From a virus: a stretch of DNA of 36,938 bases. A program made the position numbers and the translations under genes. This document shows, in pieces, positions 1 through 36,938 of the stretch (positions within the stretch are counted from its first letter, which is position 1; every line of letters begins with the position of its first letter). The stretch covers positions 1 to 36,938 of the IMG/VR virus record IMGVR_UViG_3300022752_000005. One strand, written 5' to 3'. The notes beneath the pieces were generated by a model. The model was not told the origin of the DNA. It saw only the letters and a list, made by a program, of their open reading frames with translations, and made no database searches.

Positions 1-127
1 CTACCTATGACATTAAGTTCAACCTAAAGAATCGTAATTGGGCGATCAAGAATGTTGACTATGGCCCTGCCAACCCAGAAGAAGACAACGAAGAGTACTG
101 GCAGAACCTTGCTGATATGTGGACAGT
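1..127. repeat. Exact terminal direct repeat, left copy
   Basis: Bases 1-127 are identical to 36812-36938. A gene reads continuously across the junction, so this is the overlap of a circular contig. The length of exactly 127 equals a common maximal assembler k-mer, so the repeat is more likely an assembly overlap than a physical terminal repeat of the virion DNA. The unique genome is then 36,811 bp. Confidence 0.95.
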
Positions 128-425
128 ATCTATTGATGAAGTTCAAGAGATGCGTTGCGGTAACTGCGCTGCCTTTATCCAAACACCTGAGATGCTAGAT
201 TGCATCCTAAAAGGTATTGATGAAGAGACTGATGGCTATGCCAAAGACGTACAGGGCGCTGCTAATCTTGGTTATTGCGAACTGTTTGACTTTAAGTGTG
301 CAGGTGAGCGCACTTGTTCAGCGTGGCTATCTGGTGGTCCTATCACCAAAAAGATGACCAAGAATCAACAGAATATGTTGATGATGGCTAAGACAGAATA
401 CAACATAAAAGATGAGGAAGATTAA
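1..425 (+). CDS. Conserved cysteine-rich phage protein, 3' part (gene continues from 36796)
   Basis: This is the 3' part of a 146-residue protein whose start lies at 36796; codons are in phase across the circular junction (codon starts at 3, 6 and so on). The whole protein has seven cysteines (about 3, 58, 61, 73, 98, 105 and 111), including RCGNC at 57-61, which suggests a zinc or iron-sulfur site. I recognise it as a widespread phage protein without known function. It lies in the late operon between the terminase genes and the portal, so a role in the virion or its assembly is possible. It ends directly against the next start (TAA then ATG). Confidence 0.8.
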   Translation, partial: TYDIKFNLKNRNWAIKNVDYGPANPEEDNEEYWQNLADMWTVSIDEVQEMRCGNCAAFIQTPEMLDCILKGIDEETDGYAKDVQGAANLGYCELFDFKCAGERTCSAWLSGGPITKKMTKNQQNMLMMAKTEYNIKDEED

Positions 426-803
426 ATGGAAGCCTTATTAGCATCATTTTTAGAGTCGTTAATGCCAGCGGCAGTTGGTGGCTCAGAAGCCGTTATAGGT
501 GGTGGTGCGGCTCCAATGTCTTTTGGTGATACCCTTGGTGGCTTTGCACAAAATCAGTTGGGTCAGCAAATGGCTCCCACTATGGATTTTTATAACACCA
601 TGACTAACCCAAATACGTCAATGGGTGACATGGCTAAATCAGCATTTAAATATTCCTTTAATCCAAAGGAAGATGAGAAATCATTAATGACACCCCAAAT
701 GGGTGGTTATGGTGGCGGTATGGCATCAAATTATGTTGGCGGCATTCCTTCCCTATTACAGAATACTGGATCTGGCATCCTCCCTTATATCGGCTCACGA
801 TAA
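426..803 (+). CDS. Hypothetical Gly/Met-rich protein upstream of the portal
   Basis: This 125-residue protein starts immediately after the previous stop. It is rich in Gly, Met and Ser, with no cysteine, membrane segment or recognisable domain. The C-terminal half has low-complexity GGYGGGM-like stretches. It sits 8 nt before the portal gene in the head module, so a small virion component or head assembly factor is possible. I do not recognise the family. Confidence 0.65.
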   Translation: MEALLASFLESLMPAAVGGSEAVIGGGAAPMSFGDTLGGFAQNQLGQQMAPTMDFYNTMTNPNTSMGDMAKSAFKYSFNPKEDEKSLMTPQMGGYGGGMASNYVGGIPSLLQNTGSGILPYIGSR

Positions 804-811
804 GGAAATAT

Positions 812-2965
812 ATGAATAAAGAAAACCCAATGTTGATGGCTGAAACCTTGCAAGGCGAAATGCAAGAAGATGAGGTTATGTCTGAAGAACAACTACAAGG
901 CGTTATCTCTGCTGAAATTTATGACGCTATTTCTTTCATAGATGATGACATTGGTGGCAATCGTGCATTGGCTACTGAATATTACTATGGCCTACCTTTT
1001 GGTAACGAAGAGGATGGTCGCTCACAAGTGGTGTCAATGGATGTGCGTGATACTGTGCAAGGCATTTTGCCAAGCTTAATGCGTATTTTCTTTGGTCCAG
1101 AGCGTGTGGTGGAGTTCGCTCCACAAGGACCAGAAGACATTGCTTCTGCCGAACAAGCTACAGACTATGTTGACTTTATTTTCAAGCGTGATAACCCAGG
1201 CTTTAAGATTTTGCACTCAGCATTTAAAGATGCTTTGGTACGCAAAGTAGGTATCGTTAAGTACTGGTGGGATGAGTCTGTAGAAGTCAAGGCAGAGTCT
1301 TTCTCTATGCTTGATGAACAGACAATGATGTTCCTGACTCAAGACCCAGACATTGAGATTTCTGCGGTACGTGAGTATCCTATTCCTGGCATGGCAGAGC
1401 AGAATCTTGCACAAGGAATTATGACTCCACCTCCCATGATGTACGATGTGGAGATCAAGCGCAGAATTAAATCTGGCAAGGTGAAGATTGAGGCTCTACC
1501 CCCAGAAGAGTTCCTAATTGACCGCAGAGCAAAGTCCATTGATGAGGCCACTTTTGTAGGCCACCGCACAATGAAGACTGTTTCCGATCTAGTCGCAATG
1601 GGCTATGACTACGATGAAATGGTTGAAGTTGCGGGTAATGGTAATGACTTTGACAACAACGAAGAGTACACAGCACGAAACCCGTTTGCCATTATCAGTA
1701 CCGCAAACAATGGCGATCCATCAAGCAAGAGTGTTCTCTACATTGAAGGCTACTTAAAGGTAGACTTTGATGGCGATGGCATTGCTGAAATGCGTAGGAT
1801 TTGCACAGTCGGTACTGGCAATAAAGTGATGCGTAATGAGATCGTTGCTGAACGACAGTTTGCCGAATTCTGTCCTGATCCAGAACCCCATACCTTTTTT
1901 GGTATGTGTCCTGCTGATGTGGTCATGGACATTCAGCGCATCAAATCAAGTATACAACGTGGCATCCTAGACTCTTTGGCTCAAGCTATCAACCCTCGCA
2001 CAGCGATTGTTGAAGGTCAGGCCAACATGGATGATGTGTTGAATACAGAAGTTGGTGCTGTTATTCGCATGAGAGCGCCAGGCATGGTTCAGCCATTTAC
2101 AACTCCTTTTGTTGGTCAGGCAGCATTCCCAATGCTTGATTACTTGGATGACATTAAACAGACCCGTACAGGCATTTCCAAGGCCGCCTCTGGCCTAGAT
2201 GCAGACGCATTGCAAAGTACTACCAAGGCTGCAGTATCTGCGACTGTTAATGCTGCACATCAGCACATTGAGATGATTGCCAGAACCTTTGCTGAAACTG
2301 GTTTACGTAAATTGTTTACTGGTATTTTGAAACTCGTTATTGAGAATCAAGATAAAGAGAGAATGATTCGTTTGCGTAATACATTCGTGCCTATTGACCC
2401 CCGTTCTTGGGATGCCAATATGGATGTGATTGTTAATGTTGGCGTTGGCGATGGCACTCTTGAAGACAGAATTAATATCTTGAATCAAGTAGCAATGCGT
2501 CAGGAAATGATTCTCAAAGAAACTGGCGTTAATAATCCTGTTGTTTCTTTACCACAATATACCAATACATTAAGTAAATTATTACAGTTGGCTGGTATTA
2601 AGGATTCACAGAATTACTTTAACCAGTTACCTGTTGACTTCCAGTTGCCACCACCTCCAGAGCCAAAGCTCACTCCAGAGGAGATGTTGGCTCAAGTACA
2701 GGTTCAATCTATTCAAGCAGATATTGAAAAGAAAGCGGCTGAATTGGATTTAGAGCGTCAGAAAATGATTATGTCTGATGATCGTGAAAGAGATCGTGTT
2801 GAACAAGATGGTATTTTGCGTAGATATGAGCTAGAATTGAAATATGGTGTACAAATTCAAAGTGCGGAGATTAATGCCGCAATGAATACAGACCGAGAAT
2901 TAATCCGTCAACAGGCTGCAATGAATCAGACGCAAGTCCCTCAACAGCCACAACCAATGATGTAA
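812..2965 (+). CDS. Portal protein (P22 gp1-like)
   Basis: This 717-residue protein should form the dodecameric ring at the capsid vertex through which DNA is packaged and ejected. Length, acidic N-terminus and overall pattern match the P22-type portal family (P22 gp1 is 725 residues). The region from about residue 600 to the end is highly charged and Gln-rich helical sequence with repeated D-R-E-R patterns, resembling the C-terminal helical barrel of large portals. An SD-like AAGGAA lies just before the ATG. It is followed directly by a small gene and then scaffold and capsid genes, the standard head order. The assignment rests on recalled family features rather than a search. Confidence 0.9.
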   Translation: MNKENPMLMAETLQGEMQEDEVMSEEQLQGVISAEIYDAISFIDDDIGGNRALATEYYYGLPFGNEEDGRSQVVSMDVRDTVQGILPSLMRIFFGPERVVEFAPQGPEDIASAEQATDYVDFIFKRDNPGFKILHSAFKDALVRKVGIVKYWWDESVEVKAESFSMLDEQTMMFLTQDPDIEISAVREYPIPGMAEQNLAQGIMTPPPMMYDVEIKRRIKSGKVKIEALPPEEFLIDRRAKSIDEATFVGHRTMKTVSDLVAMGYDYDEMVEVAGNGNDFDNNEEYTARNPFAIISTANNGDPSSKSVLYIEGYLKVDFDGDGIAEMRRICTVGTGNKVMRNEIVAERQFAEFCPDPEPHTFFGMCPADVVMDIQRIKSSIQRGILDSLAQAINPRTAIVEGQANMDDVLNTEVGAVIRMRAPGMVQPFTTPFVGQAAFPMLDYLDDIKQTRTGISKAASGLDADALQSTTKAAVSATVNAAHQHIEMIARTFAETGLRKLFTGILKLVIENQDKERMIRLRNTFVPIDPRSWDANMDVIVNVGVGDGTLEDRINILNQVAMRQEMILKETGVNNPVVSLPQYTNTLSKLLQLAGIKDSQNYFNQLPVDFQLPPPPEPKLTPEEMLAQVQVQSIQADIEKKAAELDLERQKMIMSDDRERDRVEQDGILRRYELELKYGVQIQSAEINAAMNTDRELIRQQAAMNQTQVPQQPQPMM

Positions 2966-3238
2966 ATGGACGATCTAGAAATTAACCTCGCAAGAGGAGA
3001 CAGAGCAAAGTTACTTCTTGAGGATGAACTCCTTAATGAGATGCTTAAACGAATAGAAGATGACTGTTATCGTGAGATTCGTTCTTCCAAGTTAATGGAA
3101 GGACCAGTTAGAGAGCAAGCTTACTTGCTTCTGACGACAGTTGATATTTTGAGAGCAAAACTACGCTCTGTTATGGATACAGGCAAGATGGCAGAAGTTG
3201 CCCTTGTTCGTAGACGGGGAAGACCCCCAAACAAATGA
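2966..3238 (+). CDS. Small helical protein with an AT-hook-like basic tail
   Basis: This 90-residue protein starts on the base after the portal stop. Residues 1-75 look all-helical and charged. The C-terminus RRRGRPPNK matches the core of an AT-hook (GRP flanked by Arg/Lys), a minor-groove DNA-binding motif. The position between portal and scaffold suggests a head-associated or packaging accessory role. The family is not recognised, and the tail could instead be an RNA- or protein-binding basic patch. Confidence 0.75.
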   Translation: MDDLEINLARGDRAKLLLEDELLNEMLKRIEDDCYREIRSSKLMEGPVREQAYLLLTTVDILRAKLRSVMDTGKMAEVALVRRRGRPPNK

Positions 3239-3259
3239 TTGTTAAACTAAGAGGTAAAT

Positions 3260-4246
3260 ATGTCCGATAACGCAAACGCAGTCGGTTCGATTACAGTAAA
3301 CCAAGCAGCGCAAAGCTTTGCTTCCATGCTAGACAGCCAAGAGGGTGTTGACACTGGTGCAGAGGCGCAACCAGAGGAGGGGCAACCCGAATCTGAGTCT
3401 GAGGAAGTGGAATCTGCGGAGACGCAAGATGAAGCAGAGGAATCTTCCGAAGAAGTAGAAGGCGAAGACGAAGAGTACGAAGAAGAAGCTCCTAGGGATG
3501 AGAAGTTTGTTGTCAAAGTTGATGGCAAAGAAATCGAAGTCCCCAAGGATGAACTTATCCGAGGATATCAACGTGAAGCTGACTACACACGGAAAACGCA
3601 GAAACTAGCAGAAGAGCGCAAATTAGTCGAGTCTGAGTTTCAGCAAGTACGTGGAGAGCGTGAACAATACTCTCAGATATTAGGACAATTACAGCAGAAA
3701 TTGCAGGAGTTTGAGCCTCCAGAGCCTGATTGGAATCGTTTAGAAGTTGAAGACCCAACTGAATATGCCCGTCAATGGACATCTCATCAGCGTAGGCAAC
3801 AACAGAAATATGCGGTTCAAGCAGAGCAACAAAGGCTTAACCAAATGCAACAAGCTGAACTACAAAAGACTTTGCAACAAGTCATGGCTACCGAGGTGTC
3901 TCGGTTGAAAGAGAAAATTCCAGAATGGAGTTCTCCTGAAAAAGCCAAGGCAGAGGGTAAAGCTTTATTAGAGTATGGTCAGAATTTGGGTTTTTCAGAG
4001 CAGGAACTGAACGGCATTACAGATTCACGGGCATTGCTTGCGCTTCACAAAGCGTGGAAGTATGACCAGATGATGAGTAAGCGTCCAGAATTCCAAGCAA
4101 AGATTAAAAAAGCCCCGAAGATGGTCACTCCTGGTTCAGCAGGTAGCGTGAGTTCTAAGTCGAGTGATTTAAATAACGCAAAAAAGCGTCTTGCACAAAC
4201 TGGAAGCGTCAGAGATGCCGCATCCCTTTTCGAGAAATTTATTTAA
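3260..4246 (+). CDS. Capsid scaffolding protein
   Basis: This 328-residue protein is very acidic at residues 20-80 (runs of Glu/Asp). A short conserved stretch follows with KVDGKEIEVPKDELIRGYQR at about 88-107 and then YTRKTQKLAEE. A long Gln/Glu coiled-coil region and a basic C-terminus complete it. The acidic head, VDG-E-LI-GY-R-YT-KTQ motif and coiled coil are the hallmark of a common phage scaffold family. The basic tail would bind the inner coat surface. It lies 9 nt upstream of the major capsid gene, with an AAGAGGT ribosome site. Confidence 0.88.
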   Translation: MSDNANAVGSITVNQAAQSFASMLDSQEGVDTGAEAQPEEGQPESESEEVESAETQDEAEESSEEVEGEDEEYEEEAPRDEKFVVKVDGKEIEVPKDELIRGYQREADYTRKTQKLAEERKLVESEFQQVRGEREQYSQILGQLQQKLQEFEPPEPDWNRLEVEDPTEYARQWTSHQRRQQQKYAVQAEQQRLNQMQQAELQKTLQQVMATEVSRLKEKIPEWSSPEKAKAEGKALLEYGQNLGFSEQELNGITDSRALLALHKAWKYDQMMSKRPEFQAKIKKAPKMVTPGSAGSVSSKSSDLNNAKKRLAQTGSVRDAASLFEKFI

Positions 4247-4255
4247 GGAATTAAC

Positions 4256-5236
4256 ATGGCTGCTATTACAAACACCTACACCCGCTTTGACGCAAAGGGT
4301 GTACGGGAAGATCTTTCAAACGTCATTTATCAGATCTCTCCAGAAGAGACTCCATTCATGAGCAATGTTGGTCGTGAGAACGTCACCAACACTTTCTTTG
4401 AATGGCAAACAGATGATCTGGCTGCTGCCAGCACAACTAATGCACAGATCGAGGGCGATGACATCACCTCTTTCACAGCAGTTACAGCTACAGTTCGTTT
4501 GGGCAACTACACCCAGATTAGCCGTAAGGATGTAATCATTGCTGGTACATTGGAAGCGGTTGACAAGGCAGGTCGTCGCTCTGAATTGAGCTATCAAATG
4601 GCCAAAAAATCTGCAGAAATTAAGCGTGATATGTGTTCCACAATGTTGGCTAACCAAGCCGCTGCTGCTGGTTCTACATCTTCTGCCCGTAAAACAGGCG
4701 CTTTGTTGGCCTTCTTGAAGACCAATACTAACGAAGGTACTGGTGGTGGTGATCCTTCATACACTACTATCCCTGATGCGGCTCGTACAGATGCCACAAC
4801 AACTAACTTGCGTTCATTTAGCGAAGCATTGCTGAAAGACGTAATTCAGAAGGTGTGGACAGAAGGCGGCAACCCATCTATCGTTATGGCTGGTCCTGTT
4901 AACAAGCAGAACTTGTCTAAGATGGCTGGCATTGCTGGTCAGCGTTTTAACGCTACTGGTGCAAAGCCTTCTACAATTATCGGAGCCGCAGACATTTATG
5001 TTTCCGACTTTGGTAATGTGAGCATTGTTGCTAACCGCTTCCAACGTGAGCGTGATGTTTTTGTGCTTGATCCTGAGTACGCATCAGTTGCTTATCTGCG
5101 TCCCTTCCAGACAGTTGAACTGGCTAAGACAGGTGATGCCGAGAAGCGTATGCTCTTGTGTGAGTGGGGCTTGAAGATCAAGAATGAGAAAGCTCATGGC
5201 GCAGTCTATGACTTGAACTCAACAATTCAGACCTAA
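4256..5236 (+). CDS. Major capsid protein (SU10-like, DUF5309 family)
   Basis: This 326-residue protein should be the HK97-fold coat subunit. The N-terminal pattern (TRFD-KGVREDLSN-IYQISPEETPF, then FEWQTD, then a TARLGNY-like stretch TVRLGNYTQISRKD) and the Ala-rich middle are typical of the DUF5309/SU10 major head protein family. The C-terminus (CEWGLKIKNEKAHG) also fits. AAGGAATTAAC precedes the ATG. A strong terminator follows immediately, as expected for a highly expressed coat gene. Confidence 0.92.
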   Translation: MAAITNTYTRFDAKGVREDLSNVIYQISPEETPFMSNVGRENVTNTFFEWQTDDLAAASTTNAQIEGDDITSFTAVTATVRLGNYTQISRKDVIIAGTLEAVDKAGRRSELSYQMAKKSAEIKRDMCSTMLANQAAAAGSTSSARKTGALLAFLKTNTNEGTGGGDPSYTTIPDAARTDATTTNLRSFSEALLKDVIQKVWTEGGNPSIVMAGPVNKQNLSKMAGIAGQRFNATGAKPSTIIGAADIYVSDFGNVSIVANRFQRERDVFVLDPEYASVAYLRPFQTVELAKTGDAEKRMLLCEWGLKIKNEKAHGAVYDLNSTIQT

Positions 5237-5249
5237 TCTGAAGACAAAA

Positions 5250-5277
5250 GGGTGGGCTAATAACCCACCCTTTTTTT
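5250..5277 (+). terminator. Rho-independent terminator after the capsid gene
   Basis: A 7-bp perfect stem GGGTGGG/CCCACCC (5250-5256 and 5264-5270) with a 7-nt loop is followed by seven T. It lies 13 nt after the capsid stop and probably reduces transcription into the later head and tail genes. Confidence 0.92.
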
Positions 5278-5281
5278 ATCT

Positions 5282-5596
5282 ATGCACACCAAACTATTTG
5301 ATATTAATCCAGTTACTGGCACTCGCAAGATGTGGCATTACGATGCCGAAAAAGACGAAGCCACTATTGAGACAATTATTGATGCTACTCAGGTGGTAGC
5401 AGACAATCAAGCAAGATTTAACTCATTTGATGAGAAGGCCAATTGGAAGGGCGATATGCACCATGTTGCATCCATCCCTATGGCTTTGTATTATCAACTG
5501 AAAGCTGAAGGTAAGCTTGAAGATCAAGCCTACATGAAACGATGGCTCAATGACCCTGATAATCGTGCATTTCGCACAAGACCTGGAGAAGTTTAA
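5282..5596 (+). CDS. Conserved phage protein with a C-terminal WLNDPDNRAFRTRPG motif
   Basis: This 104-residue protein begins with a FDINPVTGTRKMWHYD stretch and ends with WLNDPDNRAFRTRPG. I recognise this pattern as a small protein conserved near capsid genes of many environmental phages, without assigned function. It starts only 5 nt after the terminator T-run and has no strong SD. Its stop shares one base with the next start. Head-associated or head-completion roles are possible from position only. Confidence 0.8.
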   Translation: MHTKLFDINPVTGTRKMWHYDAEKDEATIETIIDATQVVADNQARFNSFDEKANWKGDMHHVASIPMALYYQLKAEGKLEDQAYMKRWLNDPDNRAFRTRPGEV

Positions 5597-6261
5597 TGGA
5601 TAGTAAGACCATTGGGATATTAGTCCCAACACGGGACTTTGTTAATTCTGGATTTGCCTTTGATTTGGCTAGATTAGTTGGATTTACTGTAGGTACAACA
5701 AATCACAAAGTAGTGATCTACACTAGTTCTGGCACTTTGTTGTCAGCACAACGTCAGGATTTGGCTAGGGATGCTATTGAGGCTGAGTGTACCCATACCC
5801 TGTGGCTAGATAGCGATATGCGGTTTCCAAAAGATTCCATCATTCGCTTGTTAAAACACGATACGGGTATTGTTTGTGGAAACTATGCCAAGCGTAGATT
5901 CCCTACCGAGCCGATTGCGGTGAAAAAAAATACCCCAGATATGGATGCAACTTTTATCAATCGGGTATATACTGAGGACGATTCAACAGGACTTGTTGAA
6001 GTAGACTACTGCGGAATGGGTGTAATGCTCGTTAAATCCGAAGTCTACAAATCTATGGAATATCCTTGGTTTGCTATCCCTTGGGTTCCCGCTGCGGAAG
6101 ACTATATTGGTGAAGATGTATGGTTTTGCCGTAGAGCCGCCCAAAATGGGCATAAAACTTATGTTGACCAGGATCTTTCAAAGCAGATCCACCATATTGG
6201 CACATTTGAATACAAACATGAACACACACTAATGTGTAGGGATGTAGAAAATGGCACTTAA
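5596..6261 (+). CDS. GT-A-type glycosyltransferase (family 2-like)
   Basis: This 221-residue protein starts with a Rossmann-like strand (IGILVPTRD, 7-14) and has a DSD motif in TLWLDSDMRFP (72-74) that fits the metal- and sugar-nucleotide-binding DXD. A GEDVWFCRRA stretch near 170 resembles the ED acceptor motif of GT-A enzymes. It would transfer a sugar from an activated donor. The position between capsid and adaptor genes, overlapping the adaptor gene by 11 nt, suggests it acts during virion production, for example on a capsid or tail protein. The acceptor is unknown and host surface glycans are an alternative. Confidence 0.8.
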   Translation: MDSKTIGILVPTRDFVNSGFAFDLARLVGFTVGTTNHKVVIYTSSGTLLSAQRQDLARDAIEAECTHTLWLDSDMRFPKDSIIRLLKHDTGIVCGNYAKRRFPTEPIAVKKNTPDMDATFINRVYTEDDSTGLVEVDYCGMGVMLVKSEVYKSMEYPWFAIPWVPAAEDYIGEDVWFCRRAAQNGHKTYVDQDLSKQIHHIGTFEYKHEHTLMCRDVENGT

Positions 6262-6871
6262 TACTTTTGCAGGGCTTAAAGCAACAATAGCGGATTATCT
6301 CAATCGGGATGACCTGACGGCTATTATTCCTAGCTTTATCACTATTGCAGAAGCTAAATTTAACCGCAAGTTGCGTGTTAGACAAATGGTTACTAGGGCT
6401 GAAGGTCAGATTGAAACTTCATTCTTTGCCTACCCTGCTGATTGGCTTGAGGCCAAAGAGTTCCAATTAAATACAAATCCCATAACAAGGCTTAAGTTTG
6501 TAACTGAGGCTCAAGGGGATGAATTAAAGGCCACTAGATATACTACTGTTGGAACGCCAGCATATTACACAATTACTGGTTCTCAGTTAGAATTTATACC
6601 TACACCAGATACAACATATAGCGCAGAACTTACATATTATGCTAAGATTCCTGCGTTGAGTGATTCAAACACAAGCAACTGGCTTTTAGCTTATGCCCCA
6701 GACTTGTACCTATATGGTGCGCTAATAGAGGCTACACCATATTTGAAAGACGATGAACGTCTACCAGTATGGAGTCAGATGTATGTCAACTCCTTGGGCG
6801 ACATTGAGGTAGCAGATGAAAGGGCTTCTGTTTCTTCAACTCCACTTGTTCGTGCCCGTACTTTGGGATAA
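6251..6871 (+). CDS. Head-tail adaptor protein (SU10 adaptor-like)
   Basis: This 206-residue protein has the typical N-terminal helix (LKATIADYLNRDDL and IAEAKFNRKLR) and the middle PADWLEAKEFQL, followed by YTITGSQLEFIP and LTYYAKIPALSD. These features match the adaptor (connector) family that attaches below the portal in SU10-like and related podoviruses. It overlaps the glycosyltransferase gene by 11 nt. The C-terminus is a short variable tail. Confidence 0.85.
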   Translation: MALNTFAGLKATIADYLNRDDLTAIIPSFITIAEAKFNRKLRVRQMVTRAEGQIETSFFAYPADWLEAKEFQLNTNPITRLKFVTEAQGDELKATRYTTVGTPAYYTITGSQLEFIPTPDTTYSAELTYYAKIPALSDSNTSNWLLAYAPDLYLYGALIEATPYLKDDERLPVWSQMYVNSLGDIEVADERASVSSTPLVRARTLG

Positions 6872-6874
6872 AAA

Positions 6875-7270
6875 ATGTCATCATTTACAGATTACACAGA
6901 AAATCTTGCACTAACGTATTTGTTTAATACTGGTGCTGTCACTCGTCCTACCGCATGGTTTGTAGGATTATTTACTGCTGCCCCTAGTGATACTGGTGGT
7001 GGCACAGAAGTATCTGGTAGTGGTTATGCCCGTGTATCTGCTGGAACCATTTCTGGCAGCGGTACGGCAACAACTTTTACAAATGCGGCAGCAATTGAGT
7101 TTGCCGCTGCTTCTGGTGGTAATTGGGGAACAATTGGTTGGGCAGGTATTTTTACTGCTTCAACTGGTGGAACTTTGCTTGCATGGGCTCCTTTGACAAC
7201 CTCTAAAGCAATTAATGATGGCGACATTTTCCGTATTCCTGCTTCTAGCTTGACTATTACATTGAGCTAA
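6875..7270 (+). CDS. Small beta-rich virion/tail protein (Gp80-like)
   Basis: This 131-residue protein follows the pattern FTDYTENLALTYLFNT, then VGLFTAAPSDTGGGTEVSG, and ends with a GDIFRIPASSLTITLS strand. This is a common small phage structural family often annotated as a tail fibre or Gp80-like protein. No catalytic residues are seen. It starts 3 nt after the adaptor stop and leads into the fibre genes. Its exact place in the particle is not known from sequence. Confidence 0.8.
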   Translation: MSSFTDYTENLALTYLFNTGAVTRPTAWFVGLFTAAPSDTGGGTEVSGSGYARVSAGTISGSGTATTFTNAAAIEFAAASGGNWGTIGWAGIFTASTGGTLLAWAPLTTSKAINDGDIFRIPASSLTITLS

Positions 7271-7271
7271 T

Positions 7272-7676
7272 ATGGCTGCTTACGGGCGTGGCGATTATGG
7301 TGGAGGAGCTTACTCCTTTGGAGCGTACTTAGGTGCGCTTGCTATTGCCTCTGCGTCTACTGTAGTTGTTGCTGGTGACAAGATAAAAGATGCTCAGTTT
7401 GAGATAAGCTCGACTAGCACAGTAGCTGTAGGTGCGGTAAAGATTTCGAGTGCAGGTGTTGCAATCGTTGACACATCTGTAATGACCGCAGCAGGTGGAT
7501 TGGATGCAGTAGGTAATGTTGATATTGTTGCAACAAGTGTTTTAAGTATTCAGTACAACCGCATACAGCCTGGTCAAGTGATAATTATTGATACTTCTAG
7601 CGTTTTGATTAATGCTAGAAAGAAATGGGAAACAGAAGCCGATGTGTCCGAAACATGGACAAAAGTTTCTGTATAA
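7272..7676 (+). CDS. Hypothetical beta-repeat structural protein
   Basis: This 134-residue protein has a Gly/Tyr-rich N-terminus (YGRGDYGGGAYSFGAYLG) and then repeated short Val/Ile/Ser/Thr strands of the type STVAVGAVKISSAG. It ends with KWETEADVSETWT, a tail motif I have seen in other environmental phage structural proteins. It begins one base after the preceding stop. It is probably a virion or tail surface protein; specific function unknown. Confidence 0.7.
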   Translation: MAAYGRGDYGGGAYSFGAYLGALAIASASTVVVAGDKIKDAQFEISSTSTVAVGAVKISSAGVAIVDTSVMTAAGGLDAVGNVDIVATSVLSIQYNRIQPGQVIIIDTSSVLINARKKWETEADVSETWTKVSV

Positions 7677-7700
7677 AGTTCAGACTATTAGGGGTAAAAA

Positions 7701-8492
7701 ATGGCAGATACAACCACCACAAACCTAGGCTTAACAAAGCCAGAAGTTGGCGCATCAACAGACTCATGGGGTACTAAGATCAATACTGATCTAGACTCTA
7801 TAGATGCTTTGTTTGATGCTGGTCCATTACTTAAAGTAACTAAGGGTGGTACTGGCGTTGGAACAAGCACAGGATCTGGAAATAATGTATTGTCAACAAG
7901 TCCAACACTTGTTACTCCAGTTCTAGGCACTCCAACATCTGCAACATTAACAAATGCTACTGGCCTACCAATATCAACAGGCGTATCAGGTTTGGGTACA
8001 AATGTAGCTACATTTTTAGCAACTCCATCAAGTGCAAATCTTGCTGCCGCACTAACAGATGAAACTGGTAGCGGTGCTAATGTATTTGCAACTAGCCCTA
8101 CATTAGTTACTCCTATTCTTGGTACGCCAACAAGTGGTACTTTAAGTAATTGCACAGTAGATGGCACAAACAAAGTTGGCTATCAAAATATTCCATTGTC
8201 GGGTATCAAGACGGCAAGTTACACGCTTGTGGCTGGTGATGTTGGTAAGTTTATTGAACTAGGTACATCAGGCACAATTGTTGTTCCAGCAAGTGTATTT
8301 GCTTCTGGAGATGTCATTAGTATTTTTAACAACACATCAGCTACTATTTCTTGCACTTGCTCTGCTATAACAGATTTTTACAAGGGCGGCACAGACACTG
8401 ACATCAGTACTTTTAGCATTACCACAAGAGGCGTTGCTACTATTCTTTTCATTACTGCTACAAGGGCTGTAGTAACGGGGAATTTAGCATGA
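7701..8492 (+). CDS. Tail fibre protein with TSPTLVTP repeats
   Basis: This 263-residue protein opens with [20 protein letters not shown], a common N-terminal element of phage fibres, and KGGTGVG at about 49-55. Two copies of an [19 protein letters not shown] unit follow (about 66-83 and 131-148), typical of trimeric beta-structured fibre shafts. The C-terminal half looks like a beta-rich domain. The next gene overlaps by 4 nt and encodes a lectin-like domain. Attachment or a baseplate-distal shaft role is inferred. Confidence 0.82.
7873..8147 (+). repeat. Imperfect direct repeat encoding the fibre shaft unit
   Basis: Two units of about 75 nt (about 7873-7949 and 8070-8147) encode the same [15 protein letters not shown] block. 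They are diverged at many third codon positions, so the protein rather than the DNA is conserved. Confidence 0.75.
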
Positions 8493-9124
8493 GTGGGATT
8501 ATGCTTAATGTGGTTGGTGGTACTTTTGCCCCTGCCATTCCTACAGTAATTGGCCAAGCATTTGGCGGTGGCTTTTATGCTGGTCAAATTGGTGTTAGTA
8601 GTGTTGCTACGCATTACTTAATTGTTGGGCCTAAATCTTCAGCTCAAGATCAAAAGTTGTGGAGTAATACTGGTACTAGCACACCTGGTACAACTTCTGA
8701 TATTGACGGGCCTACCAACAGTAATAACATGAACAATGTTTTACACCCAGCAGCATATTTCTGTAAGGGATTGAGTGTAGGTGGTCAGACAGACTGGTAT
8801 ATGCCAGCTACAAATGAACTGGAAGTTTGTTACTACAATTTAAAACCAACAACTGCTACAAATAGCACATCATCAGGAATTAATCCAAATGCTGTTCCTG
8901 CTAGAGCAAGTAGCTACACATCTGGAACGCCAGCTCAAACGTCTGCTGCTGACTTTATAACATCTACTGGAGCAGAAGCGTATGATGCTTTACAGTATTG
9001 GGCTAGTACAGAACTCACTGCTACAAAAGCATTGATGATGCGCTTTAATAATGGTTATCAGGCAACTTATCTTTATAAGAGCAATACACTCCGTGTAAGA
9101 GCAGTTCGTAGAATACCAGTTTAA
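8489..9124 (+). CDS. Receptor-binding type protein with a DUF1566/Lcl C-terminal domain
   Basis: This 211-residue protein starts in an ATGA overlap with the fibre stop. From about residue 105 it shows [18 protein letters not shown], then YWASTE near 170, then an F-NG stretch and a terminal VRAVRRI. This order (W-M/L-P-T-ELE, YWSSTE, VRxVR) is the pattern of DUF1566/Lcl-type domains, which have a C-type-lectin-like fold. Such domains are often host-contact modules in fibres and are a common scaffold for diversity-generating retroelements. No reverse transcriptase is visible here. Receptor binding is inferred. Confidence 0.75.
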
Positions 9125-9144
9125 ATTTTAAAAGGAGTGTTCCA

Positions 9145-9579
9145 ATGTACATTTGTATAACCGAAGTTGATGCAGTTACAAAAATACTCTGCACAGTAGA
9201 ACCACAGCGCACAGGCCCATCAATGCCTTTTGTTAAAGGTTTTGTAAACGCATGGAATGACAGTTCTACATGGCCTGTAGAAACATCGTCTGATGGCACA
9301 TACCTAAGAGCGCCCAAGTATTACGGCACTTGTGATGACGATGCAGACACGACTGTTGTTGGTGTTTTACAAGTATTGACTGAGGCAGAATACACCGCAG
9401 CTAGAATTGCTGAACATGAAGCCCGTAGACCTTATCCATCTTGGATTGGTTACTTAGACACAATGACTTGGGGTGCGCCAGTACCAAGACCAGCAGATGC
9501 CATTATGAATGGTGGCAATGTTGCATATAAATGGGACGAAGCTACAGTTAACTGGATTCCACAGGCCAATCAAGGATGA
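9145..9579 (+). CDS. Hypothetical tail-associated protein with a WDEATVNW C-terminal motif
   Basis: This 144-residue protein has a strong SD (AAAAGGAGTG) before its ATG. The C-terminal region has YPSWIGYLDTMTWGAPVPRP and YKWDEATVNWIP. Related endings occur in small proteins encoded after fibre genes, some annotated as fibre assembly chaperones. That makes a fibre-assembly or fibre-tip role plausible. Its last 4 nt overlap the sulfotransferase start. Confidence 0.65.
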   Translation: MYICITEVDAVTKILCTVEPQRTGPSMPFVKGFVNAWNDSSTWPVETSSDGTYLRAPKYYGTCDDDADTTVVGVLQVLTEAEYTAARIAEHEARRPYPSWIGYLDTMTWGAPVPRPADAIMNGGNVAYKWDEATVNWIPQANQG

Positions 9580-10397
9580 AAGAGTTTTTCTTTATCTCTG
9601 GTTTGCCAAGGTCAGGCTCAACCCTACTTTCGGCTATCTTACGTCAGAACCCTGAGTTCTACGCAGATATTTCCTCTCCAGTACAAGGCTTGGTTACATC
9701 AACCATTAACGTCATTACGGGAGGCGAGAGCAACCATCTGATTGATGAAGACAGACGCAAGCAAATACTAAAAGATTTATTTAACGCTTACTACAAAGCA
9801 GTTACTCCAAATACTGTATTTGACACTAGTAGGGTATGGACTGCCAAAACGTCTTTGCTAAAACATCTTTACCCACAGACTAAGATTGTTTGTTGTGTGC
9901 GTGATCTACCTTGGATACTTGATAGCTTTGAACGCATTGCTGCCAAGAACTCTTTGTATGGTGCAACTTTGACAGACGATGAAGCAAAGCAAACAGTCAC
10001 CACAAGATGTGATGCCTTGATGGATGTAAAGAAGGAAGGCCAAGTGGTAAAGCCCTATTATTTTCTGGAAGAAGGTTTACTGCTAAACCCCGACATGATT
10101 TTGTTAGTGGAGTATGAATCTTTATGCAAACAGCCTGAAAGTGTGATGCGTGAGATTTATGGGTTTATTGGCAAGCCTTATTTTGACCATGACTTCAAGG
10201 ATGTCGAGTATGAGAATGAGGTATATGACAAAGCCTTAAACATGAAAAGTCTACATACAGTCAGAAAAGAAGTAACATGGCAAGAACGTCCATCAATTCT
10301 TCCTAATTCTGTTTGGGAAAAGTATTCTGGCAAAGAATTCTGGCGCAAACCAGCACCAGAGTTTGCAATCAAACAACTTTACAAGGTTAAAGGATGA
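9576..10397 (+). CDS. PAPS-dependent sulfotransferase
   Basis: This 273-residue protein carries the 5'-phosphosulfate-binding loop GLPRSGST (9-16) after a hydrophobic strand. A 3'-phosphate-binding segment CCVRDLPWILDSFERI (about 106-121, with R109 and S117) completes the PAPS-binding site known for this fold. It would transfer a sulfuryl group from PAPS to a hydroxyl or amine of a glycan, protein or lipid. It overlaps its neighbours on both sides by 4 nt, and the next gene encodes an APS-kinase-like enzyme that could supply PAPS. It lies in the tail module, so a virion component is a possible acceptor; the substrate is not known. Confidence 0.85.
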   Translation: MKEFFFISGLPRSGSTLLSAILRQNPEFYADISSPVQGLVTSTINVITGGESNHLIDEDRRKQILKDLFNAYYKAVTPNTVFDTSRVWTAKTSLLKHLYPQTKIVCCVRDLPWILDSFERIAAKNSLYGATLTDDEAKQTVTTRCDALMDVKKEGQVVKPYYFLEEGLLLNPDMILLVEYESLCKQPESVMREIYGFIGKPYFDHDFKDVEYENEVYDKALNMKSLHTVRKEVTWQERPSILPNSVWEKYSGKEFWRKPAPEFAIKQLYKVKG

Positions 10398-11182
10398 AAC
10401 GCATATTAGTTATGGGCTTGCCTGGCGCTGGTAAAACTTACCTAGCACAGCACATTCTTGAACACTTGCAAAATGACCGCAAAACAGTCATGTGGCTGAA
10501 TGCTGATGATGTGCGTAAGAAATACAACGATTGGGATTTCTCCCATGAAGGCCGTATTCGCCAGAGCTTGCGTATGCGTGATCTTGCTGATAGCTACGAT
10601 GTAGATTATGTGATCTGCGACTTTGTTGCACCTTTAGTTGAGATGCGTAACAACTTCAAGGCCGATTGGACTGTCTGGGTTGACACGATCAACCAAGGTA
10701 GATTTGAAGATACCAATAAGGTGTTTGTTGCGCCAGAACAGTATGACTTCAGGATTACTGAACAAAAGGCTGAGAAATGGGGTGAGTTCATTGCGGCTCA
10801 CATTTTGGATGACCGCCAACGCCCTGTGTTTAATTGGCAAAAAGAAACAGTACAGATGCTTGGTAGATGGCAACCTTGGCATGAAGGCCATCGTAAGTTG
10901 TTTGAGAGAGCATTGGCTAAGACAGGTCAAGTTGTTATTCAAATCAGAGACTGTCAGGGTTGGAATGGCTCAAACCCATTTGCTGCTAATCAGGTAAAAG
11001 ACTTTATCAAGCGTGATTTAGACCCTTTGTATCAAGGTCAGTATGAGATACAACTTGTGCCAAACATTGTTAACATTACCTATGGTCGTGATGTGGGCTA
11101 CAAGATTGAACAAGAGTCTTTTGACGATGCCACTCACGCTATTTCAGCAACCAAGATACGCAAAGAAATGGGCATAGGTTGA
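10394..11182 (+). CDS. APS kinase fused to an HxGH nucleotidyltransferase (PAPS-synthesis candidate)
   Basis: This 262-residue protein has two parts. Residues 1-130 look like adenylylsulfate kinase: Walker A GLPGAGKT (8-15), LNADDVR (35-41), CDFVAPL (75-81) and DTNKVFVAPEQYDFRIT (106-122). Residues 155-260 look like a small nucleotidyltransferase with GRWQPWHEGH (157-166, the HxGH motif), GRDVGY (231-236) and ISATKIR (250-256). APS kinase makes PAPS from APS and ATP. The second part could act like a minimal ATP sulfurylase or like an NMN- or cytidylyl-type transferase; sequence alone does not decide. It is translationally coupled (ATGA) to the sulfotransferase. Confidence 0.82.
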   Translation: MKRILVMGLPGAGKTYLAQHILEHLQNDRKTVMWLNADDVRKKYNDWDFSHEGRIRQSLRMRDLADSYDVDYVICDFVAPLVEMRNNFKADWTVWVDTINQGRFEDTNKVFVAPEQYDFRITEQKAEKWGEFIAAHILDDRQRPVFNWQKETVQMLGRWQPWHEGHRKLFERALAKTGQVVIQIRDCQGWNGSNPFAANQVKDFIKRDLDPLYQGQYEIQLVPNIVNITYGRDVGYKIEQESFDDATHAISATKIRKEMGIG

Positions 11183-11185
11183 ATC

Positions 11186-11410
11186 ATGAAAGAAGTCACC
11201 CACGAACAAATCTACGAAAGACTGCTTGCGGTTGAAACTAAAGTAGATACCATTGACACGAACACAAAAGGTATTGTAGAGGCTATACACGCCTTGGATG
11301 GGGCTTTTAAAGTACTAGGTTGGGTTGCCTCTGCTGCCAAACCTATTCTGTGGGTGGGTGCGCTAATTATGGCTGCTGGTGCTATTTGGCAAACATGGCT
11401 TAAAAAGTAA
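11186..11410 (+). CDS. Small membrane protein, XhlA/holin-like
   Basis: This 74-residue protein has an N-terminal heptad-like helix (residues 4-35, with a YERLLAVETKVDTIDTNTK pattern). A single hydrophobic segment lies at about 47-67, ending in a basic LKK tail. This layout matches XhlA-type phage membrane proteins that assist holins. It is far from the spanin and endolysin genes, so a membrane or virion role other than lysis remains possible. Confidence 0.65.
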   Translation: MKEVTHEQIYERLLAVETKVDTIDTNTKGIVEAIHALDGAFKVLGWVASAAKPILWVGALIMAAGAIWQTWLKK

Positions 11411-12066
11411 TGGCTAATGTAAAACAACAACTAGATATTCCTGCTATACCTTCTTTGGGTACATCAGGAATTGTCTATTCTCAAAATGTCCAGAATCAAA
11501 ACAATGGGCTTTTGAGGTTGTTTTTTACCAAGCTAACAAACGTAATTGGTTCTTTGATTGGGCCTTCTGGTGGGAAGTACTTAAACAATCCTTATGGTGT
11601 TTTTTTAGATACTACAGATCAAGTTGCAGCCAACACAACAACCGCTTATCCAGTTACTCTAAACACAACAAGTTTGTCCAATGGTGTTTCTGTTGCAAGC
11701 AATTCAAGGATTACTGTAGCTTTTGATGGCATTTGGAACTTACAGTTTTCAATTCAATTTAAGAATACCACCAATGATGGCCAAGACTTTGATATTTGGT
11801 TTCGCAAGAATGGCGCAAATATAGATAATTCAAATAGCCGCTTTCACGTGCCAGCAAGAAAAATTCTTGCCGATCCAAGTCATTTGATTGCATCTTTAAA
11901 TTTTATGGAAAGCTTAGTAACAAACGACTACATTGAAATAATGTGGAGGACAACCGACACAGGAGTTAGTATTGAGCATTTTGCTGCTAGTTCAACCCCA
12001 ACAAGACCAGTAGTCCCTTCAGTCATTGTCACAATGACGTTTGTGTCTAACCTACCTACGCTATAG
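11410..12066 (+). CDS. Beta-sandwich (C1q/jelly-roll-like) structural protein
   Basis: This 218-residue protein has a core from about residue 70 with FLDTTDQVAANTTTAYPVT, then GVSVASNSRITVAFDGIWN, DIWFRKNG and ASSTPTRPVVPSVIVT. I recognise this pattern from a family of phage surface proteins resembling C1q-like jelly rolls. It begins on the last base of the preceding stop. A head or tail decoration role is likely but not proven. Confidence 0.75.
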   Translation: MANVKQQLDIPAIPSLGTSGIVYSQNVQNQNNGLLRLFFTKLTNVIGSLIGPSGGKYLNNPYGVFLDTTDQVAANTTTAYPVTLNTTSLSNGVSVASNSRITVAFDGIWNLQFSIQFKNTTNDGQDFDIWFRKNGANIDNSNSRFHVPARKILADPSHLIASLNFMESLVTNDYIEIMWRTTDTGVSIEHFAASSTPTRPVVPSVIVTMTFVSNLPTL

Positions 12067-12075
12067 AATGCAGAT

Positions 12076-13551
12076 ATGGCTTACATTCCACTACAAATTC
12101 CTCCAGGCGTATACAAAAATGGGACTGAATATCAGTCTAAAGGTCGTTGGAACGGCTCAAATTTGGTACGTTGGTATGAAAACACTATCCGTCCAGTAGG
12201 TGGATGGAGGAAGCGTTCTACTAATCAAATGACAGGTTTAGCCCGTGGTTTGATTAACTGGCGAGACAATAACAATAACAGACGTATCGGAATTGGTACG
12301 CATTCAAAGCTATATGCAATGAATGAAGCTGGTGCTTTGTTTGATATTACACCAGCAAGTTTTACTGTTGGTGATGCAGATGCAGTACTTAAAATTGGTT
12401 ATGGTTATGGAACTTATGGAAGTTCTGCCTATGGCGTTGCAAGACCAGATTTAGGCTCATATACCCCTGCAACTACTTGGAGTTTAGATACCTTTGGTGA
12501 GTATTTGGTTGCCTGTTCAACTAAAGATGGTAAATTGCTTGAGTGGCAGTTGAATACGGCTAATGATGCTGTTGCCATTACTAACGCACCAACAAGTTGT
12601 ACTGGCTTAATTGTTACTCAAGAACGATTCTTGTTTGCATTGGGTGCAGGTGGTAATCCTCGTAAAGTCCAATGGTGTGACCAAGAAAACAATACTGTAT
12701 GGACTCCCGCTGCCACCAACCAAGCTGGAGACTTTGAGTTAACCACTATTGGCTCATTAATGTGTGCTAAACGAATCCGTGGATCTACCATTTTGTTTAC
12801 TGATGTGGATGTACATACGGCTACATACATCGGTCCTCCGTTCATTTATAGTTTTGAACGTGTTGGTACTGGTTGCGGTGTTATCTCTAAGCAATCAGTA
12901 GCGACTACTGACAATGCTTGTATTTGGATGTCTGGATCGGGATTTTGGATATACGATGGTTTTGTCAAACCCTTAAACTCAGATGTATCAGATTACGTGT
13001 TCAGTAACATGAACACTACTCAATCATCAAAGGTTTATTGCGTTCACAACTCTACTTATGGTGAGATCTGGTGGTTTTACCCAAGTGCAGCTTCTAACGA
13101 AGTAGATTCTTATGTTTCTTACAACTATCGTGAGAATCATTGGGCTATTGGTACGTTAGCACGTACGTGTGGGACAGATCGTGGCATCTTTACCTATCCA
13201 ATTATGGTTTCTACAGATGGGTACGTCTATGAGCATGAAGTTGGCTTTGCTTACGATGGTCAAACATTGTTTGCTGAATCAGGACCAGTAGAACTTGGAA
13301 ATGGAGACAGAACTATGAGTCTGACGGGATTAGTTCCTGATGAGAAGACTTTAGGCGATGTCCAAGTTCGGTTTAGCACTAGGTTTTATCCCAATTCGAC
13401 AGAATATAACTATGGCCCATATTCAATGGCTAATCCAACTTCAGTTCGCATAAATGGTAGGCAAATAGCCGCCAAGATTGAGGGTGTTAGATTAACTGAT
13501 TGGCGTGTTGGGACAATTAGGTTTGATGGAAAGCTTGGCAGTTTGAGATGA
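12076..13551 (+). CDS. Tail hub/stabilisation protein (P22 gp10-like nozzle)
   Basis: This 491-residue protein starts IPLQIPPGVYKNGTEYQSKG and continues RWNGSNLVRWYENTIRPVGGW, the characteristic opening of P22 gp10-like stabilisation proteins (P22 gp10 is 472 residues). Repeated aromatic and Gly-rich blades through residues 60-400 suggest a beta-propeller. In P22-like tails this protein closes the channel below the adaptor. Position after the structural genes and before the internal proteins fits. Confidence 0.85.
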   Translation: MAYIPLQIPPGVYKNGTEYQSKGRWNGSNLVRWYENTIRPVGGWRKRSTNQMTGLARGLINWRDNNNNRRIGIGTHSKLYAMNEAGALFDITPASFTVGDADAVLKIGYGYGTYGSSAYGVARPDLGSYTPATTWSLDTFGEYLVACSTKDGKLLEWQLNTANDAVAITNAPTSCTGLIVTQERFLFALGAGGNPRKVQWCDQENNTVWTPAATNQAGDFELTTIGSLMCAKRIRGSTILFTDVDVHTATYIGPPFIYSFERVGTGCGVISKQSVATTDNACIWMSGSGFWIYDGFVKPLNSDVSDYVFSNMNTTQSSKVYCVHNSTYGEIWWFYPSAASNEVDSYVSYNYRENHWAIGTLARTCGTDRGIFTYPIMVSTDGYVYEHEVGFAYDGQTLFAESGPVELGNGDRTMSLTGLVPDEKTLGDVQVRFSTRFYPNSTEYNYGPYSMANPTSVRINGRQIAAKIEGVRLTDWRVGTIRFDGKLGSLR

Positions 13552-13952
13552 TTGACTATGAAAAGTACAAGATTAATGGTGAATTACCATTATGGGCTGT
13601 ATCTTTTCAAAAAGTAGAGAAAATCTTACAACCTGCTTTAGAATACGACAATACATATAATATGCAGGACGTAGCCGACTGTATTGACAGTTGTACGATG
13701 CAATTATGGCCTAGTGATAATAGCGCAGTTATTACTCAGGTACAAAACTTTCCAAGAATGAAGGTTTTGCATATATTTTTGGCAGGTGGCAATCTAGAAG
13801 AATTAGAAATACTTGCCCACCATATTCAGAAGTTCGCTGAAGACATGGGATGCCAAAAGATCACCTTAACAGGACGTAGAGGTTGGTCAAGAACTTTTGT
13901 ATCCAAATTTAACATGAAGCCAACACATTATTGGCTATCAACGGAGGTGTAA
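13548..13952 (+). CDS. Small GNAT-fold-like phage protein
   Basis: This 134-residue protein overlaps the hub stop by 4 nt. The segment MQLWPSDNSAVITQV, then KVLHIFLAGGNLEEL and the end CQKITLTGRRGWSRTF, match a family beside internal virion genes of podoviruses, sometimes annotated as acetyltransferase-like or T7 gp13-like. The acetyl-CoA loop of active GNAT enzymes is not clear, so a structural or assembly role is more likely than catalysis. Confidence 0.72.
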   Translation: MIDYEKYKINGELPLWAVSFQKVEKILQPALEYDNTYNMQDVADCIDSCTMQLWPSDNSAVITQVQNFPRMKVLHIFLAGGNLEELEILAHHIQKFAEDMGCQKITLTGRRGWSRTFVSKFNMKPTHYWLSTEV

Positions 13953-13954
13953 TT

Positions 13955-15640
13955 ATGTCTGGTGGTTCAAGTCAACAATCACAGCAGTTAGATCCTGCAT
14001 TGCGTGAAGCTTATTTGCAGAACGTACAAAGCGCACAAGGCGTTGCCGCAGGTTTGGCTCCAAGAGAGTTTGCAGGGTTTACTCCTGATCAACAACAGGC
14101 GTTTGCGTTGAATCGTTTGTATGGAAGCGCCCAAAGCGCTCCAACTTTGTATGCGACTGATGCTGCAAATATATTGAGACAAGGCGCTCAATATACTCCT
14201 CAGAATGTCCAATATGGTGCGTTTGGTGGAGCAACAGTAGACCCTGCGGCTATGGCTGCTCAACAAGGTTATCAAGCGGCACAATTTGCAGGTGCTACTG
14301 CTGGTCCTGCTGAGAGGGCGCAAGCGGCTCAACTATCCCGTTCAGCAGTTCGTGATGTAAATGCCGAGCGTATTGCCGCAGAGCGTATCGCTGCTGCACA
14401 AGCAGCTAGAAGTGGCGCAAGAGATGTATCTGCTACTGGTGTTACAGGCGCTCAAGTAGCATCTGAAGCTTTGGGTCAGATTGCTCCACAAGCTCGTGGA
14501 AATATTCGTGATATTGAGGCGGCATCATTTCTGAATCAAAATATTCAGCAGTATATGAATCCATATACGCAAGCTGTTACTAATCAAAGTTTGCAAGATT
14601 TAGAGCGTTCACGCCAATTAGAACAACAGAGAACTGCGGCTCAAGCTACTGCGGCACGTGCTTTTGGTGGCTCCCGTCAAGGTGTTGCGGAAGCAGAGAC
14701 TAATCGTGCATTTGGAGAAAATGCAGCTCGATTGGTTGCCCAACAGAATGCCGCTGCTTACCAGGCTGCACAACAAGCTTCTGAGGCTGACATTGCTCGT
14801 ACTATGCAGGCTCAACAGCTTAACCAAGCTCAAGATGCCGCTACTACTCAGCAAGCATTGCAATTAGCGGGTCAGTTTGGTTTGGCTAACCAAGATGCAA
14901 ACTTACGTGCGGCTTTGGCTAATCAAGGTGTTGATGTCCAGTATGGTCTTACAAATGCCCAACTTCAACAACAAGCGGCATTGGCAAATCAAGCTACTGG
15001 TTTAACTGCAGCTCAAGCTAATCAAGATGCAATGCTAAGGGCGGCACTATCTAATCAAGGCTATGATTTTAATGTTGGTCAGATGAATACAATGAACCAA
15101 CAAGCCACTAACTTGGCAAACCAAGCGGCTGCTAATCAGATGGCTCAGTTCAATGCTGGTAACTTGCAACAAGCAGGTCTTGCTAATATGGGCGCTACTA
15201 ACCAAGCTTCTCAGTTTGGTGCTTCTGCATTTAATCAAGCAGGTTTAGCTAATCAAGCGGCTTTAAATGCACGTGCGGCTCAACAAGCAGGACTGACTCA
15301 GCAAACGGGTTTGACTAATGCTCAAAACTTGTTACAAGCTAACTTAGCTAATCAGCAAGCTGGTTTGGCTGCCAATCAGCAAGCACTTACTAGTGGAAGC
15401 CAGTTGGCCTCTGCCGCTACAAACTTGCAAAACCTTGGATTTGGTCAGGCCAATCAACTTGCTCAACAAGGTGCATTGCAACAAGGCTTCTCACAACAAC
15501 AGTTGGATGCCATCCGCAATCTCCCATTGGAGCAACAACAGATTCTCAACCAAGCATTGGGACTCAATGTTGGCGGTGGTTCGGGAATGCAATCATCTTC
15601 TACTTCACGCCAAGGTTTGCTTGGCTTGCTTGGCCTCTAA
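13955..15640 (+). CDS. Gln/Ala-rich internal virion protein
   Basis: This 561-residue protein starts at the ATG at 13955, chosen because GGAGG lies 7 nt upstream; an upstream in-frame TTG lacks such a site. The N-terminus (SGGSSQQSQQLDPALREAYL) precedes a very long Gln/Ala/Asn-rich region. Irregular repeats of the type LANQ-A and QAGLANQ are densest at about 320-500. No enzyme motif is seen. Its place before another large protein and a transglycosylase-bearing protein fits a set of podovirus internal (ejection) proteins. The repeats probably form long helices. Confidence 0.75.
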   Translation: MSGGSSQQSQQLDPALREAYLQNVQSAQGVAAGLAPREFAGFTPDQQQAFALNRLYGSAQSAPTLYATDAANILRQGAQYTPQNVQYGAFGGATVDPAAMAAQQGYQAAQFAGATAGPAERAQAAQLSRSAVRDVNAERIAAERIAAAQAARSGARDVSATGVTGAQVASEALGQIAPQARGNIRDIEAASFLNQNIQQYMNPYTQAVTNQSLQDLERSRQLEQQRTAAQATAARAFGGSRQGVAEAETNRAFGENAARLVAQQNAAAYQAAQQASEADIARTMQAQQLNQAQDAATTQQALQLAGQFGLANQDANLRAALANQGVDVQYGLTNAQLQQQAALANQATGLTAAQANQDAMLRAALSNQGYDFNVGQMNTMNQQATNLANQAAANQMAQFNAGNLQQAGLANMGATNQASQFGASAFNQAGLANQAALNARAAQQAGLTQQTGLTNAQNLLQANLANQQAGLAANQQALTSGSQLASAATNLQNLGFGQANQLAQQGALQQGFSQQQLDAIRNLPLEQQQILNQALGLNVGGGSGMQSSSTSRQGLLGLLGL

Positions 15641-15649
15641 GGAGTTTAT

Positions 15650-17191
15650 ATGTTTAATCTTGGTTTGCTGTCTGATGCGGCACTTACTGGTTTAAGTGAA
15701 GATGAAAAGAGTAACCTGCAAAAGCAAGCTACTCAACAATTCTTACTTGGCTCTTTGTTAAGCAATGACCCCTCTATGGGCTTAAAGTCTGCTCTTTCTG
15801 TGCCAGATCAGTACTTGAGTGGTCAACGTGCTATTACTGAAATGCAGCAAAAGGCTGCTGATCGTGCTGCTGTTGCAAACTTCCAAGGCAGATATATGCC
15901 TACGCAATTTAATGAAGCTAGTCCTCAGTATATGGGTCCAGTTACCCCTAATGTTGCTCAACAACAAGAAGAGTTAAAGGCTGCTAGAGCGCAAGGTTTG
16001 CCATTTAATATTCAGAATGCTTTACAAGATGTAATTAATTTACCTACTGCTGCGCAAGGACCAATGCGAGAAACCATTACTGCATTGCAACCTAAAGTGC
16101 AAGGTAATTTATTGCTAAACCCAAATATGCAAATATTGCGTGGTTTGCCAACACAAGATAAAGGCATTACATCTCAATACAACCCATTAACTGGTGGGTA
16201 TTCTGCGGCTCCTGTGCAGAACTATATGCAATCTATGATTCAGTCTACTCCTCCAGAAGTATCTGCTAACACTATGCTTGTTCCAATGCAAGGCGGTGGA
16301 TTTACACAACAAGCCATTCCAGGCGCTACTACTGCTATTGGAGATATTGAAAGAGCTAAAGCAGTTGCTCAAGCGGGCGGTCAAGTTGAACAAGTTATTG
16401 GAGCAGATGGCAAGACATACTTTGTTCCTAGGTCTTCTCTTCTTACTCAACCTCCTCGTACTGGCGGTGTTGGAACTACTCCAGCAACTGGCGGTGTAGG
16501 TGCAGTAGCTAAAATTTCTCCTGCTCAAGAAGCAGTAAATCTGGCAACATCAAACCGATATAACGAATTTACAAAGACTGCTCTTGATGCCGCATTGACT
16601 GTTGGTGATCGTAAAACTTCTGCTGAGTATTTGTATAACGCTGCTGAACAACTTGATCCAAATAAACTGACAGAGTTTTTTGCTACAGGTGCTTCTTATA
16701 TGAGAGCTATACCTGGTGTTGGCGACAAGTTTGACTCATTAGTTGGCAATGTTAACTTGCTAAACAAGACACGATCTGAAGGTGTTTTGAAGGGTTTGAG
16801 CAACATTAAAGGCAATGCCAATGCGTTTGAAGGTGGCATTGTTGACAAGGCCACAACTGGTGTAACTGATCCTAAGTTTGTTACTAAGTACGTGTCTGCT
16901 CTTGAAATTGCTGCCGCAGATAAAGATGATGCTCGTCAGAGATTTATTGATTCTTACACTGGTGATCCAAAAGCTGTTTATACGGCATGGGCTAATTCTC
17001 CTGATAACCCTCGCTTGTACAATCATCCAAAGGTTAACCAATTCCTTAATGAGCAAATTTCTTCTTGGCAACAAGGTGGCTCACAAGGTACTCCTGTAAT
17101 GCCATCTGGTTTTACAGTAGGCCGTAGCAAATCTACTGGTGCTATCCTTATTAAGAAGCCTGATGGCTCTACATATACAGTAGGTCAATAA
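15650..17191 (+). CDS. Internal virion (ejection-type) protein
   Basis: This 513-residue protein has a helical N-terminus (LSEDEKSNLQKQATQQFLLG), a low-complexity Pro/Gln middle and an Ala-rich helical region at 290-450. It ends with a short IGGFTVGRSK-like strand pair (FTVGRSKSTGAILIKKPDGS). SD AAGGAG precedes the ATG. It overlaps the next gene by one base. The three-gene series suggests a function like T7 gp14/15/16 or P22 gp7/16/20. No specific family is assigned. Confidence 0.7.
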   Translation: MFNLGLLSDAALTGLSEDEKSNLQKQATQQFLLGSLLSNDPSMGLKSALSVPDQYLSGQRAITEMQQKAADRAAVANFQGRYMPTQFNEASPQYMGPVTPNVAQQQEELKAARAQGLPFNIQNALQDVINLPTAAQGPMRETITALQPKVQGNLLLNPNMQILRGLPTQDKGITSQYNPLTGGYSAAPVQNYMQSMIQSTPPEVSANTMLVPMQGGGFTQQAIPGATTAIGDIERAKAVAQAGGQVEQVIGADGKTYFVPRSSLLTQPPRTGGVGTTPATGGVGAVAKISPAQEAVNLATSNRYNEFTKTALDAALTVGDRKTSAEYLYNAAEQLDPNKLTEFFATGASYMRAIPGVGDKFDSLVGNVNLLNKTRSEGVLKGLSNIKGNANAFEGGIVDKATTGVTDPKFVTKYVSALEIAAADKDDARQRFIDSYTGDPKAVYTAWANSPDNPRLYNHPKVNQFLNEQISSWQQGGSQGTPVMPSGFTVGRSKSTGAILIKKPDGSTYTVGQ

Positions 17192-19383
17192 TGGCAACTA
17201 AAGACGAAATCTTTGCTTTTGCTGCTCAAGAGGCAGAGAGACAAGGTGTTCCTCTTTCTTTAGTGCAGGGCGTAGTTGACACAGAGTCTCAAGGTATTTT
17301 TAATGCCATTGGACCAAAAACTAAGTCTGGTGATCGTGCCTATGGACCCATGCAGTTGATGAGTGCTACTGCTAAAGATCTTGGTGTCAATCGGATGGAT
17401 TGGAAAGATAACATCCGTGGTGGTGTTAAATATCTCAACCAGTTATCGCAACAATTTCAAGATCCTAGCTTGGTCATGGCGGCTTATAACGCTGGCCCAG
17501 GTAATGTACAAAAGTATGGTGGTATTCCTCCATTTAAAGAGACTCAAAATTATGTTCAAAAGGTTCAAAACTTTATGGCTAAATCTACAACTGATGACGA
17601 TTTCGTTCCTTTCGGACAAGAAACAAAAGCTAAAGCAGCTCCTCAAGTTGTAGGCGCTGACGATTTTGTGCCATTGTCTGGTACTCAACAACAAGCACCT
17701 AAGACTCAAGTAGCACCACCTACCCCTGCTGATTTCATGCAGAGTGTTCGCCAACAGGCATTTCAGCCAAGGACTCAGTTTCAACAAGACGTTGCTGCAA
17801 GCTTTAACCCATTAGATGTGTTGCGTGGCAAGACTACTACTGGACAGTTAATCTTTGGCACTGCTGACTTGATGGCTCAAGGCATTAAGGGTGGTTTGAG
17901 TGCGCTCGGATTATCTGATGAATACCTTGGCATTGATCGCAACAAGCCACAACCCGTTGCTCAACCTACACAATCCATTAGCGACATTTTAAAAGGCACT
18001 TACAAAGTGGCTACAGAGCGTCCTGGTCTATTAGTTGGTGGGCTTGGTACTGGTTTGCTTGATCCTGCAACTTTGGTGTTGCCTGGTGCTATCCAGAAAT
18101 CTATTGTTTCTGCTACACCTAATGTGCTTACACAAATGGCTCCTAGGACTGTTGCATTGGCGCAGAACATTGGTACTGGAGCCACTACTGCCGCCCTTAC
18201 ATCTGCTGCAGCACAACAGGCTAATACAGGAACAATTAATCCTCAACAAGTGTTTAATGAAGCGGCTGCTGGTGGTATTTTGACTGCTCCTACTGCTACT
18301 GTTAGTGCATTAACTACACCTAGAGCGCCAGCTAAGTTAACTCAAGCTCAATTAGTTGCCGAACGTGCTATTGCTGAAGGCGCTACATTGCCTCCTACAC
18401 AAGTAAACCCATCAATGTTAAACAAAATCATTGAGGGCATATCTGGTAAACAACAAACAAGTCAAATTGCTTCTGTTAAAAACCAACAATTGGTTAATGA
18501 ACAAGCTCGTAAAGCTTTAAATCTTGCTCCTGATGTTGAAATTACACCACAAGTATTGCAACAATATCGAGATGTTAAAGGTCAAGCTTATGATGCACTT
18601 AGAGCAAACCCTGCCTACTATGCAGACAAGCCATTTTTAAATGATATTAATTCTAAGACTGCAGAAATACAAAAAAGAGGCGGTCTTGTTAAGTCTGGAG
18701 AAGAATTAAACCTTTTAAATGAATTAAAACAATTACGTTTTGATGGCGATGGTCTTGTTGAAAAAATTAAAGTTTTGCGATCAGATAGTGATGTTAATTT
18801 TCGATCTGCAGATCCAGACAAAATACGTTTAGCTCAAGTACAAAAGTTTGCTTCAAAACAGCTTGAAGATCTTGCAGAACGTAATTTAAAGAATTTTAAT
18901 CAACCAGATGTAATGACAAACTTTAAACAAGCTCGTCAAGACATTGCTAAAAGTTATACGATTGAAAAAGCTTTAAATGCCGCTACTGGAAATGTATCAG
19001 GAGCTGTATTGGGCCAAAGAGCCGCTACTGGCAAGATTGTTCCAAGTGAACTGCAAGCATTATCAAATGCCGCTGCCGCATATCCAACGGCATTTCAAAA
19101 TGTAGCTAGGATTGGTAGTGTTCCAGGGTTTAGTCCACTAGACATTGGAACCGCAGGTATTGCTAGTGCTGCTGCAGGTAATCCATCTGTTATGTTGAGT
19201 GCCGCAACAAGACCTACATTGCGTTCTCTTGCAGTTTCTCCAATGTATCAACGTAATATGTTGCCTAGTTCGCAACCGCAAGCACCAGGACTGTTAAACA
19301 GAATAACTTCTAATCCATTGACCAACTATGGATTAGGTCAGTTGCCTGAGTATGGTACTGAGCGTTTCTTACTCCCAAGATAA
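17191..19383 (+). CDS. Internal virion protein with an N-terminal lytic transglycosylase
   Basis: This 730-residue protein carries an SLT-type domain in residues 1-125: VDTESQG with catalytic Glu32, YGPMQLM (51-57), AAYNAGPGNV (97-106) and ETQNYV. It would cut peptidoglycan locally as DNA enters the cell. The rest is long and helical with an Ala/Gly-rich hydrophobic part at about 295-375. Two short DDFVPF/L motifs lie near 135 and 155. A fusion of SLT to a long helical protein resembles T7 gp16. It is the last of the large late genes. Confidence 0.88.
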   Translation: MATKDEIFAFAAQEAERQGVPLSLVQGVVDTESQGIFNAIGPKTKSGDRAYGPMQLMSATAKDLGVNRMDWKDNIRGGVKYLNQLSQQFQDPSLVMAAYNAGPGNVQKYGGIPPFKETQNYVQKVQNFMAKSTTDDDFVPFGQETKAKAAPQVVGADDFVPLSGTQQQAPKTQVAPPTPADFMQSVRQQAFQPRTQFQQDVAASFNPLDVLRGKTTTGQLIFGTADLMAQGIKGGLSALGLSDEYLGIDRNKPQPVAQPTQSISDILKGTYKVATERPGLLVGGLGTGLLDPATLVLPGAIQKSIVSATPNVLTQMAPRTVALAQNIGTGATTAALTSAAAQQANTGTINPQQVFNEAAAGGILTAPTATVSALTTPRAPAKLTQAQLVAERAIAEGATLPPTQVNPSMLNKIIEGISGKQQTSQIASVKNQQLVNEQARKALNLAPDVEITPQVLQQYRDVKGQAYDALRANPAYYADKPFLNDINSKTAEIQKRGGLVKSGEELNLLNELKQLRFDGDGLVEKIKVLRSDSDVNFRSADPDKIRLAQVQKFASKQLEDLAERNLKNFNQPDVMTNFKQARQDIAKSYTIEKALNAATGNVSGAVLGQRAATGKIVPSELQALSNAAAAYPTAFQNVARIGSVPGFSPLDIGTAGIASAAAGNPSVMLSAATRPTLRSLAVSPMYQRNMLPSSQPQAPGLLNRITSNPLTNYGLGQLPEYGTERFLLPR

Positions 19384-19384
19384 C

Positions 19385-19477
19385 ATGAAAGATTGGCTGT
19401 TTGCGATCATTGCAGCAGTCAGTATTACTGTCTTTGTGGCCTTTTGTAGCTACACAATAATTTGGGCAATGCCGTGA
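19385..19477 (+). CDS. Small single-pass membrane protein (30 aa)
   Basis: This short frame begins 1 nt after the preceding stop and encodes MKDWLFAIIAAVSITVFVAF followed by about 10 residues. A single hydrophobic span covers residues 4-27. It overlaps the next GTG start in a GTGA. Coupling to other small membrane proteins supports it as a gene. Function unknown. Confidence 0.55.
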   Translation: MKDWLFAIIAAVSITVFVAFCSYTIIWAMP

Positions 19478-19626
19478 AATGGTTACTAATGTCATCAATA
19501 TTGTTTACATTGGTGGCATCTAGTAAAGATAAAACTGAATACAGATGTGTCAGGTGGGCTTGGACAGGTGATGTTTACAACCGAAAGGTAGTATGCCTTG
19601 AGTGGCAAAAGGTTGAGAAAAAATGA
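19474..19626 (+). CDS. Small secreted or membrane-anchored protein, GTG start (50 aa)
   Basis: The frame starts with GTG in the stop of the previous gene and ends in an ATGA overlap with the next. Residues 2-16 (KWLLMSSILFTLVAS) look like a short signal or anchor. The rest has two cysteines (25 and 41) and several Trp, as in YRCVRWAWTGDVYNRKVVCLEW, cut here at the second Trp of the end. It could form one disulfide in the periplasm. Function unknown. Confidence 0.55.
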   Translation: MKWLLMSSILFTLVASSKDKTEYRCVRWAWTGDVYNRKVVCLEWQKVEKK

Positions 19627-20120
19627 TTGATCCAATAACAGCTCTAGCTGGCATACAGTCAGCAATCAGCATGGTCAAGAAGGCAGCTAATGTTGCCAAT
19701 GACTTAGGCTCACTTGCGCCCATGATTGGTAAGCTATTTGACGCTAAGTCTGTAGCTACAAAAGCCATGCTTCAAGCCAAGCAGTCTGGCAAAGGCTCAA
19801 ACATGGGAACGGCTCTCCAGATTGAGATGGCACTAGAGCAAGCTAGAGCGTTTGAAGAAGAGTTAAAGATGCTCTTCATGCAGACAGGAAAGATTGACGT
19901 ATGGCAGAAGATTAAAGCCCGTCAAGCAGAGATGGACTTGGCAGACGCTAAAGAGATAAGCGCATTAAAGAAAGCAGAGAAAGCAGCCAAACAGAAAGAG
20001 CAAGAACAACTAGAGATTGGTTTGGCAATAGGTGGAATCTGCTTTGTTCTATTTCTGGTCTTTGTTGGCGTAAATGAGTTGATGACATTCTGTGAAGCAA
20101 CAAGAAGGTGTGGTCGGTGA
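19623..20120 (+). CDS. Conserved phage membrane-associated helical protein
   Basis: This 165-residue protein has a helical, amphipathic N-terminal region (PITALAGIQSAISMVKKAAN), a charged coiled-coil middle (100-130) and a hydrophobic segment at about 131-152. I recognise the type from environmental phages, where it is encoded near lysis and internal virion genes without known function. It is coupled to both neighbours by overlapping start and stop codons. Confidence 0.75.
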   Translation: MIDPITALAGIQSAISMVKKAANVANDLGSLAPMIGKLFDAKSVATKAMLQAKQSGKGSNMGTALQIEMALEQARAFEEELKMLFMQTGKIDVWQKIKARQAEMDLADAKEISALKKAEKAAKQKEQEQLEIGLAIGGICFVLFLVFVGVNELMTFCEATRRCGR

Positions 20121-20272
20121 ATGAGTATCAAAAGACCTTTGACTTATGCCTAAAAATCTTTGTTTACGGGGTGGTGGCTTTATATTTCTTGGGTTTTCTG
20201 AAGTTCTTACCTGATGATCTGTCTGACAGAATTGTCAATCTTCTACTTGGAAAGGTTGGTCTTGGTAAATGA
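20117..20272 (+). CDS. Small membrane protein, GTG start (51 aa)
   Basis: The GTG overlaps the previous stop (GTGA) and the stop overlaps the next ATG. The protein has one hydrophobic span (CLKIFVYGVVALYFLGFLKF, 11-30) and a short charged tail. The coupling pattern and exact tiling between neighbours support it as a gene despite its size. Function unknown; holin-like activity is conceivable. Confidence 0.55.
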   Translation: MNEYQKTFDLCLKIFVYGVVALYFLGFLKFLPDDLSDRIVNLLLGKVGLGK

Positions 20273-20478
20273 AGTACTTACTTGTATTTGTAGCTTTTAT
20301 GCTACATGGTTGTGATGAAAAATATCGCTATTTCTGCCAAAACCCAGACAATTTCCATGCTGAACAATGTCAGAAACCTAGATGCCAGTTCACTCAGACT
20401 TGCCCTGAGTACTTGGTTGCCCCAATCTTGGAGAAAAAAATCAATGATGTCCAACCAGAAACAAAAGCTAACAACTGA
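20269..20478 (+). CDS. Small Cys-rich lipoprotein-like protein
   Basis: This 69-residue protein has a signal sequence (KYLLVFVAFM) ending in a lipobox-like MLHGC with Cys15. The mature part has a CDEKYRYFCQNP stretch and four further cysteines in a C-x10-C-x4-C-x5-C spacing. I recall similar small proteins beside lysis genes in other phages. Periplasmic lipoprotein localisation is inferred; lysis or superinfection functions are guesses. Confidence 0.65.
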   Translation: MKYLLVFVAFMLHGCDEKYRYFCQNPDNFHAEQCQKPRCQFTQTCPEYLVAPILEKKINDVQPETKANN

Positions 20479-20962
20479 AGAGATTGAGGTAAGAATTTGG
20501 GGGTTTGTTGTGATTGCAGTCACACTTATCCTCATGTTTATTGTTGCTGCTTTGCTCTATTCTGTGACTTTTGTGACTCAGCCAATCAAGAGCATGGCTC
20601 CAATTGACCAAGCCTATACCAAGATGCTAAACGATATTGTTCTGTTGATTGTGGGCGGTATCGGTGGCGTTATTGGTAAACGGGCTATGTCAAGTGCCGC
20701 CAGAGCGTTTAATCCTCCAACGCAACCAATGTGTCAACCAATGGGTTATGGAGGCTCTATGGGCGGTTTTAACTCGTCCTATGCCCCTCCGCAATCTGCG
20801 TATGGTTTGCCTAGTCAACCTTTCGGTGCTATGCCTGTTTGGAAGAACCCAGAGTTAGATGAATCTTGGACACCTGGACCACCTCCGACTACTCCTCCAG
20901 AACACTTGGAAGAGAATGAAGAGCGTGAACACATGGCAATGGCAAGAAAAGAGGCTGAATAA
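20444..20962 (+). CDS. Conserved inner-membrane phage protein
   Basis: The start was set at 20444 (MMSNQKQKLTTEEIEVRIW) because GGAG lies about 10 nt upstream; 20447 is also possible. The 172-residue protein has two hydrophobic segments (about 20-40 and 62-80), then a Met/Pro/Gly/Gln-rich C-terminal region and an acidic end. I recognise the N-terminal part as a conserved phage membrane protein near lysis genes. The start overlaps the end of the lipoprotein-like gene by 35 nt. Confidence 0.68.
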   Translation: MMSNQKQKLTTEEIEVRIWGFVVIAVTLILMFIVAALLYSVTFVTQPIKSMAPIDQAYTKMLNDIVLLIVGGIGGVIGKRAMSSAARAFNPPTQPMCQPMGYGGSMGGFNSSYAPPQSAYGLPSQPFGAMPVWKNPELDESWTPGPPPTTPPEHLEENEEREHMAMARKEAE

Positions 20963-21459
20963 TGTTCCCTATACCTTTACCTTGGTTAATAGTGGGTGCT
21001 TTGGTATCTCTCTTTGGTACATACCAAGTAGGACACCACTATGGATGGCTAGAACGTGATAACGACATGAAGATTGCCATTGCAAAAAAGAATGATGAAG
21101 CTCGTTTAATAGAGCAAAACATGACTGAAAAACTTTCTCAACAATCTGCCAAACTTCAGGAAGCCAATGATGCTATCAACAAAAAAACTTCTGCTCTTGC
21201 TGTTGCCAATCGTGCTGGCAAGTTGCGCCTCTGCCCCCCAAGTAACTTACAAACCACCACAAGTACCGCCTTTGCCAGCGCAGATCCAAAAGCAACCAGC
21301 CAATCTGACAGACCGACTAATGAACCTTCTGATGCCGAAAGAGCAACCATTGACGCAATCGCAGAAATAGTTGCCCAAGGAGATAAGAATACTGTCGCTT
21401 TGAATGCTTGCGTAGACTCGTATAACCAGATGAGAGATTTACTAAATGGTAACAAGTGA
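20962..21459 (+). CDS. Rz: Inner-membrane spanin (Rz-like)
   Basis: This 165-residue protein has a single N-terminal membrane anchor (residues 7-25) and a long periplasmic helical region (35-85), the design of i-spanins. A second lipoprotein gene lies within it in the +1 frame, the classic Rz/Rz1 arrangement. Together they fuse inner and outer membranes at the end of lysis. It overlaps the endolysin gene by 14 nt. Confidence 0.85.
   Translation: MFPIPLPWLIVGALVSLFGTYQVGHHYGWLERDNDMKIAIAKKNDEARLIEQNMTEKLSQQSAKLQEANDAINKKTSALAVANRAGKLRLCPPSNLQTTTSTAFASADPKATSQSDRPTNEPSDAERATIDAIAEIVAQGDKNTVALNACVDSYNQMRDLLNGNK
21167..21370 (+). CDS. Rz1: Outer-membrane spanin lipoprotein (Rz1-like), embedded in Rz
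   Basis: This 67-residue frame lies wholly inside the Rz gene, shifted by one base. It has a Leu-rich signal (KKLLLLLLPIVLASC) with a lipobox ending at Cys20. A proline-rich mature part follows (YKPPQVPPLPAQIQKQP), typical of Rz1. The mature protein would be about 48 residues anchored to the outer membrane. AGGAAG upstream may serve as ribosome site. Start may be 21167 or the next codon, 21170. Confidence 0.85.
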   Translation: MMLSTKKLLLLLLPIVLASCASAPQVTYKPPQVPPLPAQIQKQPANLTDRLMNLLMPKEQPLTQSQK

Positions 21460-22042
21460 ACAATTAGCTAGATTACATATTGGTAATCAATGGGTAGATG
21501 CTCTGAACGCTACATTTGATCGTTTCAACATTGATACACCAGTTCGCCAAGCGGCATTTATTGGTCAATGTGGGCATGAGTGTGGCAACTTTAGGATTCT
21601 TGAAGAAAACCTTAACTATCGTGCTGAAACTTTACAGAAGTTATGGCCTAAACGCTTTGATGCTGCCAAGGCACAGATGTGCGCTCGTAATCCTAAGTTG
21701 ATTGCCAATACTGTTTACAGCTCACGTATGGGTAACAGGGATGAGGCTTCAGGGGATGGATGGCGTTTCCGAGGCCGAGGATGTATACAGTTGACTGGCT
21801 CTGCAAATTATCACCATGCAGGTCAGGCATTAGGTGTTGACTTCATTATGGAGCCTGATCTTGTAGCTACACCTCAGTACGCTGCACTAACAGCAGGGTG
21901 GTTTTGGGACACCCATAAACTGAACCAATTTGCTGATGTACGTGACTTTAAAACCATGACAAAGAAGATAAATGGCGGTTTTATTGGCCTAGAAGACCGC
22001 ATCAAACATATAAATCATGCACTTGAAGTTTTAACAAGTTAA
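21446..22042 (+). CDS. Endolysin, GH19 chitinase-like glycosidase
   Basis: This 198-residue protein has the GH19-type signature QCGHECGNFRILEENLNY (41-58) with probable catalytic Glu45. GWRFRGRGCIQLTGSANY follows at about 105-122, where GRG-IQLTG is a family hallmark. It would hydrolyse peptidoglycan. It lacks a signal peptide, so it probably needs a holin to reach the wall. It follows the spanin genes as a compact lysis cassette. Confidence 0.92.
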   Translation: MVTSEQLARLHIGNQWVDALNATFDRFNIDTPVRQAAFIGQCGHECGNFRILEENLNYRAETLQKLWPKRFDAAKAQMCARNPKLIANTVYSSRMGNRDEASGDGWRFRGRGCIQLTGSANYHHAGQALGVDFIMEPDLVATPQYAALTAGWFWDTHKLNQFADVRDFKTMTKKINGGFIGLEDRIKHINHALEVLTS

Positions 22043-22077
22043 ATATAATTGTCATAAATACTGTATAAGGTGTTGAA

Positions 22078-22452
22078 ATGCCTAACATTCCTACACCAGA
22101 AAATGCTGAGTTATTTGCACAAAGTGTCAAAAAGTGGCAACAAGTGCTTAGTCTTGGTGATTGGAGAATAGAGAGAGGAAGTAAACCTGCGAAGGCTGCT
22201 ATGGCTTCTGTAGAGTTTAATCCCTCGGCTCGTTTGGCTACTTACAGACTAGGTGATTTTGGTGCTGAAAAAATAACACCTGAGTCTCTAGATCAGACTG
22301 CTTTACATGAGTTGCTTCATGTATTCCTACACGATTTAATGACTGTGGCGCAAGACCCTAAATCATCTCAAGATGAAGTGGAAATGCAAGAGCATAGAGT
22401 CATTAACCTTTTAGAAAAGTTACTGTCTAAGGATTCCAATGGGCGCTCATAA
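22078..22452 (+). CDS. Putative zinc metallopeptidase-like protein (HELLH)
   Basis: This 124-residue protein contains ALHELLHVFLHDL with HELLH at about 77-81, a zincin HExxH motif. A conserved-looking EMQEHRVINLLEKLL end may supply a third ligand. I recall this family from phage genomes without a known substrate. AAGGTGTTGAA precedes the ATG. It overlaps the phosphoesterase gene by 14 nt. Confidence 0.75.
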   Translation: MPNIPTPENAELFAQSVKKWQQVLSLGDWRIERGSKPAKAAMASVEFNPSARLATYRLGDFGAEKITPESLDQTALHELLHVFLHDLMTVAQDPKSSQDEVEMQEHRVINLLEKLLSKDSNGRS

Positions 22453-23425
22453 CGAAACCTGTAGTGATATGGAGTTTATCCAACTATGGGGACAACTTCA
22501 ATCTGCTACAAAGATAGCTAAACACTTAGGAATAAACAACAGGGCGGCTCATCTACGCAGACGTTGGATTGAAAAACAATACAACATGGTACTTAACGCA
22601 AGTGACTTGCGTGGTATGCAATACGATAAAAACAAACCTAAGTCATTTAGTCCACTAAAGCAAGTTGAACTTGGGATGCTAGATGGATGTGTGATTGTTT
22701 TTTCTGACGCTCACTTCATACCTGGTCAACGATCTACGGCGTTTAAAGGGCTTCTATGGGCTATCCAAGAGTTCAAACCTGTAGCGGTGATATGTAACGG
22801 GGATGCGTTTGATGGAGCGTCTATCTCTCGCCATGATGTAACTGAACAACCAGCGACAACTGTTATTCAAGAACTAAAAGCCTGTCAGGGTGCATTGGGT
22901 GAGATTGAGGAAGTAGCTAAAGCAGCAAGGCACAATGTAAAGCTCTTGTTTACATGGGGCAATCACGATGTCAGATTTGGCAATCGTTTAGCGCAACACG
23001 CACCACAGTACAAAGAAGTGTTGGGCTTTAAACTGACAGACCACTTTCTTGATTGGGATTTCTGTTGGGCAGTATGGCCTACTGCTAATTGCATCATTAA
23101 ACACCGATATAAGGGTGGTGTTCATGCCACTCACAACAATACTGTCAATGCAGGTGTGTCAATAGTTACTGGACACTTGCATAGTCTAAAGGTCACGCCA
23201 TTTGCTGACTATAACGGCAATCGTTTTGGAGTAGATACAGGCACTTTGGCTGAGACTGATGGACCACAATTTACTTATGCTGAGATAAACCCAAGCAATC
23301 ACAGATCGGGCTTTGCGGTGTTAAACTTCTTCAATGGAACACTACTTTGGCCTGAACTCGTCCACAAGTTTGATGAGGATCAGATTGAGTTTCGTGGTGA
23401 AGTAATTGATGTAGGTGCATTTTGA
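22439..23425 (+). CDS. HTH domain fused to a calcineurin-like metallophosphoesterase
   Basis: This 328-residue protein has an N-terminal helix-turn-helix-like region (residues 20-45: SATKIAKHLGINNRAAHLRR) and a phosphoesterase domain. The metal-binding motifs are FSDAHF (88-93), GDAFD (121-125), GNHD (174-177) and GHLH (about 230). The enzyme would use a two-metal centre on a phosphoester, perhaps in nucleic acid given the HTH. The substrate is not predictable. Confidence 0.85.
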   Translation: MGAHNETCSDMEFIQLWGQLQSATKIAKHLGINNRAAHLRRRWIEKQYNMVLNASDLRGMQYDKNKPKSFSPLKQVELGMLDGCVIVFSDAHFIPGQRSTAFKGLLWAIQEFKPVAVICNGDAFDGASISRHDVTEQPATTVIQELKACQGALGEIEEVAKAARHNVKLLFTWGNHDVRFGNRLAQHAPQYKEVLGFKLTDHFLDWDFCWAVWPTANCIIKHRYKGGVHATHNNTVNAGVSIVTGHLHSLKVTPFADYNGNRFGVDTGTLAETDGPQFTYAEINPSNHRSGFAVLNFFNGTLLWPELVHKFDEDQIEFRGEVIDVGAF

Positions 23426-23565
23426 GTGCTTGGCTAATCATACTTACAGGGGCAATCTACGCCTACATTGCTGGTGAGCAGCTTTGGAAAGATAACCCAC
23501 ACATGGCTATTGTCTATGCGGGTTATGCTTTTTCTAATGTCGGACTTTACTTATTAGCTAAGTAA
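23422..23565 (+). CDS. Small two-span membrane protein, TTG start (47 aa)
   Basis: A TTG inside the stop region of the phosphoesterase gene begins a frame with two hydrophobic spans (about 4-18 and 28-45): SAWLIILTGAIYAYIAGEQL, then MAIVYAGYAFSNVGLYLL. I recognise YAYIA-EQ and GYAFSN-GLY as conserved in small phage membrane proteins. Its end overlaps the convergent MazG-like gene by 8 nt. It is the last gene of the late operon. Confidence 0.65.
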   Translation: MSAWLIILTGAIYAYIAGEQLWKDNPHMAIVYAGYAFSNVGLYLLAK

Positions 23566-23866
23566 TTTCCTTCTGGAAGACTCCATTTGGCAAAAGAGTA
23601 CCCCTACGATTCTTGATCTGATCGTATGCAACTTCCATGCAGTCTACCAGATGTATGTCCTGTAAAGCGCAGTAATTGATAAGACAGACCATGACATCAC
23701 CAACAGCATCCACAATAGCTTCCCTGTCATTTTTAATCGTGGCATCTGCTAGTTCTCCCATCTCTGACATTGCTTTGAGAAGCTGAACGTCTGGTGTACT
23801 GTTAGGAATAATCTTACGGGCTTCTGCCCATTGGATTATCTTGATTTCAACTGCTGCGTAACTCAT
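23558..23866 (-). CDS. MazG-like nucleotide pyrophosphohydrolase
   Basis: This 102-residue all-helical protein has MSEMGELADA (E-x2-E type, about 31-40) and AIVDAVGDVMVCLINYC with D-x2-GD at about 50-66. These are the metal-binding acidic positions of MazG-fold NTP pyrophosphatases. Such enzymes in phages may remove aberrant or alarmone nucleotides. It is the last gene of the minus operon, with its start 20 nt inside the preceding gene's end. Confidence 0.78.
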   Translation of the reverse strand: MSYAAVEIKIIQWAEARKIIPNSTPDVQLLKAMSEMGELADATIKNDREAIVDAVGDVMVCLINYCALQDIHLVDCMEVAYDQIKNRRGTLLPNGVFQKEIT

Positions 23867-24017
23867 TTTTATCCCTTAAAACATTTTCAATTTGGCTAAG
23901 AGTATCATGGTCAACATAAGAGCAAAAGTAAACAAACTCTTCCTCTGTAAGACCTTGCCATTCAGGTTGAATTTTTTGCACTTCTTTCATTGAAGTTTCA
24001 TGCAAATCTTTAGTCAT
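23847..24017 (-). CDS. Hypothetical acidic protein (56 aa)
   Basis: The start at 24017 has a strong AAGGAG 6 nt upstream, and the ATG overlaps the previous stop as ATGA. Residues include PEWQGLTEEEFVYFCSYVDH, typical of small conserved phage proteins with a GLTEEE-like motif. No function is known. It overlaps the MazG-like gene by 20 nt. Confidence 0.65.
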   Translation of the reverse strand: MTKDLHETSMKEVQKIQPEWQGLTEEEFVYFCSYVDHDTLSQIENVLRDKNELRSS

Positions 24018-24196
24018 CTCACTCTCCTTAAAGGCTCTTGATATTTCTCTGGTGGTGGTGGAAGCATCTTCTCTGAAGGTGGAGTCCATCCATGTTTTCT
24101 CCAAAGGGCTTGTACATCCGAACCTGATTCCCATTTGAAATCTTTGTTTGGCATAGATGGATAACTGATCTTTGAATACGGAGGTTTTTCTATCAT
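24014..24196 (-). CDS. Hypothetical Pro/Trp-containing protein (60 aa)
   Basis: The frame is coupled by ATGA at both ends to its neighbours. The sequence includes FKWESGSDVQALWRKHGWTP and PPSEKMLPPPPEKYQEP. The middle (SDVQALWRKHGW) is a recurring short phage motif of unknown function. Small size keeps confidence moderate. Confidence 0.6.
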   Translation of the reverse strand: MIEKPPYSKISYPSMPNKDFKWESGSDVQALWRKHGWTPPSEKMLPPPPEKYQEPLRRVR

Positions 24197-24531
24197 TTAA
24201 TTGCTTTCAAAACACGTTGAGAATGGCCTGTAGAAGCCTTGCGTCTTTCGCCTGTGTCTTCTATAAGACCCTTGCGAAGCAGCGGTGCAAATCGTGGACT
24301 AATTGTTTGTACTCCATGATTGGGGAAGTGAGACATAACTTCCTCTGCAATACACCCGTCAGGATGCTTGGCTATAACTTCATAGACCTGTTGCTCAAGT
24401 GTTGTTGAGTCAACCTTCTCGGCAGCATCCATACTGGTATCTGGATCTGTGGTCCTGACCATCATCTTTGGCTCTGAACCAAAGAGTCTGTTAAAGGTAT
24501 CTTTAAAATACACGCTCGTTAGTAAACTCAT
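24193..24531 (-). CDS. Winged-helix DNA-binding protein
   Basis: This 112-residue protein has an N-terminal linker with RTTDPDTSMDAAEKV. A winged-helix-like domain follows from about 45: LEQQVYEVIAKHPDGCIAEE, then HGVQTISPRFAPLLRKGLIE and a wing with GERRKASTGHSQRV. I recognise it as a common phage wHTH family, a possible regulator or helper in recombination. The gene is preceded by a structured intergenic RNA segment and TAGGAG. Confidence 0.75.
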   Translation of the reverse strand: MSLLTSVYFKDTFNRLFGSEPKMMVRTTDPDTSMDAAEKVDSTTLEQQVYEVIAKHPDGCIAEEVMSHFPNHGVQTISPRFAPLLRKGLIEDTGERRKASTGHSQRVLKAIK

Positions 24532-24549
24532 TATTAACTCCTATTAGGT

Positions 24550-24605
24550 GGAGGGAAAACTGCTCGTCTGCAAGCTAGGAAAATCCTTTGCACAGCTCTC
24601 CCCCC
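24550..24605 (-). promoter_or_regulatory. Structured RNA leader upstream of the winged-helix gene
   Basis: On the minus strand the RNA between the SSB-like and winged-helix genes can fold with an outer 7-bp stem (GGGGGGA at 24605-24599 with TCCCTCC at 24556-24550, one G-U). An inner stem-loop has TGCAA/TTGCA and AGGA/TCCT around a TTT loop (24569-24592). No U-run follows, so it is not a simple terminator. A processing or translation-control element is possible. Hand folding only. Confidence 0.4.
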
Positions 24606-24619
24606 AGGTTTATATTAAC

Positions 24620-24865
24620 TCAAAATGGAATGTCATCAGGCATATCATCAAAGCCTGAACTCTTGGGTTTTGCTTTTTGTGGAGCTTGTTGATCCTTTGG
24701 AGACAATGCCAAGCCCATAAACTTGCCACCTTTACCCTCTTTGATCCAAGCACTAAGCCAGAAATCCTGACCATTTACTGTGATGTTGCCCTTGTAATCG
24801 GGGTGGTTTGGTATTTCTTTTTTGTCGTTCTTAAACAGAACACCAGAGTTGTCACGCTTTTCCAT
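24620..24865 (-). CDS. SSB-like protein with DDIPF acidic tail
   Basis: This 81-residue protein has a beta-rich body (HPDYKGNITVNGQDFWLSAW, then KEGKGGKFMGLALSPK) and a tail FDDMPDDIPF. DDIPF-type endings are the bacterial SSB tip that recruits replication and repair partners. The body resembles small phage proteins next to ERF genes, not the canonical OB-fold SSB. It is coupled to ERF (shared base), supporting single-strand DNA metabolism. Direct ssDNA binding is inferred. Confidence 0.68.
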   Translation of the reverse strand: MEKRDNSGVLFKNDKKEIPNHPDYKGNITVNGQDFWLSAWIKEGKGGKFMGLALSPKDQQAPQKAKPKSSGFDDMPDDIPF

Positions 24866-25485
24866 TAGATTTCCTTTGCTTTCTTTAACGCTGAACGCAC
24901 TTTACTAGGTAGGAGTGTCCAAAGAGCAACTTTCTGTTCGCTATCTAGGTTCTCTCCTTCCAACTTATCCCAAGCTGCCTTGGGGTCACCTTGCTCACAA
25001 GTAGCAATTAATTCTATTGCTAACTCGTCCAAGTATCTTAATTCCTCAATCGGAATGTTATCTGTCGCACCCTGAGTTGGAGTAATTATTGGCGCTTGCC
25101 TTTCCTCTTTCATTGGAGGAGAAGAATCTAAAGCATCATGCTCAACAATCTCCATAGCTGATACCCATAGGTATCTTCTAGTGTACGTTTCTACAGCCCC
25201 TAGGTTTTGAATTGGATGGCAACCTTTAAGATTTGCTTCTGCCATAGGGCTTGTCAAAACGATCTGAGTGCCATCATCTGTATCTGTGATACAAAGAGTA
25301 GCCAGCTCCTTGTCAAATGACACTACACCGCACAAACCAACTTTATAGAAGATTTGATTAATTGTAGGCAAAAAGTCCCCAAGTTCAAAGTATTGATACC
25401 CTGCAAACTTGTTGTGGCCTGACTTTTTAAGTGGAGCCGCTTGCAAGGCAATCCTTGCTTCCATCAGTTTTTTATGTACACCCAT
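24865..25485 (-). CDS. erf: ERF-family single-strand annealing protein
   Basis: This 206-residue protein matches the ERF family: N-terminal LMEARIALQAAPLKKSGHNK, a FAGYQYFELGDFLP stretch, and GAVETYTRRYLWVSAMEIVE near 97-116. These are the conserved ERF positions. ERF proteins anneal ssDNA in phage recombination and genome circularisation. The C-terminal part (about 135-206) is a helical, variable region. The adjacent SSB-like gene forms a recombination pair with it. Confidence 0.88.
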   Translation of the reverse strand: MGVHKKLMEARIALQAAPLKKSGHNKFAGYQYFELGDFLPTINQIFYKVGLCGVVSFDKELATLCITDTDDGTQIVLTSPMAEANLKGCHPIQNLGAVETYTRRYLWVSAMEIVEHDALDSSPPMKEERQAPIITPTQGATDNIPIEELRYLDELAIELIATCEQGDPKAAWDKLEGENLDSEQKVALWTLLPSKVRSALKKAKEI

Positions 25486-25494
25486 GATATTTCC

Positions 25495-25677
25495 TTAAGT
25501 ATTTTCGTCTAACTCTTGTTGAATAATCTCTTTTTGTTGTTCAGGATATAAATCCTTGAACTCGATAAAGTCTGCTTCTTGGCAGCAAACTATTTTATCC
25601 CCTTTGATTGCCAGGCAATAGGGGCAGTAGTGGATGTCTGAAAAGTGTTCAGAATACTGTTCAAATAATGTTTTCAT
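25495..25677 (-). CDS. Small Cys-containing conserved phage protein (60 aa)
   Basis: The protein has HYCPYCLAIKGDKIVCCQEA with a C-x2-C motif and a second Cys pair, then DFIEFKDLYPEQQKEI. I have seen this small family in early operons of phages. A zinc-binding fold is possible. Function unknown. Its start overlaps the stop of the preceding gene by one base. Confidence 0.7.
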   Translation of the reverse strand: MKTLFEQYSEHFSDIHYCPYCLAIKGDKIVCCQEADFIEFKDLYPEQQKEIIQQELDENT

Positions 25678-25877
25678 TAGTGGAAACTTTCATAAGCCAT
25701 TGTCCACAGAACATCACCCGCCAGATCGGTAAGTTTGTTCAACTCATCTTCTGTTAGTGGTGTTCCATCTTCATAGCATCCACCTGAAAAGTAGGCATCA
25801 GCAAAGTCTGGAAAGTCCCTGCTATCTACTCCATCTATCTCTAGGTCTACAACCTTTTTTCCATTAAGAATCGGCAT
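25677..25877 (-). CDS. Small acidic conserved phage protein (66 aa)
   Basis: The start at 25877 is chosen because AGGAG lies 5 nt upstream; a start further upstream has no such site. Residues include VVDLEIDGVDSRDFPDFADA and YEDGTPLTEDELNKLTD, a D-G-D-RDYPDF-like pattern in small phage proteins near replication genes. It is first in the recombination operon, behind a divergent promoter region. Function unknown. Confidence 0.72.
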   Translation of the reverse strand: MPILNGKKVVDLEIDGVDSRDFPDFADAYFSGGCYEDGTPLTEDELNKLTDLAGDVLWTMAYESFH

Positions 25878-25945
25878 ATTTACTCCTGTTAAGCGTGGGT
25901 TACTGTTTGCCCACACCACTAATGTGCCACATACATTCCTGAATT

Positions 25946-25974
25946 TACATAGGGGTTTTCCCTAATTTACGCAA
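25946..25974 (-). promoter_or_regulatory. Promoter of the minus-strand recombination operon with operator-like palindrome
   Basis: The minus strand reads TTGCGT (25974-25969), a 17-nt spacer and TATGTA (25951-25946). The spacer contains a hyphenated palindrome AGGGAAAACCCCT (25963-25951). An AGGG-AAAA-CCCT copy lies at 30551-30562. A regulator acting on the spacer would block this promoter. The prediction is by eye. Confidence 0.5.
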
Positions 25975-25994
25975 CTTTTTTATCATGCTAGGCT

Positions 25995-26180
25995 ATGGGT
26001 ATGAACATCGAACAAATTGAACAAAAGTGTGCAGAAACCTTGCTTGATTACGCAATCACAATGGCTAATGCTTACGTAACCGAACCAGAGGACTTCAATG
26101 CCGCAGTCGTAGCTTTGCTTTGCAGAACACTAGAAAACCATATAAACCGCCCCATCAACATTCAGGAACTTTACCAATGA
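25995..26180 (+). CDS. Hypothetical small helical protein (61 aa)
   Basis: The frame opens the plus early operon, divergent from the recombination operon. The protein is helical (IEQIEQKCAETLLDYAITMA) with a second helix and IQELYQ end. No SD stands out, so start may be 25995 or the ATG at 26001. The stop overlaps the next start (ATGA). Function unknown. Confidence 0.62.
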   Translation: MGMNIEQIEQKCAETLLDYAITMANAYVTEPEDFNAAVVALLCRTLENHINRPINIQELYQ

Positions 26181-26539
26181 CCCAAGAAGCAGTTATCAGA
26201 GCATTACAAAATGGACCACTAACGTCCTATCAAATAGAAGACTTAATAGGCATACCCAGACTATCTATTGCAGCTTGTTGCACCAAGATGAGCTACAAAA
26301 AGAAACTCAAAATTGGAAAAATTAAGTTGGGTAGGTCTTGGGTTTCTCAGTACACCCTAGAGCCACACATGATTGAGGCTGAAAAGGTAGAAGAGCCTCG
26401 TGATCTGCTAAACCCTTTTGACATTAGGAACGCTAAAGGTATCTTTTCTAAGTCTGAATATGCTTCTATGAACGCCCAGGCTGTTCGTTTGTTTGGCAGA
26501 AAACCAACAAATGAAATCACAAATAATCAATTTATTTGA
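26177..26539 (+). CDS. Winged-helix/MarR-like DNA-binding protein
   Basis: The start at 26177 overlaps the previous stop as ATGA. This 120-residue protein has a HTH-type region (VIRALQNGPLTSYQIEDLIG, then IPRLSIAACCTKMSYKKKLK) and a wing with SWVSQYTLEP. The C-terminal third is variable with a SEYASMNAQAVRLFG stretch. It probably binds DNA and may regulate early genes. A strong promoter and RNA lie just downstream. Confidence 0.7.
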   Translation: MTQEAVIRALQNGPLTSYQIEDLIGIPRLSIAACCTKMSYKKKLKIGKIKLGRSWVSQYTLEPHMIEAEKVEEPRDLLNPFDIRNAKGIFSKSEYASMNAQAVRLFGRKPTNEITNNQFI

Positions 26540-26549
26540 AAAAAACTTC

Positions 26550-26576
26550 TTGACACAATAAAAAGTTGTGTACAAT
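26550..26576 (+). promoter_or_regulatory. Sigma70-type promoter with operator-like inverted repeat
   Basis: TTGACA (26550-26555) and TACAAT (26571-26576) are separated by 15 nt, slightly short. Arms ACACAA (26553-26558) and TTGTGT (26566-26571) form an inverted repeat between the elements, as for an operator. A start near 26583 would yield the hairpin RNA described next. Confidence 0.6.
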
Positions 26577-26582
26577 GAAATT

Positions 26583-26682
26583 GTTGTCGTGGAAAACAAC
26601 AGATTTAGGCCACTTAATTCTACTCTCGCCCTTGGTTTTTACCCTTGGGTTTCCACCGAGGGTAGAGCTAAGTGGCTTTTTT
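26583..26682 (+). ncRNA. Candidate small RNA (about 100 nt) ending in a long terminator hairpin
   Basis: The region between the promoter at 26550 and a T-run has a first small hairpin (GTTGT/ACAAC, 26583-26600) and a long terminator stem. No convincing coding frame lies here. Independent promoter, compact folding and terminator within 100 nt fit a phage small RNA or an attenuator-type leader of the replication genes at 26907. No known RNA family was recognised. Confidence 0.5.
26609..26682 (+). terminator. Long Rho-independent terminator hairpin
   Basis: GCCACTTA (26609-26616) pairs with TAAGTGGC (26669-26676). After one mismatch, TTCTACTCTCG (26618-26628) pairs with CGAGGGTAGAG (26657-26667), including two G-U pairs. 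Six T follow. The stem is unusually long (19 pairs) with a 28-nt loop, so part of it may serve as an RNA structure besides termination. Confidence 0.8.
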
Positions 26683-26906
26683 CATGTCTTTCACACAGCC
26701 GTACTCCACACGAAAGTAGTGCATCTGCATGGATGGCTTGGAAGAAAACACCGACATCAGGAAACACCCCCTGTTTGCCGACCAGCGTTAGTTAAGCGAC
26801 TGGTAAAGCATTTGGTACATCGGTGGTAACAAGGCCAAATGTATAAGCGAATTAACTCGTCATGCGCACTTGGGGCGTTTTGTATTTTAGTTAACAGGAG
26901 TGAATA
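26683..26906 (+). other. Non-coding leader of the replication operon
   Basis: These 224 nt follow the terminator and precede the gene at 26907. I see no convincing gene: short ATG frames of 10 and 20 codons are present (26684 and around 26750) without support. The last 20 nt carry TTAACAGGAGTGAATA, a good ribosome binding site. Transcription of the operon presumably comes from read-through or an unrecognised promoter. Confidence 0.5.
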
Positions 26907-27347
26907 ATGAATACCTTAATGCTTGGAGAAGGTCGGATAGAAAGTCCTCTATCCACCCTTGGAGAACCTATGTCTAAAGGAAATAGCATGGATAACTTTG
27001 AAAGATTCTGGACAACTTGGCCCAAATCATTCAGAAAAGGTGGCAAGGCTGCTTGTCTAGTAAAGTGGAAGAAGTTTTACTGCGACACCTGTGCAGACCA
27101 GATCATCAAACACATTGAGTGGATGAAAACAACAGATGCTTGGAGAAAAGACGATGGCGCTTTTATTCCTGCACCTCTGGTTTATCTGAACCAACAAAGA
27201 TGGGATGGAGCAGAAATCCCTGAATCGTTCGGGATCAAAGTTGAAGTACAAATTGATCCTGCTCTTGCCAAGATTGAGGCTGATAGAAAAAAAGCCGCCC
27301 CAATGCCAGACCACATCAGAGCTAGATTAGCCGAACTAAGGAAATAA
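26907..27347 (+). CDS. Replication protein, helicase-loader/O-like C-terminal domain
   Basis: This 146-residue protein has FERFWTTWPKSFRKGGKAAC, a KWKKF helix and DGAFIPAPLVYLNQQRWDGA. The F-W-x-YP/WPK...K-A-W-K pattern with IPxPx-YLNxxRW is conserved in phage replication proteins (lambda O-like C-terminal, DnaT/helicase-loader region). It would bring host helicase to the phage origin. The start has AGGAG 6 nt upstream; alternative starts are 26970 and 26988. An N-terminal origin-binding HTH domain is lacking. Confidence 0.75.
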   Translation: MNTLMLGEGRIESPLSTLGEPMSKGNSMDNFERFWTTWPKSFRKGGKAACLVKWKKFYCDTCADQIIKHIEWMKTTDAWRKDDGAFIPAPLVYLNQQRWDGAEIPESFGIKVEVQIDPALAKIEADRKKAAPMPDHIRARLAELRK

Positions 27348-27349
27348 AA

Positions 27350-27541
27350 ATGCCAATTTATCTACCCGCAGAATACGAAACAGAAGTCGCAGGAACAGGC
27401 GATGGATTTGTAAGTTTCACGCAAAAAAGATTAGATGGACAAGAAATGGTCATGTACCTTTCACTCCATCAATTCGAAACAATTTTTAACCATCAAAAAA
27501 CTATTGTGAGAGAGGCGCTTGGTTCTGATGTCGCACCATGA
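27350..27541 (+). CDS. Hypothetical protein (63 aa)
   Basis: The frame starts 2 nt after the replication gene stop. The sequence (MPIYLPAEYETEVAGTGDGF, then FTQKRLDGQEMVMYLSLHQF) suggests a small beta-alpha protein. The family is not recognised. Its end overlaps the next gene by 14 nt. Confidence 0.6.
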   Translation: MPIYLPAEYETEVAGTGDGFVSFTQKRLDGQEMVMYLSLHQFETIFNHQKTIVREALGSDVAP

Positions 27542-27635
27542 CGCAATGAAACTGTTAGACAAGGTGCGTGAAGGCGTACCTTATCCACTACACCTGATAA
27601 ACAAAGCCTTAGAGCTTACTGGCGACCTAGAGTAA
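27528..27635 (+). CDS. Small conserved phage protein (35 aa)
   Basis: The frame encodes MSHHDAMKLLDKVREGVPYP followed by HLINKALELTGDLE. I recognise the AMxLLDxVREG...INxALELTGDL pattern as a small protein repeatedly found in phage early regions. No function is known. No strong SD is visible; translation may be coupled to the gene it overlaps by 14 nt. Confidence 0.6.
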   Translation: MSHHDAMKLLDKVREGVPYPLHLINKALELTGDLE

Positions 27636-27641
27636 ACCCCT

Positions 27642-27854
27642 ATGGCGTACAGCAGGAAAACAATATCCAATGAGGGCGACAGAGTTGTTCTGGAGAAAGC
27701 CGAAGCAAGGGAGATATACCGAACTTGGCAATCAAACAGAGATAACGATTTTGTTCGTGCCAGGCTTGAGCGTTGCGAAAAGGTCTATGGATCAGGCGCA
27801 AGAGATCGAGTCAGGACCTATATGTCAAGAATGAAAGAAGGACAAATTGAATGA
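27642..27854 (+). CDS. Hypothetical basic helical protein (70 aa)
   Basis: The protein has helical, Arg-rich sequence (EKAEAREIYRTWQSNRDNDF, then VRARLERCEKVYGSGARDRV). No domain is recognised. It precedes and overlaps the methyltransferase locus: its stop shares bases with the ATG at 27851 and lies past the TTG at 27847. Its last codons carry the AAGGA site used by both downstream frames. Confidence 0.6.
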   Translation: MAYSRKTISNEGDRVVLEKAEAREIYRTWQSNRDNDFVRARLERCEKVYGSGARDRVRTYMSRMKEGQIE

Positions 27855-28578
27855 GCTGGCTTTATTCGCAGGCGCTGGTGGGGGAATACTTGGGGGAAAA
27901 CTTCTCGGATGGAGAACAGTCTGTGCTGTCGAGTGGGAAAAATACCCAGCAAGCGTATTGTGCGCCCGACAAAATGACGGACTTCTCCCCCCTTTCCCAG
28001 TTTGGGATGACGTTCAAACCTTTGACGGAAGACCTTGGAAAGGAATTGTTGACGTTATATCTGGAGGCTTTCCATGCCAAGACATCAGTTCAGCCGGAAA
28101 AGGAGCAGGAATTGAAGGAGAACGATCAGGAATGTGGGGAGAAATGGCACGGATCATTGGGGAAATACGACCAAGATACGTCTTTGTGGAAAACTCACCA
28201 ATGCTCACTTCTAGGGGACTTGGAAGAGTTCTCGGAGACTTGGCCTCGATGGGGTTTAATGCGAAATGGGGAGTTTTGGGAGGTCAAGAGTTTGGCGCAT
28301 CACATTCAAGGGACAGAATTTGGATTGTCGCATCCGACCCCATTAAAAACGGACCATTTCAAATTCCTAAGATTTCGCAAGGAGTCAGTATTGAAAAGCA
28401 CGTTTGGGATGCACAGGAATTCAATCGCTTATTGGATGACTGCCAATCATGGGAAGATACCAAGCGTGGAATGGATTTATTGGGTGATGGGGTGGCCGAG
28501 TGGGTGGGCCAATCTGAATGCCTTGGAAACGGGCAAATACCAATCGTGGCTGCAACGGCATGGAGAGTCCTGAAATGA
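27847..28578 (+). CDS. C5-cytosine DNA methyltransferase
   Basis: This 243-residue protein starts at TTG (27847) with AAGGA 4 nt upstream. Motifs appear in order: I LFAGAGGG (6-13), IV GGFPCQDIS with catalytic Cys77 (73-81), VI VENSP (114-118), VIII SRDRIWIVA (154-162) and X-like LGNGQIP (226-232). It would methylate cytosine-C5 with SAM. The stretch between VIII and X is only about 65 residues, so the target-recognition domain is short. Phages use this to evade restriction. Almost the whole gene is also read in the +1 frame. Confidence 0.88.
   Translation: MNELALFAGAGGGILGGKLLGWRTVCAVEWEKYPASVLCARQNDGLLPPFPVWDDVQTFDGRPWKGIVDVISGGFPCQDISSAGKGAGIEGERSGMWGEMARIIGEIRPRYVFVENSPMLTSRGLGRVLGDLASMGFNAKWGVLGGQEFGASHSRDRIWIVASDPIKNGPFQIPKISQGVSIEKHVWDAQEFNRLLDDCQSWEDTKRGMDLLGDGVAEWVGQSECLGNGQIPIVAATAWRVLK
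27851..28573 (+). CDS. Overprinted gene inside the methyltransferase (Trp-rich phage protein)
   Basis: A 240-codon frame is open in +1 over nearly the whole methyltransferase gene, with ATG coupled to the upstream stop (ATGA). The product is Trp-rich and contains FHAKTSVQPEKEQELKEND, then KYDQDTSLWKTHQCSLLGD and EEFSETWPRWGLMRNGEFW, and a C-terminal VEWIYWVMGWPSGWANL. I recall this same arrangement (AKTS, YDPDSSSWKTSQ, ETWPRxGMMRNG, EWLMGWPxGW) in proteins encoded near phage cytosine methyltransferases. So it is probably a real protein, possibly part of the methyltransferase system. Function unknown. Confidence 0.65.
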   Translation: MSWLYSQALVGEYLGENFSDGEQSVLSSGKNTQQAYCAPDKMTDFSPLSQFGMTFKPLTEDLGKELLTLYLEAFHAKTSVQPEKEQELKENDQECGEKWHGSLGKYDQDTSLWKTHQCSLLGDLEEFSETWPRWGLMRNGEFWEVKSLAHHIQGTEFGLSHPTPLKTDHFKFLRFRKESVLKSTFGMHRNSIAYWMTANHGKIPSVEWIYWVMGWPSGWANLNALETGKYQSWLQRHGES

Positions 28579-28841
28579 GATATGCAGCTAGGGTAGATGC
28601 CAATCAAGACCAAATAGTTTCTGCTTTGAGAGCTGCAGGTGCTTATGTTTGGATTATTGGCCTACCAGTTGATTTATTGGTGGGGTATAAAAACCACACT
28701 TTTTTGGTAGAGATCAAGACAAACTCTAAAAAGAAGTTTACTAAGCTACAAACAGACTTTTTTGAGAATTGGTCAGGTGGCACGTTAGCCAGGATTGATA
28801 ACCCAGAGGCCGCATTAAGAATGATTGCAACATTAGGGTAA
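28575..28841 (+). CDS. PD-(D/E)XK-type nuclease (VRR-NUC/resolvase-like)
   Basis: The start at 28575 overlaps the methyltransferase stop as ATGA, giving 88 residues. It has DANQDQIVSALRAAGAYVWI, then GLPVDLLVGYKNHTFLVEIK. The D (VDLLV) and E-x-K (VEIK) residues about 12 apart match a compact PD-(D/E)XK nuclease. A KLQTDFFENW helix follows. It may cut branched or damaged DNA. Family known in phages near replication genes. Confidence 0.75.
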   Translation: MRYAARVDANQDQIVSALRAAGAYVWIIGLPVDLLVGYKNHTFLVEIKTNSKKKFTKLQTDFFENWSGGTLARIDNPEAALRMIATLG

Positions 28842-28899
28842 GTCCCTATGGTATTACACAAACAATTAGGTAAGATTTAATTTTTAACAGGAGTAAATT

Positions 28900-29133
28900 A
28901 TGAACACATGGGAATTTGACACAACAGTGGGTGCAGGTAGTGAAGTGGTCACAGTGGTCTACGAATACGAACAAGACCAAGACTCAACCTACAACGAATC
29001 TATTAAAGAGATTTGGTTTGAGGGACGCAATGTCATTGGCCTTCTTTCTGATGAGCAATTTAAAGAGCTAGAGATGGAAGGAGCCATGCGGTTTCAGTAT
29101 CACAAGCTTAACTACAAAACAGAAGACGTATGA
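28900..29133 (+). CDS. Hypothetical acidic beta-rich protein (77 aa)
   Basis: An AGGAG site lies 6 nt before the ATG, in a leader (TTAACAGGAGTAAAT) almost identical to that at 26907 and on the minus strand before 25877. The protein is acidic, with TTVGAGSEVVTVVYEYEQDQ and a short EIWFEGRNVIGLL strand. The family is not recognised. Its stop overlaps the methyltransferase-like gene by 4 nt. Confidence 0.65.
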   Translation: MNTWEFDTTVGAGSEVVTVVYEYEQDQDSTYNESIKEIWFEGRNVIGLLSDEQFKELEMEGAMRFQYHKLNYKTEDV

Positions 29134-29651
29134 CTTTACAAAAAAAAGAGCTTTTAATTGGTTGTGGATCTAACCACATCAAAAAGATGGCAACAGATAG
29201 AACAACTGGTTTTGATAACTTAACCACTTTAGACTACAACGCTGACCACAATCCTACTGTTGTGTGGGACTTGATGGTTCTGCCATTGCCATTTCCAGAC
29301 AATGAGTTTGATGAAATCCATGCTTATCAGGTGTTAGAGCATCTTGGTCAACAGGGGGACTACAAACTATTCTTTGCTCAGTTCTCAGAGTTCTGGCGAC
29401 TTCTCAAGCCAAATGGTCATTTCCTTGCGACTTGTCCCTCTAGAAGTTCAGTCTGGGCTTATGGTGATCCAAGCCATACAAGAATCATGCAGCTTGAACA
29501 ACTGGTATTTCTATCCCAAGATGAGTACAAGAGGCAGGTAGGCAGAACACCAATGTCCGACTTTAGGAATATCTACAAAGCAGACTTTAAAACTGTCTTT
29601 CAAGAAGAGGATGATGACATCAGGTTTGTACTAAAAGCCATAAAGAATTGA
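29130..29651 (+). CDS. Class I SAM-dependent methyltransferase-like protein
   Basis: This 173-residue protein has a glycine-rich motif I LLIGCGSN (8-15), an acidic TLDYNAD (post-I) and FDEIHAYQVLEHL (about 58-70) followed by LLKPNGHFLATCPS. These match the Methyltransf_11/25-like Rossmann fold with the conserved EHL helix. Substrate unknown: nucleic acid, nucleotide or small metabolite. It follows a small acidic gene with a 4-nt overlap. Confidence 0.8.
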   Translation: MTLQKKELLIGCGSNHIKKMATDRTTGFDNLTTLDYNADHNPTVVWDLMVLPLPFPDNEFDEIHAYQVLEHLGQQGDYKLFFAQFSEFWRLLKPNGHFLATCPSRSSVWAYGDPSHTRIMQLEQLVFLSQDEYKRQVGRTPMSDFRNIYKADFKTVFQEEDDDIRFVLKAIKN

Positions 29652-29667
29652 TTTTGTAGCTATAATT
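29648..29667 (+). promoter_or_regulatory. Palindrome-containing promoter-like site before the GGxRKGAGRK gene
   Basis: The site has TTGTAGCTATAA (29654-29665), a one-mismatch palindrome, overlapping a TATAAT (29661-29666). A 19-of-20 identical copy is found at 33406-33425. The two copies suggest a shared phage promoter or operator. No good -35 hexamer lies at the usual distance. Confidence 0.5.
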
Positions 29668-29673
29668 CAAGCC

Positions 29674-30000
29674 ATGAAACAACGTGGCGGCTCAAGAAAA
29701 GGCGCTGGTCGTAAGAAGATCAGCGAACAAGGTAGGACTATCCGAGCAAGGGTAGCGCCTATCCATGAGCAAGCATTGACCTTGGCAGGGAATGGATCTT
29801 TGTCAGAAGGTATCCGTAGATTAGCAGAGAAACATTGGAGATTGATTCATGGAGAGCAGCCCCGACAAAGCAATTCAGTATTTGATCGACACCGCACCCT
29901 TGTACGCCCAAGCGAAGTCGGAGCGCCTGTACTTGGAGGAGTTCCGAAAGTCCAAGAAGGCTCACCTGATGAGCCAGGCAGGGACGGAAGTTCTGGGTAA
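29674..30000 (+). CDS. Small basic protein with GGSRKGAGRK N-terminus
   Basis: This 108-residue protein begins RGGSRKGAGRKKISEQGRTI and continues RARVAPIHEQALTLAGNGSL and SEGIRRLAEKHWRL. The GGxRxGAGRK start and the short strand then two helices (residues 20-55) resemble ribbon-helix-helix proteins. It likely binds DNA. After about residue 58 the frame overlaps the next gene by 152 nt and is low-complexity, so its C-terminal part may be a by-product of the overlap. Confidence 0.62.
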   Translation: MKQRGGSRKGAGRKKISEQGRTIRARVAPIHEQALTLAGNGSLSEGIRRLAEKHWRLIHGEQPRQSNSVFDRHRTLVRPSEVGAPVLGGVPKVQEGSPDEPGRDGSSG

Positions 30001-30175
30001 ACAAGAAACCTTTGCCTATGCCCATGAGGAATATATCGAAGTTCTTGAAGGCATAAGAGCTGCCGTTGAAAAAGAAGAGAAGTATCGGTGGCTAATGACT
30101 GCTGCCCAAGCCAGGATCGAAGTCTGGAGAACTAACCAGTACTCAGCCAGAATGGAAATCAGGGCAACCCAATGA
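29849..30175 (+). CDS. Conserved helical phage protein (108 aa)
   Basis: The protein is helical and charged: DTAPLYAQAKSERLYLEEFR, then KSKKAHLMSQA and AYAHEEYIEVLEGIRAAVEK, ending with WLMTAAQARIEVWRTNQYSA. I recognise the YLEEFRKSKKA-LM and AAQARIEVWR patterns as a common phage family of unknown function near replication genes. It overlaps the previous gene by 152 nt and the next by 4. The matching family strongly supports this frame. Confidence 0.75.
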   Translation: MESSPDKAIQYLIDTAPLYAQAKSERLYLEEFRKSKKAHLMSQAGTEVLGKQETFAYAHEEYIEVLEGIRAAVEKEEKYRWLMTAAQARIEVWRTNQYSARMEIRATQ

Positions 30176-30456
30176 ACAACAAGCTGAACGCAAAGGAAAG
30201 ACTGCACCTGGCATTGGTCAAGTCACTTCCCTGTTCAGTATGTGATGCGTCAGGGCCATCAGAAGCTCACCATTACAAGCAGGGGCTTCAGTACACCTGC
30301 ATAGCCTTATGCAAAGACTGCCACACAAATCCAACCCTTGGATGGCATGGGCAGAGACGTATGTGGCACATAAAAAAGATGGATCAGATTGAGGCTCTCA
30401 ACATCACAATAATGAGACTTCTATCTGCCAGGTCTGAAAATAAAAATGCTTTCTAA
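30172..30456 (+). CDS. HNH/Ref-like nuclease
   Basis: This 94-residue protein has PCSVCDASGPSEAHHYKQG (C-x2-C, then a His-His), followed by CIALCKDCHTNPTLGWHGQR (C-x2-C-H and GWHG). This is the layout of small HNH/Ref-type zinc-ribbon nucleases (Ref: RecA-dependent nuclease family). It could introduce breaks for recombination or packaging. Last gene of the replication operon; an unusual intergenic region follows. Confidence 0.78.
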   Translation: MNNKLNAKERLHLALVKSLPCSVCDASGPSEAHHYKQGLQYTCIALCKDCHTNPTLGWHGQRRMWHIKKMDQIEALNITIMRLLSARSENKNAF

Positions 30457-30555
30457 TTTAAAAAGTTTCAAAAACTTTGAGTTTCCAAAAATTGGTTAAC
30501 TTGACTTTCTGAAAGGTAAAGGCCATTTTTTCCAAAAAACACCCATTTTTAGGGA

Positions 30556-30585
30556 AAACCCTGCGTTAGTAAGCACTCACTTCGC
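30556..30585 (+). repeat. Left copy of the 30-nt imperfect inverted repeat
   Basis: This segment matches the reverse complement of 33719-33748 at 26 of 30 positions. Blocks AAACCCT, CGTTAGT and CTCACTTCGC are identical; the differences lie in the centre. Together the copies bracket the minus-strand island. Confidence 0.75.
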
Positions 30586-30800
30586 AAAAAATGTAAGTTA
30601 GCACTCACTTCACAAAACCAGGTCAGTTAGCACTCACTCACTTAGCAGCTAAAAGCAATGCCTGAGACAAGCTTTAAAATCCGATTTAAACCTGTTATAA
30701 AGGCTTTTTAAGCCTACTTTTACGATTCCCTATGGTAGGTATGCACCAGCTAGGAAAAATGGCTTAAATCAACGATTCCATGATGTAAGCACTCACTTCA
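30565..30800. repeat. Four GTTAG..CACTCACT sites, left cluster
   Basis: Copies: 30565-30585 (GTTAGTAAGCACTCACTTC), 30597-30611 (GTTAGCACTCACTTC), 30626-30640 (GTTAGCACTCACTCA) and 30785-30800 (GTAAGCACTCACTTCA). All share GCACTCACT. Spacing is irregular. They are related to palindromic sites of the type AGTGAG-CA-CTCACT seen at the right cluster. Confidence 0.75.
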
Positions 30801-30815
30801 TTAAGAAACCCAAAG

Positions 30816-30838
30816 AAAGGGGCTAAAAACCCCTTTTT
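30816..30838. terminator. Terminator between convergent operons
   Basis: AAAGGGG (30816-30822) pairs with CCCCTTT (30830-30836) around CTAAAAA, followed by five T in the plus direction. It should stop plus-strand transcripts before the minus-strand gene ending at 30852. In the reverse direction it also has a short T-run. Confidence 0.8.
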
Positions 30839-30851
30839 GTGGATCACCTAG

Positions 30852-31037
30852 TTAGAGAGAGGGCAACAATTGCCAAAACTGAGATGGTGAGATGCATAAA
30901 GGCTTTGAATCAGGATCTTCCAAAGACTGAACCCAATATGCACAATTTTCTTCGCTAATGACCTCATAAAGATCTGATGCATCCAAGAGGATCACGCCAA
31001 CAGCGCCTTTCATTTTTCCGATTCCATTGTGATCCAT
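30852..31037 (-). CDS. Hypothetical protein (61 aa)
   Basis: The frame begins 1 nt after the stop of the upstream gene. The sequence (GAVGVILLDASDLYEVISEE, then NCAYWVQSLEDPDSKP) suggests a small alpha-beta fold. There is no strong SD; translation may be coupled. Family not recognised. It is the last gene in the minus-strand island. Confidence 0.55.
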   Translation of the reverse strand: MDHNGIGKMKGAVGVILLDASDLYEVISEENCAYWVQSLEDPDSKPLCISPSQFWQLLPSL

Positions 31038-31038
31038 T

Positions 31039-31272
31039 TTATTTGCTTTCTAGATATTGATGGGGTTCCGGATTTTTTAGCTTCAATTCCATGATGATGT
31101 AATTCCATAGGACTTTCTCTAGATCTCCTTTAGAGCTGCCCTCAAAGTACCATTTCCCAAGATCTCTATGCTCTACCCCAATGACATCTTGAATGTGATT
31201 ACAAGCCACATCAATAGATTCTTTGACTAAGTTGTTGACCTCTTCTTCGGTCATAAAATGCCAGGCTTTCAT
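31039..31272 (-). CDS. Hypothetical helical protein (77 aa)
   Basis: The start overlaps the GP88-like gene stop as ATGA. The protein is helical and acidic (MTEEEVNNLVKESIDVACNH, then WYFEGSSKGDLEKVLWNYII). Function unknown. The tight coupling supports it as a gene. Confidence 0.6.
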   Translation of the reverse strand: MKAWHFMTEEEVNNLVKESIDVACNHIQDVIGVEHRDLGKWYFEGSSKGDLEKVLWNYIIMELKLKNPEPHQYLESK

Positions 31273-32027
31273 AAATAATGCACCCCTTTAATTTGAACAA
31301 AACCCGATTGATCTTTTTTTGCTTTGCCTTTGGCATATAAAGCCACAACTACATTTTTTGGTTCAATATGGCGAATATCAGTATCATCACCATCGATAAC
31401 TTCCCATGATCTAAAAGTTAATGGGATATCTTCCTTCTTTTGAAAAACAACTGCAGCCCTAGCATTATTGGGATTAGATAATCCTTTGATAGATATCGGT
31501 TTAGGGGTAATACTAGAGAATGAATATGTCAAATCATAATTGCCATATGTTTTTCCATTAAGGTTTCTAGAGGGATGCTTTGTGTAATCATAAAATATTT
31601 CATCAGGGAACATTTGGAAAATAGTTTGATCGTGAAGAATCTTGTAATTTTCCCAAAGAATATCGCTAGTCCCATTTAATCGAATTAATAGTTTTTGATC
31701 CTTTTTTCTTGCATAATATTTTAGTGTCCAAATATCAGCACAAAGGGATAATAAAAAAGATCGTTGATCTGAATACCAAAAATCGGTTTTTGCTTGCCTA
31801 GCTTTTTGAATGCTAGTAAATGCACCTCTACCCGCTGAATAAAGGCAGCCCTCCATGCACCCCGCAAGCCTTGCAAGAGGGCAAAGATCATCGTTAGGGG
31901 TTAGGTAGAGGATGGCAGTGAGATAGCCTAGCTTCTCGCCTTTGATTGTCTTTGTGGAGGCAGTCCCTAAAAGCTTCTTGTAAGTTAAGCCTTCACGCCT
32001 AATAATTAATTTGTAAGGATTTGTCAT
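31269..32027 (-). CDS. GP88-family phage protein
   Basis: This 252-residue protein (start at MTNPYKL, 32027; an ATG 12 nt upstream is also in frame) has the GP88-type order: KLGYLTAILYLTPNDDLCPL, then CMEGCLYSAGRGAF, DFWYSDQRSFLLSL, KLLIRLNGTSDILWE, FYDYTKHP and VIDGDDTDIRH, ending KGKAKKDQSGFV. The family is recognised in phages (gene product 88) without known role. Conserved C (about 49, 57, 61), R-L-N-G-T-S and FYDYTK residues suggest an enzyme or metal site. A GGCGT leader precedes the start. Confidence 0.82.
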   Translation of the reverse strand: MTNPYKLIIRREGLTYKKLLGTASTKTIKGEKLGYLTAILYLTPNDDLCPLARLAGCMEGCLYSAGRGAFTSIQKARQAKTDFWYSDQRSFLLSLCADIWTLKYYARKKDQKLLIRLNGTSDILWENYKILHDQTIFQMFPDEIFYDYTKHPSRNLNGKTYGNYDLTYSFSSITPKPISIKGLSNPNNARAAVVFQKKEDIPLTFRSWEVIDGDDTDIRHIEPKNVVVALYAKGKAKKDQSGFVQIKGVHYL

Positions 32028-32051
32028 ATTCACGCCCATTAAAAAGTTGAT

Positions 32052-32288
32052 TTATTTTTTGATTCGGATTAACTCATTATCTCGATAGCATGAGTTACAA
32101 GATGGTGTTCCCAAAAAGATTTGCACCGTGTAAATATCTCCTGCAATTTCATGCCACCAGTCATTTTCAAGGTTATATTGCTTTGCATGATTAGATAACC
32201 CAAGTTTTAAATGCTCTATACAAAGCATTTCCTTTTCATGGTAAGCCTCAAAAGAAAAATTCCAGGTGTCTAGTTTAGCTTTCCACAT
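32052..32288 (-). CDS. Hypothetical protein (78 aa)
   Basis: The start at 32288 is chosen because AGGAG lies 8 nt upstream; an upstream in-frame ATG lacks one. The sequence includes TWNFSFEAYHEKEMLCIEHL, YNLENDWWHEIAG and PSCNSCYRDNELI with a C-x2-C. Function unknown. It overlaps the previous gene by 14 nt. Confidence 0.6.
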   Translation of the reverse strand: MWKAKLDTWNFSFEAYHEKEMLCIEHLKLGLSNHAKQYNLENDWWHEIAGDIYTVQIFLGTPSCNSCYRDNELIRIKK

Positions 32289-32535
32289 TTTTACTCTCCT
32301 CTTCGGTGTCTTCAATATCTTCAATTTGCATCCATTCTTCAATTATTTGAGTGCCACTACATAAAAGATGCTGAATTGAATCAATAACCATTTCGGCATG
32401 ATATTTTTGATAAGTATCACTTTTAATATATGCTTTGAATGCAATTAATATCCCAAAAACTGAATTAATCTCTTCTAAGCCTTCATAAAGCATAAATTCA
32501 TTTAAAAGCTTTGGATGCTCTTTAGATTTAGTCAT
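32275..32535 (-). CDS. Hypothetical acidic helical protein (86 aa)
   Basis: SD GGAGG lies 5 nt before the ATG. The protein is helical with an acidic tail (EEWMQIEDIEDTEEESKNVE). No domain is recognised. Start overlaps the preceding gene by 4 nt. Confidence 0.6.
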   Translation of the reverse strand: MTKSKEHPKLLNEFMLYEGLEEINSVFGILIAFKAYIKSDTYQKYHAEMVIDSIQHLLCSGTQIIEEWMQIEDIEDTEEESKNVES

Positions 32536-32729
32536 ATTGCCTCCACTTCATAACTTAGATCCTTAGAAACTACCTCATAACCTAGACCCTTAATTTGCTT
32601 AATGGCATCATAAGAAAGGGTTTTGGTTTTGGTTAGCTTTGCAAAGGTTTTAGCTTTGTCGCATATTGGATAGAAAAGAAATCCTCCATATGCCTTGTCT
32701 ATTTGGATAGTGATGGTTAGTTTTTCCAT
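32532..32729 (-). CDS. Hypothetical protein (65 aa)
   Basis: The leader has AAAGGCGTAAATC directly before the ATG, a GGCGT motif shared with two other genes of this island. The sequence (KLTITIQIDKAYGGFLFYPI, then TLSYDAIKQIKGLGYEVVSK) suggests a small beta-alpha-beta protein. Function unknown. Confidence 0.6.
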   Translation of the reverse strand: MEKLTITIQIDKAYGGFLFYPICDKAKTFAKLTKTKTLSYDAIKQIKGLGYEVVSKDLSYEVEAI

Positions 32730-32760
32730 GATTTACGCCTTTAAAAAGAAAAGAAAAAGA

Positions 32761-32856
32761 TTATTTTGTGAGAATGTCAAAGTAAGCCAATAAACCCGCA
32801 CAAAGGGTTAAGCCAATCAAGATGGCAGCTAGGATGTCTTTGTGGTTATCGTTCAT
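32761..32856 (-). CDS. Small single-pass membrane protein (31 aa)
   Basis: The ATG (32856) overlaps the previous stop as ATGA and has AAAGGAGC upstream. It encodes MNDNHKDILAAILIGLTLCA followed by GLLAYFDILTK. Residues 8-25 form one hydrophobic span. Function unknown. Confidence 0.6.
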   Translation of the reverse strand: MNDNHKDILAAILIGLTLCAGLLAYFDILTK

Positions 32857-33053
32857 GCTTTAGCTCCTTTGGTAGTTTGCAAGCCCTTGTAATCGTGAAT
32901 GTAGTCAGCAAGATCTACACAAACCCAAGAAACAACTGATTCAGCCTCTGAGTAGGTATCCCAAAGGTTATCGCCATGCATATCGTGTAAATAATCCCCA
33001 TTTGGTTTTTCTACCATGTAACCATCAAGGGTTTTAATAATTGTGACTTTCAT
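32853..33053 (-). CDS. Hypothetical protein (66 aa)
   Basis: SD AAGGAG precedes the ATG. The protein (IIKTLDGYMVEKPNGDYLHD, then WDTYSEAESVVSWVCVDLAD) resembles small beta-hairpin plus helix proteins in phages. Function unknown. It is coupled to the membrane protein gene downstream. Confidence 0.6.
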   Translation of the reverse strand: MKVTIIKTLDGYMVEKPNGDYLHDMHGDNLWDTYSEAESVVSWVCVDLADYIHDYKGLQTTKGAKA

Positions 33054-33062
33054 TTCAGCTCC

Positions 33063-33251
33063 TTATGCAATGAATTCGGGGTTTGTAGTCACGCCATGTT
33101 CAATGGCAATAGCCATTATTTCATTTTGGGACTTGGAAGATCTAGCCGAACGAATGAGGGTAGATAGGGATCTAGCGAGATAGTCTTTACCTAGACCAGC
33201 TTCACTATATTGAATGGACTTTGCCACTTCTTTAGATTCAGATTTTGTCAT
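33063..33251 (-). CDS. Hypothetical Ser/Lys-rich helical protein (62 aa)
   Basis: This is the first gene of the minus-strand island, with a GGCGTACACA leader before the ATG and a candidate promoter about 55 nt upstream. The sequence (TKSESKEVAKSIQYSEAGLG, then YLARSLSTLIRSARSSKSQN) looks helical and may contain a HTH-like segment near 35-55, but this is weak. Function unknown. Confidence 0.6.
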   Translation of the reverse strand: MTKSESKEVAKSIQYSEAGLGKDYLARSLSTLIRSARSSKSQNEIMAIAIEHGVTTNPEFIA

Positions 33252-33302
33252 TGTGTACGCCTATTGAGTTGATGATAGAGAGGCTAAAAATCTACCCTCT
33301 CA

Positions 33303-33330
33303 CATATATAGCACGAAAGAATCGTGCCAA
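33303..33330 (-). promoter_or_regulatory. Candidate promoter of the minus-strand island with embedded operator
   Basis: On the minus strand TTGGCA (33330-33325), a 16-nt spacer and TATATG (33308-33303) form a sigma70-like promoter. The spacer contains a palindrome GCACGA-N5-TCGTGC (33311-33327), a likely repressor site. A leader hairpin GAGAGG/CCTCTC (33278-33301) follows. Confidence 0.45.
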
Positions 33331-33405
33331 CTCTCGTAAGTTGTTGATTCCATTGACTGCTCCAAAACCCTGTCAGTAGAAACCCTTAGAACCTGAGTAT
33401 TCAGT

Positions 33406-33425
33406 TTGATTTTGTAGCTACAATT
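33406..33425 (+). promoter_or_regulatory. Second copy of the TTGTAGCTAC promoter-like site
   Basis: The segment contains a perfect 12-bp palindrome TTGTAGCTACAA (33412-33423) with a TACAAT at 33419-33424 and is 19/20 identical to 29648-29667. If it is a promoter, the transcript would run through the purine-rich tract to the terminase genes. Confidence 0.5.
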
Positions 33426-33664
33426 GGAAAAGAAAAGAAAGGGCAAACCCATTACAAGGGCAGCTAGACAAGTAAGGGATAGTAAAGGGGATCAGAGAGG
33501 ATATATAAGGGCTAGGACAAGAGATAGGGTAAGGATGGACATAGACTAGGTAGAAGATGGAGAAACCCTTTAGACCTCGATCTATCCACATCCTTTGCGC
33601 CCATGAGACAAACTATGCATTTCTTGCATAACCTTTTGTAAATGAGACTCATTCGCATTCATAA

Positions 33665-33739
33665 GTTAGTTGGTACTCACTAACCTGGTCTAAGTTAGTT
33701 GGCACTTACTAACATTTGGCGAAGTGAGCACTCACTAAC
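33665..33739. repeat. Three GTTAGT...ACTAAC palindromic sites, right cluster
   Basis: Copies: GTTAGTTGGTACTCACTAAC (33665-33684), GTTAGTTGGCACTTACTAAC (33694-33713) and GAAGTGAGCACTCACTAAC (33721-33739). Arms GTTAGT/ACTAAC or AGTGAG/CTCACT make dyad-symmetric sites 27-29 nt apart, as for a TetR-like dimer or an iteron-binding protein. Confidence 0.78.
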
Positions 33740-33748
33740 GTAGGGTTT
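33719..33748 (-). repeat. Right copy of the 30-nt imperfect inverted repeat
   Basis: The reverse complement of this segment matches 30556-30585 at 26 of 30 positions. It contains the last dyad site plus AGGGTTT, the counterpart of AAACCCT on the left. Confidence 0.75.
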
Positions 33749-33915
33749 ACCCCCCCCTAGAGCAAAAGTGGGGGGCGCTGTGGCAGGGGACATAAACACA
33801 CATCGATACACCCTTCAAAGCTAAGACCCCCCTACCCCCTCCCCCAACCACAAAAGAACCCTCCAAAAAATTTTTTATAGTTTAGAATTTGTATCCATTA
33901 AATCAAGGAGAAGAT

Positions 33916-34371
33916 ATGGCAGGATTTCCTATGAGGAGAGCGTTGGAGAAGAAGATAGAAGAGCTTGGGGGCATTGAATTCGTAACAGCTCACATTAGCC
34001 AAGGAATGACCATAGGACGCTTGGCAGAGTTCATAGAGTGTTCTAGGCCCATGCTTTCTTTCTGGATCAACCATACTGATGAGCGTAGAGATGCGGTACT
34101 TGCTGCCCGTAAGCTAAAGGCTGAGAAACTGGCAGAAGAGGCTCTTGATATTGCTGACCAAGCAGATGAGACAAGCAATAGTGGAGTTAACAAAGCTAGG
34201 CTCCAAGTTGACACCCGTAAGTGGATGGCCTCCAAGCTTGACCCTGAGAACTATGGAGACACCGCCAAGACCCAAGTCAATATTAGTTTAGGTGATCTAC
34301 ACCTCCAAGCTCTAAAGCACATGGGCAAGGCCGAGGTAGTTGTCGAGACATTGGAAAACAATGGCACATAA
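33916..34371 (+). CDS. terS: Terminase small subunit-like protein
   Basis: The start at 33916 has AAGGAG 5 nt upstream; an upstream TTG frame extension lacks one. This 151-residue protein has an N-terminal HTH-like region (about 25-50: TAHISQGMTIGRLAEFIECS), a helical oligomerisation stretch (60-90) and VDTRKWMASKLDPENYGDTA (100-119), a pattern common in small terminase-like proteins next to large terminase genes. It would recognise the phage DNA for packaging. It overlaps terL by 11 nt. Confidence 0.85.
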   Translation: MAGFPMRRALEKKIEELGGIEFVTAHISQGMTIGRLAEFIECSRPMLSFWINHTDERRDAVLAARKLKAEKLAEEALDIADQADETSNSGVNKARLQVDTRKWMASKLDPENYGDTAKTQVNISLGDLHLQALKHMGKAEVVVETLENNGT

Positions 34372-35758
34372 CCCGTTTATCCAGTTCATCACCCTATACA
34401 GGAATGACCCTAATCTGTTCGTTAAAGAGGTCTTAGGAGTAGAGCCTGATGATTGGCAGCAAGACTTTTTAAACGCCGTGGCCTCTGGTGAGCGCAAGAT
34501 TTCAATCAGGTCTGGTCACGGGGTGGGTAAGTCAACCACCGCTTCTTGGGCAATGCTTTGGTTCTTGTTGACCAGGTATCCCGTCAAAGTCGTGGTGACT
34601 GCCCCTACTTCTGCCCAACTGTATGACGCTTTGTTTGCCGAGCTTAAAAGGTGGGTTAAAGAACTACCCCAACCTATCCAAGATCTACTTGATGTCAAAC
34701 AAGAGAGGATTGAACTAAAGGCAAGTGCGACAGAGGCTTTTATCTCTGCAAGGACTTCTCGTGCTGAACAGCCCGAAGCCCTCCAAGGTGTCCACTCTGA
34801 GAACGTCATGTTGGTTGCGGATGAGGCTTCTGGTGTCCCAGAGGCAGTATTTGAGGCCGCTGCTGGTTCCATGTCAGGCCATAACGCTTTAACCATCCTA
34901 CTTGGCAACCCTGTTCGTAGCTCTGGTTTCTTCTTTGACACCCATAATCGACTCAAAGATGAGTGGTGGACTAAGCGAGTATCCTGTATTGACTCTACTA
35001 GGGTGAGTAAAGAGTACGTAGAAGACATGAAATCCCGCTATGGCGAGGAAAGTAACGCTTACAGGATCAGGGTTTTGGGTGAGTTTCCAAGGAGCGATGA
35101 TGACACGATTATTCCTATGGAGTTGCTTGAGTCTGCTAAACACAGGGATACAAGAGCTTATGAAGATGCTCCGATCATTTGGGGACTAGACGTTGCGAGG
35201 TTTGGCTCCGATTCTTCAGTTCTATGTAAACGTCAGTCTAATGTTGTACACACTCTTGAGAGGTGGAGGAACCTTGATCTGATGCAACTAACAGGTGCAG
35301 TAGTCGCCCAATACGAAGCCTGTGACCACAAGAGCAGACCTACAGAGATTCTGGTTGACTCCATTGGCCTAGGAGCAGGTGTTGTTGACCGATTAAGAGA
35401 ACTAAAGCTTCCATGCCGTGGGATTAACGTATCTGAGAGTCCTGCTATGGGAGGGACGTATCTCAATCTGAGAGCAGAACTCTGGCATAAAACCAAGGCT
35501 TGGCTTGAGAAACGGGACTGCAAGATACCTAACAATGAGGATTTCATTGCTGAACTGGCAACTGTAAGGTACACCTTTACATCTAATGGCAAAATAAAAA
35601 TCGAATCTAAAGATGATATTCGTAGACGGGGACTGAAATCTCCTGACATGGCTGACGCATTTGTCTTGACATTTGCCTCAGATGCCGCCACCATCTCATG
35701 GGGGTCTAACTTGTCTTGGGGTAAACCGATTAAAAGGTTGATCCGAGGTTTGGTCTGA
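34361..35758 (+). CDS. terL: Terminase large subunit
   Basis: This 465-residue protein is the packaging motor and nuclease. The ATPase has Walker A SGHGVGKS (51-58), Walker B VMLVADEA (149-156) and a LLGNPVRSSG motif-III region (180-189). The nuclease has GLDVARFGSD (Asp277), VDSIGLGAG (Asp333) and SPDMADAF (427-434) as acidic positions. Start is the ATG at 34361 with GGAAA upstream. A strong terminator follows. The headful or cos mode cannot be decided from sequence. Confidence 0.95.
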   Translation: MAHNPFIQFITLYRNDPNLFVKEVLGVEPDDWQQDFLNAVASGERKISIRSGHGVGKSTTASWAMLWFLLTRYPVKVVVTAPTSAQLYDALFAELKRWVKELPQPIQDLLDVKQERIELKASATEAFISARTSRAEQPEALQGVHSENVMLVADEASGVPEAVFEAAAGSMSGHNALTILLGNPVRSSGFFFDTHNRLKDEWWTKRVSCIDSTRVSKEYVEDMKSRYGEESNAYRIRVLGEFPRSDDDTIIPMELLESAKHRDTRAYEDAPIIWGLDVARFGSDSSVLCKRQSNVVHTLERWRNLDLMQLTGAVVAQYEACDHKSRPTEILVDSIGLGAGVVDRLRELKLPCRGINVSESPAMGGTYLNLRAELWHKTKAWLEKRDCKIPNNEDFIAELATVRYTFTSNGKIKIESKDDIRRRGLKSPDMADAFVLTFASDAATISWGSNLSWGKPIKRLIRGLV

Positions 35759-35774
35759 TTGCCGTTGCCATTTT

Positions 35775-35805
35775 GAGCCACCCTAAAAAAGTGGCTCTTT
35801 TTTTT
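35775..35805 (+). terminator. Rho-independent terminator after terL
   Basis: GAGCCAC (35775-35781) and GTGGCTC (35791-35797) form a 7-bp stem with a 9-nt A-rich loop, followed by eight T. It lies 16 nt after the terL stop. Confidence 0.92.
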
Positions 35806-35850
35806 ATTAACACAATATGGTAGTATTGACAAACCTTTTAGGAGATCCCT

Positions 35851-36036
35851 ATGAAAATGGATGAAGCAGCCAAAAAGATTGGCAAAGTAATGGGTGAATA
35901 CAAGCGTGGCAAGCTCAAGTCTTCCTCTGGTGACAAGGTTAAATCCCGTGACCAAGCTGTCGCTATCGCAATGAGTGAGTCTCGTGCCATGCCTAAACGT
36001 GGTGGTAGAACTGCAACTAACCGAAGCAAAAAGTAA
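35851..36036 (+). CDS. DUF6496-like small basic phage protein
   Basis: This 61-residue protein has an AGGAG site before its ATG. It carries AAKKIGKVMGEYKRGKLKSS, then KVKSRDQAVAIAMSESRAM, the signature of small DUF6496-type phage proteins with a KV-SR-QA-AIA-SE motif. It is basic (Lys/Arg-rich end) and may bind nucleic acid or be packaged with it. Function unknown. Confidence 0.75.
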   Translation: MKMDEAAKKIGKVMGEYKRGKLKSSSGDKVKSRDQAVAIAMSESRAMPKRGGRTATNRSKK

Positions 36037-36051
36037 CTTAAGGAAAAAATC

Positions 36052-36372
36052 ATGTCTTTCTTAACTAGAGATAACAACGGAAATACCATCCCTAATGTAT
36101 TTAGGATTGGTACGACACAAGTTTTTACAGTAACAAATTCTAGTGTTGCAAGTACCGCTTTTGCGGCCTCAACTACTCATGTTCGAGTTGCTTGCTCATT
36201 AGGCCATTGCCATATCCAGTTTGGATCTGCACCAACTGCAAGTATTACGACAAGCCCAATGTTGGCAAACAATACATCTGAAATTTTCCCCGTGGCTTCT
36301 GGTGACAAGATTGCTGTTATTAAAGATTCTGGTGTTACTGCTTCCACAATTAGCGTTACGGAGTTATTATGA
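36052..36372 (+). CDS. Small beta-rich structural protein (106 aa)
   Basis: AAGGAAAAAATC precedes the ATG. The sequence is Ser/Thr/Ala-rich with repeated strands (TQVFTVTNSSVASTAFAAST, then THVRVACSLGHCHIQFGSAP and SGDKIAVIKDSGV). It looks like a small beta-sandwich virion decoration protein. The stop overlaps the next start. Function inferred only from composition and location. Confidence 0.6.
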   Translation: MSFLTRDNNGNTIPNVFRIGTTQVFTVTNSSVASTAFAASTTHVRVACSLGHCHIQFGSAPTASITTSPMLANNTSEIFPVASGDKIAVIKDSGVTASTISVTELL

Positions 36373-36515
36373 AACCTGGACTTTATGCCAACATTAATGC
36401 CAAGCAAGAACGTATCAAGGCTGGCTCTAAAGAGAAAATGAGAAAGCCTGGCACTAAGGGCGCTCCTACTGCCAAAGACTTTAAGCAAGCGGCTAAGACT
36501 GCTAAGAAAAAATGA
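36369..36515 (+). CDS. Small basic conserved phage protein (48 aa)
   Basis: The frame starts in an ATGA overlap and encodes MKPGLYANINAKQERIKAGS, then KEKMRKPGTKGAPTAKDF and a Lys-rich end. I recognise the PGLYANI-AK-ERIKAGS-EKMRKPG-KGAPT pattern as a frequent small gene near terminase genes. It may bind nucleic acid or the portal; function unknown. Confidence 0.75.
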   Translation: MKPGLYANINAKQERIKAGSKEKMRKPGTKGAPTAKDFKQAAKTAKKK

Positions 36516-36799
36516 GTGCAGCGTGGACCAGAAAAGAAGGGCAAAACCCTAAAGGTGGGTTAAATGCTAAAGGTCGTGCTAGTTTAAAAGCACAAGGCCA
36601 AGACATTAAAGCCCCTGTTAAGTCTGGAGACAATCCACGTAGAGCTAGTTTCCTTGCGAGGATGGCGGGGAATGATGGTCCTGAGTATAAAGATGGAAAG
36701 CCAACTAGATTACTTCTAAGCCTCCAAGCGTGGGGTGCAAGCAGTAAAGCAGATGCTAGAGCGAAGGCTAAAGCAATTTCTGCAAGGAATAAAAAATGA
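36512..36799 (+). CDS. DUF6321-like conserved phage protein (95 aa)
   Basis: The protein has WTRKEGQNPKGGLNAKGRAS, then KAPVKSGDNPRRASFLARMA and PTRLLLSLQAWGASSKADAR. This is the DUF6321-type signature of small phage proteins in head/packaging regions. It starts as ATGA in the previous stop and ends as ATGA with the next gene. Function unknown. Confidence 0.8.
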   Translation: MSAAWTRKEGQNPKGGLNAKGRASLKAQGQDIKAPVKSGDNPRRASFLARMAGNDGPEYKDGKPTRLLLSLQAWGASSKADARAKAKAISARNKK

Positions 36800-36938
36800 A
36801 CTGCCCAACCGCTACCTATGACATTAAGTTCAACCTAAAGAATCGTAATTGGGCGATCAAGAATGTTGACTATGGCCCTGCCAACCCAGAAGAAGACAAC
36901 GAAGAGTACTGGCAGAACCTTGCTGATATGTGGACAGT
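36796..36938 (+). CDS. Conserved cysteine-rich phage protein, 5' part (continues at position 1)
   Basis: The ATG at 36796 overlaps the preceding stop and encodes MNCPTATYDIKFNLKNRNWA and onward. It runs off the end of the window into the same frame at bases 1-425, so it is one gene of 146 residues cut by linearisation. Function unknown; see the left part for the cysteine pattern. Confidence 0.88.
   Translation, partial: MNCPTATYDIKFNLKNRNWAIKNVDYGPANPEEDNEEYWQNLADMWT
36812..36938. repeat. Exact terminal direct repeat, right copy
   Basis: The segment is identical to bases 1-127. It indicates a circular or circularly permuted molecule, probably an assembly overlap; read mapping is needed to tell it from a physical terminal repeat. 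Confidence 0.95.

Follow-up and report, generated by a model that had tools for sequence, protein, structure and literature searches.

The window (the whole stretch of 36,938 nucleotides that was analysed) is a circular phage contig of ~36.8 kb with a 127-nt terminal repeat and an Sf6-type terminase. Nine minus-strand genes form an island at 30852..33251, which includes GP88 (31269-32039, minus strand; Pfam PF17338, E=2e-35) and whose first gene is p62 (33063-33251, minus strand). A sequence-only reading had described this block as nine minus-strand open reading frames, including GP88, that lie opposite to their neighbours, and this was confirmed. On the left, the island adjoins a convergent non-coding region (30457..30851) that carries a conserved AT-rich block, a set of dyads of two types, termed A and B, and a terminator. 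This left gap features a terminator-like hairpin and no promoter-like match, and a search of the region for conserved RNA gave no consensus structure other than terminator-like hairpins. On the right, a regulatory or packaging-proximal region (33660..33915) carries a second set of dyads; this gap is divergent and leads into the genes for the terminase small subunit (terS, Sf6-type, PF20901; 33916..34371, plus strand) and the terminase large subunit (terL; 34340..35758, plus strand). In addition, a small protein (RGGSRKGAGRKK...) without a Pfam match is encoded at 29674..30000 on the plus strand, which we read as a probable ribbon-helix-helix (RHH) protein.

The two gaps had been noted for a 30-nt imperfect inverted repeat, and the match between 30556-30585 and the reverse complement of 33719-33748 was reproduced at 26/30 positions. 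Without gaps, this match grows to 38 nt (32/38, 84%), with a left arm at 30552..30589 (plus) and a right arm at 33715..33752 (minus), while a gapped alignment of ~95 nt (~30552-30645 with 33661-33752) spans both whole arrays and scores 84, compared with a maximum of 37 in 500 shuffles. The bare 30-mer match is barely above chance in a 37-kb sequence (26/30 versus 25/30 for the best of 12 Markov shuffles), and we count the inverted repeat as real because of the make-up of its arms more than its length. Each arm consists of an A dyad (AGGG-N4-CCCT), which opens the array, and a B dyad 5 nt away, a 20-bp palindrome (GTWAGTNAGYRCTNACTWAC); together these form the opening unit of the array that, on either side, has three closely spaced B dyads.

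The left array has the layout A-5-B-14-B-15-B-145-B, where the A dyad (AGGGAAAACCCT, 30551..30562) is followed by four B dyads at 30565-30800: L1 (GTTAGTAAGCACTCACTTCG, 30565..30584), L2 (GTAAGTTAGCACTCACTTCA, 30593..30612), L3 (GTCAGTTAGCACTCACTCAC, 30622..30641) and L4 (30781..30800), which is directly ahead of the terminator. The distance of ~145-180 bp between the L4-type dyad and the other left B dyads is conserved in relatives. Read inverted, the right array has the layout A-5-B-12-B-15-B, and comprises the A dyad (AGGGTTTACCCC, 33742..33753) and three B dyads at 33665-33739, namely R1 (CGAAGTGAGCACTCACTAAC, 33720..33739), R2 (GTTAGTTGGCACTTACTAAC, 33694..33713) and R3 (GTTAGTTGGTACTCACTAAC, 33665..33684). 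B dyads sit in both non-coding gaps flanking the minus-strand island, and a lone weak match lies elsewhere, at 15378. In total, eight B-like sites were observed in the window where 2.4 were expected, and pairs of such sites less than 90 bp apart never occurred in shuffled DNA. Each arm belongs to one of two arrays of the 20-bp dyad and is not the end of a mobile element; the earlier suggestion that one system could use both sites, which have a dyad in common, was right in substance, as one protein-binding-type dyad is clustered in both arms.

To follow these arrays across related genomes, 48 GP88 relatives and 80 terS relatives were read. Members of the close group retain the left B sites, usually in the layout A-12-B-15-B-~150-B. 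The content of the right region can be exchanged: A repeats are found there in most relatives, and many close ones have A repeats only, yet possess three left B sites. Right B arrays are found in the window and in L051, L082, L083, L090, L098, L100 and L112. A LexA-box-like dyad (TACTGTN8ACAGTA) accompanies the A repeats in several relatives and is present in 15/68 unique right regions, which places a 6-N8-6 dyad for a host regulator, as in the LexA (SOS) boxes, at the position where the window instead carries B dyads.

The exact dyad (GTWAGTNNGCRCTCACTWAC) is found in at least 120 viral stretches, versus three for the reversed pattern, and mostly in arrays, with two or more dyads clustered in 96 of the 124 sequences examined. 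The arrays feature 2-6 copies with a spacing peak at 26-29 bp and a smaller peak at 22-23 bp, and occur in phages without any common protein, as a comparison of ten diverse array phages showed. Where terL was detectable, the array was always upstream of it (53/53), in most cases within 0.6-1.5 kb. A blastn search of an annotated phage collection yielded no convincing array, and the sole array in bacterial genome records belongs to L303, a phage contig in a beta-proteobacterial MAG. This MAG encodes SlmA (274 bits, cut-off 120) with the same recognition helix as the E. coli protein, bin membership being no proof of host identity. The A dyad had 12 exact 13-mer matches in 150 genomes of the MAG's order, with no consistent neighbour.

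A search of bacterial genomes returned 78 matches to the exact dyad. When the phage contig L303 is set aside, 38 of the remaining 77 exact 20-mer matches lie at the 5' end of a gene matching a TetR HMM, compared with ~1.2 expected. The dyad precedes TetR genes across many phyla, and all ten adjoining TetR genes that were sampled belong to PF00440 (TetR_N). A near-palindromic site ahead of a TetR gene, as is typical of autoregulated TetR/AcrR-family operators, is thus found in bacterial genomes at the very sequence that the phages carry. The phage arrays differ from such operators in having several copies and no adjoining TetR gene: the window and the array loci contain no TetR-HMM match, and TetR_N (PF00440) was found in 0/32 array or relative phage records. 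Recognition of the dyad by a TetR-type protein is well supported and, given that the array phages examined have no TetR gene, a host TetR-family protein is its likely reader.

SlmA is a TetR-family nucleoid-occlusion factor of gamma- and beta-proteobacteria that dismantles FtsZ polymers when bound to its sites. The recognition helices of the dyad-adjoining TetR proteins follow the pattern (S/T)(E/Q/D)xx(L/I)(Y/F)(K/R)xF and are of the SEAALY(R/K)HF type, as in SlmA (SEAALYRHF), whose helix VSEAALYRHF is identical in ten genomes, among them E. coli and three from beta-proteobacteria. Across 279 phage sites, the consensus GT(W)AGT(R)AGYRCT(Y)ACT(W)AC has a 12-bp palindromic core, GTNAGYRCTNAC, which matches the published SlmA-binding sequence GTGAGTACTCAC (PMC3116907). 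Compared with this SlmA core, 16/279 phage sites have no mismatch and 52/279 have one, while the sites in the window have one or two mismatches (one in R1) apart from a single site with four. The phage sites nevertheless differ from the SlmA-binding sequences of E. coli and other proteobacteria, as they occur on phage genomes, are arrayed at a spacing of 22-29 bp, form an extended 20-bp dyad with a conserved outer GT(W)A in place of the published 12-bp core, and feature a central YR instead of mainly TA; their affinity for SlmA is a prediction. The SlmA core is not in excess in beta-proteobacterial chromosomes and shows little excess in enterobacterial chromosomes, where SlmA acts; given that the enterobacterial controls are low as well, an enrichment of the core in chromosomes is uninformative on the use of SlmA. 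We found no report of SlmA-type sites on phage genomes in the openly accessible literature.

From these features we propose, with about even confidence, that the arrays may recruit host SlmA by DNA alone and thereby block FtsZ and cell division; SlmA binding, SlmA activation, the division block and an SlmA-bearing proteobacterial host are all elements that we infer. Each replicating phage genome would supply seven near-consensus dyads, onto which SlmA would load across the cytoplasm, so that it would be recruited and activated away from the nucleoid. Z-ring assembly would then stop and the infected cell would stay undivided without a phage-encoded inhibitor. The proposal that replicating phage DNA recruits SlmA draws on these seven dyads per genome and on the size of the SlmA pool, put at a few hundred molecules in each cell (PMC4726725) or at ~500 dimers per nucleoid (PMC3573117). 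SlmA is bound to its site as a dimer of dimers (PMC4726725), and the sites on a few tens of phage genomes would suffice to take up most of the pool. Two tandem SlmA sites on a multicopy laboratory plasmid lead to an SlmA-dependent lethal division block in E. coli (PMC3573117), and arrays of SlmA sites near ter, in the terminus region, delay division (PMC4726725). The location of the left array between convergent genes, with no promoter-like match, fits a non-transcriptional role. The proposed outcome is comparable to that of the lambda Kil-type FtsZ inhibitors (PMC3961180), which also block host division in infection, but these are proteins, whereas the array effector would be DNA that recruits a host inhibitor.

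With slightly less confidence, we suggest that this could extend to many uncultivated phages of diverse kinds, in which SlmA-site arrays would turn replicating DNA into a nucleoid-occlusion signal and would constitute a cis-acting takeover element spreading between unrelated phages. If true, the host cell cycle would be manipulated by a phage DNA element and not by a protein, in a natural use of a mechanism previously seen solely with laboratory plasmids bearing tandem SlmA sites. The arrays would then also allow phages of SlmA-bearing hosts to be recognised by a simple marker in the genome sequence, and would provide a natural tool for studies of nucleoid occlusion outside E. coli. A weaker reading of the same data, in which one TetR-type operator array is found among phages that have no common protein, still points to a host factor.

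The dyad is common to many TetR paralogues in bacteria, so another host TetR protein could be the reader. The arrays would then be operators for a different TetR/AcrR-family repressor, for example an efflux regulator, that is used or titrated to time the late (terS) and leftward island promoters. The occurrence of the exact dyad ahead of bacterial TetR genes is compatible with this, as is the position of the right array in the divergent region upstream of terS, and the LexA-box-like dyads that occupy the same place in relatives seem in some cases to time promoters in this way. We nonetheless consider this explanation rather unlikely, since the left array lies in a convergent, promoter-poor region and the hosts of many unrelated phages would need to have one repressor in common. 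Furthermore, the other contigs of the MAG that contains the array phage L303 hold no full dyad with 0-1 mismatches.

It is more doubtful that the dyads serve as operators, iterons or packaging sites for a DNA-binding protein that the phage encodes and that was not recognised as such. The consistent location of the arrays upstream of terS and terL would suit such a protein, and the gene for the RHH-like protein (29674-30000) accompanies left B sites in 113 loci of close relatives and is absent from 25/25 loci without left B sites, these loci being partly redundant. However, L189, L190 and L224 encode the RHH-like protein and have a different left-array dyad, and distant array phages lack the protein, so it was rejected as the reader; no protein is common to all of the diverse array phages. 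TerS was rejected in the same way, as its identity between relatives that have the right array and those that lack it is 95-100%, and it is thus nearly unchanged while that array is replaced. Two further candidates were discarded: p62, as either a reader or an invariant partner, is present in just 16/96 array loci, and, for a phage LexA/CI-type repressor, an S24 domain was found in 0/20 array phages outside the MAG.

The arrays are very unlikely to belong to an origin of replication or to a site for packaging (pac/cos). The strongly conserved AT-rich block that precedes the left array and the G/C-rich element next to the right array, upstream of terS, could both be read in this way, but variation in the replication-initiator gene does not follow the B sites, relatives exchange the right array while terS barely changes, and neither array coincides with an outstanding GC-skew switch. 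A cos end could not be derived from contig breakpoints either, as contig starts are scattered.

The sequence-only reading had also considered that the arms might bound a mobile or invertible island, as suggested by inverted homologous arms that bracket an oppositely oriented gene block, but this is largely refuted and has almost no probability left, since no inversion was found in 47 relatives, arms and island are gained and lost independently, the island deletion is not bounded by the arms and no recombinase was recognised among the island genes scanned. GP88 is opposite to ref and terS in 47/47 relatives, and p62 is on the minus strand in all relatives that carry it. The same GP88 island is found without the right B array in L009, L028 and L043, while L082, L100 and L112 feature both B arrays with different island genes. 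L160 and L164 have lost the left region together with most of the island, and the breakpoints of this deletion are at the stop of ref and close to p31 instead of at the arms. Collectively, these observations show that the arms are not element ends. Among the island proteins scanned with Pfam and PHROGs, no recombinase or transposase was above the cut-off. The long left form (A-5-B) is mostly, although not exclusively, accompanied by right B arrays, so the arms may exchange sequence; along with the linkers common to both arms, this co-occurrence suggests that sequence exchange has taken place between the two arrays.

The first gene of the leftward operon is small (p62 family, 33063-33251 in the window), and members of this family adjoin arrays of the 20-bp B palindrome in 16 array loci, including those of phages whose terminase large subunits (TerL) are only ~30% identical. 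Two relatives, L160 and L164, have lost most of the nine-gene minus-strand island together with the region of the left array, and in them the stop codon of ref is joined to a p31-like gene.

Upstream of terS, the position of the window's B dyads is occupied in related loci L055, L009, L004 and L017, as well as in further relatives, by TACTGTN8ACAGTA dyads that resemble LexA (SOS) boxes. Of 30 inverted repeats detected in this region of the relatives with arms of 6 nt, 24 had a spacer of exactly 8 nt. The A dyad, AGGG-N4-CCCT, is found in the window at 25952-25963, within or close to the region of early divergent promoters, and in the left (30551-30562) and right (33742-33753) array regions; upstream of terS in many relatives A dyads are themselves arranged as an array.

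Two further elements lie in this right-hand region. A AATGAGAATCATTCGCATT-type element at 33638-33656, kept at the equivalent position in many relatives, resembles a Fur box, yet it matches the Escherichia coli consensus at only 13-14 of 19 positions, which is within background. Between the right array and terS, a conserved G/C-rich element (CCCCCCCC...GGGGGGCGCTGTG.CAGGGGAC, 33745-33800) is also present in relatives and could be a cos/pac or late-promoter element.

Elsewhere in the window, the non-coding stretch 26540-26900, upstream of a replication-initiator-like gene, contains a perfect TTGACA and a TACAAT, with 17 bp between them. A strong hairpin (GCCACTTAATTCTACTC...GAGGGTAGAGCTAAGTGGCTTTTTT) comes next, and the stretch likely encodes a small RNA. 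Finally, the ORF for a probable ribbon-helix-helix protein (29674-30000) and a second ORF (29849-30175) overlap by ~150 nt in different frames; both are well conserved, and dual coding across 29674-30175 is possible.
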